Assembly: GCA_017533785.1 (NCBI GenBank)
Contig: JAFWII010000019.1
Coordinates: 1 to 64,000, forward strand
Reading direction: 5' to 3'
Length of the DNA: 64,000 bases
Source: Erysipelotrichaceae bacterium
Lineage (GTDB): Bacteria > Bacillota_I > Bacilli_A > Erysipelotrichales > Erysipelotrichaceae
Each line of letters opens with the position of its first letter. Positions within the stretch are counted from its first letter, which is position 1. Position numbers and translations under genes: made by a program. Shown here piece after piece: positions 1 to 64,000 of the stretch. The notes under the pieces were generated by a model. It was not told the DNA's origin. It did not search any database and saw only the letters and a list, made by a program, of their open reading frames with translations.

Positions 1-64
1 GGAGCGCCCGATTTTCCTGTTTTTGTCAAGTGTTTTATGTATTTTCCTTCATAAAAACAGCGAA

Positions 65-99
65 TAAAAAAACAGGATATGATTTTTCTCATATCCTGT
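65..99 (-). terminator. Rho-independent terminator of the hydrolase gene
   Basis: Two 11-bp arms (72-82 and 89-99) form a hairpin. On the minus strand a run of T follows it. It lies just past the stop of the alpha/beta hydrolase gene. Confidence 0.75.
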
Positions 100-157
100 C
101 TGAAAGCTCAGCAGAAGGTCACATTAAGTTAGTGACATTAATCGCTCGATACGCTTT

Positions 158-964
158 TTATTCGGCAAGAAAGCGGAAGACACGATCGTTGAAGTCTGCA
201 GCCTCCTCATAAGCAGCATGCCCCAGACCGTCATACATATACAGTTCGCTTCCGGCGATCCGTTCATGCAGTTCATAAGACGCGTCGGGGCCGACGGTCT
301 TATCTTCTTTGCCGCCGAGGATCAGAGTCGGACAGCAGATCTTTTCCAGTTCTTTACGGGCATCGAAGGAAAGGATCGCTTCAGCGTTGACCATAAATCG
401 CCGGTAATCCTTCGGTTTTCCAACATGTCCCAGAAGCGGATACATCTTCCGGTATTTTTCAAGATATTTCGGGGAATAGCTTCGTTCCGCGGTATCGATC
501 ATCAGCTGCTTATGGTCTCCTCTTTTCGCAAGATCGGTCCAGCGATGGATGTTCTCCCGGATCATATCGTTTATGCATGGCGCGCTGACGGCGATGACCA
601 GTTTCTCAACATTTTCCGGACATAGAGCTGCCAGAAGCTGGGCGATCATCCCGCCCTGGGAAACGCCCATGACAGAATAGCGGGGAATGCGAAGCTCCTG
701 CATAGCCCGCGCCTGATCGGCAGCCATATTTCTGATCGAATATCCTTCCGGCATTTCATCCTTCCGGCTGAACATATAGATCGTGAAGTCATTGAGATAT
801 GGACGGTATGGAGCTGCCAGCAGCAGTGCCTTCCCCCTGACTGTCGCCAGGCCGTCAGACAATCCCGGAAGTATGATCAAAGTTTTCGGTCCGTGTCCAA
901 AGGAAGCGTAACTCATTTTGCTGACGCCAAGATCGACTTCTCCGTTTTTTGCATTCCAAAGCAT
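158..964 (-). CDS. Alpha/beta hydrolase (268 aa)
   Basis: Cytoplasmic serine hydrolase of the alpha/beta fold; no signal peptide is seen. The nucleophile elbow GVSQGG places Ser at about residue 102. The other triad members fit Asp221 in GGKEDKTVG and His249 in GLGHAAYEE. The oxyanion region is LPGLSDG near residue 33. A GGGAG Shine-Dalgarno stands ahead of the ATG and a TATAAT lies about 30 bp upstream. The length is normal for the family. The substrate cannot be predicted; esterase, lipase or C-C hydrolase activity are all possible. It is transcribed alone, with terminators on both sides. Confidence 0.85.
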   Translation of the reverse strand: MLWNAKNGEVDLGVSKMSYASFGHGPKTLIILPGLSDGLATVRGKALLLAAPYRPYLNDFTIYMFSRKDEMPEGYSIRNMAADQARAMQELRIPRYSVMGVSQGGMIAQLLAALCPENVEKLVIAVSAPCINDMIRENIHRWTDLAKRGDHKQLMIDTAERSYSPKYLEKYRKMYPLLGHVGKPKDYRRFMVNAEAILSFDARKELEKICCPTLILGGKEDKTVGPDASYELHERIAGSELYMYDGLGHAAYEEAADFNDRVFRFLAE

Positions 965-1043
965 TATTATTCTCCCGATCGCTTTCTGCCTTCATTATAC
1001 AAGTCCGTTTACATGCGGGTGTGTGTTTCTCTTTCCAGCCAAC

Positions 1044-1071
1044 AAAAAAGAGGTCAATTGACCTCTTTTTT
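1044..1071 (-). terminator. Rho-independent terminator, perfect 28-bp palindrome
   Basis: A perfect palindrome with A-run and T-run ends and core GAGGTC/GACCTC lies 13 bp past the stop of the lipoprotein gene. The symmetry would let it work on either strand. Confidence 0.8.
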
Positions 1072-1083
1072 AAATGCTTGCGC

Positions 1084-2892
1084 TTATTCAGCGACGAAAT
1101 CGAATTCAATGAGAGCTCCGTCCTGCTGCTGGAACAGATCAAGGCCCACCAGCATATCCTTTTCTTCGTTGTAAATCGCAACTGTCTTTCTGGAGCCTGC
1201 CTCGCCCGGGTTGACTCTGCCGAATCCGGCTTCATTCAGTTTCGCTTCGTATGCGTTCAGGAACTCTTCTGCTTCGTCCGTGGTTTCGAACGTCTGACCG
1301 AAAGCCAGGTAGATCTTATAGTCGTGGCCGTCACGGACTTTCTCGAATGGAACCAGGTCACGGCAGGTGATCGGATCATGCAGGTCGATCTCCGGGAAGC
1401 CGGCTTCGGCGATCCTCTTCTCCGCTTCTTCTGCCGAGATGATCGCTTCTGATTTATACAGCAGGGATACGCTGTCCTCATCCATCATCATGTAACGGAA
1501 ACTGGAGTTTTCGTCCGGTGAAGCATAGTAGCTTACTTCTTCGTCTTCGTCGCTTTCATAGACCGGGGTGAATCCGCTCTTGACCAGTGTTGCAACATAC
1601 TGATCCAGATACTCTGTCATTTCATCCATGTCTTTGAAATCGATATCCACGTAGAGATATAAATCGTAGTCAAAGAAGTACAGCCAGGATTCCGTCAGCT
1701 CATTCGCTCTGTCGGTTCCCTTCAGACTGACAAAGTTTTCGGATGCCGGGAGTTCAGTAAAGCCTTGGTTCTTGATAACTGCATTGACAGCATCCAGATC
1801 ATCATAGACCGGGAAGTCATAAGCCTTTTTAGCAACGAGATCGACACCATTGTTGTAGGTCGCTTCGATCTGGGAATAGCAGCTATATGCTTCGCGCAGC
1901 ATACGGCGGTAAACTGTCTTTTCAACGCCGTCTTCTACGATCTTTGTTTCCTCAAAGCCTTCTTTCTTCAGCAGTTCAATATAGTCGGCGAGATCCTGTT
2001 CGGTCGCGCGGGAGTCACGGATCGCCGCTTCATCCGTCATGACGAAATTCTGATCCATCGTCATCGCATAGCTTGCGAAAGTCGGGAACGGCATAGCCGC
2101 TTCGCCATATCCGGGCAAGAATACAGAATCCAGAACGAACATATCTGTATCTGTCCAAGCAGTGCGGGCTTCCGGATATTCAGGAGCCTTCATCCAGGCT
2201 TCCGCTGCTTCGCAGTCTTTCGCTTCGCCGAACGTGATAACGACATCGATATCATCGTAGTCAATACGGGCAACAACATCATCGTCGACAGTTGCCTCCA
2301 GATGAACAACGGCTGGATCGATACCATCCATCACAAGACGGACATCGCCCATCAGACGAAGCGCTGTCTCGCCGTATCCGGCATAACTGAGCATTGAACG
2401 TTTAACGCTCTCTTCGTGAGAAACGAAAGTAAGCGGTTCTTCCGGCTGGTTGTAGAAGAGATTATAGATGTTCCCCTCGGAGACTTCTTCATTCAGCCAG
2501 TAACCCGGGAGCCTGGAATTGGCAGCATCGATTGCCTGTCCCTCTGTGAGGAAGGTGATGTTGCGCAGTCCGTCTTCATCCAGGAAACCCTGGAAGACTT
2601 CATTATTGACGCTCATAACCGCAAAGTCATGGTATACTTCGTCAACATAATCAAACCAGACCAGATCCTTTGAATACACGTAGATCTTGATGAAATTTTT
2701 GGAATCGATCGTGTATTTTCCGTCGTGGATCTTGGCGAGGAAATTGTCCATCGCCTTTTCAGAGATCTCAGCCGGGCTAAGCTCCGGTTCGGGTTCTGGT
2801 GAAGGTGACGGTGTCGGTGTGTTGCTCTGGCAGCCTGTCAGGCATAAACAAAGAACTGCTAAAGCAACCAGCAATTCTTTCAGTTTCTTCAT
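1084..2892 (-). CDS. Large predicted lipoprotein of unknown function (602 aa)
   Basis: Secreted, membrane-anchored protein. The signal peptide starts MKKLKELL and ends in the lipobox LTGC, followed by a Pro/Ser/Glu-rich linker (TPTPSPSPEPEPELSP) typical of surface lipoproteins. The body is acidic and rich in Tyr, Phe and Asp, and no catalytic motif is recognised. Segments such as YLDQYVATLVKSGFTPVYES and FLNAYEAKLNEAGFGRVNPG look like internal repeats of one small alpha/beta unit. The start at 2892 is chosen over an upstream ATG because GGAGG sits 8 nt before it. Function unknown; it could bind a surface ligand. Confidence 0.8.
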   Translation of the reverse strand: MKKLKELLVALAVLCLCLTGCQSNTPTPSPSPEPEPELSPAEISEKAMDNFLAKIHDGKYTIDSKNFIKIYVYSKDLVWFDYVDEVYHDFAVMSVNNEVFQGFLDEDGLRNITFLTEGQAIDAANSRLPGYWLNEEVSEGNIYNLFYNQPEEPLTFVSHEESVKRSMLSYAGYGETALRLMGDVRLVMDGIDPAVVHLEATVDDDVVARIDYDDIDVVITFGEAKDCEAAEAWMKAPEYPEARTAWTDTDMFVLDSVFLPGYGEAAMPFPTFASYAMTMDQNFVMTDEAAIRDSRATEQDLADYIELLKKEGFEETKIVEDGVEKTVYRRMLREAYSCYSQIEATYNNGVDLVAKKAYDFPVYDDLDAVNAVIKNQGFTELPASENFVSLKGTDRANELTESWLYFFDYDLYLYVDIDFKDMDEMTEYLDQYVATLVKSGFTPVYESDEDEEVSYYASPDENSSFRYMMMDEDSVSLLYKSEAIISAEEAEKRIAEAGFPEIDLHDPITCRDLVPFEKVRDGHDYKIYLAFGQTFETTDEAEEFLNAYEAKLNEAGFGRVNPGEAGSRKTVAIYNEEKDMLVGLDLFQQQDGALIEFDFVAE

Positions 2893-2961
2893 GGCATTAT
2901 CCTCCAAATACTCATAATGTCATTAGTATTATACTCCATCCTTCGCCCGAAATACAGAAAC

Positions 2962-2987
2962 AAAAAGCCGGCCGATAGCGTCCGGCA
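2962..2987 (-). terminator. Terminator of the NifX-like gene
   Basis: A GCCGG/CCGGC hairpin is followed on the minus strand by TTTTTG. It lies 58 bp beyond the stop of the NifX-like gene. Confidence 0.6.
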
Positions 2988-3044
2988 TCAATGAACTGTT
3001 ATGGTTTCAGTCGGTTTCAGAAAACCGCCGTTTCACAGAGACTC

Positions 3045-3431
3045 TCAGGCAGTATGGCAGTGATGATCTCCGTTGCATCCGTGTTCGTGGTCATGATCAT
3101 GGTGATGGCAGGTCTCATCCGGATCATATTCCAGAGTTCCGGAAAGATATGCCCTGACAACATCATCCGCTTTTCCCTGCGCACCCGGGATCAGTTCGAT
3201 ACCCATTTCGCTCAGCGCGTTTCTGGCACCCATGCCAATACCGCCGCAGATCAGAAGCTCAACATCCGCCTCCTTCAGAACGACCGCCAGCATGCCGTGA
3301 CCCTGTCCGTTAGACGAAAGGATCTGCGTATTGACGATCCCGCCGTCCTCCACATCGTAAACCTTGAATTCCTCAGTATGGCCAAAATGCTGGCCGACAT
3401 AACCGTTTTCATAAGTAACTGCGATTCTCAT
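3045..3431 (-). CDS. NifB/NifX-type iron-molybdenum cofactor-binding family protein (128 aa)
   Basis: Small cytoplasmic protein of the dinitrogenase iron-molybdenum cofactor family (NifX/NafY fold). It shows the usual N-terminus MRIAVTYENGYVGQHFGHTEEF and the central segment LLICGGIGMGARNALSEMGIEL. The C-terminal 20 residues are very His-rich (CHHHDHDHEHGCNGDHHCH), a likely metal-binding tail. No nitrogenase genes are present, so a general role in metal or Fe-S handling is more likely than cofactor delivery. An AAGGGAAG site precedes the ATG. Confidence 0.85.
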   Translation of the reverse strand: MRIAVTYENGYVGQHFGHTEEFKVYDVEDGGIVNTQILSSNGQGHGMLAVVLKEADVELLICGGIGMGARNALSEMGIELIPGAQGKADDVVRAYLSGTLEYDPDETCHHHDHDHEHGCNGDHHCHTA

Positions 3432-3474
3432 AAATCTTCCCTTCTTTTCAATATATGAATGATCTTCTTCAAAT

Positions 3475-3978
3475 TCAGCCTGTGATCAGCGACCGATACA
3501 GGCGGATCGCTTTTTCAAAACGGGCATTTTCCGTTTTCATATCTGATTCAAACAGCTTATCCGAGACTTCCTTCAGTCTGCAAAGATCGTAATGCTGTTT
3601 CCGGAAATAGGCGATAACGCCATCGTGATGATCCGAGGTCCTTCCGCAGATCGTCTCCAGTGTGATCATTCTGGTCCGTTCATCACATCCGCTCTGTTTC
3701 CCGATCCCTTCCAGCAGCATAGATTCCTGTTTGTCTTTGAAGGTCGTGATCGGGAAAAGAACATCTGTCAGCGAAGAAAAGCACGACCAGCTTTTCGGGT
3801 CGTCAGGGGCGATCTTATCGATATAATCCCGAGCCATCTCCAGACGCCAGAGATCTTTCTGAGCATCCGGTATTCCCAGCGTATTGAACACAGCAAACTG
3901 CTGCGGATCTTCTCTGGACATATGAAAAGACGACCCGTTATACCTCTTAAAGAATTCTTCTGCCTGTTCCGGCGTCAT
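3475..3978 (-). CDS. Conserved hypothetical protein (167 aa)
   Basis: Not recognised. A soluble, mostly helical protein with no signal peptide or membrane segment. Notable stretches are FKRYNGSSFHMSRED near the N-terminus and LWRLEMARDYIDKI. It ends two bases before the next gene upstream begins and so is co-transcribed with the PH-like protein. The order suggests a small three-gene unit (SUKH, PH-like, this protein). No function is proposed. Confidence 0.6.
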   Translation of the reverse strand: MTPEQAEEFFKRYNGSSFHMSREDPQQFAVFNTLGIPDAQKDLWRLEMARDYIDKIAPDDPKSWSCFSSLTDVLFPITTFKDKQESMLLEGIGKQSGCDERTRMITLETICGRTSDHHDGVIAYFRKQHYDLCRLKEVSDKLFESDMKTENARFEKAIRLYRSLITG

Positions 3979-4284
3979 TCAATCCTCCTTTTCGATTTCG
4001 GACCGGCGGTTCAGTTTGCTGTCAAGCAGGGAACGGAAACCTCCGGAACCGAAAACAATGAATCTATGGGTGCTCCCGTTATTCATTATGATCGAGAACG
4101 CGGGGAACAAAAGCGTTCTCTTGAACGAATAACCCTGAATGTCTGCGTATTTCATTTCGATATGCTTCATATCCGGAGTGACGGTGACCTTCCCCGTGCC
4201 ATATATGATCTTCTCAGCATCGGCTTTGATCCATCCGCCCAGAATACCATTCTTGATCAGACTGGCGATATAGTATTCTTCCAT
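3979..4284 (-). CDS. Small PH/GRAM-like protein (101 aa)
   Basis: Soluble protein with alternating beta-strand pattern and the segments GTGKVTVTPDMKHIEMKYADI and IIMNNGSTHRFIVFG, which resemble bacterial PH-like or GRAM domains. The start at 4284 is chosen because GGAGG sits 8 nt upstream; a longer frame starting at 4341 has no ribosome site. It abuts the downstream gene directly. The domain assignment is a fold-level guess; the role is unknown. Confidence 0.55.
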   Translation of the reverse strand: MEEYYIASLIKNGILGGWIKADAEKIIYGTGKVTVTPDMKHIEMKYADIQGYSFKRTLLFPAFSIIMNNGSTHRFIVFGSGGFRSLLDSKLNRRSEIEKED

Positions 4285-4372
4285 ATGCTTATCCTCCGAT
4301 TTCAGTTTACAATAAACGCATTTTCCTGCAAAACGATACAAACTTTGGTTTTCTTATAAGGCAATTATGTTT

Positions 4373-4804
4373 CTAGGCAAGTTCCTCATCCATTTTGATC
4401 AAGAACTCAAAAAGCGAGCCCGAAACTGTCTGGTATGTATCTTCCCCGATATTGCAGCTGTCGATCTGACAATAGACCTTTCTTTCCGGATTATATGCCC
4501 AGAGCTGATCGGCCATGTCCGAGCCAAGCACAACGAATCCCGGCCAGCTGTTTTCAACGTCGTATTCCTTATTGATCTGCTCCAGCTCTTCCATTCTGAA
4601 GAAACTGCCGTAATTGTATTCGCCCAGCGGCCCTTCGCCGCCGTTGTGTTTGAGCATGAAAGCGAGATAATCCTCCGGCAGCCGCATTCCGTTCACTTCC
4701 GTAATTACAGCTTCCGGTTTTTCATTGAACGAAAACTCATCAAACATTTCTTCGGCTCTTTTGTTTGTCGCTTCCTGAAACAGGGTTTCCCATTTCTTAT
4801 TCAT
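4373..4804 (-). CDS. SMI1/KNR4 (SUKH-1) family protein (143 aa)
   Basis: SUKH domain protein. The hallmark segment LPEDYLAFMLKHNGGEGPLG lies near residue 45, followed by FFRMEELEQINKEY, a GFVVLGSDMADQLWAYN strand, and a C-terminal helix FEFLIKMDEEL. In bacteria SUKH proteins are often immunity proteins against contact-dependent or secreted nuclease toxins, but many are orphans. No toxin gene is visible next to it. The start at 4804 has a GGAGGAG site 5 nt upstream. Confidence 0.8.
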   Translation of the reverse strand: MNKKWETLFQEATNKRAEEMFDEFSFNEKPEAVITEVNGMRLPEDYLAFMLKHNGGEGPLGEYNYGSFFRMEELEQINKEYDVENSWPGFVVLGSDMADQLWAYNPERKVYCQIDSCNIGEDTYQTVSGSLFEFLIKMDEELA

Positions 4805-4883
4805 CTTCTCCTCCGCAAGCAAAATCTTTCTCTTCGGGATCGATCAAAGTCATCCGGATCAGAATATCAAAATCTTGTTTTGA

Positions 4884-5939
4884 TCATTCGCCAACGCTGA
4901 CGATCTCCCAGTCGCCGTCCGCTGAACGGGCGAGCCACCATGCGTAATCTGTATAGTCCTTATTCGGTTCAAAACCGTCCGGCGCGTCCAGACCGGCATG
5001 GAAATCCATCAGGAATTCAGCTGCCTGCTCATATTCCGTTCCTTCTTCGAGAGAATTCAGCCAGGCAAGTTTCTCATCGCTTGCTGCTTCGTCACCGGCG
5101 TAGCGGATCGCGTGGAGTTCGCAGTCTGCCCAGGCGGCAAACTTGCATTTGATCGCCAGCATGGCGTCTGTCAGTTCGCCGACGGTGTAGACCTCCGATC
5201 CGCTCAGATCGATCGCAACTTCCGGCGCATTCTTTCCGGCAAGATACTCTTCCAGAGTCAGGCCAGGCTGAGACATGATCTCTTTTGCGGTATCAGCGCT
5301 GTCAACATAGCGGATATGCCACGGCTCATAACGATAGCCGGTAATGTGCTCTTCGCCTTCAAGGTAGCGAAGGATAAAACCGTATTCAGCGAGTTTCGAA
5401 TGGATCGTAGCCCAGAGTTCCTTATACTCCTCTTTCTCCATGTCTTCGTTATAATAAACATCCGTAAAGCTGCCGTCATCGTTTTTGATCCGGAAATACA
5501 GATCCAGTGCCAATCCGGTATGGTGTTCGGAGTAGCCCGGCTTGGCAACGGTCTTCGCTGCGTAATCGGCACCGTATTTCTCGGTAAAACTGTCCATGAT
5601 CTCCTGCTGTGCAGCAACGCTGCGGCGGGCGGAATCCAGTTCGGTGTATATGCCGTCATTCTTCTCCAGATCTGCTTTCAGCTGTTCATAAGCTGCGTAT
5701 GCTTTTTCTTCAACTTCCACTTCGTCACCAACAGAGTTTGTGATCGTCACTGTCTTTAAAGCGTCTTCCCAGTTTTCAGGAAGAGGGTTGAGTTTGTTGA
5801 CCAGAGCCATATAGTCAATGGCTTCCTCTTCGGCGGATTCCGGAGTTGCCGTAGCTTCCGGCTTCGGCGCCGGTGTCGCTGTGCAGCCGAACAAAATGAT
5901 TAAGGATAATGCCAAGAACATCAAAATGGTTTTTTTCAT
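4884..5939 (-). CDS. VanY-type D-alanyl-D-alanine carboxypeptidase lipoprotein (351 aa)
   Basis: Extracellular lipoprotein that trims D-Ala from peptidoglycan stem peptides. The signal peptide ends in the lipobox FGC (Cys19). The LAS-superfamily zinc site is complete: SEHHTGLALD gives His140 and Asp146, and EPWHIRYV gives His208. A Thr/Pro/Glu-rich linker follows the lipobox. About 110 C-terminal residues after the peptidase domain are extra, ending DYAWWLARSADGDWEIVSVGE, and may be a wall-binding or regulatory module. The ATG at 5939 has GGGAGG 10 nt upstream. Confidence 0.85.
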   Translation of the reverse strand: MKKTILMFLALSLIILFGCTATPAPKPEATATPESAEEEAIDYMALVNKLNPLPENWEDALKTVTITNSVGDEVEVEEKAYAAYEQLKADLEKNDGIYTELDSARRSVAAQQEIMDSFTEKYGADYAAKTVAKPGYSEHHTGLALDLYFRIKNDDGSFTDVYYNEDMEKEEYKELWATIHSKLAEYGFILRYLEGEEHITGYRYEPWHIRYVDSADTAKEIMSQPGLTLEEYLAGKNAPEVAIDLSGSEVYTVGELTDAMLAIKCKFAAWADCELHAIRYAGDEAASDEKLAWLNSLEEGTEYEQAAEFLMDFHAGLDAPDGFEPNKDYTDYAWWLARSADGDWEIVSVGE

Positions 5940-5959
5940 AAGAAGAATGCCTCCCATGA

Positions 5960-6913
5960 TTACACATCGGTAAACTGCTGTACCTTACTATTTCTGTATT
6001 CATAATATTCAATGGCATGAGAGATTGGGAACATATAATCAATATGATTTAAATCTTCTAAGGTATCTTCCCATTTATCTCCAGTAATAATCATCAATTC
6101 TGCAATATCACTTTTATCTAATTGATTGATATTTCCTTTCCATAGCATATTAAATAACCATAACTTGTAAGAGCCTGAAAAATCAGTTTTCTCCACTAAC
6201 TTCCAATAGTCTTCTCGGCATTTAATTATTTTTGGCTTATATCCTTTATTGTTTCGGACATCAACTTCTTCATTAAATATCAGGCAACTATTCCAATATG
6301 AATCCGAATTAGGTTTTATTGGCTCAGGGTCAAACCCGATTATAGTTACATACGGAAGATTGCTTTTATACAATCCGGGTTGTGCAAAGTATTTGGTAAA
6401 TCCATGGTGGTAAGGATCGTCTTTCTTCTCAAAAAGAACAAGACTTGATCCTACATAATTGTCGTTTTCATCGACGTGCCCATATTCATATATGTCTGTA
6501 TCATCTTTAAAGCCATCGCGTACAAAACCGATCACATCATCTCTGACACTTGTAGGAACGTTGAAACATATCTCTCTAATTATCTTAGGATCGGAATGAT
6601 TGCCGATAGCGACCTGATAAGGTAATACATATTTCAGTCTTTCATCATAGGGACTGACTTTGGTTATACCAAGCAGATAGAAAAGATATAAATCCGCCAA
6701 TGTTCCTCTAACTGCAAAAGGCTGCCCTTTCCTTCTTAATTCATTAGCAACGCAATGGCCGATATACACAAGCTTTGATGATCTTGTTTCGTGGATTATC
6801 AATAATTCATCAAATACCCTGTCTGTTTGTTCATCTGACAATTTTGAAAAGTCTATTAAGTTTTTCAATTTATTCAAATACTTGTTTTCTTGTTTTAGTG
6901 ATCTGTTTGCCAT
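5960..6913 (-). CDS. Putative degenerate DNA polymerase III alpha (PolC/DnaE)-like mini-protein (317 aa)
   Basis: AT-rich gene. Three segments recall the family-C polymerase core in order: residues near 70-95 (VRGTLADLYLFYLLGITKVSP) resemble the conserved GSRGSVG...GITEVNP block; FNVPTSVRDDVIGFVRDGF resembles the stretch after the PDIDLNF motif; and YMFPISHAIEYY near the C-terminus resembles YMFPKAHAAAY. The catalytic aspartates of PDIDLNF are absent (REICFNV instead), and the protein is far smaller than PolC (about 1400 aa). So it is probably inactive as a polymerase. The ATG at 6913 has GGAG 8 nt upstream. This assignment is from memory of motifs and unconfirmed. Confidence 0.45.
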   Translation of the reverse strand: MANRSLKQENKYLNKLKNLIDFSKLSDEQTDRVFDELLIIHETRSSKLVYIGHCVANELRRKGQPFAVRGTLADLYLFYLLGITKVSPYDERLKYVLPYQVAIGNHSDPKIIREICFNVPTSVRDDVIGFVRDGFKDDTDIYEYGHVDENDNYVGSSLVLFEKKDDPYHHGFTKYFAQPGLYKSNLPYVTIIGFDPEPIKPNSDSYWNSCLIFNEEVDVRNNKGYKPKIIKCREDYWKLVEKTDFSGSYKLWLFNMLWKGNINQLDKSDIAELMIITGDKWEDTLEDLNHIDYMFPISHAIEYYEYRNSKVQQFTDV

Positions 6914-7055
6914 ATATTTCTCCAATCATTGTGACTTGCAGTTAACAATTATCATGCTCTATAGGCTTTGTAGGACATACTTATACAAACAATATGATTT
7001 CATTGAAGAAAGATTACTGATGACTTATTTGGTTTGAATATTGCCTGATCGTTTA

Positions 7056-7772
7056 TCAGTGAGATTTCTTCAGTCCTTTTTTATTATCTAAATCAAATCC
7101 GATTTTCCAAAAGCTCATATCGAGCATCTTCATTTGAGGGTAGCTTCTTTCACCAACCTTCATTTTCTTTCTAGCAGCTTCAAAATCATCATAGTTTTCT
7201 TCATAGAAAGCAATTAGTTTTAGTAAAGATTTTTCATTATAATTTCGAGTGCTGACTTTATATTCTGTAATTCCGGAAATGAAATATCTGTCGTAAGCGG
7301 GAACACAAGCTAATGTTCCCATTAAAATTTTAGTGATTAAAGTATCAGAAAGATCGTTGTTGAGGTCCTTTTCAGAAATCGTGCGTCTGATTGGATCGTA
7401 GTATTTTTTCATGAAGTGATTCAGATCGTCAAATATAAGCTTTCGTGTTTCTTCTTTTTTTAATTCCTCGCAATTTGCTCCAACCAGACAATCGTACTTA
7501 TCTTTTAATAACTCCTTCACTACCGGAATGTGAATCTTGTAATCTTTTTGCAGCAGAAAAGAAGATCCTCTATACATTCCCCAGCTGGCCAGATAAAACG
7601 CCAGCATAAGGCTAAGATAATCATCATCGGGATCAGGCTGTTCTCTGGCATCACAAAATGCGGTATAGCAGTATTCCCATGATCTATATCTTCCGTGAGC
7701 ATCATCTTTTAATTCCTGATAAAAAGAATTGGCGCATCTTAATATCAAGTCTTTCGGTACCGATTTGTTCAT
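7056..7772 (-). CDS. Conserved hypothetical protein in AT-rich block (238 aa)
   Basis: Not recognised. Soluble, helical, rich in Lys, Asp and Tyr. Distinct stretches are SWEYCYTAFCDAREQPDPDD and LMLAFYLASWGMYRGSSFLL near the N-terminus. No signal peptide or membrane segment. An ATG at 7784 also exists, but an extended -10 (TGATATAAT, core 7786-7791) lies only 1 nt before it. The ATG at 7772 is 13 nt from that -10 and is preferred, leaving a leader of a few bases and no Shine-Dalgarno. Base composition is clearly more AT-rich than the flanks, which suggests transfer. Confidence 0.6.
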   Translation of the reverse strand: MNKSVPKDLILRCANSFYQELKDDAHGRYRSWEYCYTAFCDAREQPDPDDDYLSLMLAFYLASWGMYRGSSFLLQKDYKIHIPVVKELLKDKYDCLVGANCEELKKEETRKLIFDDLNHFMKKYYDPIRRTISEKDLNNDLSDTLITKILMGTLACVPAYDRYFISGITEYKVSTRNYNEKSLLKLIAFYEENYDDFEAARKKMKVGERSYPQMKMLDMSFWKIGFDLDNKKGLKKSH

Positions 7773-7818
7773 TATTCTAACCATTATTATATCAAGTATA
7801 GTTTTCCTAAGTCTTCAA

Positions 7819-8373
7819 TCAATCCCAGTGGCACCAGATAACCACATACTGTTCTTTATTCAGAATCGATCTGTCCAAAGAATGAATTACATCAGGAAAA
7901 GTTTCCGCAAGCTTCAGTACCGATTCTCTGTCCATTTTCCAGCAGCAGGATACAGGATATCCTTCATACCCGCCATACGTCGGTTTGCCTAGATAATCAT
8001 CCAGCTTTTTATCATTAATAGGCCAGGATCCGTCGTACACTCTGCCTTCAGCTCCCCAGTCGTATCTTTCACCCTCATCAGTTTGAATTACATTTTCCGG
8101 AATGAATTCATTGATGTACAGACAGCGTTCAGAAATCCACTGTGACATTGTTTCAATGCTTTGTTTCATGTAATACACTTCTCCTGCAAGATCAGACAGA
8201 TAAATCCTGTATTCTGCATCGCTGTTAAAGTCTTCTCTTTCTCTTTTCAGCCGGTTGTTTTTGATATCGTCTTTCGCAATCCTGATGATTTCACTCAGAC
8301 GTTTCTCATTAACTCCGTTATAATCTTCAGCAGTGGACGATTCCTCCTCATCAAGGTATGTTGATCGCTGCAA
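7819..8373 (-). CDS. Hypothetical protein, possibly 5'-truncated (184 aa)
   Basis: Not recognised. Charged N-terminal half, then EGRVYDGSWPINDKKLDDYLG and a Trp/Cys-containing C-terminus (YPVSCCWKMDRESVLKLAETFP). There is no ATG near the start: the first usable codon is TTG at 8373, with no Shine-Dalgarno. The frame stays open and protein-like for 11 more codons upstream (FIIERLHAHK) to a stop. This fits either a TTG start or a remnant of a longer gene. It belongs to the AT-rich block beside ssrA. Confidence 0.5.
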   Translation of the reverse strand: MQRSTYLDEEESSTAEDYNGVNEKRLSEIIRIAKDDIKNNRLKREREDFNSDAEYRIYLSDLAGEVYYMKQSIETMSQWISERCLYINEFIPENVIQTDEGERYDWGAEGRVYDGSWPINDKKLDDYLGKPTYGGYEGYPVSCCWKMDRESVLKLAETFPDVIHSLDRSILNKEQYVVIWCHWD

Positions 8374-8577
8374 CTTATGCGCATGCAGCCGCTCAATGAT
8401 AAAGACTTATAACTGATTAAGTTAAACCATGTTTATGAACCAAAAAGAATCTGCCTGGTTGTTTCTCAAAGAACAATTAAGCAAATTCTTCTTTTTTCGT
8501 GATTTTCTCATTTCCTGGACAAGGGTTCGAGTTTTTCCTAAGGGTCGCAACTCGAACTTTTTTAGCAAGAAGATGAA
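8374..8577. other. Intergenic stretch with an orphan plus-strand hairpin
   Basis: No convincing gene. It contains an inverted repeat with 9-bp arms (8525-8533 and 8549-8557) followed by six T on the plus strand (8558-8563), which has the form of a plus-strand terminator. No plus-strand gene ends here. Confidence 0.5.
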
Positions 8578-8612
8578 AAAAGCCTGTTTTTATCGTATAA
8601 AACAGGCTTTTT
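8578..8612 (-). terminator. ssrA terminator
   Basis: Long hairpin with arms AAAAAGCCTGTTTT and its complement around a short loop, then T-run on the minus strand. It begins 10 nt past the CCA end of the tmRNA. Confidence 0.85.
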
Positions 8613-8621
8613 GCATACCCT

Positions 8622-8972
8622 TGGTGGAGATGAGGGGAGTCGAACCCCTGTCCAGAAAAAGCCCCACATCGCAATTTCTACAGTTTATTCCGAATTTGTT
8701 TTAAGACGGATCTTATAGCCCGGACTGCCAGGACCCGAATCTGCCTTTTCGGTTTTCGGATGGTAAGAGGAAGGCTAACTTACTTCACCTAACTTGTGTT
8801 TACTCTGCAGCTGCTACAAGTTTTACAACTGCAGGCTTGCCACGTCTATAGCGACGTAATTTAGGCAAATGCTAATTCTGTATTGTTAGCGTTTATTTTA
8901 CTTTGATGATTAGGTCATCACTCCACTGCCGTTGCGATCCAGCATAATCCTGTCGAGACCAAATACATCCCC
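8622..8972 (-). ncRNA. ssrA: Transfer-messenger RNA (tmRNA)
   Basis: Rescues stalled ribosomes with SmpB. The 3' end on the minus strand reads GGTTCGACTCCCC, acceptor CATCTCC, then ACCA; the 5' end GGGGATG pairs with it in seven base pairs (one G-U). The 5' part has TTGGTCTCGACAGG, typical of tmRNA. The tag frame runs from a GCT resume codon at 8890 to TAA at 8861, encoding ANNTELAFA. With the tRNA-borne alanine the tag is A-ANNTELAFA, ending in AFA rather than the usual LAA. smpB lies directly upstream in the same direction. Confidence 0.95.
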
Positions 8973-9006
8973 AGGAACTAAACTTTAAATCGTTTTGTTT
9001 CCGTTG

Positions 9007-9456
9007 TCAATAACGCCGCATCGCCTTCTCTGCTTCTCTCTTCATAGTGCGGACTTTAGATGCTTCGCGTTTATCGTAGAGGTTTTTGCCTTTCGCAAGG
9101 GCGATCTCGAGTTTCGCCAGTCCGGAACTCAGATACAGTCTTAACGGAATGACTGTATAACCGTCCAGTTTGGATTTGGAGAACAGTTTAACGATCTCCC
9201 TGCGGTGGAGAAGAAGTTTGCGGTCCCGGTCTGCATCGTGATTGTTATAGGTGCCGAAGGTATAGACCGCGATATGAAGCCCTTTGATCCAGGCTTCCCC
9301 GTTGCTGAAGGAGATATAGGCGTCCTGAAAAGACGCTTTGCCGTTACGTAGAGACTTGATCTCCGTCCCCTGAAGGACCAGTCCTGCTTCATACGTATCC
9401 TCGATGAAATAATCGTGGTACGCTTTTTTATTTCTTGCGATCTCTTTCACTGCCAT
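9007..9456 (-). CDS. smpB: SsrA-binding protein SmpB (149 aa)
   Basis: Binds tmRNA and carries it to stalled ribosomes. Family hallmarks are all present: ARNKKAYHDYFIEDTYEAGLVLQGTEIKSLR at the N-terminus, the DAYISFSNGEAWIKG strand, and the basic C-terminal tail ending in a Lys/Arg-rich helix (KVRTMKREAEKAMRRY). Length is normal. It follows rnr by 3 nt and precedes ssrA by 34 nt, so the RNA and its partner protein are adjacent and probably co-transcribed. Confidence 0.97.
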   Translation of the reverse strand: MAVKEIARNKKAYHDYFIEDTYEAGLVLQGTEIKSLRNGKASFQDAYISFSNGEAWIKGLHIAVYTFGTYNNHDADRDRKLLLHRREIVKLFSKSKLDGYTVIPLRLYLSSGLAKLEIALAKGKNLYDKREASKVRTMKREAEKAMRRY

Positions 9457-9459
9457 ATG

Positions 9460-11436
9460 CTAATTATACCCCTTTCTCAGAGGAGATACTTCAATTCTTT
9501 TGTGATGCCAGTCGATACCGTTGATGTAGACGCGGAGACTGTCGCCCAGCTTGCAGGAGGCCTGTTCGGCTGCGGTGTCGAGATACATGAATACCTCGAT
9601 CCCGTTTTTCAGGGAGAGATACAGTCCGAAAGGCTGAACGGAAGTAACGACCGCAGTCACTCGCCGGCCGATCCGGCTTTCCGCGTAGACACAGGCGGCG
9701 ACTTTATCCGCTTCACGCTCGATCTTAACTGCATCGATCTCTTTCTGGTTGACCTGCGCGGCGATGTCTTTCAACTGTCTCTCGTCTTTGAACTGCTCAT
9801 CGCGGAAGAAGTGACGGTGCAGCGCTCTGTGAACGAGCAGATCCGGATAACGGCGGATCGGAGAAGTGAAATGACAGTAGTTTTCCAGTGCCAGCGCATA
9901 ATGCCCTTTACTCTCGGGAGCATATTTCGCCTTTGCCTGGGCACGCAGCAGCAGAGTATACAGATAATCGCAGCCTTCTTTATCTTCCAGGAACTTCAGC
10001 GCGTTCAGGATCTGCTCGCGCTCTGTCTCCCCTTCCCGCAGACAGCCGACCGCTTCCGCTTCAGTGAAGAATTCCTCCAGCTTCGCAAGATCCGGGGATC
10101 CGTGATTCCGCGAGAAGTGCTCGATGCCTTTTTCAGTAAGCAGTTCATCAACACAGCAGTTCGCTTCGATCATGAAACTCTCGATCAGGCGTTCCGCGGC
10201 ACCTCTTTCGCGCGGAGCGACATCCGTCACCTGGTCCTCCTCGACTGTAAATACGAGTTCCTGTTCCGGAAGAACGAATCTTCCGCTCTCAGATGCATGC
10301 AGTTGGATCTTTGCAGCCAGCTTCGCCGCATCCTTCAGCATCGTCTCGAGTTCTTCTTCGAAATGCTCTTCCCCTTCCAACATCGCGTTGACACCGCTGT
10401 AGGTCAGACGTTTCTTTGAACAGATCAGGCTCGGATAGATAGAATAGTTTTTTCTTCTTCCTTTTGCGTCATAAGCGACCTCGCAGGTCACGGCTGCCTT
10501 TGTTTCATTGGGGAGCAGCGAGCAGAGATCGTTGCTGAGGATCTCCGGCAGCATCGGATAAACGCGATCCGGAAGATAGACTGAGGTGCCGCGGTTCAGC
10601 GCTTCGCGGTCGATCGGCGTTCCCTCCTTAACGTAAAAGGAAACATCGGCAATATGCACGAAAAGCGTAAATCCGTTCGTTTCTCTTCTGACGAAGATCC
10701 CGTCGTCGTAATCCCTGGCATCGTCTCCGTCGATCGTAACACATAACTGATCGCTGAGATCTTTCCTTCCCTGCGGCAGTGTTCTCTGCACTTCCTGCCT
10801 GCGCACGTCTTCCGGGAACCCTTTGTAAAGATGCGCTTTATAGGCAAGCGAGTCCAGCTCGCCGCTCAGAGTACAGGCGGTCCCGAGATCCGCTTCGATC
10901 TTCAACTGTTTCTTTGTGTGGTCCAGGATCCGGCAGCCGAAAACACGGCCGTCCTTTTTCCGGTATTCCCGCTCATTTACGATCGTAAAGTCTTCCGGCA
11001 GGATCTCGTCTGTCGTATAGTACCAGCGGTTGAAACGTTTGCGCTGGGTAACGACAGCATTAGTCAAGCGGTGTTTCAGGATCTGGTAGACTTTTCCGCT
11101 CACAGGATCGTAGCGGACCAGATCGTTCGGATAGAGAACGAAGCGGTCGCTGTTGATACCTTCCGTTTCCGGGAGACCTTCTTCTTCCGGCACGATATAA
11201 AAAGTGCGGTTATGCCGGAAGCCGACTGTCCCCAGACGATAGCGGGAACTGAGGGCAAGATACTTGTTTGAGGTCAGGAAGACCACTCCTTCTTCACGCA
11301 GTTCCTCTACTGCCTCGTTATAGGAGCGGATCTCGGAACCCGGCAACGCCAAAACCTGCAGAAGTTTTTCTTCGCTCATCGGATGACGCTGATTTTTAAG
11401 GGCTTCGAGTATTCTTTCTTTCATTTCGCTTACCAT
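9460..11436 (-). CDS. rnr: Ribonuclease R (658 aa)
   Basis: 3'-5' exoribonuclease that degrades structured RNA and works with tmRNA on nonstop mRNA. Order of domains: N-terminal winged helix (about 1-60), cold-shock/OB domains, the RNB catalytic core with TIDGDDARDYDDG (metal-binding aspartates) and the FTSPIRRYPDLLVHRALH segment, and a C-terminal S1 domain (TAVVTSVQPFGLYLSLKNG). Slightly shorter than E. coli RNase R because the basic tail is missing. ATGs at 11436 and 11424 are both possible. A hairpin separates it from secG. Confidence 0.95.
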   Translation of the reverse strand: MVSEMKERILEALKNQRHPMSEEKLLQVLALPGSEIRSYNEAVEELREEGVVFLTSNKYLALSSRYRLGTVGFRHNRTFYIVPEEEGLPETEGINSDRFVLYPNDLVRYDPVSGKVYQILKHRLTNAVVTQRKRFNRWYYTTDEILPEDFTIVNEREYRKKDGRVFGCRILDHTKKQLKIEADLGTACTLSGELDSLAYKAHLYKGFPEDVRRQEVQRTLPQGRKDLSDQLCVTIDGDDARDYDDGIFVRRETNGFTLFVHIADVSFYVKEGTPIDREALNRGTSVYLPDRVYPMLPEILSNDLCSLLPNETKAAVTCEVAYDAKGRRKNYSIYPSLICSKKRLTYSGVNAMLEGEEHFEEELETMLKDAAKLAAKIQLHASESGRFVLPEQELVFTVEEDQVTDVAPRERGAAERLIESFMIEANCCVDELLTEKGIEHFSRNHGSPDLAKLEEFFTEAEAVGCLREGETEREQILNALKFLEDKEGCDYLYTLLLRAQAKAKYAPESKGHYALALENYCHFTSPIRRYPDLLVHRALHRHFFRDEQFKDERQLKDIAAQVNQKEIDAVKIEREADKVAACVYAESRIGRRVTAVVTSVQPFGLYLSLKNGIEVFMYLDTAAEQASCKLGDSLRVYINGIDWHHKRIEVSPLRKGYN

Positions 11437-11437
11437 T

Positions 11438-11457
11438 TAAAAAAGGGCGCCTGCCCT
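11438..11457 (-). terminator. Hairpin between secG and rnr
   Basis: Minus-strand AAGGGC-AGGC-GCCCTT followed by T6 overlaps the secG stop and ends just before the rnr ATG. It can act as a terminator or attenuator within the operon. Confidence 0.7.
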
Positions 11458-11675
11458 TAGTCGATAATGCGGATGATGATGACCAGCGCAAAGAAGAGCA
11501 CGCCGGCGACCAATGTAGCCCGGGAGATCACTTTCTCCGCACCTCTTTCCTTGATGTTCTGGAATAATCCAAGATCGCCGGAACCGGTGAAGGCGCTGAG
11601 TCCTTCGGTCTTTCCGCTCTGAAGCAGGGATAACAATATCAATACGATCGCAACGATTAATAATAAAACTTTCAT
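11457..11675 (-). CDS. secG: Preprotein translocase subunit SecG (72 aa)
   Basis: Small subunit of the SecYEG channel. Two membrane segments (about residues 1-19 and 52-70) flank a Gly/Ser-rich cytoplasmic loop with LLQSGKTEGLSAFTGSGD, the SecG signature. A GGAG site precedes the ATG. The order secG-rnr-smpB-ssrA is widespread in Bacillota. Confidence 0.95.
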   Translation of the reverse strand: MKVLLLIVAIVLILLSLLQSGKTEGLSAFTGSGDLGLFQNIKERGAEKVISRATLVAGVLFFALVIIIRIID

Positions 11676-11746
11676 ATTCTTCTCCTGAATGCTATATCAT
11701 TCTAGTATTTTTGTCTGTTGAAGTCAATTCTCTGTTTCCCGGTCGG

Positions 11747-13891
11747 TTATTTTCCTTTGACAAAGAAGCTCAGAGCCAGATAGAGACAACCGTTATAACC
11801 GATCGCGACTTCCGAAGTCGCATAGTTATCGCTGTTGTCGATGTATCTCTTGCCGACCGGTGTATCCTCGCTCAGACGCAGACCTTCAGTCCATTCCGTC
11901 AGATACTGGGCTACGCCGCCGACCATCGCGCCACGGATCGTGTCGCCGCTGATCATGGCGATACGGTGATGGATGTGCTGCGGATACGCGTCACCATATC
12001 CGGTAACAAAGGTGCTGCGGAAAGTGTTTTCCCCAAGCAGATAGTTCAGCTCGTGGGAAGCATACATTCTGTAGCGTTCCTTTCCGGTAAAGTGCCAGGC
12101 GCTTTCCTGAATAAAGATGCGGTCGCAGATGATCTGGTTCGATCCCCAGTTGAAACTGCGCAGCGGACAGGGATAATTGTTTTCCGCTAGGAATGAGATA
12201 TCGTTCTCCGCTTCGCTGATCAGCTCATTGAGCAGCTGCTCGCGGAACGAATCTCCCGGCTGAAGCGCCTCGATGAAGACAAAGCGACCATAGTCATACA
12301 GGTCATTCGTTGCCATACTGCTGAAAGAGCTGTTCTCGTAAACATTCTTTCCGGCATCATAGTATGCCTTTTTTCCGGTCAGAAGATACAGGGAAGCAAA
12401 CGCGAACAGACGTTCGTCGCTCTCATCCTGATCTGTATAGTCTCCGGTAGCGAACTCGCTCGGATTGGAATACGGCGCATCCGGACCGTGACCAAGCAGA
12501 AATTCGCCGCTCAGTTCCGCAGCTGCCGCAAGCTTCTCGGAATAAGCCGGATCATATTCGGCAAAAGCCAGAGAACCCAGGGCTGCGGCGCCGGCAAAAC
12601 CGGCAGTCGTCAGCGTCCAGGGAGCCAGTGCATACAGATTTTCCTTATCCTCTTCCGGACGGATCAGTCCGGCAAACAGCTTTGTAGTGACCTTATTGTA
12701 GACAGGACCGCCGGGAGTCTGCATCTTCAGCATCCAGTCGAGCCCCCAGCGAAGTTCATCGAGAACGTCCGGGATGCCGTTTCCGGCTTCCAGGGAAGCG
12801 TCGTCGATCGTTTCACGGTTGATCAGATAGCTCAGCAGAAGCGGTGCTGCCGCTTTGACACTGGTCTGCATATAGCGCCCGTAGTCGCCGGCATCGTGCC
12901 AGCCTCCGGATACGTCCACATACTCTTCCAGATGGACCGTTCGGTTCGCCTCGGCAGTATGACAGGCTTCATGCCCGTAGATCCCGCCGAAATCCTCCGG
13001 CAGATCGCAGCCGCAGCGCTGCAGGGTGATGAAACGGAGAACGTCCTTATACAGGGAACGGTAGGGATCGCTGCTGATCGTAAAAGTGTAGGAGCCGACA
13101 CCGGTCTCGGACATCACATAATAGATGCCTTCCTCCTTAAGAGCGGAGAAGTCACCGATGTAGTTGTATTCGCCGTAACGCTGATCTTCTCTTCCGTTGC
13201 CGACGATGCCGTAGAATACCGGCTGGTCATCCTTGGCATTGATGACCGCGAAATAGTTTCCCGGATCGGAACTGAAAACAGCGGACTTAAAACTGTTCGG
13301 AACATAGCCGAGCTGATTTACGGCTGCCCCTGTATTAAGATTCGAACGGCGGAAAAGGATGCTGTCGAGATGTACGGCTGAAGTCGTTCCGTCCGCGAAA
13401 TAGACGTTTAGGAAAACATCATAGACATCCGAACCGTAATTGTCGAACTTCATCTCAATGTCTTTTGCTTCGCTGTTCAGGGACACGTCCTTCGAGACCA
13501 GCACTTCCCCTTCGGTCTCAAGGGCAATCCGGACTGCCGTATCGGCATCCGCAGATGCATTCATGGTCAGAGTATAGGTGTTGCCGTCTTTGAGATAAAG
13601 GTTGTTCTTGGAAAGGACCGCTTCATGACAGTCGTTCAGATGAACGGTCTTCTTTTCGACGTTCTGTTCGAGAGAGATCCCGCTGCCGTTGCAGGCCCAG
13701 TTGTTGTTCTGCTGGATCGGGTAAACGAAAGGTTCCTCCGCCTTTTCCGGCTGCTGGGACGGCTGAGGATCTTCCGGATCATCTTTTGTATATGGTTCAG
13801 TTTCCTTGCTCGGCTGCGGTTCCTCTGACGGAACATTCGCGGAAGTGCATCCGCACAGCAGAACGAGCAGGATCAATATCAGTTTGCGCAT
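11747..13891 (-). CDS. Glycoside hydrolase family 9 lipoprotein, endoglucanase-like (714 aa)
   Basis: Surface-anchored beta-glucanase. Signal peptide with lipobox LLCGC at the N-terminus, then a Glu/Pro/Ser linker. The next part, to about residue 290, fits a carbohydrate-binding fold and the Ig-like CelD_N domain (GYVPNSFKSAVFSSDP). The GH9 core follows with GGWHDAGDYGRYM (nucleophile-activating and base aspartates, near residue 330), FVTGYGDAYPQHIHHR, and near the C-terminus DNYATSEVAIGYN, where Glu694 is the expected acid. No dockerin. Substrate likely cellulose, mixed-linkage glucan or xyloglucan. Confidence 0.88.
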   Translation of the reverse strand: MRKLILILLVLLCGCTSANVPSEEPQPSKETEPYTKDDPEDPQPSQQPEKAEEPFVYPIQQNNNWACNGSGISLEQNVEKKTVHLNDCHEAVLSKNNLYLKDGNTYTLTMNASADADTAVRIALETEGEVLVSKDVSLNSEAKDIEMKFDNYGSDVYDVFLNVYFADGTTSAVHLDSILFRRSNLNTGAAVNQLGYVPNSFKSAVFSSDPGNYFAVINAKDDQPVFYGIVGNGREDQRYGEYNYIGDFSALKEEGIYYVMSETGVGSYTFTISSDPYRSLYKDVLRFITLQRCGCDLPEDFGGIYGHEACHTAEANRTVHLEEYVDVSGGWHDAGDYGRYMQTSVKAAAPLLLSYLINRETIDDASLEAGNGIPDVLDELRWGLDWMLKMQTPGGPVYNKVTTKLFAGLIRPEEDKENLYALAPWTLTTAGFAGAAALGSLAFAEYDPAYSEKLAAAAELSGEFLLGHGPDAPYSNPSEFATGDYTDQDESDERLFAFASLYLLTGKKAYYDAGKNVYENSSFSSMATNDLYDYGRFVFIEALQPGDSFREQLLNELISEAENDISFLAENNYPCPLRSFNWGSNQIICDRIFIQESAWHFTGKERYRMYASHELNYLLGENTFRSTFVTGYGDAYPQHIHHRIAMISGDTIRGAMVGGVAQYLTEWTEGLRLSEDTPVGKRYIDNSDNYATSEVAIGYNGCLYLALSFFVKGK

Positions 13892-13960
13892 AGGTATATT
13901 TTATGAAAGATGGGGTCGTTGTTCAAGCATCCGATGATTTTGTAAACGCTTCAGCCAACG

Positions 13961-13983
13961 AAAGCAGCTCCGCCCGGAGCTGC
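13961..13983 (-). terminator. Terminator of the PASTA/ABC operon
   Basis: GCAGCTCC/GGAGCTGC hairpin with a 4-nt loop, followed on the minus strand by TTTCGTT, 30 bp past the ATPase stop. Confidence 0.65.
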
Positions 13984-14012
13984 TGTAATTGAATGATGAT
14001 GGATACGAATCC

Positions 14013-14687
14013 TTAAATATCCTGCAGAATGCCGTCCTTGAGCAGAACACGCTGGTCCGACATTTCAGAGACCGTATCTGAATGGGTGACGACGATGACA
14101 GTCTTGCCATACTCGTGCGACAGTTCTTTGAAGACATTGATGATCTCCTTTTCGGTCGCAGTATCGAGGTTTCCGGTCGGCTCGTCAGCGAAGATCAGAT
14201 TGACGTTGGATGCCAGAGAACGGGCGATCGCCACACGCTGCTGCTCACCGCCGGAGAGCTGGTTGACCATACGGTTTGCCTTGGTCTCGACGATACCGAA
14301 TTTGGCAAGCAGCGCATAGGCGACCTGTTTGCGGTCGTTCGGCAGTTTGTTGTCGGTCTCGCTCATCGCCAGCATGACATTCTCATGTGCGGTCAGATAG
14401 GAGATCAGGTTGTACTGCTGGAAGACGATCGAAATATCGTTGCGGCGGTACTTGTGCAAACCGATCTCTTTCACGTTCCTGCCTTCAAAATAGATGTTTC
14501 CGCTTTTAGGCTCATCCAGACCGGCGATCAGGGAAAGCAGAGTCGTTTTACCGGAACCGGAGGGACCGAGGATCGTGTAGAATTTTCCTGCTTCAAAGGT
14601 GTAGGAGAGATCCTTGAGGATGCTTCTCTCGTAGCCACCGTCGATATAGGAGTAATTGATATTTTCCAAACGTAAGATTTCTGCCAT
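14013..14687 (-). CDS. ABC transporter ATP-binding protein, MacB/LolD type (224 aa)
   Basis: ATPase of a MacB/FtsX-type transporter. Walker A GPSGSGKTT (41-49), Q-loop IVFQQYNLI, signature LSGGEQQRVAIARSL, Walker B LIFADEPTGNLD, and H-loop VIVVTHSD are intact. Such ATPases drive mechanotransmission or lipoprotein/peptide export rather than uptake. It starts 8 nt after the permease stop and closes the operon with the PASTA protein. Confidence 0.95.
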   Translation of the reverse strand: MAEILRLENINYSYIDGGYERSILKDLSYTFEAGKFYTILGPSGSGKTTLLSLIAGLDEPKSGNIYFEGRNVKEIGLHKYRRNDISIVFQQYNLISYLTAHENVMLAMSETDNKLPNDRKQVAYALLAKFGIVETKANRMVNQLSGGEQQRVAIARSLASNVNLIFADEPTGNLDTATEKEIINVFKELSHEYGKTVIVVTHSDTVSEMSDQRVLLKDGILQDI

Positions 14688-14695
14688 AAGTCCTC

Positions 14696-16303
14696 CTAGT
14701 TCTGATTCATCAGGATGCGTTTCGGGTTGAAGCGCATGATCATCATGGACGGAATGATCGTGGATACCAGGACGATGCCCAGACCGACGACATAGATCTC
14801 GGCAATGATGACCGGGGAAACGGAGACATTGTATTCGCTGACCAGATCATCCAGGGTGACATCGGAACTGTAATCCGTGTCCCAGACGTTGTTGTAGTCG
14901 TAGTAATCATAGTCTTCGCCTTCATTGATACCGGAACTTGCGATCTGATAATCCAGAACGGTCTGACCGACTTTGTTGGCGATCATGGAACCGGAAACAA
15001 TCGATAAAGTGAAACCGAGGATCGCAACAATCGCGAGCTCGATGAAGAACTGGGCAACGATCTTCGCTTTGGAAGCGCCGATCGAGAGCAGGACACCGAT
15101 CTCATATTCACGGTTCTTCAGTGTCAGCGCGGTCACCAGTGTGATGATGACGACAGCATTGATAACGACGAGCCAGACGATGAATTTTGCGTAGAGGCTC
15201 AGAGTATCAAGCGGCTTGGAAAGGCGCTGGAATTCTTCGTTGTTGGCGTTGAGGGAGAAGAACTGACCGACCTTGTCACTGTATTCCTCGACAAAACCAT
15301 CGACTTCCAGCGGATCGTTCAGCAGCAGCGTGACATCGTTCAGATACAGGACGTCTTCTTCGGTCGGACGGTTGTCCGGGATCTGATAGTATTCTTCTTC
15401 CGGATTGTTCTCAGCCCAGTAATCAAACTGCTTCTGTGCAATCGACAGACGCATATCATCAAACGCCGTATTCGGGATCAGCATCATATTGTCCGGGTTC
15501 TCATAAGGTGAAGCATAGTCATAGTTTGGGGAATCCGGAAGCAGAGGGGTGTTGTGTTCAAAGATGCCGATGATCTCAAATTCCCGGCTGACATCCTCGA
15601 TCGTGATACCGTAATTGCCTAAATAGGTCTCAATATCGGTCGGACTCTGCAGCATAAGCGTGATCGTATCGCCGATACGAAGGTTGTTGTGATCGGCAAG
15701 CGCACGGGTCACCAGTACGACCGGTCGCGCATTGTCCAGATCATCCTGCGTATAGAAACGTCCTTCGCTGATCGTGTATCCGCCGTCGGCGAATTCGATC
15801 ATGTCCGGAAAGTAGTTTCCTTTCATCAGGAAATTCGGTTCAACATACTCAACACAGGTCTGCTCGCCTGTCGCGTCATCGTAATAGCAGGACGTTCCGC
15901 CTCCGCGGTTTTCTTCTGCCTGATTGCCGAGATGAACGAAATCAAGTTCCTCGTTTGCGTAGACCGTGTTGATGGAAACGGCATTCGCGGTCCGTACGCG
16001 CTCGTCCTTCAGCATTTCCTGTACATCGGTGATGCTGATACGCGGGTAATTGTTATAGAATTCCTGGATCTTGTCTTCGTCCTCAAGTTCCTGAACATAC
16101 TTATCGATCTTGCGCCAGTCAGTCGAATAGGTAACGACAGCACGCATTTTCTGTCTTGTCAGGATCTTGGCACTCTGTGAGGCCTGCGAAACGCCCAGAC
16201 CAATGATGACGAAGTTTCCGATCACGAAGAACGTGATCAGAAGCAGGATCGACTTGGTCTTCCGGCGAGTAATATTCTTTATCGCACGCTGAAAGAAATT
16301 CAT
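14696..16303 (-). CDS. FtsX-like ABC permease (535 aa)
   Basis: Membrane partner of the downstream ATPase. One N-terminal membrane segment (about 18-40) is followed by a large extracellular MacB-like domain, then three C-terminal membrane segments, with the FtsX core LTLKNREYEIGVLLSIGASKAKIVAQFF between them. An unusually acidic Tyr/Asp-rich stretch (EGEDYDYYDYNNVWDTDYSSD) lies in the last extracellular loop. The domain also has two Cys in a short loop (SCYYDDATGEQTCVEY). Substrate unknown. Confidence 0.92.
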   Translation of the reverse strand: MNFFQRAIKNITRRKTKSILLLITFFVIGNFVIIGLGVSQASQSAKILTRQKMRAVVTYSTDWRKIDKYVQELEDEDKIQEFYNNYPRISITDVQEMLKDERVRTANAVSINTVYANEELDFVHLGNQAEENRGGGTSCYYDDATGEQTCVEYVEPNFLMKGNYFPDMIEFADGGYTISEGRFYTQDDLDNARPVVLVTRALADHNNLRIGDTITLMLQSPTDIETYLGNYGITIEDVSREFEIIGIFEHNTPLLPDSPNYDYASPYENPDNMMLIPNTAFDDMRLSIAQKQFDYWAENNPEEEYYQIPDNRPTEEDVLYLNDVTLLLNDPLEVDGFVEEYSDKVGQFFSLNANNEEFQRLSKPLDTLSLYAKFIVWLVVINAVVIITLVTALTLKNREYEIGVLLSIGASKAKIVAQFFIELAIVAILGFTLSIVSGSMIANKVGQTVLDYQIASSGINEGEDYDYYDYNNVWDTDYSSDVTLDDLVSEYNVSVSPVIIAEIYVVGLGIVLVSTIIPSMMIMRFNPKRILMNQN

Positions 16304-16324
16304 GTGTTCTCTTCCTCCTTTTGC

Positions 16325-18028
16325 TTATTTATATGGAACGATCTTATATGTCTGATCGGTATAGGCGATCATACCTTCAAGATCCATATCATCGCTGGTA
16401 ACGATCTTTGCGCTGTCAGTGAGCGCAACTTCATCCGGATTACGCTCATAGCTGATGCCGTGACTGTCCAGCTCCTGTTCCAGCTCCTGTGCCGTGCCCT
16501 TGGTCTTGCTGAGTTTGACAGAAGTATCCGGCGTCGGTTCCGGTTCCGGAGAAGGCTCGGGCGGTGCCTGGGTCAGAACGATCTTATACTCTTTGTCTTC
16601 ATAGATCTTTCCGTCCGTGACCGCGCTGCCGTCCGCATTGACGACTTTTGCGTAATAACTGTAGTATTCCGTCTTGATATTTGAATCAAGTTTGAAAGTG
16701 GCTTTCCCGCTGAGTTCACTCATCAGGTCAGACACGGTCCCTTCGGTCGAAATGGAGTATACTTTGCCTTTCGAGATCACGACATCAAAACGCGCGTCCA
16801 GCGGCAGCGGACCTTCGCAGGCATATACCTGATTGTTGCTGTAGCCGGTGCACTCCGCAGAAATGATCCTTCCTCTTTCGAATTCTTCGGAATAGATCTC
16901 GTTGCCGGAAGTCCAGTTCGCCGCAAAGGCATCGATGCCAAGACCACGCAGGTCGTTCAGTTTATCGACCAGACGCTGATAATCGCCGCCGACAAGGACG
17001 ATTCCTACATCATCCGCATAGAACGTGCTACCGAGGTTGACGACGACTTCCATTTCCGCAAGCTCGCTTTCGGAGACCATCGTTCCGGCGCGGATGCTCT
17101 GGGAAACGATGTGATGCGTCGTGCTCGAATAGCGTTCCTTCCGATTGACCGGATGCTTGGACAGCCATTCCTCAGACTGGACTTTCGTCATCGTTGTCAG
17201 ATTCGGGACAGTGATGCCCTTTCCCTTGGAAATGTAGATCGTGACTGTGTCTGTCGACTTCATGGTCTGATCTTTCTTCGGATTCTGATCGTAGACTGTG
17301 CCTGCCATCTTGTCGTTGTTAAACGCTTCGACGACTTCCAGTTTGACCTTATTTGTCTTCGCCCAGGTCTCCGCCTGCTCCCGGCTGGTGAATTCCGGAA
17401 CAGTGACGGTGCCGGCAGGCTGCGGGCCCTTGGAGATCGAGATGTTCATCGCGCTGCCGCGTGTGAACTCGTCAGGATCGGTCCCTTTCATATCAAAGGA
17501 GATGACATTTCCTTCCGGAACATCCTCGCTGTAGGTAGTCGTGATCCGGATCTTCTGCATCTTGTTGTCGCGGATCCAGCTGTCGATCTCAGCACGGTTC
17601 ATTGAAGCGATGTCCGGCACACGGACCTTTTCATCCGGATCGGCGCCCTTGGAAACGATAAAGGTGACTTTTACGTTGTTCTTTACCTTTGTCCCTTCCT
17701 TGACGCTCTGCTCGATGATGACCCCTTCGTCATAATCGAAATTGTATTCGCCCTTCATGACGATGCCCTGGGCATCGATCTGCTGCTGACGGACCCAGAT
17801 CCCGACTTCGCTTTCTTTCTGGCCGACGAAATTCGGCATTACGATCTTCGGGCGGAAAAATAAAAAGTATACCACGGCGGCGATCGCTGCAAGAGCTACT
17901 GCGCCGATCACGATCCCTTTTACCGGAATCGGTCTGTTCGGCTTCTGAACAGGAACTCTTTCCTCCTCTTTGAAGCTGTCCGGTTTATTTTCAGTGGAAA
18001 ACTGGCTCAGGAAATCTTTTTCGCTCAT
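16325..18028 (-). CDS. Membrane-anchored PASTA-domain protein without kinase (567 aa)
   Basis: Cell-wall sensing protein. A 36-residue cytoplasmic head, one membrane segment (about 38-58), then a chain of PASTA repeats beginning at MPNFVGQKESEV, VRVPDIASMNRAEI, VTVPEFTSREQAE and ITVPNLTTMTKVQSE, followed by less regular repeats and a Pro/Glu linker (PPEPSPEPEPTPD). PASTA units normally bind muropeptides at the outside of PrkC/PknB-type kinases or PBPs, but no kinase or transpeptidase domain is present. It is the first gene of an operon with an FtsX-type transporter, so it may couple wall state to transport. Confidence 0.9.
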   Translation of the reverse strand: MSEKDFLSQFSTENKPDSFKEEERVPVQKPNRPIPVKGIVIGAVALAAIAAVVYFLFFRPKIVMPNFVGQKESEVGIWVRQQQIDAQGIVMKGEYNFDYDEGVIIEQSVKEGTKVKNNVKVTFIVSKGADPDEKVRVPDIASMNRAEIDSWIRDNKMQKIRITTTYSEDVPEGNVISFDMKGTDPDEFTRGSAMNISISKGPQPAGTVTVPEFTSREQAETWAKTNKVKLEVVEAFNNDKMAGTVYDQNPKKDQTMKSTDTVTIYISKGKGITVPNLTTMTKVQSEEWLSKHPVNRKERYSSTTHHIVSQSIRAGTMVSESELAEMEVVVNLGSTFYADDVGIVLVGGDYQRLVDKLNDLRGLGIDAFAANWTSGNEIYSEEFERGRIISAECTGYSNNQVYACEGPLPLDARFDVVISKGKVYSISTEGTVSDLMSELSGKATFKLDSNIKTEYYSYYAKVVNADGSAVTDGKIYEDKEYKIVLTQAPPEPSPEPEPTPDTSVKLSKTKGTAQELEQELDSHGISYERNPDEVALTDSAKIVTSDDMDLEGMIAYTDQTYKIVPYK

Positions 18029-18054
18029 ATCTTCACCTCTTCACCTCTTCCAAA

Positions 18055-18072
18055 ATCTGTACTATCTGTACT
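18055..18072. repeat. Tandem 9-bp repeat at the PASTA-operon transcription start
   Basis: ATCTGTACT occurs twice in a row on the plus strand (18055-18063, 18064-18072), just downstream of the -10 box and over the expected transcription start. A regulatory site is possible. Confidence 0.5.
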
Positions 18073-18076
18073 AATC

Positions 18077-18105
18077 AGTATATGCTTGTCCTGTTGCGGT
18101 GTCAA
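18077..18105 (-). promoter_or_regulatory. Sigma-A promoter of the PASTA/ABC operon
   Basis: Minus-strand TTGACA (18100-18105), 17-bp spacer, TATACT (18077-18082). The downstream leader has two overlapping GAGGTGAAG units as ribosome site. Confidence 0.85.
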
Positions 18106-18140
18106 TTCATATCAACGCACACAAAAAGACCCTTCTACAT

Positions 18141-18168
18141 AAAAGACCGGAAAAGACTCTCGCCGGTC
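18141..18168 (-). terminator. Second hairpin after eno
   Basis: GACCGG (18145-18150) pairs with CCGGTC (18163-18168), followed on the minus strand by TTTT. It backs up the stronger terminator at 18194. Confidence 0.5.
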
Positions 18169-18193
18169 ACATATACATTAACTATTCTACCGC

Positions 18194-18223
18194 AAAAAAG
18201 GAGGGTTACTAACCCTCCTTTTT
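18194..18223 (-). terminator. Main terminator of the pgk-tpiA-eno operon
   Basis: A perfect 13-bp stem (AAAAAGGAGGGTT and its complement) with a 3-nt loop lies 22 bp past the eno stop. Confidence 0.9.
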
Positions 18224-18244
18224 CAATTTAAACGTTTCTTAATC

Positions 18245-20327
<2,083 letters not shown>

Positions 20328-20329
20328 GC

Positions 20330-21529
20330 TTATTTCTCCTCGATGATGGCAATGCCCGGCAGGATCTTGCCTTCCATGTATTCCAGAGATGCGCCGCCGC
20401 CGGTGGAGATGTGGCTGATCTTGTCGGCGTAGCCCAGGTTCTTGGCTGCAGATGCGGAGTCGCCGCCGCCGATGATGGACATGCAGTCTTCCAGGTTGGC
20501 GATCGCTTCACAGACACCGATCGTGCCCTTGGCGAACTCTTCTTTTTCGAAGACACCCATCGGGCCGTTCCAGAAGACGGTCTTGGCACCGGCGAGTTCC
20601 TCAGTGAACAGTTTGATCGTTTCCGGTCCGATATCGAGGCCCATGTAGCCGTCCGGGATCTGGCAGGACGGAACGACCTTGATGTCGGTCGGGTTATCGA
20701 AGTCATTGGCGATGACGTTGTCGACCGGCAGGATCAGCTTGTCGCCGCCCTTCTTGATGAATTCAGCAGCAACTTCGACTTTGTCTTCTTCCAACAGGGA
20801 AGTGCCGACGTTGTAGCCCATGGCCTTGTAGAATGTGTAGGCCATGCCGCCGCCGACGATGACTTTGTCGGCCTTGTCGAGCAGGTTCTCGATGACGCCG
20901 ATCTTATCGGAGACTTTCGCGCCGCCCAGAACAGCGACGAACGGACGTTTCGGATCATCCAGCGCTTTGCCCAGGTATTTGAGTTCCTTTTCGATCAGGA
21001 AGCCGGCTGCGCTCGGCAGATGGGTCGGGATACCGACTGTGGATGCATGTGCTCTGTGGACGGAACCGAAGGCATCGGAAACATAGAGGTCACCCAGGGA
21101 TGCCCAGTAGGCGCCGAGGTCCGGATCGTTCTTGGATTCGCCCTTTTCGTAACGGGTGTTCTGGATCAGCAGGACTTCCTTGTCCTGCAGCTCATTGACA
21201 GCCTGCTCCAGAGCTTCGCCGCGGGTAGCGTCGACGAATTTTACCTTGTAGTCCGGTAAAAGAGCCTGCAGGGCGCCGGCGACCGGAGCCATATTATTCT
21301 TCTTCTTGTCGGCTTCCGTCTTTTCCGGATCCTTGTGATCGACCTTGCCCAGATGGGACATGAGGATCACCTTGGCATTATGATCCAGCAGATACTGGAT
21401 GGTCGGGAGCGCCGCGCGGATGCGGTTGTCATCGGTGATGACGTCTCCCTTGTGCGGTACGTTGAAATCAACACGTACGATTACTTTTTTACTTTCGACG
21501 TTTAAATCAGTAACGGATTTCTTACTCAT
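20330..21529 (-). CDS. pgk: Phosphoglycerate kinase (399 aa)
   Basis: Transfers phosphate from 1,3-bisphosphoglycerate to [13 protein letters not shown] and [11 protein letters not shown] form the substrate site, SHLGKVD and HRAHAST the Arg/His region, and [13 protein letters not shown] the nucleotide-binding end. Full length. First gene of the glycolytic operon, with a strong GGAGGG ribosome site (21536-21542). Confidence 0.98.
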
Positions 21530-21552
21530 TAAACAACCCTCCTAACTTAATA

Positions 21553-21583
21553 ATTATAGCATTGTATAGAGATAAATTGTTAA
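21553..21583 (-). promoter_or_regulatory. Promoter of pgk-tpiA-eno
   Basis: Extended -10 TGCTATAAT (core 21553-21558) with a weak -35 TTAACA (21578-21583) at a 19-bp spacing. Confidence 0.7.
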
Positions 21584-21624
21584 GGAATTGGCAAAGTATT
21601 TTCTAAGATTGGGTTCCTGCACAA

Positions 21625-21647
21625 AAGAAAAACGGCAGCGCCGTTTT
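21625..21647 (-). terminator. Terminator of the patatin gene
   Basis: AAAACGGC/GCCGTTTT stem with 3-nt loop, followed on the minus strand by TTTTTCTTTT, 8 bp beyond the stop. Confidence 0.85.
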
Positions 21648-21654
21648 ATTTCTT

Positions 21655-22626
21655 TCAGATGTTTCTGATCTCTTCGATATGCTCCATGCAGTCGCTGTAG
21701 CCGAGCCAGTAGAGATCGCCGAGTTTTTCCAGATCATTCTCGATCCTGCCGACCTTGACCGGCTTGGAAGGCGCGTAACGGTAGAGCCTCCCCTCTTCCG
21801 CCAGTTTCTCGATCTCGTCGCACTGGGCGTTGTAGTCGAGATTGCTGTGGGCGAGTTTTTTCGCGAATTCGGGATTATTGCGGTAGAAACGTTCCGCCTG
21901 GATCAGGATTCTGGCAGGCTTGCGATAGCGGATATCGCGGGTGCGGATCACGACGATCTTTTCATATCCCTGGTCGATCGCCCACTGATACGGGATCTTG
22001 CAGGAACTGCCGCCGTCGAGATACGGCTCGCCGTCGATCATGACCATCTGGGAGATATACGGCATCGTCGCCGAAGCCCGGGCCGCCAGAATGACATCGC
22101 TGCATTTTCCCTTTTCAAAATAGGTCGCCTCACCGGTATTGCAGTTCGCGGCGACAGCGATAAAACGCTGCGGGGAACGGTAGAACCGGTCTTCATCCAG
22201 TGGTTCGATAATGCCCCGCTCATCGGTCAGGAAGCCGACGTTCACGAGACTGTGTTCGCGGATGAGCGCTTTGGCGCCGATATAGCGGCTGTCATGACGG
22301 TAAGTAAGATTGATACGGGCGGAGCGTCCGATCTGTCCGGAGACATAGTTCATACCGCTGAGCGCCCCGGCGGAAGTGCCGATGACACAGGAAAAGTTGA
22401 TGCCCTTCAGCATAAGCGCATCCAGGAAGCCCTGGGTATACAGACCGCGGAAGCCGCCTCCCTCGAGGACCAGACAGCCTTCCTTTATTTCATCCGTCGC
22501 GCGTCCGGACGGGATCTCATCGATACGGGAATAGGGTTTGTTTTCTCTGACACGCTCGATCAGCTCGATCGCTTTCGGCTTGACGAGCGGCAGCACATCT
22601 TTTGGAAATATGGTGATCTTTTTCAT
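21655..22626 (-). CDS. Patatin-like phospholipase, bacterial YjjU type (323 aa)
   Basis: Predicted acyl hydrolase of the patatin/RssA family. The oxyanion loop is LEGGGFRGLYTQGFLDAL (about 54-71), the nucleophile elbow GTSAG gives Ser85, and DGGSS gives Asp204, completing the Ser-Asp dyad. The C-terminal third (RNNPEFAKKLAHSNLDYN) matches the extension of the YjjU-type subgroup. No signal peptide; likely cytoplasmic or membrane-peripheral. Confidence 0.9.
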   Translation of the reverse strand: MKKITIFPKDVLPLVKPKAIELIERVRENKPYSRIDEIPSGRATDEIKEGCLVLEGGGFRGLYTQGFLDALMLKGINFSCVIGTSAGALSGMNYVSGQIGRSARINLTYRHDSRYIGAKALIREHSLVNVGFLTDERGIIEPLDEDRFYRSPQRFIAVAANCNTGEATYFEKGKCSDVILAARASATMPYISQMVMIDGEPYLDGGSSCKIPYQWAIDQGYEKIVVIRTRDIRYRKPARILIQAERFYRNNPEFAKKLAHSNLDYNAQCDEIEKLAEEGRLYRYAPSKPVKVGRIENDLEKLGDLYWLGYSDCMEHIEEIRNI

Positions 22627-22675
22627 GGTAAATACCTGACTGTTTTTATTCTATCTGTTTTGTTTTCCGCCGTCA

Positions 22676-24361
22676 CTATTTTTTATGCCGCAGAAAAAAG
22701 ACGACACAGAGCAGCGCGCTTGCGGCAGAGGCTCCGAGGCTCAGATTGCGCAGAAGCGTGTTGCCGTAACGGACCGTGTAATTTCCGTCTCCCGGAGTAT
22801 AGAATGCGACCATGCCGTCCAGCGGCGTGATCTCCAGAGCGACCGTTCCGGAGCCGCTGTCATAGCTGACATGATAGCCCTTGTAATAGGTCAGGGGCAG
22901 GATCAGAGTTTTGCTTGATTCTCCGCTCAGGGTAAAAGACAGCGTTTCATAATCCCGTTCATATGCGATCGGCAGCTCGTTCCCCCAGCTGTCGCGGATA
23001 CTTGTGCCCCTGTTGCGGAAATCCGGCGAACTGATCGGAAGATAGTCGCCGCCGGCCAGCTCGACACGTTTGTAAAAGGCGGAATAATAGGGATCGACGA
23101 TCTTTCCTTCGACGATATCCTCATAGGTATCCTCTTCTTTGAGCACAAAACTGCGCTGTGTGCAGGGATAAAGATGATACGCCCCTTCCAGTACCAGCAG
23201 CGCGATCAGAAAAACAGCCGCCAGCTCTTTCTTGTCAAACAGACGGTCCGCGCCGTATGCCGCGGCGTAACTCATCAGGACCAGCGCAACCATTTCAAGC
23301 CGCCAGGGAAACTGCAGGACGGAGAAAATGCCGAGCTTCTGCCATGGAACCCAGTCTCCCGGAAGCAGCAGGAACAGCAGACCGAACAGGAAAAGACGGG
23401 TGACGAACGGGCTGTGGTCCTTCTTCTTCAGAAAGAGACAGACGAAGGGAAAGAAAGTCAGAAACCAGCCGATATTGACCGTCATCGCCCTGCCCGGCTC
23501 CAGCAGCCGGTCGCCGAGACCGAATACGGTCTGATTGGCGAAGAATTTCCATAAAGGCATTGAATAAACGCTGAGGTCGCTGTTCGCGTAATAGCTGACG
23601 ATGAACGGCTGCGAGAGCAGCTGTTCGATCAGCGGCAGGCTGAAGAACGCTGTCAGAAGGAAGGCGAAAGCCGCGGCATAGCACAGCGCTGCGAACTGTT
23701 CCTTCTTCAGGAACGGCAGATAGGTAATGACCAGCAGCACCGAAAGCAGACAGCCAAGCAGAAAGCTGAGATTGTGGCTCAGCAAAAGTCCGCAGAGGGC
23801 AGAACAGAGCGCAAAGGAAGCGCGTGTATCCTTCTCCTCCAGGATGCGGTACAGGCTCTCGACCAGAAGCGGCAGAAAGATCAGGGCCGCGGTCTCGCCC
23901 AAGGCGGAGCGCACATAGACATCGCTGATATGATAGTTCGCGAACAGATACGCTGCCGCGCCGAGCAGTGCGGAGCTGCGTTTCTTCGTGATCCGCAGCG
24001 TCCCCTTCAGCATCGTCACGCAGGCGAAGAAGGTCATCAGGATGACAGTCAGTTTATAGGCACGGACAAGAGAAAGTCCCTTCAGATACAGAAAAGCCGG
24101 CAGGTATAGCAGAACATCGCAGTAAAACAGCGGAGACGCGTAGCCGTAGTCGTTGTTTTTCATCGGATACAGGGCCGGAAAGAAATCATGATGCGCCAGT
24201 GCCTGCGCCAGTCCCTCGATCCGGGACAGATGGAAGAAGGTATCGTGTTCCAGTCCCAGATCGCTGCGCAGGAGAAACGGAATACAAAAAGCGACAGTCA
24301 ATACTGCCGCGGATAGTACGATAAAAAGAAGTGAATGTTCATTCCGCTTCCGCGAAGGCAT
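22676..24361 (-). CDS. Multi-pass membrane protein, GT-C/PTPS-related type (561 aa)
   Basis: Polytopic protein with roughly 12 membrane segments and a C-terminal extracellular beta domain. The first loop carries GLEHDTFFHLSRIEGLAQAL and then YGYASPLFYCDVLLYLPAF, resembling the Asp-containing catalytic loop of GT-C glycosyltransferases and the 6-pyruvoyl-tetrahydropterin-synthase-related membrane family. A role in transferring a lipid-linked sugar to an envelope polymer is plausible but not shown. Its start overlaps the end of the MATE gene by 23 bp, so the two are translationally coupled. Confidence 0.75.
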   Translation of the reverse strand: MPSRKRNEHSLLFIVLSAAVLTVAFCIPFLLRSDLGLEHDTFFHLSRIEGLAQALAHHDFFPALYPMKNNDYGYASPLFYCDVLLYLPAFLYLKGLSLVRAYKLTVILMTFFACVTMLKGTLRITKKRSSALLGAAAYLFANYHISDVYVRSALGETAALIFLPLLVESLYRILEEKDTRASFALCSALCGLLLSHNLSFLLGCLLSVLLVITYLPFLKKEQFAALCYAAAFAFLLTAFFSLPLIEQLLSQPFIVSYYANSDLSVYSMPLWKFFANQTVFGLGDRLLEPGRAMTVNIGWFLTFFPFVCLFLKKKDHSPFVTRLFLFGLLFLLLPGDWVPWQKLGIFSVLQFPWRLEMVALVLMSYAAAYGADRLFDKKELAAVFLIALLVLEGAYHLYPCTQRSFVLKEEDTYEDIVEGKIVDPYYSAFYKRVELAGGDYLPISSPDFRNRGTSIRDSWGNELPIAYERDYETLSFTLSGESSKTLILPLTYYKGYHVSYDSGSGTVALEITPLDGMVAFYTPGDGNYTVRYGNTLLRNLSLGASAASALLCVVFFLRHKK

Positions 24362-25688
24362 GATGATACGACCTCAGGGCGAGCGGAATGAAGATCAGGA
24401 CGACCAGGATCTCAGCGATCGGGTACGCATACCAGACGTAATCCAGACCGAAACGGGCAAGCACATAGGCAGCCGGGATCAGGAAGCCGATCTGGCGCAG
24501 GACAGACTGGACCATACTGGTGAAACCCTGTCCGAAAGACTGGAACAGCGTGATCAGGGTGATCGAGCAGGCGGCCGGAATGAAGTGGATCGCGATCACC
24601 TTCAGGGTGGTCTCGGCAGTCGCTTTCAGCGAATCGCTCATCTCGAAGAATGACAGCATGACATCCGGCACGAAGCGGAACAGCAGCGTTCCCACCAGCA
24701 TGAAGCCGCAGGCGGTCGTCAGGAACAGGGTGACGGTCTGCTTGTAGCGCTCTTTATTACGTGCGCCGTAGTTGTAGGACATGATCGGCAGCGCCCCCTG
24801 GTTGAAGCCGAAGACCGGCATGAAGACGAAGGACTGCAGCTTGAAATAGATGCTTAAACTGGTGACCGCGTCTTCGGAGAAACGGACCAGGACATTGTTC
24901 ATAAGGGTAGTCGTCAGCGAGCCGATCATATTCATGATCGCGCTCGGCAGACCGACTGCATAGATATCTTTCAGACGGCGCTTTTCCATCTTCAGGCCTT
25001 TGAAGCGCAGTTTGACGTCGTGCTTTCCAAATACCGCCACCGAAGTGATGAAGATCGCGGAAAGGATCTGGCCGCCGACCGTCGCGATCGCAGCGCCGGC
25101 AATGCCCATCGCCGGCATGCCGTAGCGGCCGAAGATGAAGATCGGGTCAAGGATGATATTGGTAATTGCGCCGATCAGCTGGGCAAACATCGGGAAGATC
25201 ATGTTTCCCTGTGCCTGCAGCAGACGCTCGAACAGCAGCGCGAAGAACTGTCCGCAGGAGATGACCAGCACAATGAACAGATACTGATAGCCGAGCTCAA
25301 TGACTTCCGCTCTCTGGGTGAAGATCGAAAGGAAAGGCCTGCTGATGAAGATACCGAGGAAGATATTGATCAGCATGTGCAGCAGCGCCAGGATCACGCC
25401 GGTCGAAGCGACGGCGTTCGCCTCATCGTTCCTTCTTTCGCCGAGACGGCGGGAGACCAGCGTCGAGACGCCGACAGCCGTTCCCATGGCGATCGAAAAA
25501 CCGACCATCTGCAGCGGGAATACCAGACCGATCGCGAACATCGCGTCCGCGGAGTAACGAGAGATGTAGATCGAGTCGACGATATTGTACATCGCCTGGA
25601 TCAGCATCGAGAAAACGGCGGGGATCCCCATCGAGAAGAGAAGTTTTGCTACCGGCCAGTTGGCCATTTTATCAGATCTTGCGCTCAT
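24339..25688 (-). CDS. MATE family efflux transporter (449 aa)
   Basis: Na+- or H+-coupled drug/metabolite exporter with 12 membrane segments in two homologous halves. Typical landmarks: FSMGIPAVFSMLIQAMYNIVDSIYISRYS in the first half and INPAFGFNQGALPIMSYNYGARN-like FGFNQGALPIMSYNYGARN in the second. No Shine-Dalgarno; an extended -10 lies 7 nt before the ATG, so the mRNA may be leaderless. Divergent from yigZ. Confidence 0.95.
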   Translation of the reverse strand: MSARSDKMANWPVAKLLFSMGIPAVFSMLIQAMYNIVDSIYISRYSADAMFAIGLVFPLQMVGFSIAMGTAVGVSTLVSRRLGERRNDEANAVASTGVILALLHMLINIFLGIFISRPFLSIFTQRAEVIELGYQYLFIVLVISCGQFFALLFERLLQAQGNMIFPMFAQLIGAITNIILDPIFIFGRYGMPAMGIAGAAIATVGGQILSAIFITSVAVFGKHDVKLRFKGLKMEKRRLKDIYAVGLPSAIMNMIGSLTTTLMNNVLVRFSEDAVTSLSIYFKLQSFVFMPVFGFNQGALPIMSYNYGARNKERYKQTVTLFLTTACGFMLVGTLLFRFVPDVMLSFFEMSDSLKATAETTLKVIAIHFIPAACSITLITLFQSFGQGFTSMVQSVLRQIGFLIPAAYVLARFGLDYVWYAYPIAEILVVLIFIPLALRSYHHAFAEAE

Positions 25689-25695
25689 GTCAGTG

Positions 25696-25704
25696 ATTAT
25701 ATCA
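25696..25704 (-). promoter_or_regulatory. Extended -10 promoter of the MATE gene
   Basis: TGATATAAT on the minus strand, with TATAAT at 25696-25701. Only 7 nt separate it from the ATG at 25688. Confidence 0.65.
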
Positions 25705-25758
25705 TAAATCCACGCGGATAGAATTGTACTTGCGCCACAAATCCGGCAGGTTTTTTAT

Positions 25759-25764
25759 TATACT
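25759..25764 (+). promoter_or_regulatory. -10 box of yigZ
   Basis: TATACT exactly 6 nt ahead of the ATG at 25771; the -35 is poor. A start of transcription at the ATG itself is predicted. Confidence 0.5.
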
Positions 25765-25770
25765 GATAGT

Positions 25771-26361
25771 ATGATCGTCATGAAGGAAGGCGAAGCCGAA
25801 TACATCATCGAAAAATCCCGTTTTATCGCCTTTTTGTGCAGCTGTGAGGAAGAGGACGAAGTGAAGGAACGCCTGCAGGCGTTCCGCAGGGAATACTATG
25901 ACAGCACCCATGTCTGCTATGCCTGTATCCTCGACGACGTGCGCCGTTCCTCTGACGACGGAGAACCCTCCGGCACAGCCGGCATCCCCATCCTGAACTA
26001 TCTCAGTTCCAGAAACCTGAATCACGTCCTCGGTGTCGTCGTCCGTTATTTCGGCGGCGTCAAACTCGGTACCGGCGGGCTCCACCGCGCCTACACCGCG
26101 GCGATCGCCGCCGCCTGCGAGAATGCGGAACTCGGGGAGGAGATCGAACTTGATCTCTATAAGATCGCTCTGCCTTATGATCTTGGCGCAAAAGTGCGCA
26201 GTCTGCTGGAAAAGGAAGGCTGTCTGCTCGAGACGGATTACGGTGAGCAGGTCGTCCTGCGTTTCTTTGATCAGGGAGATATCCGCAGCCGGATCATTTC
26301 ACTGACGAAAACGATCGAAGCGGAAAATTGCGGTAAACAGAAAGTCTGTAAAAAGGTATAA
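25771..26361 (+). CDS. yigZ: YigZ/IMPACT family protein (196 aa)
   Basis: Conserved protein of the IMPACT family, possibly linked to translation control or proline-peptide turnover; its biochemical role is unsettled. The N-terminal domain shows KSRFIAFLCSCEEEDEV, HVCYACILDD, SDDGEPSGTAGIPIL and VRYFGGVKLGTGGLHRAY, all diagnostic; the smaller C-terminal ferredoxin-like domain follows. No Shine-Dalgarno precedes the ATG. The next gene begins 8 nt after the stop. Confidence 0.95.
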   Translation: MIVMKEGEAEYIIEKSRFIAFLCSCEEEDEVKERLQAFRREYYDSTHVCYACILDDVRRSSDDGEPSGTAGIPILNYLSSRNLNHVLGVVVRYFGGVKLGTGGLHRAYTAAIAAACENAELGEEIELDLYKIALPYDLGAKVRSLLEKEGCLLETDYGEQVVLRFFDQGDIRSRIISLTKTIEAENCGKQKVCKKV

Positions 26362-26362
26362 T
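26334..26362 (+). promoter_or_regulatory. Promoter overlapping the yigZ stop
   Basis: TAAACA (26334-26339), 17-bp spacer, TATAAT (26357-26362), then 6 nt to the ATG at 26369. The -10 box contains the yigZ stop codon. Confidence 0.55.
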
Positions 26363-26368
26363 AAGAGT

Positions 26369-26809
26369 ATGAATGAAGCAAACGGAATACTGAATCAGGT
26401 AAACGCATATATGCCGTATGCCTACGGCGTGATCGGGATCGCGCTTTTATGTGCCCTCTTCTATCTCTTAAGCGGTCTGCTCGCTCTTGGAAAACAGATG
26501 AAGAGCAGCATGCAGGAGATCAACGCCGTTTCCGAGAAAGGAAAACGTGTCTCCGAAGGATACAAGGCGGAAACACGGAAAATGTCGAAGACAGTCGGCA
26601 ATGTCGGCAAGATCCTCGGCGGGGCACTGATCCTTCATCTCATCTTTAAAGACTACCGGAAAGACAAGAAAGACGAGAATGTCCCCAAAGCATCTCTCGC
26701 CCGCTCCGCTTCCAAGGTCCTGAAAGAAGCGGAAAACGTCCGCGGTGGCGCTTCGCTTGCCCGCTCCGCTGTCAAGGTCGCAAGAAAAGCCCGCAAGGCA
26801 GCGAACTGA
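26369..26809 (+). CDS. Small single-pass membrane protein of unknown function (146 aa)
   Basis: Not recognised. One clear membrane segment near residues 16-40 (GVIGIALLCALFYLLSGLLAL), then a Lys-rich, helical cytoplasmic tail with a second short hydrophobic stretch (ILGGALILHLIF). The tail ends in a duplicated motif ASLARSASKV...ASLARSAVKV. Strongly basic. It follows yigZ by 8 nt but has its own -10 box. The layout recalls small phage-shock or DUF948-like proteins, but this is only a likeness. Confidence 0.65.
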   Translation: MNEANGILNQVNAYMPYAYGVIGIALLCALFYLLSGLLALGKQMKSSMQEINAVSEKGKRVSEGYKAETRKMSKTVGNVGKILGGALILHLIFKDYRKDKKDENVPKASLARSASKVLKEAENVRGGASLARSAVKVARKARKAAN

Positions 26810-26828
26810 GCGGTATTATCAAAGCAAA

Positions 26829-26856
26829 CAAAAAACTTCCGTAAGGAAGTTTTTAT
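26829..26856. terminator. Bidirectional terminator between the small membrane protein and tetR
   Basis: AAAAACTTCC/GGAAGTTTTT stem with GTAA loop between two convergent stops; T-runs on both strands. Confidence 0.85.
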
Positions 26857-26861
26857 TTTGT

Positions 26862-27518
26862 TCAGTCGCTTGCTGCCGGAAGCAGCGACAGGTCTTCCTC
26901 CAGACAGCGTTCCGCAAAAGCGAAAGCTTCCGCGAGATAGTGTTCGGTAAGGTCAAGACCGACGTCGAAGAGCTTGGCATTGATCGTGTAGATCTCTTCC
27001 AGCAGTTCCTTGATCGCCGGAAGCGAATGGTCGCTGTTTTCGATAAAATTCAGATTCAGCTCTCTTCGGACCGCGTTGTCCGCTTTCACGTAAAGACCGA
27101 AATGCGGATCATCGCTGGGGAGACTGCCCTCACCGGAATAGCCTGCGATCAGTCTCCGCGTATTATGGAACCAGAAGTTCATCGAAGCGATCTGCAGCAC
27201 TTCTTTATGGAAGCTCATGATCCGCGGGTCGATGTAAAGATGCGTATAGTAGACAGCCAAAACATGCAGATGGCGCTCCGCCGGGTGTTCAAAATGTTTC
27301 TTCATATCTACGAAATCGATGACCCGCTGCATATAATCGCCATAGATATCCTTTAGAAGATCGATCTTCTTCGGGTAATGATAGGTAAAAGTTCCGGGCA
27401 TCGTCTCAGCTTTTTCGCAAATGCGAAAAACGCTCGTATTCTTGAACCCGTTCTCGTAAAACAGTTCTCTTGCGGCATCCAGGATATGCTGCTTCGTTTC
27501 TACACCTGTTTTGTACAT
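26862..27518 (-). CDS. TetR family transcriptional regulator (218 aa)
   Basis: Repressor with an N-terminal TetR DNA-binding domain (KQHILDAARELFYENGFKNTSVFRICEKA, recognition helix PGTFTYHYPKKIDLL) and a helical ligand domain. Divergent from the MBL hydrolase gene. Two identical-spacing inverted repeats in the shared intergenic region are the likely operators, one over its own promoter, which implies autoregulation. No Shine-Dalgarno; TATAAT sits 6 nt from the ATG. The ligand is probably the substrate of the hydrolase or permease. Confidence 0.9.
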   Translation of the reverse strand: MYKTGVETKQHILDAARELFYENGFKNTSVFRICEKAETMPGTFTYHYPKKIDLLKDIYGDYMQRVIDFVDMKKHFEHPAERHLHVLAVYYTHLYIDPRIMSFHKEVLQIASMNFWFHNTRRLIAGYSGEGSLPSDDPHFGLYVKADNAVRRELNLNFIENSDHSLPAIKELLEEIYTINAKLFDVGLDLTEHYLAEAFAFAERCLEEDLSLLPAASD

Positions 27519-27524
27519 AACGCA

Positions 27525-27533
27525 ATTATATCA
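27525..27533 (-). promoter_or_regulatory. Extended -10 promoter of tetR
   Basis: TGATATAAT with TATAAT at 27525-27530; ATG at 27518 is 6 nt away. Confidence 0.65.
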
Positions 27534-27543
27534 CAAAATATTT

Positions 27544-27565
27544 CGTATATTTTTTAATTTATACG
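27544..27565. promoter_or_regulatory. TetR operator 1
   Basis: Inverted repeat CGTATA-N10-TATACG. It covers the expected -35 region of tetR. Confidence 0.75.
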
Positions 27566-27607
27566 GTTTTCTTTTTGAAAATTATGGTATTATGAAACTG
27601 TCAATAT

Positions 27608-27629
27608 CGTATATATAAGTATTTATACG
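27608..27629. promoter_or_regulatory. TetR operator 2
   Basis: Second CGTATA-N10-TATACG site with the same spacing, 64 bp from the first (start to start), just before the GGAGG of the MBL hydrolase gene. Binding would block its transcription. Confidence 0.75.
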
Positions 27630-27653
27630 AATTTAACTACAGGAGGAATCAAC

Positions 27654-28346
27654 ATGGAAATCAAAACCGTCTCAGTAGGGCCGATCACCAACTTCTACGC
27701 TGTCGTCGAAAACGGCAAAACGATGCTGATCGATACCGGCTGCTATCTGAACCAGCCCGGCTGGACTCTGAAAACTATCATGTCCGGAATCGATCTTTCC
27801 ACCGTGTCTCTGATCGTATTGACGCACGGTCATATGGATCATGCCGGCGGGATCCATCATGCCAAGACGATCACGGGTGCTCCCGTCATGGCTCACCCGG
27901 GATGCGAGACTTTCCTGAATTCCGGCAAATTCACCTGGTACATTCCACGCAACGAGCTCGGGCAGGCTTTCTATGACAATATCGCCGCTCCGGCGCCGGT
28001 CGATGTTCCGGAGCCTGTTGCGATCGATATCCCGGTCACTGAAGAGACCGATCTCCATCCCTACGGTTTCAGCGGCAAGGTCATCCTGACCCCCGGCCAT
28101 ACTTTGGACGCGATCTCCGTCGTCATGGACAGCGGCGAATGCTTTGTCGGCGACACTGTCCTTGATCCGTTCGGAGAAGGCATCTGCACCTTCGCTGTCC
28201 TCTCGCTGGATAATGAGGCGCTGAAAGAAAGCGGTCAGAAACTTCTGGATGCCGGTCTCAAATGCGCGTACTCCGGCCATGGCGGCCCGTTCACCAGAGC
28301 CCAGGTCGAAGAAGCATTCTTCAATCTGAAAGATCATAACGGCTAA
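27654..28346 (+). CDS. MBL-fold metallo-hydrolase (230 aa)
   Basis: Metallo-beta-lactamase-fold hydrolase. The metal motif THGHMDHAGG gives His58, His60, Asp62 and His63; further ligands are in LTPGHTLD, FVGDTVLD and YSGHGGPF. Normal length for lactonase or glyoxalase-II-like members. A strong AGGAGG site precedes the ATG. The neighbouring TetR and the GntP-type permease suggest a small catabolic or detoxification unit for an organic acid or lactone; the substrate is inferred only. Confidence 0.9.
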   Translation: MEIKTVSVGPITNFYAVVENGKTMLIDTGCYLNQPGWTLKTIMSGIDLSTVSLIVLTHGHMDHAGGIHHAKTITGAPVMAHPGCETFLNSGKFTWYIPRNELGQAFYDNIAAPAPVDVPEPVAIDIPVTEETDLHPYGFSGKVILTPGHTLDAISVVMDSGECFVGDTVLDPFGEGICTFAVLSLDNEALKESGQKLLDAGLKCAYSGHGGPFTRAQVEEAFFNLKDHNG

Positions 28347-28367
28347 ATGCAGCCAGTAAACTGCAGC

Positions 28368-28404
28368 GAAAAGCTCCTTGCGGTTCCCGCAAGAGCTTTT
28401 CTTA
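28368..28404 (+). terminator. Attenuator-like hairpin between the MBL and permease genes
   Basis: Stem of about 14 bp (AAAAGCTC...GAGCTTTT around CTTGCGG/CCGCAAG, one bulge) followed by a modest T-tract. Its 5' arm (28371-28379) is also perfectly complementary to the permease ribosome site (28412-28420). Confidence 0.65.
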
Positions 28405-28422
28405 ATGCCAAAAGGAGCTTAT

Positions 28423-29787
28423 ATGACAAACACACTTGGAATCCTCGGCCTGATCCTCGGCCTGGCTGTACTCTCTGTTCTGATCTATAAACGTGTTCCT
28501 GCCGTACTGGCGGCGCTGGCGGCTACCGCTGTCGTCGCCCTGTTCAATCTGCTCGAGCCCTGGACAGCGCTGACAACGCTCTTCAACGGGATCGGTTCGA
28601 CTTTCGGGACGTATTTCCCGGTCTTCTTTTTCGCGACAGTTTATGGAAAGCTGATGTCCGATACCGGCTGCGCGAACGCGATCGCCGATTTCTTTATCAA
28701 ACTGTTCGGCGAGGGAAGCGTGATCCTCGTCATCTCCGTTACGACAGCGCTGCTGGTCTACGGCGGCGTGACTGCGATGGTCGTTGCCTTTACGGTCTTC
28801 CCGCTGGGAGTTTCGCTCTGCCGCCGGGCAAACATCACCAAGACACTTCTGCCGGCGATCATCCAGCTTGGGCAGGCGACTTTCGCCCTGACCGCCCTTC
28901 CCGGTACCCCGCAGCTCAACAACATCATTCCGACGAGTTATCTGGGGACAACTTCCACGGCTGCTCCGGTGCTTGGTCTGATCGCCACTGCTATCATGTT
29001 CGGCCTCGGATACTTTTACCTGAGATACGAAGTCAAAAAAAGTCAGGAACGCGGAGAAGGATTCGATGAAGCGTCCCTGCGTCCGGGAAGCGTATCTGCG
29101 CTTTCCGGTGAAGATCTGCCAAAGCCTTTCCTGGCATTCCTGCCGATCCTTCTCCTTATCGTTTTATATATGCTGTTTGAACGGGCGAGTTTCGGCGGCT
29201 ACCGTCTCAAACAGTTCAACTCCTTCGCACCGGTTTGCACCGCTATGATCGTCGCGATCCTCTATCTGTTGGTTTTAGGAACAGTTTCCGGAAGAAAAGA
29301 TATCGTGATCGCTTCCGTCAAAAGAAGTTCCGGCGAATGGATCGGACCGCTCTTGAGCTTTTCGATCGTTGTCGGTTTCGGCAGAGTGATCGCCTCCACC
29401 GACGGTTATGCTGCTCTGGTCAATGCCGTTACCGGCATGCAGATGAGCCCGTATCTCTCGGCCGCTCTATCTGTCACCCTGCTTGCCGGCGTGACCGGAA
29501 GCGCTTCAGGCGGTATCAACATTGCGCTGAGTTCCGAACAGCTGGTCGCCAGCTGGACATCAAAACTATCGACGCCGGCTCAGCTTGGCGCTTTGCACCG
29601 GATCATCTCCGTTTCTTCCTGCGGCCTGGATTCACTTCCGCACTGCGGCGGGATCCTGGCAACACTGGATGTCTGTCAGGAGAGCCATGCGACCTCTTAT
29701 AAATACATTTTCGTGATCACTGTCATCTTCACTTTGATCGCTGCGGCCGCACTTGTCGCTCTGGCAAGTCTCGGTTTCACGATGTGA
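28423..29787 (+). CDS. GntP family permease (454 aa)
   Basis: Polytopic transporter of the gluconate/organic acid:H+ family, 12 or more membrane segments. Landmarks: FGTYFPVFFFATVYGKLM, GGVTAMVVAFTVFPLG, and the conserved ALPGTPQLNNIIPTSYLGT and ASGGINIALSSEQL segments, HCGGILATLDVC near the end. The start at 28423 is chosen for AAAGGAGC 5 nt upstream; an upstream in-frame ATG lies inside the hairpin. The cargo is probably a hydroxy acid used by the adjacent hydrolase. Confidence 0.88.
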   Translation: MTNTLGILGLILGLAVLSVLIYKRVPAVLAALAATAVVALFNLLEPWTALTTLFNGIGSTFGTYFPVFFFATVYGKLMSDTGCANAIADFFIKLFGEGSVILVISVTTALLVYGGVTAMVVAFTVFPLGVSLCRRANITKTLLPAIIQLGQATFALTALPGTPQLNNIIPTSYLGTTSTAAPVLGLIATAIMFGLGYFYLRYEVKKSQERGEGFDEASLRPGSVSALSGEDLPKPFLAFLPILLLIVLYMLFERASFGGYRLKQFNSFAPVCTAMIVAILYLLVLGTVSGRKDIVIASVKRSSGEWIGPLLSFSIVVGFGRVIASTDGYAALVNAVTGMQMSPYLSAALSVTLLAGVTGSASGGINIALSSEQLVASWTSKLSTPAQLGALHRIISVSSCGLDSLPHCGGILATLDVCQESHATSYKYIFVITVIFTLIAAAALVALASLGFTM

Positions 29788-29813
29788 GACTTAGCCCGTT
29801 ACGGTCTCACTGA

Positions 29814-29838
29814 GCCGGCTTCCCAAGCCGGCTTTTTT
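29814..29838 (+). terminator. Terminator of the GntP permease gene
   Basis: AGCCGGCTT/AAGCCGGCTT stem with CCC loop, followed by T6. Confidence 0.9.
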
Positions 29839-29851
29839 ATACAAATAAACA

Positions 29852-29873
29852 AAAACCACCATCCGGTGGTTTT
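29852..29873 (-). terminator. Terminator of the metG-dtd-folD-DUF951 operon
   Basis: AAAACCACC/GGTGGTTTT hairpin, T-rich on the minus strand, 10 bp past the DUF951 stop. Confidence 0.85.
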
Positions 29874-29882
29874 AAATATCAT

Positions 29883-30104
29883 TCATTCTTCTGCAGATGT
29901 TTCTTCAGATCTCTCTGCTCTCTGGATCATGCGCTTGCATTTGCGCTCGAATTCCCTGCGCTCCATCATGACGACTGCGCCACAGCCCTGACACTTGATC
30001 TTGATGTCCGCGCCCATGCGGATGATCTTCCAGGTCTTGGCTTTATGGCAGGGATGCTCCTTTTTCATTTCGACGATGTCGTCTAATCCGTAATTCTCGA
30101 TCAT
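29883..30104 (-). CDS. DUF951 small protein (73 aa)
   Basis: Small conserved Bacillota protein, known as DUF951 (YyzM-like). YGLDDIVEMKKEHPCHKAKTWKIIR followed by GADIKIKCQGCGAVVMMERREFE gives the expected pattern with a CxxC pair and one upstream Cys. The ATG overlaps the folD stop by 4 nt (ATGA), which fixes the start and shows translational coupling. Function unknown; the Cys and basic residues suggest metal or nucleic acid binding. Confidence 0.88.
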   Translation of the reverse strand: MIENYGLDDIVEMKKEHPCHKAKTWKIIRMGADIKIKCQGCGAVVMMERREFERKCKRMIQRAERSEETSAEE

Positions 30105-30946
30105 TTCTCTTTCCTCAGCAGATAAGCTCTCGCCGTATTCTCCAGCAGCATCGTGATCGTCATCGGTCCGACGCCTTTCGGGACCGGGGTGATCGCCTTG
30201 CACTTGTCCTTGACGTTTTCGAAATCGACGTCACCGCAGAGCTTGCCGTCGACCCGGTTGACGCCGACATCGACCACACAGGCACCCTCTTTGATATATT
30301 CCGCGGTAACGAAACGCGGCTTGCCGATCGCGACGACCAGGATATCCGCCTGCGAAGCGATCTTCGCCAGTTCCTGCGTGCGGGAATGGCAGACCGTGAC
30401 CGTGCAGTTTTCATTCAGCAGCAGTTTCGTGAGCGGCATGCCGACGAGTTTGCTGCGGCCGATAATGACCGCGTTTTTGCCGCACATCTCCTCGCCCATC
30501 TCCTTCAAAAGCGCGACGACGCCCTGGGCGGTGCAGGGGACGAAACCGTCCTTTTCTCCCAGGAACAGCTTGCCGGTGTTGACCGGATGCAGACCGTCGA
30601 CGTCCTTGGCTGGATCGATCGCATCAAGGATCTTCTTTTCGTTCAGTCCTTTCGGAAGCGGCAGCTGGACGATGATGCCGTCGATGCCGTCATCCGCGTT
30701 CAGATCGCTGACTGCTTTCAGGAGTTCTTCCTCGCTTACGTCTTCCGGATAATGCTGCAGCAGGAAGTCCATGCCGACTTCCTCGCAGGCTCTGCCCTTT
30801 CCCTTGACATAGGAAAGCGAAGCCGGATTATCGCCGGCTAAAACGACCGCCAGTTTCGGTTTCCGTTTAAATTCCGGACCAAGCAGTTTTTCCTTCAGTT
30901 CGCCCTTCAGACGCAGGGACAGTTCCGAACCGTAAACGATACGCAT
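30101..30946 (-). CDS. folD: Bifunctional methylenetetrahydrofolate dehydrogenase/cyclohydrolase FolD (281 aa)
   Basis: Interconverts 5,10-methylene-THF and 10-formyl-THF. Catalytic region SYVKGKGRACEEVGM carries the key Lys; GIIVQLPLPKG and the Rossmann segment IIGRSKLVGMPLTKLL bind substrate and NAD(P). C-terminal TPVPKGVGPMTITMLLENT is typical. It lies just after dtd, downstream of metG, and supplies formyl-THF also needed by PurN and PurH encoded about 15 kb away. Confidence 0.97.
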   Translation of the reverse strand: MRIVYGSELSLRLKGELKEKLLGPEFKRKPKLAVVLAGDNPASLSYVKGKGRACEEVGMDFLLQHYPEDVSEEELLKAVSDLNADDGIDGIIVQLPLPKGLNEKKILDAIDPAKDVDGLHPVNTGKLFLGEKDGFVPCTAQGVVALLKEMGEEMCGKNAVIIGRSKLVGMPLTKLLLNENCTVTVCHSRTQELAKIASQADILVVAIGKPRFVTAEYIKEGACVVDVGVNRVDGKLCGDVDFENVKDKCKAITPVPKGVGPMTITMLLENTARAYLLRKEK

Positions 30947-30948
30947 AA

Positions 30949-31389
30949 TTACTCTCCTTCCAGCCAGATCGTGACCGGACCGTCATTAACGAGCGCGATC
31001 TTCATATCGGCACCGAAAATGCCGGTCTTGACCTGCAGGCCTTCTTCCCGCAGGCATTGATTGAAATAGTCGTAGAGTTTAGTGGCTTCCGGACCGCCAA
31101 GAGCCCGGACGAAGCTGGGGCGGTTGCCCTTGCGGGCATCGCCGTAAAGCGTGAACTGGGAGATCGAGAGGATCTCGCCGTTCACCGCGTGGATATCAAG
31201 ATTCATCTTGCCCTGATCGTCGGAGAAGACACGCAGCTTGGAAAGCTTCAGCGCCATCTTTTTTGCGATCTCTTCGTTGTCGTCGACCGAGAATCCGACC
31301 AGGACCATGTATCCCTGTCCGATGGAGGAGATCAGTTCCCCTTCCACGGTGCAGGAGGCTTCGCTGACGCGCTGGACTGTCAGTCTCAT
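30949..31389 (-). CDS. dtd: D-aminoacyl-tRNA deacylase (146 aa)
   Basis: Removes D-amino acids (and glycine) from mischarged tRNA. The two family motifs are intact: SQFTLYGDARKGNRPSF and the C-terminal DGPVTIWLE. Its ATG overlaps the metG stop (TGATG), so it is coupled to the synthetase; a proofreading gene beside a charging gene. Confidence 0.97.
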   Translation of the reverse strand: MRLTVQRVSEASCTVEGELISSIGQGYMVLVGFSVDDNEEIAKKMALKLSKLRVFSDDQGKMNLDIHAVNGEILSISQFTLYGDARKGNRPSFVRALGGPEATKLYDYFNQCLREEGLQVKTGIFGADMKIALVNDGPVTIWLEGE

Positions 31390-33350
31390 CAGCTGATCAG
31401 GGAGCCTGCCGGCAGCGGGGATGTGAGGACTTTGACTTCTTCCTCGCCCTTCTCGTTGGTTCTCGACGCCGTCAGGATCATGCCCTGGGACTCGATCCCG
31501 CGGAGCTTGCGCGGCGCCAGATTCAGGACGGCGCAGACATTCTGGCCGATCAGTTCCTCCGGCTTGTAGAATTTCGCCAGACCGGAAACGATGATGCGTT
31601 CCTCGCCGCCAAAATCAAGTTTGAAGACGAGCAGCTTGTCGGCTTTCGGATGGGCTTCGCAGCTTAAGACCGTACCGACGCGCAGCTCGAGCTTGGAGAA
31701 GTCTTCGTAGACGATCTCCGGCAGATGCTCGATCTTCGGCTGTTCCGGCGCTTTCGGTTCTTCCTTTTTCTCTTCCATCTGTTTCAGCACCGCTTCAAGA
31801 TCCTTTCTTTCGAAGAGGGTCTCCGGCGCGGAAGTAACGGTATTCCCGGACGGATAGAGTCCGAATACGTCCATCTGTTCGAGCGGACGCTTTTCGGTAT
31901 TGAGCTGTTTCAGGATCGCTTCGGAAGTCTCCGGCATGAAGCTTTCGAGCAGCGAAGCGCCGATCGTGATCGCTTCGGTCAGGTTGTACATGACGGTGCG
32001 CAGGCGGTCGGCCTTTTCCTCATCCTTGGCCAGGATCCACGGTTCGGTCTCGTCGATGTATTTGTTGCAGCGGCGGAAGACCGTGAAGACGGTGTCGAGC
32101 GCATCGGCGACACGCAGTTCATCCATCTTGGCAGAGCAGGTCTTAACGCATTCAAGAACAGTCTTCTTGAGGTCGACGTCGACTTCCCCGCTCACGCCGG
32201 CATCGGTGACGACGCCGCCGAAGTATTTATTGGACATCGAGATCGTGCGCTTGACAAGGTTGCCGAGGATATTCGCCAGCATCGTGTTGTAGCGTTCGAC
32301 CATCAGCTCCCAGGAAATGACGCCGTCGTTGTCAAAAGGCATCTCGTGGATGACGAAGAAACGGACCGCGTCCACGCCGTAAAGATCGACAAGATCGTCG
32401 GCGTAGATGACGTTGCCCTTGGATTTGGACATCTTGCCGTCCGCCTGTAAGAGCCACGGATGTCCGAAGACCTGCTTCGGCAGCGGCTCATCGAGCGACA
32501 TCAGGAAGATCGGCCAGTACAGGGTATGGAAACGGATGATGTCCTTGCCGATCAGGTGCAGATCGGCCGGCCAGTACTTGTGGTAGAGCTCGCCGTGGTT
32601 TCCGTCGGCGTCGTATTCGAGACCGGTGATGTAGTTGGTCAGCGCGTCGAGCCAGACATAGACGACGTGGTTCGGATCAAAATCGACCGGAATGCCCCAC
32701 TTGAAGCTCGTGCGGGATACGCAGAGATCCTGCAGACCCGGCTTCAGGAAGTTGTTGACCATCTCGTTCTTGCGGGAGACCGGCTGGATGAACTCGGGAT
32801 GCTCCTCGATGTGCTTCATCAGACGGTCGGCGTATTTGGACATACGGAAGAAGTAGGCTTCCTCCTTGGCCCTGCGGACCGGACGGCCGCAGTCCGGGCA
32901 GACGACGGTGCCGTCTTCGATACGCTTGACCTGGGAATCCGTCCAGAAGGACTCATCCGGGGTGCAGTACCAGCCCTCGTATTCGGATTTATAGATATCG
33001 CCCTTGTCGTACATCTTCTTGAACATCTTCTGGACCTGTCTCTCGTGATAGGGATCGGTCGTCCGCTGGAAGCGGTCATAGGAAGTGTTCATCAGGTCGA
33101 AGATGCGCTTGATCTCGGCGACGGTCTTGTCGACGTATTCTTTCGGGGTCATGCCGGCCGCAGTCGCTTTTTCTTCGATCTTCTGGCCGTGCTCATCGGT
33201 ACCCGTCTGGAAACGGACATCATAGCCCTGGAAACGCTTGTAGCGGGCGATGGCGTCCGCCAGGATGATCTCGTAGGTATTGCCGATGTGCGGCTTGCCG
33301 GAGGCATAGGCGATCGCGGTAGTGATGTAATAGGGTTTTTTCTCGCTCAT
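31389..33350 (-). CDS. metG: Methionyl-tRNA synthetase (653 aa)
   Basis: Charges tRNA-Met. Class I motifs: ASGKPHIGNTYE (HIGH) at about 12-23 and KMSKS near 305. Zinc-type insert with CTPDE and CPDCGRPVRRAKEEAYF. The C-terminal EMAP-like tRNA-binding domain (VYEDFSKLELRVGTVLSCEAHPKADKLLVF) is present. A GAGG ribosome site precedes the ATG, with its own extended -10 (TGATACAAT) 35 bp upstream. First gene of metG-dtd-folD-DUF951. Confidence 0.98.
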   Translation of the reverse strand: MSEKKPYYITTAIAYASGKPHIGNTYEIILADAIARYKRFQGYDVRFQTGTDEHGQKIEEKATAAGMTPKEYVDKTVAEIKRIFDLMNTSYDRFQRTTDPYHERQVQKMFKKMYDKGDIYKSEYEGWYCTPDESFWTDSQVKRIEDGTVVCPDCGRPVRRAKEEAYFFRMSKYADRLMKHIEEHPEFIQPVSRKNEMVNNFLKPGLQDLCVSRTSFKWGIPVDFDPNHVVYVWLDALTNYITGLEYDADGNHGELYHKYWPADLHLIGKDIIRFHTLYWPIFLMSLDEPLPKQVFGHPWLLQADGKMSKSKGNVIYADDLVDLYGVDAVRFFVIHEMPFDNDGVISWELMVERYNTMLANILGNLVKRTISMSNKYFGGVVTDAGVSGEVDVDLKKTVLECVKTCSAKMDELRVADALDTVFTVFRRCNKYIDETEPWILAKDEEKADRLRTVMYNLTEAITIGASLLESFMPETSEAILKQLNTEKRPLEQMDVFGLYPSGNTVTSAPETLFERKDLEAVLKQMEEKKEEPKAPEQPKIEHLPEIVYEDFSKLELRVGTVLSCEAHPKADKLLVFKLDFGGEERIIVSGLAKFYKPEELIGQNVCAVLNLAPRKLRGIESQGMILTASRTNEKGEEEVKVLTSPLPAGSLIS

Positions 33351-33384
33351 AATAAAACCTCGTTAACTCTTTCGTTACGCGCTC

Positions 33385-33393
33385 ATTGTATCA
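33385..33393 (-). promoter_or_regulatory. Promoter of metG
   Basis: Extended -10 TGATACAAT (core 33385-33390). It lies downstream of the terminator of the unassigned RNA, so metG need not share that transcript. Confidence 0.65.
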
Positions 33394-33435
33394 TTTTCGT
33401 CTTACTAAAGAAAGGCAGTTCAGTTTGCCCCGGCA

Positions 33436-33474
33436 AAAAGAAAAGATCGCTCCTTCGCGCGTTAGGAACGATCT
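33436..33474 (-). terminator. Terminator of the unassigned RNA
   Basis: A 10-bp stem with one mismatch (33444-33453 with 33465-33474), then TTTTCTTTTT on the minus strand. Confidence 0.8.
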
Positions 33475-33788
33475 CTTCCACCGCTGTACTACAGACTTGA
33501 TTTGTTGTTAATCGACTCGTATTCGATATTCTGAATCTGTCAGCCAGCAGCTGTGATGAAGAACGGATCCCGATCGTAACTCACTTTTCTTTCATGCTTG
33601 TTCTACGTTTGGAAATACTTTCCCGGTCTCTAAATTATTATCAGCAGACTTTTTTCTAACAATTTTACCGAGTTTCCGATCGTGGATTCTGGGCGTCTTT
33701 ATTTGTTTTTTCAAATAAGGACTTATTTATTGTAGTGTGCCCATTGGTCTGTACCTTTCGATTGAATTGTACAACCGTCCTTTCTTCA
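33440..33788 (-). ncRNA. Candidate structured non-coding RNA of about 350 nt, class unknown
   Basis: A 570-bp gap between metG and the next gene has no plausible ORF. The segment has its own promoter and terminator on the minus strand. Pairable segments: 33777-33782 with 33717-33722; 33769-33776 with 33746-33754 (one bulge); 33739-33743 with 33690-33694; a 7-bp hairpin 33712-33718 with 33699-33705; and, near the 3' end, ACAGATT with AAGTCTGT enclosing an ATCGA/TCGAT hairpin. RNase P, SRP, 6S and T-box hallmarks were looked for and not found. Structure was drawn by eye only. Confidence 0.45.
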
Positions 33789-33793
33789 CCTTC

Positions 33794-33821
33794 ATACTAT
33801 CAAAACCGTTTTTACATACAA
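33794..33821 (-). promoter_or_regulatory. Promoter of the unassigned RNA
   Basis: TTGTAT (33816-33821), 16-bp spacer ending in TGA, TAGTAT (33794-33799). Transcription would begin near 33788. Confidence 0.55.
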
Positions 33822-33847
33822 GTCTGTTTTTAAAAATTTTTTCGTAG

Positions 33848-33853
33848 TATAAT
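33848..33853 (+). promoter_or_regulatory. Plus-strand -10 box facing a terminator
   Basis: TATAAT about 40 bp before a terminator hairpin with no gene between. A very short plus-strand RNA (about 33860-33916) is possible but weakly supported. Confidence 0.3.
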
Positions 33854-33890
33854 AATAGTTGTGGGGTCAGAAGATCCTTTTCTTTTACGC

Positions 33891-33916
33891 AAAACGCAGG
33901 GAGACCCTGCGTTTTT
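33891..33916. terminator. Terminator of the membrane protein gene (bidirectional form)
   Basis: AAACGCAGGG/CCCTGCGTTT hairpin with T-runs on both sides, 5 bp past the stop at 33921. Confidence 0.85.
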
Positions 33917-33920
33917 CTGT

Positions 33921-34787
33921 TTATTCTCCGAGGAAGGTGATCACGATATCGGTATTACCGTCTTCTCGCTTCACGACTTCCGCCTGGTAGCGGTCTGTCT
34001 TGCCGTTCTCCTCGACCGTGAATCCGAAGGTGCCGTATTTCGTGGCATGGATATATAGCCGTCCGCTTTCCGAATCGACCAGCTGCACGTTCAGCGTTTC
34101 AGCATCCTCGTTTCGCAGAACAGCCTCCTCTGAATACACATGTCCCTCCGGAAGCGATGTATAGACCGTCAGATCGAGCGGCGGTGTCAGCAGGAGATAA
34201 GCGATGAGCGCAGCCGCCGGCACCGCAATGCCGATCAGCTTCTGCAGTCCCTTCGGGAAAAAGGCGAATACATAGAGCAGGATCTGTCCGATGCAGAAAA
34301 GCGTCGCCAGGAGAAGACGCGGGAATTCCTGCGCACAGGTCCTTCCGCACTCCGCAGCGGTATAGCCGAGAAAAGCCAGGACCGGGGCAAAGATCAGGAC
34401 GCTCCACCAGTCGCGGCGGTTGATATACCAGCCGAAAAAGGCCAGCGGCAGCGTCGCCACCGTCCAGATGAACCAGTAACCATAGAAGCGGAAGATCTCC
34501 CAGCCGGCGAACGGGACCTGAAAGAGATAGATCAGCGGCTGGCTGATCAGAAAGAAGACGAAGACCTTCAGAGCCGATTCCTTCGGGGAGCGGCAGTTGG
34601 CCATGATCACCACAGCCGGCAGGATCCAGGCTTCAAGATACACGCCCATCCGGTTGAAGGATGTATTCTTGAACAGCGGGACCGCCAGAAAAATGAAGGT
34701 CAGGAAAGCGCAGCCGACCGCCATGAAAAGGACGGTCAGCCAGCTCATCTTCAGCCCGCCGAAGAGTTTATCCAGTGCTTTTTTCAT
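33921..34787 (-). CDS. Polytopic membrane protein of unknown function (288 aa)
   Basis: Not assigned to a family. Six or so membrane segments in the first 185 residues, then a C-terminal extracellular beta-rich domain of about 90 residues (LPEGHVYSEEAVLRNEDAETLNVQLVD onwards to AEVVKREDGNTDIVITFLGE). It lies 15 nt after the TSCPD gene in the same direction. The tail could sense an extracellular ligand; no evidence beyond topology. Confidence 0.75.
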   Translation of the reverse strand: MKKALDKLFGGLKMSWLTVLFMAVGCAFLTFIFLAVPLFKNTSFNRMGVYLEAWILPAVVIMANCRSPKESALKVFVFFLISQPLIYLFQVPFAGWEIFRFYGYWFIWTVATLPLAFFGWYINRRDWWSVLIFAPVLAFLGYTAAECGRTCAQEFPRLLLATLFCIGQILLYVFAFFPKGLQKLIGIAVPAAALIAYLLLTPPLDLTVYTSLPEGHVYSEEAVLRNEDAETLNVQLVDSESGRLYIHATKYGTFGFTVEENGKTDRYQAEVVKREDGNTDIVITFLGE

Positions 34788-34802
34788 GTTTGCCGGACTG
34801 CC

Positions 34803-35057
34803 TTATTCCGCAGCCAGCGCTTCCTCGATCGCCTTGGAGAACTGGTCGGCGCAGGAAGTGCCTCTGCCCATGCAGTCGTTGCCTTTCAGGATCGCCGCTA
34901 CTTCCGCAGCATCCCTGCCTTCGACCAGACGGCCGATCGCCTTGAGGTTGCCGTTGCAGCCGCGTTCGAACTTCGTGTTGTAGATCTTTCCGTCCTCGAT
35001 GTCGAATTCGACTTTGACGGAGCAGACGCCCTTCGGACGATATTCCACGTGTTTCAT
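34803..35057 (-). CDS. TSCPD domain protein (84 aa)
   Basis: Small protein of the TSCPD family, related to a C-terminal domain of adenosylcobalamin-type ribonucleotide reductase (NrdJ). GVCSVKVEFDIEDGKIYN, RGCNGNLKAIGRLVEG and RGTSCADQFSKAIEEAL are diagnostic, with four conserved Cys. Stand-alone copies are common in anaerobes; their role is unknown, metal or Fe-S binding is likely. Confidence 0.88.
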   Translation of the reverse strand: MKHVEYRPKGVCSVKVEFDIEDGKIYNTKFERGCNGNLKAIGRLVEGRDAAEVAAILKGNDCMGRGTSCADQFSKAIEEALAAE

Positions 35058-35115
35058 AAAAATACCCCCGTTATTACGAGGGTATTATGTCATATAAAAG
35101 TGAAAAGTTCCAGTT

Positions 35116-36969
35116 TCAGGCTTTCAGACAGCGCATCGCGTTGAGCACGCAGAGGAAGGCGACGCCTACATCGGCGAAGACCGCCCACCACATGTTGGTA
35201 AAGCCGAGAGCCGAGAGGATCAGCACCAGCACCTTGACTCCGATCGCGAACCAGATGTTCTCGTAGACGATGCGGTTGGTCTTGCGGGCGATCCGGATCG
35301 CTTCCGCGATCTTGGTCACGTTGTCGTCCATCAGTACGATATCCGCCGCTTCGATCGCGGCATCCGAACCCAGAGCGCCCATCGCGATGCCGACATCGGC
35401 ACGCATCAGCACCGGCGCGTCGTTGATGCCGTCCCCGACGAAAGCGAGCTTTTCGTTTTCGCCGCAGCCGGCCATACGTTTCTCAAGAGCCGTGACTTTA
35501 TCTCCCGGCAGAAGCTCCGCCTCGCAGGCATCGATCCCGAGTTCGCGGCAGACCGCTTCCGCCGTGCGTTTGTTGTCGCCTGACAGCAGTACAGTCTCCC
35601 GGATCCCTTCTCTTTTCAGGGCAGCGACCGCTTCCTTGGCTTCCTTCTTGATCGTATCGGCGATCAGGATATATCCGGCATACTGACGGTTGACCGCAAC
35701 ATAGACGACGGTCCCGAGATCGTTCTCCGCTTCTTTGCAGGGAACGCCGTATTTATCAAACAGCTTGCGGTTGCCGACCAGGACTTCCTTTCCGTCCACT
35801 ATGGCTTTTACACCGTGTCCGGCTGTTTCTTCGATATCGTTTGCTTCCGGTCTATGTTCCCCGGCCGCTTCCTTTAAAGAGGCAGCGATCGGATGATCGG
35901 AATAGCTCTCCGCGGCGGCTGCGTAGAGCAGCACTTCCGCGGCGCTGAAACCTTCTTCCGGAACTGTATCCTGCACCGAGAATGAGCCTTCGGTCAGGGT
36001 GCCGGTCTTATCCATGGCCAGGACCTTGACCTGGCAGAGCGCTTCGAGATAGTTGCCGCCCTTGATCAGGATGCCCTTCCGGCTGGCGCCGCCGATACCG
36101 CCGAAAAACGACAGCGGAACGGACAGTACGAGCGCGCAGGGGCAGGAAATGACTAAGAACGTCAGAGCCCGGTAGATCCACATCTTCCAGACTTCGAGCT
36201 GACCGATCCCGGTGAAAAGCGGCGGAAGGACCGCCAGCGCCAGGGCGCTCAGCACGACAGCAGGAGTGTAGTATTTGGCGAATTTGGTGATGAAGGCTTC
36301 GGACTTGCTCTTCTTTTCCGCGGAATTCTCGACGAGGTCGAGGATCCGTGAGACCGTCGACTCCTCGAATTCCTTGGTGACCCTGACATGCAGGAGACCG
36401 CTCTCGTTGATACAGCCGGAGATGACTTCCTCCCCTTCCTTCACCATGCGGGGAACGGATTCCCCGGTAAGGGCGGAGGTATCGATGCGCGAACTGCCGG
36501 AGATGACAGTGCCGTCAAGCGGGATACGCTCACCCGGTTTGATGACGATCACGGTGCCGGCTTCGATTTCTTCCGGGTCGACCTGTTCAAGCCCGTCTTC
36601 GGTCTCGATATTGGCGTAGTCCGGACGCAGGTCCATCAGTGAGGAAACGGATCTCCGGGAGCGGTTGACCGCGTAGTCCTGGAACCATTCGCCGACCTGA
36701 TAGAACAGCATGACCGCGACCGCTTCGGAATGTTCACCTAATGCAAAAGCGCCAAGCGAGGCGACCGCCATCAGGAAGTTCTCATCGAAGACCTGGCCGT
36801 TGCCGATATTGCGGACCGCCTTGAAAAGCACGTTCCAGGCAACGATCAGATAAGCGGTGATGAATAAGATCAGTTTCGCGATCTCCGGCAGCGGCAGAAG
36901 CAGCGCCAGAGCATATAAAAGAGCCGCGGAGACGATCCGCACCAGCATCTTTTTCTGTTTCTTTGTCAT
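35116..36969 (-). CDS. Zn/Cd/Pb-type P1B ATPase (617 aa)
   Basis: Exports divalent soft metals across the membrane. Features in order: membrane segments, LTGESVP actuator loop, the metal-site SCPCALVLSVP motif (near residue 276), phosphorylation site DKTGTLTEG (Asp near 317), HP-containing loop SDHPIA, and GDGINDAPVLMRADVGIAMG. The N-terminal HMA domain usual in ZntA/CadA is absent and instead encoded as a separate gene 1 nt upstream. The ArsR repressor divergent to it has a zinc-type site, supporting Zn/Cd. Confidence 0.93.
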   Translation of the reverse strand: MTKKQKKMLVRIVSAALLYALALLLPLPEIAKLILFITAYLIVAWNVLFKAVRNIGNGQVFDENFLMAVASLGAFALGEHSEAVAVMLFYQVGEWFQDYAVNRSRRSVSSLMDLRPDYANIETEDGLEQVDPEEIEAGTVIVIKPGERIPLDGTVISGSSRIDTSALTGESVPRMVKEGEEVISGCINESGLLHVRVTKEFEESTVSRILDLVENSAEKKSKSEAFITKFAKYYTPAVVLSALALAVLPPLFTGIGQLEVWKMWIYRALTFLVISCPCALVLSVPLSFFGGIGGASRKGILIKGGNYLEALCQVKVLAMDKTGTLTEGSFSVQDTVPEEGFSAAEVLLYAAAAESYSDHPIAASLKEAAGEHRPEANDIEETAGHGVKAIVDGKEVLVGNRKLFDKYGVPCKEAENDLGTVVYVAVNRQYAGYILIADTIKKEAKEAVAALKREGIRETVLLSGDNKRTAEAVCRELGIDACEAELLPGDKVTALEKRMAGCGENEKLAFVGDGINDAPVLMRADVGIAMGALGSDAAIEAADIVLMDDNVTKIAEAIRIARKTNRIVYENIWFAIGVKVLVLILSALGFTNMWWAVFADVGVAFLCVLNAMRCLKA

Positions 36970-36970
36970 G

Positions 36971-37189
36971 TTACTTTACGTAGATGATCGTATCCGGATC
37001 CGCCTTGGCGACGCGTTTGACCGCTTCCTCGACGATCCCGGCCATCTTTTCTTCAGGCGCCTTGATCGAAAGCTTCTGGGTCATGAAACTGACGGTCGCG
37101 TCTTCGACGCCTTCGATCTCCTTTACGATATTTTCAACCTTTGCCGCGCAGGCTGCGCAGTCGACCTCGATCTTGAATGTTTTCTTCAT
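36971..37189 (-). CDS. Stand-alone HMA metal-binding protein (72 aa)
   Basis: Heavy-metal-associated domain that probably passes metal to the adjacent ATPase. Ferredoxin-like fold with VDCAACAAKVENIV giving Cys11 and Cys14 in place of the usual GMTCxxC. The start at 37189 has GAGGT upstream. First gene of the efflux operon; its stop is 1 nt from the ATPase start. Confidence 0.9.
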   Translation of the reverse strand: MKKTFKIEVDCAACAAKVENIVKEIEGVEDATVSFMTQKLSIKAPEEKMAGIVEEAVKRVAKADPDTIIYVK

Positions 37190-37207
37190 AGCGTTTACCT
37201 CTTTCAA

Positions 37208-37230
37208 TTGAATACTTGTTCAACTGTTCA
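37208..37230. promoter_or_regulatory. ArsR/SmtB-type operator
   Basis: TTGAA-N6-TTCAA (37208-37223) plus a further TGTTCA (37225-37230), together giving the TGAA...TGTTCA pattern of SmtB/CzrA operators. It sits between the -10 box and the ribosome site of the efflux operon. Confidence 0.65.
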
Positions 37231-37235
37231 TACTT

Positions 37236-37263
37236 ATTATACCATCCCTCCGATGTGTGTCAA
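37236..37263 (-). promoter_or_regulatory. Promoter of the metal efflux operon
   Basis: TTGACA (37258-37263), 16-bp spacer, TATAAT (37236-37241): near-consensus, fitting a repressed strong promoter. Confidence 0.85.
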
Positions 37264-37292
37264 TTGGAACTTGCCGGAAATTTGGTTAAAAT
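37264..37292 (+). promoter_or_regulatory. Promoter of arsR-ogt
   Basis: TTGGAA (37264-37269), 17-bp spacer, TAAAAT (37287-37292), then 6 nt to the ATG at 37299. It begins at the base after the divergent -35. Confidence 0.65.
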
Positions 37293-37298
37293 AGAGGC

Positions 37299-37643
37299 AT
37301 GGATGAATTCTTATACGAAAGTGACAATCCCGAAGCCGTGCAGAAAGCGCTGGACGCGATGCCGGATGAGCTGCTGATCGAAGATCTTTCCTATTTCTAT
37401 AAGGTCATGGGCGATCCGACCCGTCTGCGTCTTCTGATGACGCTCGCCGGCGGGGAGCTCTCGGTCTCCGATCTCTGCAACGTGATCGGCATGAACCGCT
37501 CGGCGGTCTCCCACCAGCTGCGGGAACTGCGCAACGCCAAGCTCGTCAAACCCAGACGGGACGGCAAGACCGTCTATTATTCGCTCGACGACGAGCACGT
37601 GCTCTCGGTGCTGAACGTCGCCCTGGAACACGTCAAGGAATGA
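37299..37643 (+). CDS. ArsR/SmtB family metal-sensing repressor (114 aa)
   Basis: Dimeric winged-helix repressor released by metal. The DNA-binding segment is VSDLCNVIGMNRSAVSHQLRELRNAKLV. The last helix shows the alpha-5 zinc site DxHx10HxxE exactly: Asp98, His100, His111, Glu114. No alpha-3 Cys site (no CxC), so Zn rather than As or Cd sensing is favoured. Divergent from the efflux operon. The mRNA looks leaderless. Confidence 0.93.
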   Translation: MDEFLYESDNPEAVQKALDAMPDELLIEDLSYFYKVMGDPTRLRLLMTLAGGELSVSDLCNVIGMNRSAVSHQLRELRNAKLVKPRRDGKTVYYSLDDEHVLSVLNVALEHVKE

Positions 37644-38095
37644 ACAGCGCTGTCTACCGCACCGCGTACGGACTGTTTTCGGTGACCTGCGACGGCGGTC
37701 TTCTGACGGAGATCCGCCGTGTCTATAATGAAGATCTCCCCTCCGAACCAAGCCCGGCAACGGACCGGGTCTTTGAACAGTTGCAGGAATACTTTGCCGG
37801 CAGACGGAAGGTCTTCGAGCTGAAATACCGAATCGAGGGCACCCCATTCCGCAGAAAGGTGCTGCAGGCGCTGAGTGAAGTCCCCTACGGCGAGACCCGC
37901 TCCTACCGGGATCTTGCGGTCGCGGCCGGCTATCCCAAAGCCCAGCGGGCGGTCGGCAACATCATGCATACGAATAAGCTGATGCTGGTGCTGCCCTGCC
38001 ACCGGATCATCAAGTCGGACGGGAAACTGGGCGGCTATGCCGGGGATGAGGATCTCAAGCTCGCCCTGCTCGAACTGGAGCAACAGTATAAATGA
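37640..38095 (+). CDS. ogt: Methylated-DNA--protein-cysteine methyltransferase (151 aa)
   Basis: Suicide repair protein that removes alkyl groups from O6-guanine. Active site LPCHRII with Cys120; the DNA-binding helix and RSYRDLAVAAGYPKAQRAVGNIMHTN are typical. The N-terminal domain is short. The ATG overlaps the arsR stop by 4 nt, linking DNA repair to the metal-responsive unit. Confidence 0.95.
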   Translation: MNSAVYRTAYGLFSVTCDGGLLTEIRRVYNEDLPSEPSPATDRVFEQLQEYFAGRRKVFELKYRIEGTPFRRKVLQALSEVPYGETRSYRDLAVAAGYPKAQRAVGNIMHTNKLMLVLPCHRIIKSDGKLGGYAGDEDLKLALLELEQQYK

Positions 38096-38096
38096 C

Positions 38097-38126
38097 AAAA
38101 AACAGACCTCCGGAGAGGTCTGTTTT
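38097..38126. terminator. Bidirectional terminator between ogt and fhs
   Basis: AACAGACCTC/GAGGTCTGTT stem with CGGA loop between convergent genes, A/T-runs on both sides. Confidence 0.9.
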
Positions 38127-38140
38127 CATTTTGTCTTGTA

Positions 38141-39811
38141 TTAGAACAGTCCGCTGATCACGCCGTTGGCATCGATGTCGATGCGTTCGGCAGCCGGGGA
38201 TTTCGGCAGGCCGGGCATCGTCATGATATCTCCTGTCAGCGCGACCAGGAAACCTGCACCGGCAGAGACTTTGATGTTGCGGACCGTGATGCGGAAGTTC
38301 TCCGGCGCGCCGAGCAGAGCGGCGTTGTCGGTGAAGGAATACTGGGTCTTGGCGACACAGATCGGCAGTTCGCCGTAGCCGAGCTTCGTGAGTTCTGCTA
38401 CCTGCTTCTTGGCAGCCGGCAGATAATCGACGCCGTCCGCATGGTAGATCTTGGTCGCGATGTCGTTCAGTTTGACTTCGATCGGATCCTTCTCGTTGTA
38501 GGAGAAAGTGAAGTCGTTCTTCTGGTCACAGAGACGGATGACTTCCTCAGCCAGCGCCTTGCCGCCCTTGGAACCCTTTTCCCAGACTTCGCTCAGGGCA
38601 ACGTTGATGCCCAGTTCCTTACACTTGTCTTCGATCAGCTTCAGTTCCGCCTTGGTGTCGGTGACGAAGGCATTGATCGCAACGACGACCGGAAGCTTGT
38701 AGACATCCTTGATGTTGGAGATGTGGCGGATCAGGTTCGGCAGACCTCTTTCGAGGGCTTCGAGGTTCTCCGCGCCGAGTTCCGTCTTCGGGACACCGCC
38801 GTTGTATTTCAGCGCGCGGACCGTCGCGACGACGACGACCGCATTCGGTTTGAGACCGGCATAGCGGCACTTGATGTCGAGGAACTTCTCCGCGCCGAGG
38901 TCGGCACCGAAGCCTGCCTCAGTGACGGCGTAATCACCCAGTGCCATCGCAGCTTTGGTGGCGATGACGGAGTTGCAGCCGTGGGCGATATTGGCGAACG
39001 GACCGCCGTGAACGAAGGTCGGTGTGCCTTCGAGAGTCTGGACGAGGTTCGGCTTGATCGCATCCTTCAGAAGAGCTGCCATCGCGCCCTGCGCTTTCAG
39101 ATCAGCTGCTGTGACCGGTTCGCCGTCGACATTGTAGGCGACGACGATACGGGCCAGTCTTTCCTTCAGGTCAACGATGTCGTTGGAGAGGCAGAGGACA
39201 GCCATGATCTCGGAAGCGACCGTGATGTCGAAACCGTCTTCACGCGGAACGCCGTTGGCCTTTCCGCCGAGACCGTCGACGACGAAACGAAGCTGTCTGT
39301 CGTTCATATCGACGCAGCGCTTCCAGACGATGCGGCGGACGTCGATGCGTAAGCTGTTGCCCTGCTGGATATGGTTGTCGAGCATGGCAGCCAGGAGGTT
39401 GTTGGCAGCGCCGATCGCGTGGAAGTCACCTGTGAAGTGCAGGTTGATGTCTTCCATCGGGACGACCTGGGCATAACCGCCGCCGGCAGCGCCGCCCTTG
39501 ATGCCGAAGACCGGACCGAGGGACGGTTCTCTTAACGCGACGACTGTCTTTTTGCCTAATGCGCGCAGGCTGTCCGCGAGACCGATGGTGGTCGTGGTCT
39601 TGCCTTCGCCGGCCGGTGTCGGGTTGATCGCGGTGACCAGGATCAGTTTGGCTTTCTTGCGGCTCTTCGGCTGCTTGGTCAGCTTTGCCTTGTAGGGACC
39701 GTAGTACTCAATATCCTCTTCCTTCAGTCCGAGTTCCTTTGCGACTTCGGAAATGTGTCTTTTCTTGCACGCCTGTGCGATCTCGATGTCTGTTAGATAT
39801 TTCTTCTTCAT
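38141..39811 (-). CDS. fhs: Formate--tetrahydrofolate ligase (556 aa)
   Basis: Makes 10-formyl-THF from formate, THF and ATP; enables formate to feed purine synthesis and the methyl branch of acetogenic-type metabolism. P-loop [18 protein letters not shown] near residue 64, [32 protein letters not shown] and [18 protein letters not shown] are all family hallmarks. Full length. It starts 17 nt after purL and is the last gene of the pur operon. Confidence 0.98.
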
Positions 39812-39828
39812 TTTGAACCTCTCCTTCG

Positions 39829-42800
39829 TTACCTGAAATACTTGACCGCGGAGACGAACAGTTTCATGTCTGTCTCCCCGAGGATGTTTTTATAGAGACC
39901 CGGACGGATACGTTCGGAGTGTCCCATCTTGCCTAAGATCCTGCCGTCGGGCGAAGTGATGCCTTCGATCGCGAAATAGGATCCGTTGGGGTTGAAATTG
40001 CTGTCGTAGGTGGCGTTGCCGTCAAGATCGACATACTGGGTGGCGACCTGACCGTTTCTGATCAGTTCCTCCGCCAGCGCCGGATCGATGATGAAACGTC
40101 CCTCGCCGTGGCTGATCGGCACCTGGTAGAGACCGCCCAGTTCCGCTTCCGCCAGCCAGGGCGAAAGCTTCGAAGCGACTCTTGTCATGACCATCTGCGA
40201 CTGATGGCGGCCGATCGTGTTGTAGCTCAGGGTCGGCGCTTCACTGCTCGGTTCGACGATCTTTCCGTAGGGCACGAGACCCAGTTTGATCAGCGCCTGG
40301 AAACCGTTGCAGATGCCCAGCATCAGTCCGCCTCTCTCATCGAGGAAACTTCCCACCTCGTCTTTGATCGCCGGATTGCGGAAGAAAGCCGTGATGAATT
40401 TGGCGGAACCGTCGGGTTCGTCACCGCCCGAGAAGCCGCCCGGGATGACGATCATCTGGGCTTCGCGGATCTTCTTCGCGAAATTCTCGGCGCTTTCCCT
40501 GACTTCTTCGGAACTCTGGTTGCGGACCACGAAGATCTCCGCTTCGGCGCCGGCTTCCAGCAGGGCGTTGGCGGTATCGTATTCGCAGTTGGTGCCCGGG
40601 AAGACCGGGATCAGCGCTTTCGGTCTCATGGTCCGGAATTCCGGTTTCAGGAAAGTCGTCTGTTTCTTTTCGGAAGTGACCGTGCGGATCTCCCTGTCCG
40701 GACATTCCGCTTTAGTCGGATAGACCTTTTCGAGGACCGCGTCGTTGAGCGCTTCCGCTTCCGCGAGCGTGATCTCTTCGTTTGCCAGTACGATCTTTTC
40801 TTCTTCCGTGGTCACACCGAGGATCTCGCCCAGGGCGAAGTCTTCGCTGACTTCCGCGAGGATCGCGGCCGGCAGCGAGACGTAGGCATCGAATTCCTTC
40901 TCTGTCTTAAAGCCCACACGGTTGCCGAAGCCCATATTCATCAGCGCTTCCGCGATACCGTATTCGGCGGTCGCGGCGGCATAGACTTTTCCGGCTTTCG
41001 CTTCCTTCGCGAAGGCTTTATAGAAGCCGTACATTTTCTTACGGTCTTCGTCGTGGATCAGGACGACCTTGTGGCCTGCGCCCTTGAAGTCGGCAGAGAC
41101 CGTTTCCGAAGCTTTGATCGGGGCGATCGCAAAGGAGATCAGCGTCGGCGGAACGTCCTTGTCCAGGAACGATCCGGACATCGAGTCCTTGCCGCCGATC
41201 GCGGCTGCTTCGCATTCGATCTGGGCATCGAGCGCGCCCAGCAGGGCTTCAAACGGCTTTCCCCAGCGCTGCGGCTCATTGCGCAGACGCTCGAAGAATT
41301 CCTGGAAGGTCAGATAGATCTTTTCGGGATCGGCGCCGCCGGCAGTCAGCTTGGCGATGGAGTTGTAGACGGCGTTATAGGCGCCGGCATAGGGATCAAC
41401 GACCATCTGGTCGGGATCCGCGCCCCAGGCCATGATGGAAGCCTGTTCGCTGTGCCTGCCGGGATCGGCCGGGATCAGCGAGACCATCTTCCGTTCAGCC
41501 GTGCGGCGGTATTTTCCGCCGTAGGGCATCAGTACGTTATAGGCACCGACCGTCGCGTCGAAGCGGTCGGAGAGTCCCTTGCGGGAGCCGCATTTCAGGC
41601 TGGAGGCCATTGCCCTCAGGTCCCGGTACGGCAGTTCATATAAAGCGGCGCGGTCTTTGGCGGGAACAGCCACATCTGTCTTCTTGCGGGCGCCGTTGGT
41701 ATCGAGGAAGGAACGTTCGATATCGGCAACGACCTTTCCTCTCCACGTCATGACCAGACGCGGTTCCTCGGTCACCACCGCGACGCGGTAGGCTTCGAGG
41801 TTTTCCTTCTCGGCTTCTTCGATGAAGCGTTTTTCGTCTTCGGGCGCCAGGACGACCGCCATTCTTTCCTGCGATTCGGAGATCGCGAGCTCGGTCCCGT
41901 CGAGACCGTCGTATTTCTTGCGGACCTGGTCGAGATCGATCCGCAGACCATCCGCCAGCTCGCCGATGGCGACACTGACGCCGCCGGCACCGAAGTCGTT
42001 GCAGCGTTTGATCATGCGGGTGACTTCGCCCTTGCGGAACAGTCTCTGGATCTTTCTCTCCTCGGGGGCGTTGCCCTTCTGGACTTCGCTGGCCATCGTT
42101 TCGAGGGATTTCAGGTTATGGGTCTTGGAGGAGCCGGTCGCTCCGCCGATGCCGTCGCGTCCGGTCCGTCCGCCTAACAGGATGATCACATCCCCGGGCG
42201 CCGGGCGTTCACGCACGACATTGGAGGCCGGAGCGGCGCCGACGACGGCACCGACTTCCAGACGCTTGGCGATATAGCCTTCATGGTAGACTTCGGAGAC
42301 CAGTCCGGTCGCCAGACCGATCTGGTTGCCGTAGGAGGAATAGCCGGCAGCTGCCGTCTGGGCAAGCTTACGCTGAGGCAGCTTGCCTTCGAGCGTATCT
42401 TTCAGTTTTGCCCGCGGATCGCCGCCGCCGGTATAACGCATCGCCTGGTGGACGTAGACACGTCCCGAGAGCGGGTCGCGGATGCAGCCGCCGATGCAGG
42501 TGGCCGCGCCGCCGAAGGGCTCGATCTCAGTCGGATGGTTATGTGTTTCGTTCTTGAACATCAGCAGCCAGTCTTCCTTTTCGCCGTCGATCTCGGGCTC
42601 GATATGGATCGAGCAGGCGTTGATCTCTTCGGAGACGTCGATCTCCGGGCAGAGACCGCGCTTCTTCAGGGTCTTGGCCCCGATCGTCGCGAGGTCCATC
42701 AGGGTGACCGGCCGTTTGGTATCTTTGCCGTAAACTTCCTCGCGCAGCTTCAGATAGCGCGCATAGGAGTCCTTCACTTCCCCGTCTTCGATATTGATGT

Positions 42801-43500
42801 TGTCGAGAACGGTGGAGAAGGTCGTATGACGGCAGTGGTCAGACCAGTAGGTATCGACGATGCGCAGTTCGGTCATCGTCGGATCCCGTTTGATCTCTTT
42901 GCAGTAGTTCTGTAAGAAGAGCAGGTCGTCCTCGCCCATCGCCAGACCGTAGTCTTCGCGGAAGGAGGCGAGTTCCTCCTCTTTGAGTTCACAGAAGCCC
43001 TTGATGACCTTGACGTCCGCGGGTTCCGTGATCTCTTCCTTTAAGGTCTCCGGCAGTTCGAAAGACGCTTCGCGGCTCTCGACCGGGTTGATCACATAGT
43101 GTTTGATCCTGACAAGGTCCTCGTCGCTGATCTGGCCGTAGATCAGAATGACTTTGGCGTATTTCACCGCCGGACGCTTTTTCTGGGTCAGCAGCTCGAT
43201 ACACTGGGCTGCGGAATCGGCGCGCTGGTCGAACTGACCGGGCAGCGCTTCGACCGCGAAACGGCGGTCTTCGCCGAAACCTTCGAACACATCGTAGGTC
43301 ACGTCGATCTGCGGTTCGCTGAAGACCTTGGTCTTCGCTTCCGCAAATAGTTCGTCCGCCAGTCCCTCGACGTCATAGCGGTTGAGGATGCGGACATTTT
43401 CGACACCTTCGATGCCCAGGAAGGAACGGCATTCCTTTAAAAGCGACGCTGCTTCCGGCGCATAGCCGGCTTTCTTTTCAACGTAGACGCGGCTGACCAT
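39829..43500 (-). CDS. purL: Phosphoribosylformylglycinamidine synthase, large fused form (1223 aa)
   Basis: Converts FGAR and glutamine to FGAM (fourth step). Single-chain form with N-terminal PurS-like region, two AIRS-type halves ([29 protein letters not shown]; later MGFGNRVG), and a C-terminal class I glutaminase with Cys in [16 protein letters not shown] and ISHGEGRFI. Slightly shorter than E. coli PurL (1295 aa). Start is fixed by GGAGGGTTGA directly before the ATG, touching the purD stop. No purS or purQ needed. Confidence 0.97.
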
Positions 43501-44769
43501 TCAACCCTCCAGCGCTCTCAGCGCCCGCTGTCCGATATCGCCGCGGCAGAAGCCGTTTTCGAATTCGACTTCCTTCGCCAGTTCATAGCTCTTCGCGATC
43601 GCTTCCTTCAGCGTCGGCGCGGTAGAGGTGATGCCCAGCACCCGGCCGCCGGAGGAGACGAGTTTTCCGTCCTGCAGCTTGACGCCGGCGAAATCGCAGT
43701 GCTTCAGTGCTTCCCCGCTCATCGAGACCGGGAAGCCTTTTTCATAGTGTTCCGGATAGCCTTTCGAAGCGATGACGAGGCAGCAGGAGGAATCCTTTTT
43801 AAAGACGACTTCCTGCTGGTCCAGAGTGCCGTTTGTGCAGGCCTGGAAGATCGTTAAGAGATCGCTTTCCAGAAGCGGTAAGACCGCCTGGGTCTCCGGG
43901 TCGCCGAAACGGGAATTGTACTCGATGACTTTCGGTCCGTCTTCCGTCAGCATCAGGCTGAAGTAGAGACAGCCTTTAAACGTCCTGCCTTCCGCTTCCA
44001 TCGCCTTTAAAGTCGGCATGAAGATCGTTTCATAGGCTTCTTTGGCGATCTCCGGGGTATAGCAGGGATTCGGCGCGATCGCGCCCATGCCGCCGGTGTT
44101 GAGACCTTCGTCATTGTCGTGCGCGCGCTTATGGTCCATCGAGGAGACCATCGGCTTCAGGGTCTTTCCGTCGGTGAAGCAGAGGATCGAGACTTCGGGT
44201 CCCGTGAGGAATTCCTCGATGACGATGCGGCTGCCGGCAGAACCGAACTTATTCTCCAGCATCATCTCGCGGACCGCTGCTTTCGCTTCTTCGAGCGTCT
44301 GGGCGATGATGACGCCCTTGCCTAATGCCAGACCGTCCGCCTTGATGACGATCGGCATCTTCTGGCTGTCAAGATAGGCTTCCGCTTCCGCCTCGTTGTC
44401 GAAGCTCGCGTAGGCCGCGGTCGGGATATGGTACTTCGCCATCAGCTCCTTGGCGAAGACCTTGCTGGCTTCGATGACCGCTGCTTTCTTATCCGGCCCG
44501 AAACACGGGAAACCGGCCGCCGTAAAGGCGTCGACGGCTCCCAGAGCCAGCGGATCGTCGGGGGTGACGACCACATAATCGATCCCCTTCTCTTTCGCGA
44601 AGGCGATCTGCTTTTCGATATCCGTCGCGGAGATCGGAACGCATTCCGCGTCATTTGCGATGCCGCCGTTGCCCGGACAGCACCAGATCTTTTCCGTTTC
44701 CGGATTCTCTTTCAGTTTTTTTATGATGGCGTGTTCACGTCCGCCGCCACCGATCACAAGCAGTTTCAT
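43501..44769 (-). CDS. purD: Phosphoribosylamine--glycine ligase (422 aa)
   Basis: Second step of purine synthesis, ATP-grasp enzyme. LVIGGGGREHAIIKKL at the N-terminus, the ATP-grasp segment IVIKADGLALGKGVIIAQT, NTGGMGAIAPNP, and VIEYNSRFGDPETQAVLPLL are all typical. Full length. It is separated from purH by 30 nt, the longest gap inside the operon. Confidence 0.98.
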   Translation of the reverse strand: MKLLVIGGGGREHAIIKKLKENPETEKIWCCPGNGGIANDAECVPISATDIEKQIAFAKEKGIDYVVVTPDDPLALGAVDAFTAAGFPCFGPDKKAAVIEASKVFAKELMAKYHIPTAAYASFDNEAEAEAYLDSQKMPIVIKADGLALGKGVIIAQTLEEAKAAVREMMLENKFGSAGSRIVIEEFLTGPEVSILCFTDGKTLKPMVSSMDHKRAHDNDEGLNTGGMGAIAPNPCYTPEIAKEAYETIFMPTLKAMEAEGRTFKGCLYFSLMLTEDGPKVIEYNSRFGDPETQAVLPLLESDLLTIFQACTNGTLDQQEVVFKKDSSCCLVIASKGYPEHYEKGFPVSMSGEALKHCDFAGVKLQDGKLVSSGGRVLGITSTAPTLKEAIAKSYELAKEVEFENGFCRGDIGQRALRALEG

Positions 44770-44799
44770 GGAGCTGCTCCTTTCTGTGGGTAAGATGTA

Positions 44800-45978
44800 T
44801 TAATGATGGAATAAACGCATGCCGGTGAAGGACATGACCATGTCGTACTTGTCAGCCGTCTCGATGACGTTGTCGTCACGGATGGATCCGCCCGGCTCGA
44901 CGATGTACTTGGCACCGGACTTGCGGGCTCTTTCGATGTTGTCGCCGAACGGGAAGAAGGCGTCAGAACCGACGGTGATGCCGCTCTGCGTTTTGATCCA
45001 GGCTTTCTTTTCCTCGGCTGTCAGCACTTCCGGCTTGACGGTGAAGTATTTCTGCCAGTTGCCCTCAGCAGTGACGTCTTCGAATTCATCGGAAACGTAA
45101 ACGTCGATGGTGTTGTCTCTCTCGGCGCGCTTGAGGTCTTCGCGGAAGGAGAGACCGAGGACTTTCGGATGCTGGCGGAGATACCAGATATCCGCTTTAT
45201 TGCCGGCGAGACGGGTGCAGTGGATACGGCTCTGCTGGCCGGCGCCGACGCCGATCGCCTGACCGTCCTTGACGTAGCAGACGGAGTTGGACTGGGTGTA
45301 TTTCAGCGTGATCAGGGAAAGGATCATGTCATCGGCAGCTTCCGGAGTGAGTTCCTTGTTGGCGGTGACGATGTTGCTCAACAGAGCACGGTCGATCTTG
45401 AAGTTGTTGTGACCCTGGATGAAGGTGATGCCGAAGACGTCCTTGCATTCCTCTTCCGCGCAGACATAATCCGGGTCGACTTCAACGACGTTGTAGTTGC
45501 CCTTCTTCTTGGTGCGTAAGATCGCCAACGCCTCTTCGGTGTAGCCGGGAGCGATGATGCCGTCGGAGACTTCGGCCTTCAGATAGTTGGCGACCGAAGC
45601 GTCGCAGGTATCGCTCAGCGCGACCCAGTCGCCGTAGGAGGACAGACGGTCCGTTCCTCTGGCGCGGATGTAGGCGGAAGCGACTTCGGAGATCTCGGCG
45701 TCGTCATCGACCCAGTAGATCTTCTTTTCGATGTCGGTCAGCGGTCTTGCGAGCGCGCTGCCGGCCGGGGAAACGTGCTTGAAGCTGGCGGCGCAGACTT
45801 TGCCGGTCGCTTCCTTGAGTTCCTTGACGAGCTGCCAGGAGTTGAAGGCATCCAGGAAATTGATATAGCCCGGCTTGCCGTTCAGGACTTTGATCGGCAG
45901 ATCGCTGCCGTCTTTCATCATGATCTTGGACGGTTTCTGATTCGGGTTGCAGCCGTATTTGAGTTCCAGTTCGTTCAT
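44800..45978 (-). CDS. purH: AICAR transformylase, stand-alone PurH C-terminal form (392 aa)
   Basis: Formylates AICAR with 10-formyl-THF. Only the transformylase part is present: the catalytic Lys-His of KHVSPAG and the segment SNSVCYVKDGQAIGVGAGQQSRIHCTRLAG are intact and close to the eukaryote-type ATIC, but the N-terminal MGS-like cyclohydrolase domain (about 200 residues) is missing. The IMP-forming step is supplied by the PurO-type gene 4 nt upstream. Confidence 0.93.
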   Translation of the reverse strand: MNELELKYGCNPNQKPSKIMMKDGSDLPIKVLNGKPGYINFLDAFNSWQLVKELKEATGKVCAASFKHVSPAGSALARPLTDIEKKIYWVDDDAEISEVASAYIRARGTDRLSSYGDWVALSDTCDASVANYLKAEVSDGIIAPGYTEEALAILRTKKKGNYNVVEVDPDYVCAEEECKDVFGITFIQGHNNFKIDRALLSNIVTANKELTPEAADDMILSLITLKYTQSNSVCYVKDGQAIGVGAGQQSRIHCTRLAGNKADIWYLRQHPKVLGLSFREDLKRAERDNTIDVYVSDEFEDVTAEGNWQKYFTVKPEVLTAEEKKAWIKTQSGITVGSDAFFPFGDNIERARKSGAKYIVEPGGSIRDDNVIETADKYDMVMSFTGMRLFHH

Positions 45979-45982
45979 TTTC

Positions 45983-46696
45983 TTATTTCTCCTCGTTCTT
46001 GTTGAAGATCCGGACTTCCTTTTCGCCGGTCTCTTTATTCATGAAGCAGACATACAGGGAGACCTTGTTGTCGAAGTTCAGGCTCTCCCAGACGTCCCTG
46101 GCAAAGGATTCGATCTCGTCGCCCATGAAGACGCGTTCCGGCTCGCCCTCGAAGGACGGGATCGGATTGCCGTCGCCGACATAGGTGTGGATGAAGTGGC
46201 CAAGGCCGCTGACTGCCGGATATTCATAGGTATAGCGGACACAGGCGCTGCCGTCTTCGTCGACGGATTTCAGGATCGACATCTGATATGTGCCGTCTTT
46301 CTCCAGGACTGCGGAGATGCGCGGGGTCCAGTTCGGGCCGTCCGGTTCGAATTCACGGGTGCGCAGGGAATCCGCAAAGGATTTTCCTTCCTTGTAGCCG
46401 TCGCGGACCGTATCGGTCTGGTTGCCGTTGGTGACGATCAGGCGGCCTTCGAATTCACGCACCGGATGATAGATGATCAGGCTCGGATCCTTCATCTTGG
46501 AAGGATCGAAGGCTTCGGTGGAAATGCCGTCTTCCTCGACCTTGAAGATGCGGTTGCGGGAGTTGACGCTGCGGCCCATGATGAAATAGACCACGACCGC
46601 GTATTTGCCGTCCGGGCTGTTGCCGACGGCGATGCCGCGTCCGGGATACGTGTTGTTGATGAGAAGTTCTCTCAGGGAATCGACTTTATAGCTCAT
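45983..46696 (-). CDS. purO: IMP cyclohydrolase, archaeal PurO-like (237 aa)
   Basis: Closes the ring of FAICAR to IMP. Resembles the archaeal-type IMP cyclohydrolase family (NTYPGRGIAVG near residue 15, VVYFIMGRSVNSRNR, NGNQTDTV, PNWTPRISAV). This enzyme is unrelated to the PurH N-terminal domain and fills its role here, between purN and the transformylase gene. The exact bacterial subgroup is not certain. Confidence 0.88.
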   Translation of the reverse strand: MSYKVDSLRELLINNTYPGRGIAVGNSPDGKYAVVVYFIMGRSVNSRNRIFKVEEDGISTEAFDPSKMKDPSLIIYHPVREFEGRLIVTNGNQTDTVRDGYKEGKSFADSLRTREFEPDGPNWTPRISAVLEKDGTYQMSILKSVDEDGSACVRYTYEYPAVSGLGHFIHTYVGDGNPIPSFEGEPERVFMGDEIESFARDVWESLNFDNKVSLYVCFMNKETGEKEVRIFNKNEEK

Positions 46697-46700
46697 TTTT

Positions 46701-47309
46701 CTATTTCTCCTTTGCGATCATTGTGGAGACCATGGCTACGGCCTGGGGCAAAAGTTTCCATTCCGCTTCCTCCATGATCCGGCGCTGCAGGATCTCCGGC
46801 GTGTCTCCCTCTCTGACCTCTACCGCTTTCTGCAGCAGGATCTGGCCGCCGTCCGGGATCTCGTTCACGTAATGCACGGTCGCGCCGGAGACTTTGACTC
46901 CGCGCGCCAGTGCGGCTTCATGGACCTTCAGTCCGTACATCCCTTCCCCGCAGAAGCTGGGGATCAGGGACGGATGGACATTCAGGATGCGTTTATCATA
47001 ACGCCGGACGAAATCCTCCGAGAGGATCGTCAGGAAACCGGCCAGTACGATCAGGTCGATCTTTTCCTCCTCCAGGACAGAGACCAGTTTCTTTTCGAAA
47101 AGCTCCTGGCTTCCGAGTTCCTTTTTGGAGACGACGATATGTTTCTTGTTAAAGTTCTCCGCCCGTTCGAGCGCGTAGACGCCGGGCTTCGAGGCGACGA
47201 CCAGAACGATCTCGCCGTCGGGATTGCCGCCGGCCTTCTCCGCTTCGAGCAGGGCCTGCAGGTTGGTGCCGCCGCCCGAGACGAGCACCGCGATCCGGGT
47301 CTTTGTCAT
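46701..47309 (-). CDS. purN: Phosphoribosylglycinamide formyltransferase (202 aa)
   Basis: Transfers formyl from 10-formyl-THF to GAR. VLVSGGGTNLQALLEA, VLAGFLTILS, ILNVHPSLIPSFCGEGMYG (His of the catalytic triad) and SGATVHYVNE with GGQILLQKAV are typical. Start at 47309 by the ATGA overlap with the purM stop; a longer frame reading into purM is an artefact. Confidence 0.97.
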   Translation of the reverse strand: MTKTRIAVLVSGGGTNLQALLEAEKAGGNPDGEIVLVVASKPGVYALERAENFNKKHIVVSKKELGSQELFEKKLVSVLEEEKIDLIVLAGFLTILSEDFVRRYDKRILNVHPSLIPSFCGEGMYGLKVHEAALARGVKVSGATVHYVNEIPDGGQILLQKAVEVREGDTPEILQRRIMEEAEWKLLPQAVAMVSTMIAKEK

Positions 47310-48343
47310 CCGAAGATCACTCCTTCCCCGCTTTCGACGACTTCGCCGATCAGGTAGGCATCCTCGCCCTGTTCCTTCAGGACCGCAAGCGCTTTTTCCG
47401 TATCTTCCGGGGCAACGACCGCGATCATGCCGACACCCATGTTGAAGGTGTTGAACATATCGTGGTCGCTGATGTTTCCGCATTTTTGGATCAGGCCGAA
47501 GACCGGCGGGATCTTTAAGGCGGCGCGGTCGATCCTGACGCTCTGTCCCTCATCCAGGCAGCGCGGGATGTTCTCGTAGAAGCCGCCGCCGGTGATGTGG
47601 CTCAGGCCGTGGATCGTGATCTCTTCAGACAATGCGTTGATGGCCTTCACGTAGATCCTTGTCGGGGTCAGCAGCGCTTCCCCGAGGCTCTCACCGAGCT
47701 CTTCCACATACGCGTTAAGGTCGGCGTTTTCGATATCGAAGACTTTGCGCACCAGCGAGAAACCGTTGGAGTGCACGCCGCTCGAGGGCAGCGCGATCAC
47801 TTTGTCTCCGGTCTTCACCCGTGCCTTGTCGATGATCTTCTTTCGGTCGACGAGTCCGACGCTGAAACCGGCCAGGTCATAGTCGTCCGCCTGCATGACG
47901 CCGGGATGTTCAGCGGTCTCCCCACCGATCAGCGCGCAGCCGGAAAGCACGCAGCCTTCGGCGACGCCTTTGACGATATCCGCAACTTTCTGCGGGTCAT
48001 TCTTGCCGATCGCGATGTAATCCAAAAAGAAAAGCGGCCGCGCACCTGAACAGACGATGTCGTTGACGCACATCGCCACGCAGTCCTGTCCGATCGTATC
48101 ATGACGGTCGAGCAGCTGGGCGATGCGGATCTTGGTCCCGACACCGTCGGTTCCGGACACGAAGACCGGCTCTTCGATATTCTTCAGATCAGGCGCAAAA
48201 AGACCGCCGAAGCCACCGATATCAGAGAGCACGCCGGGAATATTCGTTTTGGCGATATGTTCCTTCATTAACTGTACGGCTTTGTAGCCGGCGGTGATGT
48301 CCACACCGGCGGAAGCGTAGGCTTCTGAATGTGACTTGGTCAT
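47306..48343 (-). CDS. purM: Phosphoribosylaminoimidazole synthetase, AIRS (345 aa)
   Basis: Fifth step, FGAM to AIR. YASAGVDITAGYKAVQLMK, FVSGTDGVGTKIRIA, and LIGGETAEHPGV mark the family; HITGGGFYENIPR near the C-terminus. Full length. It follows purF and overlaps purN by 4 nt. Confidence 0.98.
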   Translation of the reverse strand: MTKSHSEAYASAGVDITAGYKAVQLMKEHIAKTNIPGVLSDIGGFGGLFAPDLKNIEEPVFVSGTDGVGTKIRIAQLLDRHDTIGQDCVAMCVNDIVCSGARPLFFLDYIAIGKNDPQKVADIVKGVAEGCVLSGCALIGGETAEHPGVMQADDYDLAGFSVGLVDRKKIIDKARVKTGDKVIALPSSGVHSNGFSLVRKVFDIENADLNAYVEELGESLGEALLTPTRIYVKAINALSEEITIHGLSHITGGGFYENIPRCLDEGQSVRIDRAALKIPPVFGLIQKCGNISDHDMFNTFNMGVGMIAVVAPEDTEKALAVLKEQGEDAYLIGEVVESGEGVIFG

Positions 48344-48349
48344 TTTGTA

Positions 48350-49774
48350 TTACTCCTTCCCTGTCCAGCAATAAGTGCATAACTGATCTCTGTCAAGACC
48401 GATGGCCTTGCAGAGATCGTCGATATTCTGATAGCCGAGGCTCGAGAATCCGAGCTGTTCACAGATCGTCTTCAGCAGGCATTTGCCTCTTTCGGTCGAT
48501 CCGTCCGCGTATTCCGCGATGTGTTTCTGCCCTTCGTCGCCTTCGATCTCCTGGATCGTGCGGCGGGCGATCAGTTCCATCTCCGAGGTCGCTCTCGAGA
48601 AATTCAGATAAGGACAGGGATACATGAACGGCGGACAGGCGGAACGCATATGGACCTCCTTGGCGCCGGCATTGTACAGGAAATCGACCGTTTCCCTGAG
48701 CTGGGTGCCGCGGACGATCGAGTCGTCGACGAACAGCAGTTTCTTGTCCTTGATCAGCTCCGGGATCGGGATCTGTTTCATTTTTGCGACCTGATTGCGC
48801 AGTTTCTGGTTTCCGGGCATGAAGGAGCGCGGCCAGGTCGGGGTGTATTTGACGAAAGGACGGGCGAATTCGGCGGAAGCCTCGTTGGCGTAGCCGATCG
48901 CATGGGGGATTCCGGAATCCGGAACGCCGGCCACATAATCGACTTCGGGCAGAGTTCCTTCCTTCATCTCCTTGCGGGCCATGAGCTCGCCGTTGCGGTA
49001 GCGCATGACTTCGACATTCTTTCCTTCATAGTTCGAGTTGGGATAGCCGTAGTAGACCCACAGGAAGGAGCAGATGCGCATCTTCTTCTTCCGCGGGGAC
49101 AGCACCTTGAAGCCGTTGGCTTTGACCCGGACGACCTCGCCGGGGCCGAGCTCATAGGCATCGCGGTAGCCGAGCTTGCGGTAGGCAAAGGACTCAAACG
49201 AGACGCAGTAACCCTCGCGGTTCCTGCCGAGCAGCACCGGCAGACGGCCGTAATAATCGCGGGCGGTGATGATCTCGCCTTTGGAAGTCAGGATGATGAT
49301 CGTCATCGACCCCTTGATCATCTTCTGGGCATACTTGATGCCGGCCAGAAGCGTCGTCTTCTGGTTGATCAGTCCGGCCACGAGCTCGGTCTGATTGATC
49401 TCGCCGTTGCCCATGACCATGAACTGCTGGCCGTGATTGCTGAAGAGGTCGCGGACCAGTTCCTTTTCGTTGTTGATGCGCCCGACGGTCGCGATCGCGT
49501 AGGTCCCGAGCTGGGAGCGGACGGTCAGCGGCTGCGGGGTCGCGTCCGAGATACAGCCGATCGCCGCGTTTCCCCTGAAATCGCGGAGATCGTTTTCGAA
49601 GCGTGTCCGGAACGGAGTGTTCTGAATGTTGTGGATCTGGCGCTGAAAACCCGTTTCGGCATCAAAAACCACCATACCCGCGGTATTGGTACCGAGGTGG
49701 GTATGGTAGTCGACTCCGAAAAATGTATCGATCACGACATCGCGCCGTGATACGGCACCGAAGAATCCGCCCAT
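48350..49774 (-). CDS. purF: Amidophosphoribosyltransferase without N-terminal Cys (474 aa)
   Basis: Commits PRPP to purine synthesis by forming phosphoribosylamine. The PRPP motif LLFVDDSIVRGTQ (about 350-362) and the Ntn-fold glutaminase body are present, but the mature N-terminus reads MGGFFGAVS where the canonical enzyme has Cys as first catalytic residue. The ATG is fixed by overlap with the purC stop (TAATG), so no Cys or propeptide is upstream. It may use free ammonia or a partner glutaminase. Cys ligands near the C-terminus (SACPPFMYPCPYL, CTYCW) are kept. Confidence 0.88.
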   Translation of the reverse strand: MGGFFGAVSRRDVVIDTFFGVDYHTHLGTNTAGMVVFDAETGFQRQIHNIQNTPFRTRFENDLRDFRGNAAIGCISDATPQPLTVRSQLGTYAIATVGRINNEKELVRDLFSNHGQQFMVMGNGEINQTELVAGLINQKTTLLAGIKYAQKMIKGSMTIIILTSKGEIITARDYYGRLPVLLGRNREGYCVSFESFAYRKLGYRDAYELGPGEVVRVKANGFKVLSPRKKKMRICSFLWVYYGYPNSNYEGKNVEVMRYRNGELMARKEMKEGTLPEVDYVAGVPDSGIPHAIGYANEASAEFARPFVKYTPTWPRSFMPGNQKLRNQVAKMKQIPIPELIKDKKLLFVDDSIVRGTQLRETVDFLYNAGAKEVHMRSACPPFMYPCPYLNFSRATSEMELIARRTIQEIEGDEGQKHIAEYADGSTERGKCLLKTICEQLGFSSLGYQNIDDLCKAIGLDRDQLCTYCWTGKE

Positions 49775-50454
49775 TACTTGAAGAAGAGCTCCGCCAGATC
49801 CAGCGGCTGAATGTATTCGCCGTCTTTATATACACGCATGTTGCCGGAGGCGATCTCGTCGATCAGCATGACATCGCCGTTCTCGTCATAACCGTATTCG
49901 AATTTGATATCGTAAAGGACCATGCCTCTTTTTTCCATTTCTGCGGCAACGATCCCGGTGATCTGCTGAGTCATTTCCTTGATCTTGTCGTACTGTGCCG
50001 GGGTCATGATGCCCAGGACTTCCAGACCGTCCTTGGTGACCAGCGGGTCGCCCTTCTCGTCGTTCTTGAAGGTCATTTCAACATAGGACGGAAGGTCCGC
50101 GCCGGATTCGATGTATTCACCGTAGCGGCGGATGAAACTGCCGACCGCCTTTTTGCGGCAGATGACTTCGAGACCATGTCCGAAGACCTTGGCCGGAAGG
50201 ACTTCCATCGCGGTATTTTCGAAATCCGCTTTCACGAAATGGGTGCGGATGCCGGCTTCGTTGATCAGTTTGAAGAAGTAGTCGGTCATGCGCAGGTTGA
50301 TGTCGCCAACGCCTTCGATGGTCAGGCCGACCTCGTTCATGCCGGGATCAAAGACACCGTCCTTGCCGGTGCAGTCATCCTTGAACTTCAGATAGTAGTT
50401 GCCGTTTTCAAGTGCGAAAACATCTTTTGTCTTGCCAGTGTAAACCAGTTTCAT
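49774..50454 (-). CDS. purC: SAICAR synthetase (226 aa)
   Basis: Condenses CAIR with aspartate. [13 protein letters not shown] (Gly-rich nucleotide loop with KTKD), [17 protein letters not shown], and [28 protein letters not shown] are typical, with the metal-binding Asp-Glu pair. Full length; overlaps purF by one base and follows purE by 17 nt. Confidence 0.97.
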
Positions 50455-50471
50455 CTTCTCTCCTCCTCCGT

Positions 50472-50963
50472 TTACTGATACTGATGAAATACTTCCTGAT
50501 CTGTTGCGAGCAGCTTTTCTCTCTCCTTCGCCCGGGCTGCCCTCAGTTTCTCAGCCAGAGCCTCATCGGAAAGAGCCAGGATCTGCATTGCGAGATACGC
50601 CGCATTCTTGGCGCCGTCGATCGCGACGGTCGCGACCGGGATGCCCGGGGGCATCTGCACCGTGGAATACAGGGCGTCCAGTCCGTCCGAACCGCTGCTG
50701 CGGCACGGGATCCCGATGACCGGAAGTGTCGTATTGGCTGCGATCGCACCTGCCAGATGGGCTGCCATGCCGGCGGCGGCGATGAAAACAGAAAATCCGC
50801 TCTCTCTGGCCGTGCTAGCAAAATTCTTTACTTCCTCCGGACAGCGGTGAGCGGACAATACGTGTACTTCAAACGGAACACCGAACTCTTTGAGGACATT
50901 GATGCCCTTTTCGACAATGTTCAGATCGCTTTTGCTTCCCATGACGATTGCGATTTTTTTCAT
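50472..50963 (-). CDS. purE: N5-carboxyaminoimidazole ribonucleotide mutase, PurE (163 aa)
   Basis: Supplies [13 protein letters not shown] at the N-terminus, [14 protein letters not shown] (catalytic His), [26 protein letters not shown] and [19 protein letters not shown] are typical. No purK follows, so it may act as class II enzyme using CO2 directly, or purK lies elsewhere. The start at 50963 is fixed by GGAGGTG; the in-frame upstream start lies before that site. First gene after the ZTP riboswitch. Confidence 0.96.
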
Positions 50964-51000
50964 AGACACCTCCAAAGTGCTGTAAAAGCAGGATCTCAGT

Positions 51001-51072
51001 TGCCCAGGCGGTCGGCAATCATATACGGTTTCATGTGGTCATTTCCACTGCCGCCAGTAGCCGTATACGGGA
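51001..51072 (-). promoter_or_regulatory. ZTP (pfl) riboswitch ahead of the pur operon
   Basis: Minus-strand RNA shows the pfl hallmarks in order: CTACTGGCGGCAGTGGAA, then GACCACATGAAACCG, and the 3' block GCCGACCGCCTGGGCA. These form the aptamer that binds ZMP/ZTP, the AICAR nucleotide that builds up when 10-formyl-THF is short. No terminator is seen before purE, so control may be at the ribosome site (GGAGGTG at 50967-50973). This fits the operon, which contains both the AICAR-consuming enzyme and fhs. Confidence 0.93.
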
Positions 51073-51079
51073 CACGTGT

Positions 51080-51110
51080 ATTCTATCATAATTTCAGAAA
51101 TGATAGTCAA
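51080..51110 (-). promoter_or_regulatory. Promoter of the pur operon with an inverted repeat in the spacer
   Basis: TTGACT (51105-51110), extended -10 TGATAGAAT (core 51080-51085), 19-bp spacer. CTATCAT (51083-51089) and ATGATAG (51100-51106) are inverted over the spacer, a possible repressor site. Confidence 0.65.
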
Positions 51111-51211
51111 ACAGAATGGGGAAATTGCGTGAAAATTGCGCCTGTTTTTTTGTGAAAAAATCGACTTTCTCAAAGGAAGCGCTTTCAGCATAAAATGCCC
51201 TGTTTCCCAGC

Positions 51212-51243
51212 AAAAAAACGCCTTCCCTTTTACGGGAAAGCGT
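51212..51243 (-). terminator. Terminator of the secA-prfB operon
   Basis: ACGC(T)TTCCC / GGGAA(G)GCGT stem followed by T7 on the minus strand, 13 bp past the prfB stop. Confidence 0.85.
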
Positions 51244-51255
51244 CTGTTTTTCTGC

Positions 51256-52354
51256 TTACAGCTGGCTCTTCAGATAGGCAAACAGGAAGGGCTGGATGTC
51301 GCCGTCCATGACCTTGGTGACGTTGCCTTCTTCGACGCCGGTGCGGTTGTCCTTGACCAGCGTATAGGGGCAGAACACGTAGGAGCGGATCTGCGAGCCC
51401 CATTCGATCTTCTTGTGCTCCCCTTTCAGGGAATCCTTTTCCGCCTGCTGCTCAGCCAACTTCAGGGCCAGCAGCTTGGATTTCAGAAGTTCCATAGCAC
51501 GCTCTTTATTCTGGAGCTGGGAACGCTCGCTCTGGCAGAAGGTGACGATGCCGGTCGGCTTGTGGTGGATACGGACCGCCGAGTCGGTCTTGTTGATGTG
51601 CTGGCCGCCGGCGCCTGAGGAGCGCATGGTCTCGACTTCGATGTTCTTTTCCTCGATCACGATGTCGGTATCGTTCTCGATCTCCGGGGTGATCTCGACA
51701 CTGGCGAAACTCGTATGGCGGCGGGCATTGGCGTCGAAGGGAGAAATACGGACCAGACGGTGGACGCCGGTCTCGCCCTTCAGATAGCCATAGGCCAGAT
51801 CGCCCTTGACCAGAACGCGGCAGGATTTCATGCCGGCCTCGTCGCCCGGATCGTAGTCCTGGACGTCGAAGGTGTAGCCGTTCTTCTCGGCATAGCGCTG
51901 GTACATGCGGTACAGCATTTCGGCCCAGTCCTGGGCTTCGGTGCCGCCGGCGCCCGGGTGGATCTCGAGATAGGCTGAGGCGTGATCGTAGCGGTCGCTC
52001 AGCAGGACGTCGATCTCGAACTGTTCGAAGTTTTTGATCGCGTCGCCGTATTCCTCCTCGACCAGTGCATAGAGCTCCGGATCGTAGTCCTTGCCCAGGG
52101 CTTCGACGGAGGCGTAGAGATCCTCCAAAGCGGCGCTGTTGTTTTCGTATTCGGCTTTGAGCTTGCGCAGCGTGTTGTATTCGCGGATCACGCTCTGCGC
52201 TTTTTTGGGATCCTCCCAGAACTTCTCATCGTTCTGGGCTTCTCCGAGCTCGTCGATCTTCTTGGTTAAGGCGGCTAAGTCAAAGAGAGTCGCCTAACTC
52301 TTTGAGCTTCTTGAGGGAAGCGGTCAGGCTGACTTTGATATCGTAAAGTTCCAT
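51256..52354 (-). CDS. prfB: Peptide chain release factor 2 with programmed +1 frameshift
   Basis: Terminates at UGA and UAA. The first 24 codons (MELYDIKVSLTASLKKLKELGDSL) end at an in-frame TGA (52280-52282) in the classic CTTTGAC slip site; a +1 shift gives L-D-L-A and the long frame. The rest has the GGQ loop (SGAGGQHINKTDSAVRIHH) and the SPF anticodon-like tripeptide (RLVRISPFDANARRHT). Upstream SD-like pairing is weak (AGGCGACT). The ATG overlaps the secA stop by one base. Coordinates span both frames. Confidence 0.95.
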
Positions 52355-54702
52355 TATTTCTTTTCCTCTTTCTGAATGATCACTTTCACTTTGTTGCAGA
52401 AAAGCACGACTTCACGGCTGATGGTGTTCATCATGTCCTCGAAGAGCTCATAGCCCTCGCTGACATAGGCCTGCAGCGGGTTGTTCTGGGCGTAAGAGCG
52501 CAGGTGGATGCCTTCTCTTAACTTGGACATGATATCGATGTGGTTGATCCAGGCGCGGTCCATGACCCGCAGGACCATCGTCTTTTCCGCCGGCAGGATC
52601 TGTTCCTTGACCGGCGCGATCTTGCGTTCGTAGATCGCCCAGGCTTTTTCGGCGCACTTGCTGGCGATCTCTTCCGGTGCGAGACCGTTGAAGTCCTCCG
52701 CGTCAAACGGCAGGTTGACGCCGAATTCCTTCATGTGTTCCAGAAGACCGTCGATATCGACCGTCTCCTTTCTGCCGTCGACCGTCGTATACTCCGCAAC
52801 GTCCGCTGCGAAGACGCGGTCGAACATGGTGCGGACGACGCTGTGGACGTCCTCGTTCTCGAGGATGTAGTTGCGCTGCTCGTACATCGTCTCGCGCTGC
52901 TGGCGCAGGACGTCGTCGTAGTCGAGCAGAGTCTTACGGATATCGAAGTTGATGCCCTCGACGCGCTTCTGGGCGCTGGAGATCGACTTCGTGACCATCT
53001 TGTTTTCGATCGGCTCGTCGCCCATCTGACTGAAGAGGCCCTGGACCCGCTCGCTTCCGAAACGGACCATCAGCTCATCTTCCAGGGAGACATAGAAACG
53101 GGAGAAGCCCGGGTCGCCCTGACGTCCGGAACGGCCGCGCAGCTGGTTATCGATACGGCGGCTCTCGTGACGTTCGGAACCGAGGACTGCCAGACCGCCG
53201 AGCTCTCTGGATTCCGGGGTCAGCTTGATATCGGTACCACGGCCGGCCATGTTGGTGGCGATGGTCAGCGCGCCGGGGCGTCCGGCCTTGGCGATGATCT
53301 CCGCTTCACGGGCGTGGTTCTTGGCGTTCAGGACTTCGTGGCGAATCTTGCGTTCCTTCAGCATCTTGGAGATGAGTTCCGAGGTCTCGACCGAGATCGT
53401 GCCGACGAGGACCGGCTGGCCCTTCTTGTGCAGTTCGGTGATCTCGTTGATCAGCGCCTTGTATTTCGCCTTCTTGGTGCCGAAGACGAGATCCGGACGG
53501 TCGTCACGGATGACTTCACGGTTGGTCGGGATGACCACGACCTTCATGTTGTAGATGTCCAGGAATTCCTCTTCCTCGGTCTTGGCGGTACCGGTCATGC
53601 CGGCCAGCTTGTTGTAGAGACGGAAGAAGTTCTGGTAGGTGATCGTCGCGAGGGTCGTCGTTTCCTGGCGGATCGGCACGTTTTCCTTGGCCTGGATCGC
53701 CTGATGCAGGCCGTCGGAGTATTCACGTCCCGGCATCTTGCGGCCGGTGTTCTGGTCGACGATGATGACTTCCTTGTTTTCGACGACGTATTCGACGTCC
53801 TTGTGCATGATGTAGTTGGCTTTCAGGGCCTGGCTGATATAGTGCACCAGCGCGGTGTTGTTGGTGTCGTAGAGGTTCTCGACGTTGAAGAACTGCTCAC
53901 CCTTGGCAACGCCCTGCTCGGTCAGCTGGATGTTCTTGCCCTTGATGTCGATGACATAGTCCTCGTCCTCCTTCAGACGGCGGACGAAGCGGTCGGCGCG
54001 GATGTACTCGTTGGCTGTCTGGCGCTCGCCGCCGGAAATGATCAGCGGGGTGCGCGATTCATCGATCAGGATGGAGTCGACTTCATCGACGAGCGCGAAG
54101 TTCAGTTCGCGCAGGACGCGGTCCTCGATCCGGGTGACCATGTTGTCGCGCAGATAGTCGAAACCGACTTCCGAGTTGGTCGTATAGGTGATGTCGCAGT
54201 TATAGGCTTTGCGCTTTTCGGCAGGCGTCATCGCGTGCTTGTTGAGACCGACGGTCAGACCGAGAAAGCGGTGGATCTGTCCCATCCACTGGCTGTCACG
54301 TTCCGCCAGATATTCGTTGACGGTGATGACGTGCACGCCGTGTCCGGTCAGCGCGTTCAGGTAGACGGCCATGACGGAAGTCAGGGTCTTGCCTTCACCG
54401 GTCTTCATCTCGGCGATATCGCCGCGGTGCAGGACATAGGCGCCTTCGAGCTGACAGAAATACGGGTATTCCCCGATGACACGCTTGGCCGCTTCACGGG
54501 CGACTGCGAAGGCATCCGGCAGGATGTCATCCAGCGTTTTGCCGGCTGCCAGTTCCTCGCGGAATTTTCTGGTCATGTCCTGAAGATCGTCATCCTCCAT
54601 CTCCGCGTACTTCGCGGCGAGGTCTTCGACCGGACGGACAGCTTTCTCGATCGCGGCGAGATCCTTCTTGTCCGAATTGAACAGTTTATCTAAAAGTCCC
54701 AT
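52354..54702 (-). CDS. secA: Preprotein translocase ATPase SecA (782 aa)
   Basis: Motor of the Sec pathway. Walker A MKTGEGKTLTSVM near residue 100, LVDEVDSILIDESRTPLIISGG, the cross-linking/preprotein domain, NMAGRGTDIKL and the conserved IDNQLRGRSGRQGDPG. The C-terminus stops at VKVIIQKEEKK, without the zinc-binding SecB-docking tail, as in many Bacillota. The ATG at 54702 has GGAGG 8 nt upstream. A TATAAT upstream gives it its own promoter. Confidence 0.97.
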   Translation of the reverse strand: MGLLDKLFNSDKKDLAAIEKAVRPVEDLAAKYAEMEDDDLQDMTRKFREELAAGKTLDDILPDAFAVAREAAKRVIGEYPYFCQLEGAYVLHRGDIAEMKTGEGKTLTSVMAVYLNALTGHGVHVITVNEYLAERDSQWMGQIHRFLGLTVGLNKHAMTPAEKRKAYNCDITYTTNSEVGFDYLRDNMVTRIEDRVLRELNFALVDEVDSILIDESRTPLIISGGERQTANEYIRADRFVRRLKEDEDYVIDIKGKNIQLTEQGVAKGEQFFNVENLYDTNNTALVHYISQALKANYIMHKDVEYVVENKEVIIVDQNTGRKMPGREYSDGLHQAIQAKENVPIRQETTTLATITYQNFFRLYNKLAGMTGTAKTEEEEFLDIYNMKVVVIPTNREVIRDDRPDLVFGTKKAKYKALINEITELHKKGQPVLVGTISVETSELISKMLKERKIRHEVLNAKNHAREAEIIAKAGRPGALTIATNMAGRGTDIKLTPESRELGGLAVLGSERHESRRIDNQLRGRSGRQGDPGFSRFYVSLEDELMVRFGSERVQGLFSQMGDEPIENKMVTKSISSAQKRVEGINFDIRKTLLDYDDVLRQQRETMYEQRNYILENEDVHSVVRTMFDRVFAADVAEYTTVDGRKETVDIDGLLEHMKEFGVNLPFDAEDFNGLAPEEIASKCAEKAWAIYERKIAPVKEQILPAEKTMVLRVMDRAWINHIDIMSKLREGIHLRSYAQNNPLQAYVSEGYELFEDMMNTISREVVLFCNKVKVIIQKEEKK

Positions 54703-54729
54703 AGGGGCCACCTCCGTTACATTCAGTTC

Positions 54730-54735
54730 ATTATA
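54730..54735 (-). promoter_or_regulatory. -10 box of secA-prfB
   Basis: TATAAT 16 bp before the GGAGG of secA, next to the csp terminator; the -35 is not clear. Confidence 0.4.
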
Positions 54736-54739
54736 CCAT

Positions 54740-54772
54740 AAAACGGCCGGTCTTTTTCGGGCCGGCCGTTTT
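54740..54772 (-). terminator. Terminator of the cold-shock gene
   Basis: AAAACGGCCGG/CCGGCCGTTTT 11-bp stem, T4 on the minus strand. Confidence 0.85.
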
Positions 54773-54792
54773 ACTGTGGATGAACGCTGAGC

Positions 54793-54990
54793 TTACAGCG
54801 TTTTGATGTTGTGAGCCTGAAGACCCTTCTCGCCTTCGAACAGATCGAATTCGACGGCAGCGCCTTCGTCAACGGTTTTAAATCCTTCCATTACCAGTTC
54901 GGAATAATGGAAGAAAACATCTCGTCCATCCTCAAGGGTGATAAATCCGTAACCCTTGGTTTTGTTGAAACGTTTAACTTTACCTAACAT
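54793..54990 (-). CDS. Cold-shock family protein (65 aa)
   Basis: Single-stranded nucleic acid-binding OB-fold protein. RNP1 is KGYGFITL and RNP2 is VFFHYSEL (Tyr in place of the usual Phe). Length is typical of CspA-type proteins. An AGGT-type ribosome site precedes the ATG. Which Csp paralogue it is cannot be told. Confidence 0.93.
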   Translation of the reverse strand: MLGKVKRFNKTKGYGFITLEDGRDVFFHYSELVMEGFKTVDEGAAVEFDLFEGEKGLQAHNIKTL

Positions 54991-55105
54991 ACCTATCTCC
55001 TTAAATTAAATTCTACCACTCTAATCAACTTTAGCAACACTGATTTAATGAAATATGTACTATTTTTTCATGAATAAAAAACTCCGCGGCATTTGCCTGC
55101 AGAGT

Positions 55106-55729
55106 TTATGGCAGATCTTCAATATAGGTGATCTTGCGGTTGCGCGGAGATCCGGGCACGACCCGCACTTCCTGTCCGTAGGCCTCCATGACGGAGGCGT
55201 CGTCGGTATAGTTCTGCCGCTCCCCGAGGCTCGCATAGGCTTCTTTCAGCAGTTTGCGGCGGAAGCCCTGCGGCGTCTGGGCGAACATCAGCTGCTCGCG
55301 GTCCAGCGTCTCAGTGATCACGCCGTTCACGACCCGCTTGACGGTCTCGGTGGAGCGTCTCGCCAGGATCGCGGCGTCACAGGTCTTCAGTTCGTTCTTC
55401 AGTTTTTCAAGATCCTCGCTCTCAAGGAACGGCCGGGCGCCGTCATGAATCAGGACGTAGCGGCTCCTGCATAAGGCAAGACCGCTGCAGACGGAGTCCT
55501 TGCGTTCGGCGCCGCCCTCCGCAAGCAGGATCTTTTCATTTTTCACGACGAGCTCGAAATTCTCTTTCTGGGTCACGACGACGACCCGCTGACAGTCCTT
55601 GTCTTCGAGAAACGGCAGACAGGCTCTTTCCAGGATCGTCTTGTTGCCGATCGTCAGAAAGACTTTATTGAAGTTCAGACGCATCCGCGTTCCCTTGCCG
55701 GAAGCGACGACGACTGCGTCGTATTTCAT
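55106..55729 (-). CDS. ispD: 2-C-methyl-D-erythritol 4-phosphate cytidylyltransferase (207 aa)
   Basis: Third step of the MEP isoprenoid pathway. VVASGKGTRMRLNFNKVFL is the CTP-binding loop; HDGARP, RVVNGVITETLDR, FAQTPQGFRR and NYTDDASVMEA are conserved, with GSPRNRKITY at the end. Somewhat short (typical 225-235 aa), mainly in the middle. Overlaps malQ by 4 nt. ispE, the next enzyme, begins at the right edge of the window. Confidence 0.93.
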   Translation of the reverse strand: MKYDAVVVASGKGTRMRLNFNKVFLTIGNKTILERACLPFLEDKDCQRVVVVTQKENFELVVKNEKILLAEGGAERKDSVCSGLALCRSRYVLIHDGARPFLESEDLEKLKNELKTCDAAILARRSTETVKRVVNGVITETLDREQLMFAQTPQGFRRKLLKEAYASLGERQNYTDDASVMEAYGQEVRVVPGSPRNRKITYIEDLP

Positions 55730-57153
55730 CGTTTATTCTCCCCGCGCAGCCGGTTGCGTTCTTTCAGGAACGGGATCTGTTCCCTGAACTCTTTCAGCGA
55801 GGTGAGCTTGTACTCCCAGTCAGGGGAACCGGTCGTGCCGGGCGTGTTGATCCGGCGGGTGTCCCCGGTGATGTCGTTGACGGAAAGAACGACGAGCTCG
55901 CTCTTCGCATCAAGGGCATACGCCAGGAAGGCGTCGCGCAGTTCCATGCCGGGATAGCGGCGGCGGAAACAGCGCAGGATCTTTTTCTGTGTCTTTTTAT
56001 CAAGTTCCGCATACCAGGCGAGAGTCGCGTCGTTGTCATGGGTGCCGAGATAGGTCACCTGGTGTTTCCGGAACGGCGAAAAGGTGTCGAACTGGATGAC
56101 CCGCATGCCGGGCAGATGGTAGCGGTCGCGCAGTTCCAGGACTTCCGGGCGGAGATCGCCGAGGTCTTCGGCGATGATGCGCAGATCCGGATATTTATCA
56201 AACAGTCTGGTGAAGAAATCGTCGCCGTCATTGACGATCCATTCGCCGACGATGGCGGTCTTTTCTGCTGCCGGGATCTTCCAGTAGGTATCGAACGCGC
56301 GGAAATGGTCGATGCGGATCACATCGTACATCTCGGCGGCGCTGTGCAGACGGTCGAACCAGAAGGCATAGCCGTCTTTCTTCATTTTCTTCCAGTCATA
56401 GATGGGATTGCCCCAGCGCTGGCCGGTCGCGGAGAAGTAATCCGGCGGGACACCGGCGATCCAGACAGGATAGCCGTCTTTGTCGAGACAGAAGCTGCCG
56501 CGGTCGAAATACACATCGGCGGAATCGATGCCGACATAAAACGGCATGTCGCCGATCAGCTCGATCCCCAGGGAATGGAGATAGTCCTTCAGGGCATTGA
56601 ACTGCCGGCGCAGGATATACTGCACGAAGATCTCAAAATCGATGGCTTCTTTGTGTTTTTCAACGAGCGCCGGATCGCGGTCCTGCGACCAGGAGCGGTA
56701 CGGCTCCTCCCAGTCGAGCCAGCATTTCCGCTCAAAAAGCTCCTTGAAGCAGGCAAAAGCGGCATAGTCTTTTACCCAGTCCTGTTCAGCAAAGGCCCGA
56801 TAATCCTCGTCGGCAACATAATTCATAAATGCTTCCTTCAGCAGGGCGCGCTTCAGCTGCTTCGCCTCTTCGTAGCGGACGGAGGCGCAGCGGGTCTTTT
56901 TCGGAAGCTCTGCGATCAGACCGTCCTTCTTCAGCAGTTCGGGGGAGACGTAGCTCTCCTCGATCGCTTTGGAGGACGTGCACTGGTAAGGCGAGTTCCC
57001 GTAGCCCAGCGGCTGCAGCGGCAGGATCTGCCAGTAGGAAAATCCGGCAGATCTCAGATATCTGCCGAAACGGTAGGCATCCGGGCCGAAGTCCCCGATC
57101 AGGTACGGCGAAGAAAGGGATGCCAGAGGAAGTAATACACCGGATCTTTTCAT
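55726..57153 (-). CDS. malQ: 4-alpha-glucanotransferase (475 aa)
   Basis: Amylomaltase (GH77) that reshuffles maltodextrins. [15 protein letters not shown] at the N-terminus, the nucleophile region [12 protein letters not shown], acid/base in IIAEDLG and YLGTHDNDA. Shorter than E. coli MalQ, as usual for Bacillota. No Shine-Dalgarno: TAAAAT lies 7 nt before the ATG at 57153 and overlaps another ATG at 57162, so the inner ATG is chosen. Divergent from mscL. Confidence 0.93.
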
Positions 57154-57216
57154 TAACTTCATTTTACTTGAAATTTGCGGATACCGCTGAAGTTTTTCAT
57201 CTTTTCAAAACAGAAG

Positions 57217-57225
57217 TGGTAGAAT
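57217..57225 (+). promoter_or_regulatory. Extended -10 promoter of mscL
   Basis: TGGTAGAAT (core TAGAAT 57220-57225), 30 bp before the ATG, followed by AAGGAGCGG. Confidence 0.6.
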
Positions 57226-57254
57226 GGATTCATATCCCGAAAGGAGCGGAAACA

Positions 57255-57734
57255 ATGAAAAACATGGTCAAGGAATTCAAGGAATTCGTCATGCGCGGCA
57301 ACGTCATCGATCTGGCTGTCGCAGTCATCATCGGCGGCGCATTCCAGGCGATCATCGGTTCCCTTGTCAACGACATCTTCATGCCGATCATCGGAATCAT
57401 CATCGGCGGACATGATTTCTCCGAACTCAGCGTAACGGTCGGCACCGCAACGCTGACCTACGGCAACTTCATCCAGGCGATCATCAACTTCCTGGCGATC
57501 GCGCTCTGTCTGTTCCTGGTCATCAAGACCGTCAACAAGATGAAGAAGCCGAAAGCGCCGGAAGCACCGAAACCGGCTGCCAAAGCGGATGACGTCGTCC
57601 TGCTCGAAGAGATCCGCGATCTCCTGAAGAAGCAGAACCAGAACCGTCCGGCCCAGCGCAGCGGCGGCAACCGCAATTCCAACAGAAGAAATCCGAAGAA
57701 GGAAGAAAATCCTGAAGCTCCGAAAGAAGCGTAA
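57255..57734 (+). CDS. mscL: Large-conductance mechanosensitive channel MscL (159 aa)
   Basis: Emergency valve for osmotic shock. Two membrane segments: [36 protein letters not shown] and [26 protein letters not shown], with a small loop between. The C-terminal helix [11 protein letters not shown] is followed by about 35 extra residues rich in Gln, Asn, Arg and Lys, making the protein longer than the usual 130-150 aa. Start at 57255 by AAGGAGCGG 5 nt upstream. Confidence 0.97.
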
Positions 57735-57744
57735 AGACAAAACA

Positions 57745-57768
57745 GGCATCAGAAATGATGCCTTTTTT
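57745..57768 (+). terminator. Terminator of mscL
   Basis: GGCATCA/TGATGCC stem with GAAA loop and T6. Confidence 0.9.
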
Positions 57769-57864
57769 GTTGCGTTTTCCGCAGGATATGGTAATATAAC
57801 GGTGCAAACCTCAGGAGTATGACAGACAGATATTTTTTTGTCTGTTGTAAGGAGGTTTTTATTT

Positions 57865-58152
57865 ATGTTCATCACGATCAAAAACGTACGGCCTGTCGGC
57901 CTCTCCCTCGAGATCGTCTGGAGCGACGGGGATCTCGAGCGCATCGCCATGATGTACCGCCGCGGCGACCAGAGCTGGCTGCTCGATCCCGAGACCCGGC
58001 AGCTGGGCGAGGAAGTCGTCGCCGGCATCCAGGCAGGCCTGCTGCGGCGCCTGCTGCCTCCGGAGAAACCCAAAGAGGTCAAAAAGAAAAGACCTCAGCG
58101 GCGTGAGGTCTGGTACGCAGATAAAGGGATCGACCCTTACCGGGACCGGTGA
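57865..58152 (+). CDS. Small protein of unknown function (95 aa)
   Basis: Not recognised. N-terminal beta-rich part (FITIKNVRPVGLSLEIVWSDGDLERI), a DPETRQLGEEVVAGIQAGLL helix, and a strongly basic Pro/Lys tail (PPEKPKEVKKKRPQRREVW). It may bind nucleic acid. The start is set by AAGGAGG 9 nt upstream. An extended -10 (TGGTAATAT, core 57792-57797) and an ACAGACA/TGTCTGT hairpin lie in the leader. The stop codon lies inside the terminator hairpin. Confidence 0.7.
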   Translation: MFITIKNVRPVGLSLEIVWSDGDLERIAMMYRRGDQSWLLDPETRQLGEEVVAGIQAGLLRRLLPPEKPKEVKKKRPQRREVWYADKGIDPYRDR

Positions 58153-58170
58153 ATACCGGTCTCTTTTTTT
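58144..58170 (+). terminator. Terminator of the small gene
   Basis: GACCGGT/ACCGGTC stem with GAAT loop, then TCTTTTTTT; the stop codon of the small gene is inside the hairpin. It abuts the convergent amidase stop. Confidence 0.85.
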
Positions 58171-59605
58171 ATCCGATCTTCGGGATGACGCGCAGCTGCG
58201 AGACCTGTTCGAAGGCATAGCCGTATGCCAGCAGCTGCGGCTCGCTGTAGGCGCTTCCCACGAAGGAAAGACCCATCGGACGGCCGTCTTCCGCCATGCC
58301 TGCCGGAACGGAAAGGATCGGATAGCCGGCAGTCGGCACGATCGCCGAAGGACCGGGACAGACGATCACGTCCAGTTCCTTTTCCTTCAGCAAAGCGTCG
58401 ATGCCGCTTCTCGATTCGCGGAGCACGCGCACCTTTTCATGCAGGTAGTCGCTCTCGGTCAGATTGCCTGAAGTCGCAACGCAGGCTTCCAGAATATCCT
58501 GGCCGTATTTGATGGCTGTTTCGGCGTGTGCCTGATTGTATTTCACGATGTCCTCCAGCGTACGGATATCGTTCAGCGTGCAGTAGTCCGCCAGCCAGGC
58601 GTCCATATAGCGTTTGAATTCAAAATGCATGACGGCCGCCGTCAGGAATCCGGCTGCCGGCACGACTTCCGGAAGGTCGCAGCCGTCGACCAGCACGGCG
58701 CCGGCTTCTTCCAGATACTTCAGGCTCTTTTCAAAGACTTCCAGCTGTTCCTTCGAATACCAGGGACGGGCAACGCGGCTGATGCCGACCCGCTTCCCCT
58801 TCAGCGCGTCCTTCTTCAGGAACTGCGTATAGTCTTCGAAGACCAGGCCTTCATTGGCCTGCGTCGCCGGATCGTCGGGATCCTCGGAACACATCGCGCC
58901 CAGCAGGATCGCGATATCCTCGATGCAGCGGCCCATCGGACCGGCGGTATCCTGGTAATTGATCGGAATGATGCCGGAACGGCTGATCAGGCCGACCGTC
59001 GGTTTAAGACCAACGACACTGTTGGCACTGGACGGCGAGATGATCGAACCGGATGTCTCGGTTCCTACAGTCACGGCCGCGAAACTCATGGAAGCGGCGA
59101 CGCCGGAACCCGTCGAGGAGCCGAGCGGGTCGACGTCCTCCCCGTACGGGCTTTTGCACTGGCCGCCGCGGGCGGAATAGCCGTTGGGAACGACCATTGC
59201 CATGAAACGGGCGAATTCGGAAAGATTGGTCTTGCCCAGGATCACACAGCCGGCTTCGCGCAGCTGCCGGATGACTTCCGCGTCGTCGGCGGCAAAATTA
59301 TCCTTTAATGACTCGGCGCCGGCGGAAGTATGCATCCGGTCGCCGGTCGAGATATTGTCCTTGACGAGCACCGGAATGCCGTGGAGCGGTCCCCGGCTGC
59401 CTTTGGTCTTCCGTTCACGGTCAAGCGCGGCAGCGATATCGATCGCGTCCGGGTTGATCTCGAGGACGGAACGCAGTTCCGGACCGGACTGGTCAAAGTC
59501 GGCGATCCGCTGCATATAGGCGAAAACGAGCTCTTCAGAAGTGACGGCACCCGTCTTCAGGTCGTGCTGCAGGGTGCGCAGGGATTTTTCTTTTACATCG
59601 TACAT
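58169..59605 (-). CDS. Amidase signature family protein (478 aa)
   Basis: Serine amidohydrolase. The Ser-Ser-Lys triad is visible: Lys82 in VLVKDNIS, Ser164 in GSSTGSG, and Ser187 in TETSGSI. SGIIPINYQDTAGPMGRCIEDIAILL is typical of fatty-amide/aryl-amidase types rather than GatA. No gatB or gatC is nearby and no signal peptide is seen. Start at 59605 by GGAGG 9 nt upstream; an ATG two codons earlier is too close. Substrate unknown. Confidence 0.9.
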   Translation of the reverse strand: MYDVKEKSLRTLQHDLKTGAVTSEELVFAYMQRIADFDQSGPELRSVLEINPDAIDIAAALDRERKTKGSRGPLHGIPVLVKDNISTGDRMHTSAGAESLKDNFAADDAEVIRQLREAGCVILGKTNLSEFARFMAMVVPNGYSARGGQCKSPYGEDVDPLGSSTGSGVAASMSFAAVTVGTETSGSIISPSSANSVVGLKPTVGLISRSGIIPINYQDTAGPMGRCIEDIAILLGAMCSEDPDDPATQANEGLVFEDYTQFLKKDALKGKRVGISRVARPWYSKEQLEVFEKSLKYLEEAGAVLVDGCDLPEVVPAAGFLTAAVMHFEFKRYMDAWLADYCTLNDIRTLEDIVKYNQAHAETAIKYGQDILEACVATSGNLTESDYLHEKVRVLRESRSGIDALLKEKELDVIVCPGPSAIVPTAGYPILSVPAGMAEDGRPMGLSFVGSAYSEPQLLAYGYAFEQVSQLRVIPKIG

Positions 59606-59669
59606 GGTCATCTGCCTCCATCTGTATCCATATTCTTCAGGACTCTGTTCTTTGGAAAAACACAGAGCT

Positions 59670-60404
59670 TTATCCGCCGTACAGTTCCTCCAGTTCTCTG
59701 TTTCTGATCTTTTCGTATAATTCCGCAAAGGTCATGACCCGGACCCCGTCGTCCGGCTCCCCGAGCAGGCAGTCGGAAACGAGCAGGCTGCGGATCCCGA
59801 GCTGTCTCGTCGGGACGACGTCCTCATTGAAGTCGTTGCCGATCATCAGCACTTCCTCCGGTTTGAAACCGCTGCGCTCCAGCATATCTGTATAGTAAGC
59901 CGGGTTCGGTTTGGCGTAGCTGCTGTTCTCATAGGCGCTGACCTCCAGGAAATCCGCGGGAGTGAGCCCGACGAAGGACATCCGGGTGACAGTCGCCGTA
60001 TACGGGAAGATCGGGTTGGTCGCCAGCACCAGCGGGTAACCCTGTTCCTGCAAAAGACGGATCACTTTTTCCGCCAGCGGATTCTCGCCGGTCACCGCTT
60101 TGGCCTTGGCGAAGTTCGTGGCATAAAAGTTTCCGATCGCCGCGATGACTTCCTCTTTCTGCGAGAGCAGCTGCGGGAAATCCTCGAAGAAGGAGATCCA
60201 GAAGCGCTCGTAATTGGTCATCGTGCCGTCGTTCTTTACCATGGCTTTGACGCCTTTCCAGATCGAGACACTCAGGGGCACCAGTTCGATGCCGAACTGC
60301 TTGACCTCCTTGGACAGTTCATTGAAATAAAACCTGGTGAATTTGGCTTCGTCCATCGGCAGCAGTGTGCCGTCAAGATCGAAGAAAACTGCTTTTACTG
60401 ACAT
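59670..60404 (-). CDS. HAD family hydrolase (244 aa)
   Basis: Predicted phosphatase. Motif I FFDLDGTLLP (Asp9, Asp11), motif II VLATNP, and motif III/IV LMIGNDFNEDVVP. Cap type C1 helical. It overlaps the ybaK gene upstream by 10 nt. The substrate is unknown; sugar- or nucleotide-phosphates are likely. Confidence 0.9.
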   Translation of the reverse strand: MSVKAVFFDLDGTLLPMDEAKFTRFYFNELSKEVKQFGIELVPLSVSIWKGVKAMVKNDGTMTNYERFWISFFEDFPQLLSQKEEVIAAIGNFYATNFAKAKAVTGENPLAEKVIRLLQEQGYPLVLATNPIFPYTATVTRMSFVGLTPADFLEVSAYENSSYAKPNPAYYTDMLERSGFKPEEVLMIGNDFNEDVVPTRQLGIRSLLVSDCLLGEPDDGVRVMTFAELYEKIRNRELEELYGG

Positions 60405-60868
60405 AGATCCCCTACCTCCGCGTCAAGAAATTCGATCAGTTCTTTTCCGCCGACCTTCAGGCCGATGCCCAGTTTCCCGCCGCTGATCTCGATGTGTTCG
60501 AAGTTCAGTGCCGATACATCGAAGGCGGTGCGGTGGCGGACAGTGACGCCGAGCGGGCTGACCGAACCCCGCTCATAGCCGACGGTCTGTTTCAGTTCCC
60601 GGACCTTGACCATCTCGAGATTCTTGACTCTGAGGAAGGCGGACGCCTTCTTCAGATCAAGATTCCGGTCGACCGGGATCACCAGCAGGAAGAGTTCCCG
60701 TTCGTGGCGGCAGGCCAGCGTCTTGAAGCATTCGCTTTCGCTCAGACCGAGCAGCTCGCTGACCGCCTCGCCGCTGAAGGGTTCCTTTCCGAGGTCGTAA
60801 TAATATGTCTCATAGGCGATGCCGGCCTTGTCCAGCGCCCGCATCGCGTTCGTTTTATCTTTTTTCAT
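60395..60868 (-). CDS. ybaK: Cys-tRNA(Pro)/Cys-tRNA(Cys) deacylase YbaK (157 aa)
   Basis: Trans-editing factor that clears Cys from mischarged tRNA-Pro. TNAMRALDKAGIAYETYYYD, FKTLACRHERELFLLVIPVD and the GSVSPLGVTVRH strand match YbaK/Ebsc; the catalytic Lys is in FKTLA. Second tRNA-editing gene in the window besides dtd. It sits between an HAD gene and an RluA-type gene with short overlaps. Confidence 0.92.
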   Translation of the reverse strand: MKKDKTNAMRALDKAGIAYETYYYDLGKEPFSGEAVSELLGLSESECFKTLACRHERELFLLVIPVDRNLDLKKASAFLRVKNLEMVKVRELKQTVGYERGSVSPLGVTVRHRTAFDVSALNFEHIEISGGKLGIGLKVGGKELIEFLDAEVGDLCQ

Positions 60869-61676
60869 AATCTTTTCCCGTGCAGCTGCGGTAGATCTTT
60901 TTATACCGATCGTCGAAATCGCAGGTCACCGTGATCTCCTTTCCGAAGACCGGGTGAACAAAAGACAGTTTCACCGCGCTCAATCCCAGCGGAAGCGGGC
61001 CGCTGTGTCCGTAAAGCGTGTCCCCGATGATCGGATGACCGATCGAGGAGAGATGGACACGGATCTGATGGCGTCTTCCTGTCTCCAGTTTACAGCAAAG
61101 CACGGAATTCCGGCCGTCCGTGCCCAGAAGCTCAAAATGGGTGCAGGCTTCCTTCCCGGTCCCGGAGACCCGGTAGACATTGCTGCGGTGGCGGTCTTTT
61201 CCGATCGCTTTATTGACGGTAAAGCTCTCCTTCTCCACTTTTCCTTCGACAAAAGCCAGATACTCGCGATGCATCTTCTTTTCAAAGACCATCCGGTCGG
61301 CTGCTGCCTGAAAGACCGGCGAAAGGGAGAACAGGACCGGACCGTCGGTGTCGGTATCGAGCCGGTGCAGCGCCTGTACGCGGATCCCGAGCTTTTCACT
61401 GACTCTGTCCTGCAGATTGGCGGAAGCGTTGCCGTCATCATGGACCAGCAGTCCTTTCGGCTTGCGGACGACAGCCAGGAACTGATCCTTGTACAGGATC
61501 TCCGTGCCGTTATCCTTTTTCGGACAGCTTTCGTACAGAAAAGGAAGGAAGATCTCTCCTTCCTGCTCAACAGCAGCATTTCTGTAGCGGGCTGACAGCA
61601 GTTCCTCCGTCTTAGCGCGGATCTCCTCCGCGCTTCCGGAAAGATACAGCCCCTGCTGATCCGTGCGAAGTTTCAT
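60855..61676 (-). CDS. RluA family pseudouridine synthase (273 aa)
   Basis: Modifies uridine in rRNA or tRNA. Catalytic motif HRLDTDTDGPVLFSL, where the expected HRLDRDTSG carries substitutions at two positions but keeps the Asp; later GRRHQIRVHLSSIGHPIIGDTLYG is typical. The N-terminal 70 residues are diverged. It appears leaderless: TATAAT sits 6 nt before the ATG. Target site cannot be told. Confidence 0.9.
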   Translation of the reverse strand: MKLRTDQQGLYLSGSAEEIRAKTEELLSARYRNAAVEQEGEIFLPFLYESCPKKDNGTEILYKDQFLAVVRKPKGLLVHDDGNASANLQDRVSEKLGIRVQALHRLDTDTDGPVLFSLSPVFQAAADRMVFEKKMHREYLAFVEGKVEKESFTVNKAIGKDRHRSNVYRVSGTGKEACTHFELLGTDGRNSVLCCKLETGRRHQIRVHLSSIGHPIIGDTLYGHSGPLPLGLSAVKLSFVHPVFGKEITVTCDFDDRYKKIYRSCTGKDYEKR

Positions 61677-61682
61677 ACTTCG

Positions 61683-61711
61683 ATTATAAAAAAAGGATGA
61701 CGGGGTGTCAT
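61683..61711 (-). promoter_or_regulatory. Promoter nested in the prs terminator
   Basis: ATGACA (61706-61711), 17-bp spacer, TATAAT (61683-61688), then 6 nt to the ATG at 61676. The -35 is part of the terminator stem. Confidence 0.65.
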
Positions 61712-61714
61712 CCT
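61688..61714 (-). terminator. Terminator of prs
   Basis: AGGATGAC/GTCATCCT stem with 5-nt loop and T7 on the minus strand; it begins at the prs stop codon. Confidence 0.9.
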
Positions 61715-62690
61715 AGAAATCAAATGAGTGGTCCTTGAAGTTATAGATATCGGAGACCGGAGTGTTGTTGGAGATCGCATCGATCAGGCCGGCCAGCAGT
61801 TTGCCGACGGAGACGACCTTGATCTTCTTGACCGCCTTCGCCTCCTCGCTCAGCGGAATGGTGTTGCTGACGACCATTTCCTTGATGCAGGAGTTCTGGA
61901 TCTTTTCCGCGGCGTTTCCGGAGAAGACCGGATGGGCGATGGCGACGTAGATGTTTTTGGCGCCTTTTTCCTTCAGGATATCGCAGCTGGCGACCAGCGA
62001 ACCGCCGGTGTCGCAGATATCGTCGACGACGATACAGTCTTTTCCGACGACATCACCGATGACGTCATTGGCGATAGCCACATTGGCCTGCGGACGGCGC
62101 TTATCAACGATCGCGAGCGGAACACCGAGGATCTCGGCCAGGCTTCTTGCCCGGGTCGTTCCGCCGTGGTCCGGCGATACGACGACAGTATTCTTCATCT
62201 TGATCCTGGGGTGGCGTCTGAAGTAGGCACCCATCATCGGGATCGTGGTCAGGTTGTCGGTCGGGCAGTTGAAGAAGCCCTGGATCTGGGCGGCATGCAG
62301 GTCGAACATGACGACACGGTCAGCGCCTGCGGTGCTGATCAGATCCGCGACCAGCTTGGAAGTGATCGGCTGACGCGGACGCGCCTTGCGGTCCTGTCTG
62401 GCATAGCCGAAATACGGCATGATACAGGTGATCTCGCGGGCACTCGCTCTGCGGAACGCATCGACGGCGATCAGAACTTCCATCAGGTGTTCCGTCGTCG
62501 GCTTGCAGCTGGACTGAACAAGATACACACGCTTACCGCGGACGCTCTCCTCCGGTTCTACCAGGATCTCGCCGTCAGCAAAGTGGCTGACAGAGATCTT
62601 GCCGGGCTTGATCTTCAGATAATCACAGATCTCGTTGACCAGGTCAAGATTCGCCGTAAGTCCAAATACCATCGTCATCGTGTCTTTCAT
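61713..62690 (-). CDS. prs: Ribose-phosphate pyrophosphokinase (325 aa)
   Basis: Makes PRPP, the substrate of PurF and of nucleotide salvage. GLTANLDLVNEICDYLKI, FGYARQDRKARPR, the metal/ribose loop VVSPDHGGTTRARSLAE and the PRPP motif CIVVDDICDTGGSL are intact. A few residues longer than average. It follows the glmU-like gene by a short overlap, the order common in Bacillota. Confidence 0.97.
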   Translation of the reverse strand: MKDTMTMVFGLTANLDLVNEICDYLKIKPGKISVSHFADGEILVEPEESVRGKRVYLVQSSCKPTTEHLMEVLIAVDAFRRASAREITCIMPYFGYARQDRKARPRQPITSKLVADLISTAGADRVVMFDLHAAQIQGFFNCPTDNLTTIPMMGAYFRRHPRIKMKNTVVVSPDHGGTTRARSLAEILGVPLAIVDKRRPQANVAIANDVIGDVVGKDCIVVDDICDTGGSLVASCDILKEKGAKNIYVAIAHPVFSGNAAEKIQNSCIKEMVVSNTIPLSEEAKAVKKIKVVSVGKLLAGLIDAISNNTPVSDIYNFKDHSFDF

Positions 62691-63802
62691 CTTTTGCTCT
62701 CCTTTGCAATATATTCGAGGCCCATGCCTTTGCGGGTCATCTGACGCGTGCGTCCGATGACGGAATCGCCGTCATCCACGTCCTCAGTCAGTGTTGTTCC
62801 GGCTGCGACTGCGGCGATCTCGCCGACAGTCACCGGGGCGACCAGGATGACATTGTTTCCGATATAGGCATAATCCTTGATCTCGACCAGATCGTCGTCT
62901 CCGCCGTCAGGATCGATCGCGCTCACACCGCTGCCGATGCGGACGCTTTCCCCGATCCGGGTGAAACTCAGCGAGCAGTGGGTGCCGACTGCGCTGTTCT
63001 TCCCGACGGAAACTCTTCTTAAGGAGGTAAAACCTCCGACCGTGACATCCTCCGCGATCTCGCAGCCCGCTGTGATCTCCGTATAGGAGCCGATGCGGAC
63101 ACGGTTGCCGAGGCTGGAATCTTTCATGATCGTCTGTCCGAGCAGACAATAGCTGCCGACAGTGCTGTTTTCGATACGGCTGAAGGAAGCGATCTCAGTG
63201 TTTTCCCCGATCACGCTCTTTCCCGTAACAGAGACGTCCAGACCGACTTTCACGCCGGACCCGAACTCCGCGTCGTGACCGATGTAGACGCGTTCCGGAT
63301 CTTCGAAGCGGACGCCTTTTTCAAGCCAGCCGCGGCTGATGCGCTTTCTCTCGAATTCAGCTGCCTCCGCCAGACTGGCGGCATCGGTGATATGGATCTT
63401 CTCCGCGTCATCGCTGAACGGCATCTGGTCGAAGAACAGTTCGTCCAGATGATTGAGATCCTTCTTTTCCAGGGCGAACACATCGGTGATATTGACGTAG
63501 TCGGCCAGCACGAGGTTCCCCTCGCTCTCCAGCATCCCGGTCAGCGTCTCCGGGCAGAGGAAAGGATAGTCGATATCGACCAGGAGGATGCGTCCCTCCT
63601 CGTCGGAAAGCTCGTTGAAGAGTTCTTTATAGGAGGACGAGACCGTGAGGCGGTCATCCTCCCTGTCGTTTCCACAATAATAAACGGTTTCTATCGAAGC
63701 CGTTTTTAAAGTATCCATCGTGTATTCAAAAAGCGTCTTTCCCTGGATGCTCTCGGAAATCAGGTCTTTGTTTCTCACCAGCAGGACGGCGCATTTGTTC
63801 AT
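62687..63802 (-). CDS. GlmU-like protein with degenerate uridylyltransferase domain (371 aa)
   Basis: Position (before prs) and architecture match GlmU: N-terminal Rossmann-like nucleotidyltransferase domain, then a left-handed beta-helix of hexapeptide repeats (VGLDVSVTGKSVIGENTEI onward) ending in YIGNNVILVAPVTVGEIAAVAAGTTLTEDV, the acetyltransferase end. But the nucleotide loop GxGTRM is replaced by LLVRNKDLISESI, the GDxPL metal site reads VDIDYPFL, and the protein is about 85 residues shorter than normal GlmU. So UTP transfer is doubtful. The start at 63802 has TAAAAT 7 nt upstream and no Shine-Dalgarno. Confidence 0.8.
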   Translation of the reverse strand: MNKCAVLLVRNKDLISESIQGKTLFEYTMDTLKTASIETVYYCGNDREDDRLTVSSSYKELFNELSDEEGRILLVDIDYPFLCPETLTGMLESEGNLVLADYVNITDVFALEKKDLNHLDELFFDQMPFSDDAEKIHITDAASLAEAAEFERKRISRGWLEKGVRFEDPERVYIGHDAEFGSGVKVGLDVSVTGKSVIGENTEIASFSRIENSTVGSYCLLGQTIMKDSSLGNRVRIGSYTEITAGCEIAEDVTVGGFTSLRRVSVGKNSAVGTHCSLSFTRIGESVRIGSGVSAIDPDGGDDDLVEIKDYAYIGNNVILVAPVTVGEIAAVAAGTTLTEDVDDGDSVIGRTRQMTRKGMGLEYIAKESKR

Positions 63803-63809
63803 GCACTTA

Positions 63810-63838
63810 ATTTTACTATTTTTATGAAAATCTGTATA
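63810..63838 (-). promoter_or_regulatory. Promoter of the glmU-like gene
   Basis: TATACA (63833-63838), 17-bp spacer, TAAAAT (63810-63815), 7 nt to the ATG. Confidence 0.5.
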
Positions 63839-63861
63839 TATGATTTTTTTATACCAGACTA

Positions 63862-64000
63862 TCAAAGACTGATGCAGACACGGGCAAAACAGCCCTGTTT
63901 ACGGTATTTTTCCGCGGTCTTCCGGACCTTCTCCTCATCTTCGCAGATCGCGAAGACCGTAGCGCCGCTGCCGCTCATCATGACCGGATCATAGCCTTCT
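63862..64000 (-). CDS. ispE: 4-diphosphocytidyl-2-C-methyl-D-erythritol kinase, C-terminal part (cut by window edge)
   Basis: Last 45 residues of a GHMP kinase. DPVMMSGSGATVFAICED contains the Ser-Gly-Ser-Gly-Ala-Thr motif of IspE, with the usual helix after it (EEKVRKTAEKYRKQG). It ends with a TGA at 63862. The next pathway enzyme after IspD, which is in this window; the order ispE-glmU-prs is common in Bacillota. Confidence 0.85.
   Translation of the reverse strand, partial: EGYDPVMMSGSGATVFAICEDEEKVRKTAEKYRKQGCFARVCISL

Follow-up and report, generated by a model that had tools for sequence, protein, structure and literature searches.

Probable dead mini-PolC, reduced to the palm-finger core, in the variable region downstream of ssrA in an Erysipelotrichaceae bacterium

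An additional, shortened relative of the DNA polymerase PolC is encoded near the tmRNA gene of a small gut-type Erysipelotrichaceae bacterium (GCA_017533785.1, contig JAFWII010000019.1), within the 64,000 nt stretch of DNA that was analysed (the window). As judged from its sequence, this 317-amino acid (aa) protein, P0001, is almost certainly an accessory protein that reproduces the PolC palm and finger domains in miniature and is catalytically dead; two or three of its catalytic aspartates are replaced, and it is carried in an exchangeable block at ssrA. Intact PolC and DnaE are encoded on other contigs of the same genome, indicating that P0001 is an extra, catalytically dead mini-polymerase.

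P0001 is encoded on the minus strand at positions 5960-6913, with its ATG at 6913-6911, a TAA stop codon at 5962-5960 and a GGAG ribosome-binding site (6920-6923, minus strand) 6 nt before the start codon. A first-pass annotation of the window had recognised an open reading frame (ORF) here and left its strand unstated; the plus strand of this interval contains many stops and is closed in the frame matching P0001. The probability of encountering no stop in 317 codons at the base composition of the gene is 2.8e-12, and GC contents of 0.43, 0.28 and 0.31 at the three codon positions are coding-like. The AT-rich block reported in the same annotation is real, with a GC content of about 35-38% around P0001 versus 48-57% in the flanks. 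Two further minus-strand ORFs accompany P0001, coding for proteins of 242 aa (7056-7784) and 184 aa (7819-8373). Family searches found no family for the latter, while the former belongs to a family shared with an Oscillospiraceae phage (59% identity), where it lies beyond the recombinases, which points to probable phage-type cargo. The tmRNA gene ssrA (8622-8972, minus strand; ARAGORN; Rfam RF00023, E=6.2e-42) forms the upstream edge of the variable block, and a VanY-like carboxypeptidase gene (4884-5939, minus strand; PF02557, E=1.2e-27; GC 0.515) starts just past the P0001 stop codon and is the first gene with a normal base composition.

The genomic context of P0001 differs in three sister genomes. 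In two of these (G257 and G259), smpB and ssrA are 90-91% identical to those of the host and are followed by different genes, and in the third (G258) the segment between ssrA and the next gene in common likewise differs. P0001 is absent from the segment downstream of ssrA in all three, and the variability of this segment among sister genomes identifies the P0001 gene as accessory. Neither an att-like direct repeat around the AT-rich block nor an integrase was found, so that the block boundary at ssrA is defined by position and comparison only. The region downstream of ssrA (3000-8620) is hypervariable in the genus and forms an accessory-gene hotspot; a SUKH-type (SMI1/KNR4) protein is also encoded in this segment, at 4373-4822. 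The designation of P0001 as an orphan holds within the collections searched. No ortholog was found in about 1,100 whole genomes queried with the protein or in 85,000 species genomes scanned with patterns, and pattern scans of genome and viral contigs using P0001, a three-member alignment and single relatives retrieved no true relatives. Searches of phages and plasmids by tblastn gave nothing significant for P0001, and a weak plasmid match (Cetobacterium, E=0.4) proved on later inspection to be a real PolC-like gene.

The homology of P0001 to the palm-finger core of the C-family replicases is established by sequence comparison and places the protein among the C-family DNA polymerases. A profile constructed from 46 PolC cores, which is independent of the relatives found through P0001, scores 23.6 bits, compared to a best score of 9.2 bits among 20,000 shuffles, and aligns in two colinear segments (residues 24-89 and 228-303). 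P0001 reaches 41.5 bits, and every other ORF of the window no more than 1 bit, with a wider profile that combines the PolC cores with the relatives P0002-P0004 (see below) and three PolC-like proteins borne on elements. This profile is not fully independent, since P0002 and P0003 were found through their resemblance to P0001. Positions 11-91 of PF07733 align to residues 20-104 with an E-value of 3.9e-4 and 20.6 bits, below the curated cut-off of 23.9. DnaE and PolC ORFs from hundreds of genomes are among the best non-self matches, over residues 23-139, and a DnaE profile domain extends over residues 26-138 and takes in the degenerate catalytic block. Amino acid identity to PolC is about 20%. 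No match to P0001 was found in NCBIfam, where the curated cut-offs of the PolC equivalogs were not reached, nor in PHROGs, PADLOC or the PDB sequences. The likeness to family-C polymerases that the first-pass annotation had drawn from motifs is therefore well above chance, and its order of the blocks (residues 23-91, 113-138 and 228-304) is correct. The profile statistics (23.6 and 41.5 bits) also lie in the range, an E-value well below 1e-3, that it had named as support, and the shrunken, dead PolC/DnaE-like core that it proposed is backed both by these statistics and by independent relatives of the same architecture. The structural comparison which it had suggested ranked PolC first at low confidence: in a Foldseek search against 350,542 PDB chains the four best chains were PolC, with E-values of 0.1-0.3 for a model of pLDDT 47.6, the six-sequence input alignment of which itself contained PolC, and the result is weakly supportive. 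A single-sequence AlphaFold model (pLDDT 35) and its Foldseek search were meaningless and were set aside, as was a match in L023 over residues 76-232 which bore no resemblance to PolC by eye. Where genomes with in-frame TGA codons matched residues 210-304, the match lay in the finger region of PolC, and these loci were interpreted as probable PolC genes translated with code 4.

Four stretches of P0001, all encoded on the minus strand, can be assigned to the polymerase core. Residues 23-91 (6641-6847; ...RGTLADLYLFYLLGITKVSPYD) represent the start of the C-family palm/NTPase region (family HMM, 27.0 bits). These are followed by the degenerate catalytic block REICFNVPTSVRDDVIGFVRDGFKDD (residues 113-138; 6500-6577), delimited by the DnaE HMM domain and the MAFFT columns, and by SNLPYVTIIGFDPEP (residues 184-198; 6320-6364), which occupies the MAFFT column of KLDILGHDDP. 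The end of the finger domain is found at residues 228-304 (6002-6232; second HMM domain, 11.2-11.3 bits), where KIIKCREDY...HIDYMFPISHAIEY corresponds to GCRDDIM...KIKYMFPKAHAAAY of PolC. In the MAFFT alignment the aspartate pair of PDIDLNF is occupied by E114 and C116, in agreement with the loss first reported, and the third catalytic aspartate (KLDILG) by T190, where the alignment is less certain, so that P0001 lacks the three catalytic aspartates of an active PolC or DnaE. The protein begins at the NTPase region, ends 18 residues past YMFPISH and has no zinc-binding insert, and no PHP, exonuclease, OB or (HhH)2/clamp-binding region was found among its Pfam domains.

Dead miniatures of this kind recur on mobile elements. 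Three further mini-PolCs (P0002-P0004) of 332-496 aa were identified. P0002 (443 aa, G592) has a DnaA_N domain fused at its C-terminus (E=1.7e-7). The element on which it is encoded bears Rep, and nearby genes code for an Xre regulator, a GIY-YIG and Schlafen-type helicase protein, a UvrD helicase and a replication initiator. P0003 (496 aa, G548) is located at the end of a prophage, beyond the holin and tail genes, and adjoins a WYL regulator and a restriction-endonuclease-like protein. P0004 (332 aa, WP_013283140; PF07733, E=3.3e-12), which shares 19% identity with P0001, is encoded on plasmid pCY186 of Butyrivibrio proteoclasticus. The same plasmid codes for a dead mini-DnaE, P0006 (480 aa, WP_013283142, L129:20181-21623; PF17657, E=4.7e-34; PF07733, E=2.2e-30), in which S and R stand in place of the first two catalytic aspartates and A in place of the third. 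The three catalytic positions read E/C/T in P0001, I/D/G in P0002, S/D/N in P0003 and S/E/G in P0004, so that the losses differ among these proteins while the frame of the core is kept. The genes on pCY186 are arranged in the order WYL, unknown, MBL-fold, unknowns, DnaX, mini-DnaE, AAA/M41 and mini-PolC, followed by DnaA/Hda, SGNH, unknown, full PolC, unknown, DnaB, an ATP-binding protein and Rep, a setting which suits plasmid replication as well as conflict. True PolCs dominate among the matches listed in an order-wide profile search for additional miniatures, a result by which further miniatures are neither shown nor excluded.

A gene cluster coding for a PolC-like protein, a DnaB-like ATPase, an MBL-fold protein and an HTH/WYL regulator recurs on an IMG/VR prophage contig (L124:5096-12791), in genome G630 (L078:2953-12095) and on pCY186 (L129:9381-27345), and is a candidate system. 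Between the first two loci, the MBL-fold proteins match with an E-value of 2e-40 and the PolC-like proteins with 2e-53, although such pairwise E-values among the compared loci derive from a very small database and serve for ranking only. The L124 cluster is situated between an endolysin and an integrase gene, and its MBL-fold protein resembles LmuA of Lamassu (1.7e-6). Plasmid p3 of Cetobacterium somerae encodes a diverged 914-aa PolC-like protein (L110:3768-6512), annotated as hypothetical; DnaB-like and UvrD-like genes are arranged alongside it, marking p3 as a plasmid with its own replicase. Several short, unannotated phage records, including OR848508, OR846608 and MT835953, contain PolC matches with E-values down to 8e-23, which possibly represent host DNA in phage assemblies.

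Having neither catalytic residues nor the parts that tether a polymerase to the replisome, P0001 most likely acts by binding; it would be able neither to copy DNA nor to be fixed in the replisome. The surface of the replicase core which it retains would bind something that a real polymerase core binds. If an invading phage or a rival element makes a protein directed against the polymerase core of the host, P0001 could capture or detect that protein; alternatively, it could compete with the real core on DNA. The preferred reading, put forward tentatively, is that P0001 serves as a decoy or inhibitor in conflicts between mobile elements, with a putative binding function, target and benefit. The homology, the loss of different catalytic residues in each miniature, the intact PolC and DnaE elsewhere in the genome, the open frame, the accessory location, the probable phage-cargo neighbour of P0001 and the conflict-like company of P0003 and P0002 speak in its favour. 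Against it, PADLOC 2.0 assigned no known defence family to P0001 or P0004, with a neighbour of P0001 reaching only 0.0064 to Csx1, and the structural model is of low confidence. The neighbourhoods of the relatives suit a decoy, an immunity protein or a domesticated fragment, as the first-pass annotation had envisaged, and equally a replication-accessory role.

This last role, in which the dead core would be a structural or regulatory subunit of a mobile element that recruits or steers the host replicase, P0001 being a copy left behind at ssrA, is somewhat unlikely. The location of P0004 and P0006 among DnaX, DnaA/Hda, full PolC and DnaB genes on pCY186 and the DnaA_N domain of P0002, on an element with a replication initiator, bring it close behind the decoy or inhibitor, and dead Y-family polymerases do act in this manner (PMC12926913). 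However, no replication genes adjoin P0001 or P0003, and P0001 lacks the clamp-binding tail and all of the N-terminal tethering domains of PolC. It is unlikely that P0001 is instead a decaying relic, with no present function, of a polymerase gene that some mobile element had picked up. Its extreme shortening, its AT-richness and the lack of an ortholog in the about 1,100 whole genomes and the 85,000 species genomes (the latter scanned with patterns) would be in keeping with decay, but neutral decay would not be expected to leave 317 codons unbroken in a gene whose product shares about 20% identity with PolC (2.8e-12), the gene retains a ribosome-binding site, and several independent relatives start and end at nearly the same points. 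That P0001 is no polymerase homolog and matches the motifs by chance is very improbable and already contradicted, as the sub-threshold Pfam score, the lack of a match among the PDB sequences and the uninformative single-sequence model and Foldseek search are set against two colinear segments, profile scores of 23.6 and 41.5 bits with none of the 20,000 shuffles above 9.2, and the ORFs of DnaE and PolC that rank among the best matches other than P0001 itself.

The occurrence of similar dead miniatures on unrelated prophages, plasmids and other mobile DNA suggests that such elements employ imitation replication enzymes for binding and not for copying DNA. It is conceivable, albeit unlikely on present evidence, that the dead C-family mini-polymerases (mini-PolC and mini-DnaE, some of them joined to DnaA-type domains or encoded next to such domains) constitute a class of replicase-core mimics recurring on mobile elements and make up a new type of replisome-mimicking conflict system, of defence or counter-defence, in combination with WYL/HTH regulators, metallo-beta-lactamase-fold proteins and DnaB-like ATPases. 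If a set of dead mini-replicases does recur in this way on islands, plasmids and prophages, it would offer a concrete and testable approach to the ways in which the bacterial replication fork is manipulated, evaded or guarded by mobile elements, and would warn those who annotate genomes against treating every short PolC fragment as a pseudogene.

Inactive polymerase homologs have been recognised before, in the Y and X families among others. Keyword searches of two surveys of bacterial polymerases (PMC3919608, PMC12926913) yielded passages on dead homologs in these two families and on the frequently inactive PHP domains of C-family polymerases, and none on dead C-family cores; nor were reports of dead C-family miniatures found in the open, non-subscription literature. 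A functional parallel is ImuB which, with other dead Y-family homologs, is a dead relative of an active polymerase with a role other than synthesis, as P0001 would be, and works as a subunit of the DnaE2 mutasome (PMC12926913). ImuB is, however, a Y-family protein of an SOS mutasome cassette with clamp and RecA-NT motifs, whereas P0001 matches the C family only and has no imuA/dnaE2 cassette among its neighbours. Compared to PolC itself (TIGR01405/NF001688; PF07733 and PF17657), the palm-start motif, the position of the catalytic block and the finger-end motif are colinear in P0001, but PolC is about 1,450 aa long and contains PHP, exonuclease and OB domains, a zinc insert and a clamp-binding tail, all of which are missing from the 317-aa P0001, and its catalytic aspartates are E, C and T in the latter. 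P0004 and P0006 of pCY186 are likewise a dead mini-PolC and a dead mini-DnaE borne on a mobile element and, unlike P0001, occur in a replication-like cluster (DnaX, DnaA/Hda, PolC and DnaB). In the pairwise comparison of loci, the Cetobacterium protein ranks closest to P0001 (E=9.8e-6 in a very small database, for ranking only). Both lack the zinc insert and share a block ending in ...NVP, while the Cetobacterium protein, unlike P0001, has a long N-terminal part and retains all three catalytic aspartates (PDLDINVP, KLDIL).

Follow-up and report, generated by a model that had tools for sequence, protein, structure and literature searches.

A stand-alone RNA with a candidate minimal 5' translation module in Erysipelotrichaceae

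The best conserved element of an undescribed RNA family of Erysipelotrichaceae lies 5'-terminally and appears to be a minimal translation module. The RNA studied here is about 350 nt long and seems to stand alone. We propose, at somewhat less than an even chance, that a ribosome on its 5' micro-ORF protects this RNA and holds its 5' strand open. The features lie on the minus (-) or plus (+) strand of the window, the whole stretch of 64,000 nt that was analysed.

33437-33787 (-): stand-alone RNA, with a predicted start near 33787 and its end in the terminator T-run; based on the fold z and on conservation in the relatives G001, G002 and G003
33790-33866 (-): promoter region, with ATTATA (the divergent -10), 22 nt, AGACT (33825-33821), 21 nt and TAGTAT (33799-33794)
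33848-33853 (+): divergent -10, TATAAT, from the sequence and the aligned loci
33858-33887 (+): predicted tiny divergent transcript, GTTGTGGGGTCAGAAGATCCT and then a T-run, its terminator found in the scan
33779-33785 (-): AGAAAGG, 5' half of a split Shine-Dalgarno, conserved in the split-SD modules
33759-33777 (-): hairpin P2, CGGUUG/CAAUCG, inserted in the Shine-Dalgarno; the sequence varies and the pairing is kept
33753-33756 (-): AGGU, the 3' half of this Shine-Dalgarno, separated from the AUG by 8 nt, conserved in relatives
33727-33744 (-): micro-ORF AUGGGCACACUACAAUAA, MGTLQ-stop, its five-codon length conserved in relatives
33557-33563 (-): UUCUUCA, partner of the RNA 5' end predicted in the window MFE fold
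33479-33546 (-): helices of the 3' domain, with compensatory changes relative to G001 and G003
33439-33479 (-): intrinsic terminator hairpin with the T-run beyond; G002 keeps the hairpin with a changed loop

The window RNA looks real. It lies in a gap of 570 nt between metG (31389-33350, -) and the next upstream ORF (33921-34787, -). The fold of 33788-33436 reaches -102.7 kcal/mol, whereas shuffles average -71.1 (z -6.64), and 0 of 100 shuffles are as low. The RNAs of four related genomes give z values of -5.3, -3.4, -3.8 and -4.6. In G001 and G003 the RNA is 91% identical to that of the window along its whole length, and G002 keeps both ends and the terminator. The body of the RNA is variable over much of its length. 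The initial annotation had proposed an unassigned RNA of about 350 nt, transcribed on its own. The conserved promoter, the fold and the terminator bear this out, as does G002, where the copy precedes a different gene. The minus-strand promoter it described is present in all its parts: TTGTAT (33821-33816), 16 nt, TAGTAT (33799-33794) and a TG before the latter. Transcription from 33787 is a step that we infer.

Some structural details differ from those first described. The terminator exists, but its hairpin (33479-33439) has 16 bp in the MFE fold and not 10 bp. Likewise, an outer pairing is present in the window MFE, although it comprises 9 pairs instead of the 6 bp claimed. More precisely, UGAAGAA at the 5' end plus GG pairs with UUCUUCA (33563-33557) plus CC. 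G001 and G003, the two closest relatives, lack this pairing in their MFE folds. Compared with them, four pairs of the whole structure changed on both sides, three of them in helices 8 and 9. Among 500 shuffles, 3 reached four such changes, a comparison that involves three sequences only.

The conserved part of the RNA is found near its 5' end. The gap had been described as gene-free, but it is not free of reading frames, because it holds the conserved five-codon ORF. The initial annotation mentioned neither this micro-ORF nor the split Shine-Dalgarno nor the divergent transcript. Exactly five codons were counted in 28 of 60 distinct Erysipelotrichaceae sequences (shuffle mean 3.9, maximum 10 in 2000); these sequences are related and not independent, so the shuffle counts overstate the certainty. 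The other 32 sequences have frames of another length, and one sequence (G192a) was left out of the count as too short. Many of the five-codon frames come from genus g7, and frames with differing letters also occur in genera g1, g11, g12, g30, g36, g38 and g59. All three stop codons are used (TAA 40, TGA 16 and TAG 4 among the 60 sequences). Codons 3-5 show a pN/pS of 0.94 over 26 distinct five-codon ORFs. Thus, start and stop are kept and the peptide is not, since the length is conserved and these codons show no amino-acid constraint. G167 keeps the start site with a frame that reads MKR-stop, and in genera g44 and g48 the frame extends to 21-22 codons. The family is recognized by AGACC-N-AUG with a short frame, which the window RNA carries as MGTLQ-stop. 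The conservation of the AUG and of the short frame argues for initiation at this site. A 40-codon frame with a TTG start also lies inside the RNA (window 33592-33714, -).

The sequences before the AUG are consistent with this. The first distant relatives aligned share GARGAAAGG, a variable hairpin and AGGU-NNAGACC-N-AUGGRC. AGAAAGG followed by AGGU would be complementary to the standard 3' end of 16S rRNA, with the hairpin inside. The standard anti-Shine-Dalgarno sequence is used here, because this assembly yielded no 16S 3' end. The inserted hairpin P2 conserves its pairing. In 19 distinct inserts, the mean stem score is 4.89 versus 2.95 in shuffles (0 of 400 as high), and a subset of 13 gives 4.91 versus 3.14. 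Both the P2 and the MD-frame counts include distinct sequences only. P2 is not aligned by sequence alignment and its pairing was counted by script. Since the alignment misses P2, all three of our models are sequence-only.

We consider that these observations can be joined in one explanation centred on the ribosome. A 30S subunit would pair with the Shine-Dalgarno split by P2. The ribosome would then initiate at the AUG at 33744, read five codons and stop 15 nt on. Start and stop would share one ribosome footprint, so a ribosome could stay close to the 5' end of the RNA and yield no useful peptide. The parked ribosome would shield the RNA from 5' decay and keep the 5' strand open; without it, this strand would be free to pair inside the RNA. 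Transcription, ribosome binding, protection and refolding are the steps we infer here. What is observed is the module with its architecture and conservation, a frame of fixed length and the absence of amino-acid constraint. This explanation is favored by a frame that keeps its length and not its peptide, by a P2 pairing that survives changes of sequence, by the position of the module, which opens stand-alone RNAs but is also found ahead of unrelated genes for secreted or membrane proteins, as expected of a portable 5' element, and by the precedent of STAB-SD, an element that stops RNase J1 through bound 30S (PMC4113751). Against it stand the 21-22-codon frames of g44 and g48, the 32 frames of other length, an AGACC between AGGU and the AUG that is conserved more than Shine-Dalgarno pairing needs, and the 5' pairing missing from the G001 and G003 folds. 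It is possible, although rather unlikely, that the whole RNA class, found across a single bacterial family, consists of ribosome-parking sites or arrays. These would combine micro-ORFs too short for a ribosome to start and stop in different places, flanking hairpins, and a symmetric two-way promoter whose second arm yields a terminated RNA of about 25-35 nt.

The main difficulty comes from sister RNAs in other genera. They share the promoter architecture and carry one to four octapeptide frames each, MK[EK][IV]L[LK]E[YI], with a good Shine-Dalgarno (SD) and, immediately past the stop, a hairpin. An MD frame often follows, with its SD in a hairpin loop (GUCUG-CAUGAGGA-CAGAC in g7). Of these elements, the window RNA carries just the promoter and the MD module; no MK-type frame was found in it or in its genus. 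Several sister RNAs, L163 among them, contain little beyond micro-ORFs and a terminator, and so hold no further RNA to protect. Two rarer micro-ORF types read MEPT... or MTPT..., and ...GPGI.... Under the same promoter type, L226 (G064) and L157 (G067) carry MRGPGIH, MKGPGIY and MGPGISGGRF. A script sorted 83 of 93 sequences to one of the four types, which were defined on these same 93 sequences. The remaining 10 are G083b, five G098 entries, G080_C7, G015a, G063 and G192a (at a contig end); G063 does have an MD frame, though sorted among them.

The RNAs could be micropeptide mRNAs, with the peptide as the product and the RNA making it in quantity. The MK-type frames (45 instances, 29 distinct) have a pN/pS of 0.33 versus a column-shuffle median of 0.83, with 2 of 324 as low, and they use all three stops. 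By this measure, they are under codon constraint, which favors a peptide or codon function in the sister RNAs. Tandem frames also look like dosage (four in L177, two each in L165 and L167). Nevertheless, MK frames are missing from the window RNA, no constraint is visible on the MD pentapeptides, and the eight residues carry neither a leader nor an export signal. We regard this as an unlikely account of the family. In the MK-type RNAs themselves, parking seems just as likely as a peptide, or as arrest of the nascent chain at the stop codon.

Another reading, improbable to us, is a decoy that would sequester initiating ribosomes, or initiator tRNA, during slow growth. With up to four strong-SD frames per RNA and up to several loci per genome, such a role is conceivable. 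In G098, moreover, the promoter architecture precedes an hpf-like ribosome hibernation gene (L201, about 744-900), with a short terminated divergent transcript. However, this is a single case. In the AT-rich genome of G098 the profile also matches sites without micro-ORFs, and the window genome holds one locus.

The AGGU-NNAGACC-AUGG core could also be an aptamer for a small molecule or protein, controlling the micro-ORF or the gene behind it. The conserved sequence flanks a variable hairpin. The split-SD module precedes or adjoins genes for secreted or membrane proteins in G194, G187, G192, G101 and G190. However, neither the downstream gene nor its function is fixed, and an aptamer does not require a conserved frame length; we rate it marginally below the decoy. 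L071 (G187) has two split-SD modules 1.8 kb apart, before a cysteine-peptidase-like secreted protein and an ABC transporter. In L070 (G192) the module is followed by two secreted proteins that are paralogs and by a membrane protein of 71 aa, and this 71-aa protein lies again behind a module in G190. A cre-like AAGCGTTTACA occurs within the promoter of G194b, G187a and G187b.

The promoter forms a class of its own and is the most widespread feature of the family. In a gapless alignment of 23 stand-alone loci, judged by eye, the spacing ATTATA-22-AGACT-21-(-10) varies by no more than one base. Profile R3 finds it at 33790-33866 (-) with 55.7 bits (E 3e-16), its sole good match in the window, whose sequence is one of the 24 rows of the profile. 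The architecture is nearly symmetric, since the profile matches some sites on both strands. A divergent hairpin and T-run starts within about 28 nt of the divergent start at 51 of 68 sites (shuffle mean 5.9, maximum 13). The predicted divergent RNA measures only about 25-35 nt and may either be a product or guard the site against leaky transcription. At E 0.01, R3 is unspecific, with matches in 20 of 43 sister-family genomes (best E 1.5e-4, 23 bits). For this reason we adopted E < 1e-6, which gives 113 of 272 family genomes (counted by hand) and 0 of 43 sister-family genomes. Model R2 had no match at E 0.01 among the 43. The R2 and R3 searches used stricter filters, and the number of scored candidates differed between searches.

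All of the evidence comes from comparing sequences, and nearly all assemblies of the relatives are metagenomic. DNA similarity beyond the genus consists mostly of chance matches (E about 0.002-0.05), with real ones in G094, G095 and G194. Scanning genome contigs by pattern gave 19 stretches; we judged 12 as real (promoter and hairpin) and 7 as chance. In viral contigs, the single match looks like chance, and the two MK-frame patterns had no match. Selection on the promoter region alone, with the RNA as a by-product, would agree with the wide spread of the promoter and the largely variable body. However, the five-codon frames, the P2 pairing and the terminators are conserved as well, and the fold z is -3.4 to -6.6 in five genomes, which makes this very improbable.

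No known family accounts for the RNA. A cmscan of 33340-33940 found no credible Rfam family up to E = 10, and only two meaningless matches (E 6.8 and 9.2). The initial annotation saw no hallmarks of RNase P, SRP, 6S, tmRNA or T-box RNAs, and Rfam 15, riboswitch families included, agrees. At 18 relative loci, cmscan likewise gave no match at the RNA; matches to BSnc120 and sR32 were far under the gathering scores and were rejected. The RNase P RNA of this genome (RF00011) lies elsewhere (G000:C24:47875-48208, 264.9 bits), with no match in 33340-33940, and the tmRNA is at window 8622-8972 (-) with 108.2 bits. The window also has a ZMP/ZTP riboswitch at 50995-51071 (-), with 54.8 bits. A type I toxin-antitoxin system does not fit: the frame has five codons and is not a hydrophobic toxin, and the predicted opposite transcript is divergent without overlap.

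The neighbors of the RNA are not constant. In G002, the promoter-RNA-terminator unit is followed by a lipoprotein-like gene where the window has metG, and in other genera the neighbors differ again. At 36 sister loci, when ORFs of 200 aa or more are considered, the one nearest downstream is co-directional in 11 cases and convergent in 10. The window RNA is therefore not simply a metG leader. Upstream of it (35116-37643), ORFs resembling a heavy-metal P-type ATPase, a small metal-binding domain and an ArsR-type regulator lie in a row, as judged by eye. A separate metG promoter, also claimed earlier, was not confirmed: by eye only, there is a weak extended -10 (TGATACAAT near 33390), which the scan did not list. 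T-boxes occur away from the RNA in L019 (G094), L024 (G095) and L072 (G186), directly before metG in G095; cmscan of the window and the gap found none for the window metG. An attenuator or leader of metG is hardly credible, even though metG comes next in both the window and G194, because a lipoprotein-like gene lies between RNA and metG in G002, G094 and G095, L019 and L024 have their T-box farther along near metG, and the RNA terminators are strong.

If the ribosome-centred explanation is true, this is an RNA class where evolution keeps the translation of a minimal frame, and not the peptide or the downstream gene. Ribosome parking at start-stop frames would become testable in bacteria. Five-codon ORFs, which annotation never records, would gain a functional reason, and a set of intergenic gaps of Erysipelotrichaceae would be explained. 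Under one promoter type, the unconstrained pentapeptide and the constrained octapeptide frames give two opposite predictions for mutants.

We call the family new because it has no Rfam model and we found no paper on such RNAs in the open-licence literature, where MKKVLLEY and five other octapeptides also returned none. Each ingredient has a precedent as a 5' Shine-Dalgarno stabiliser, a minigene or a small ORF. Minigenes, for example lambda bar and the 23S rRNA pentapeptide minigene, are frames of a few codons behind a Shine-Dalgarno. Unlike them, the present family is promoter-driven, with a conserved length and flanking hairpins. Dual-function small RNAs combine a structured RNA with a short ORF, whereas here the frame has five codons and the peptide is unconstrained. 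AGAAAGG, about 2 nt after the predicted start, is a 5'-terminal Shine-Dalgarno-like sequence, as in STAB-SD. In the parts of the cry3A study that bear on this, a 30S subunit bound at the 5' Shine-Dalgarno blocks RNase J1 on the mRNA, and the element is also Shine-Dalgarno-like, 5'-terminal in a low-GC Gram-positive bacterium, and portable (PMC4113751). However, as described there (PMC4113751), STAB-SD directs no initiation, while the window RNA has an AUG, a five-codon frame and a hairpin-split Shine-Dalgarno, and stands alone. In the relevant sections of a screen of intergenic RNAs in 50 genomes, the idnO motif is the only one named for Erysipelotrichaceae (PMC11109978). Its sORF and uORF categories, as outlined in those sections (PMC11109978), likewise have conserved start and stop codons; the present family differs by its tandem modules and by having no fixed downstream gene.
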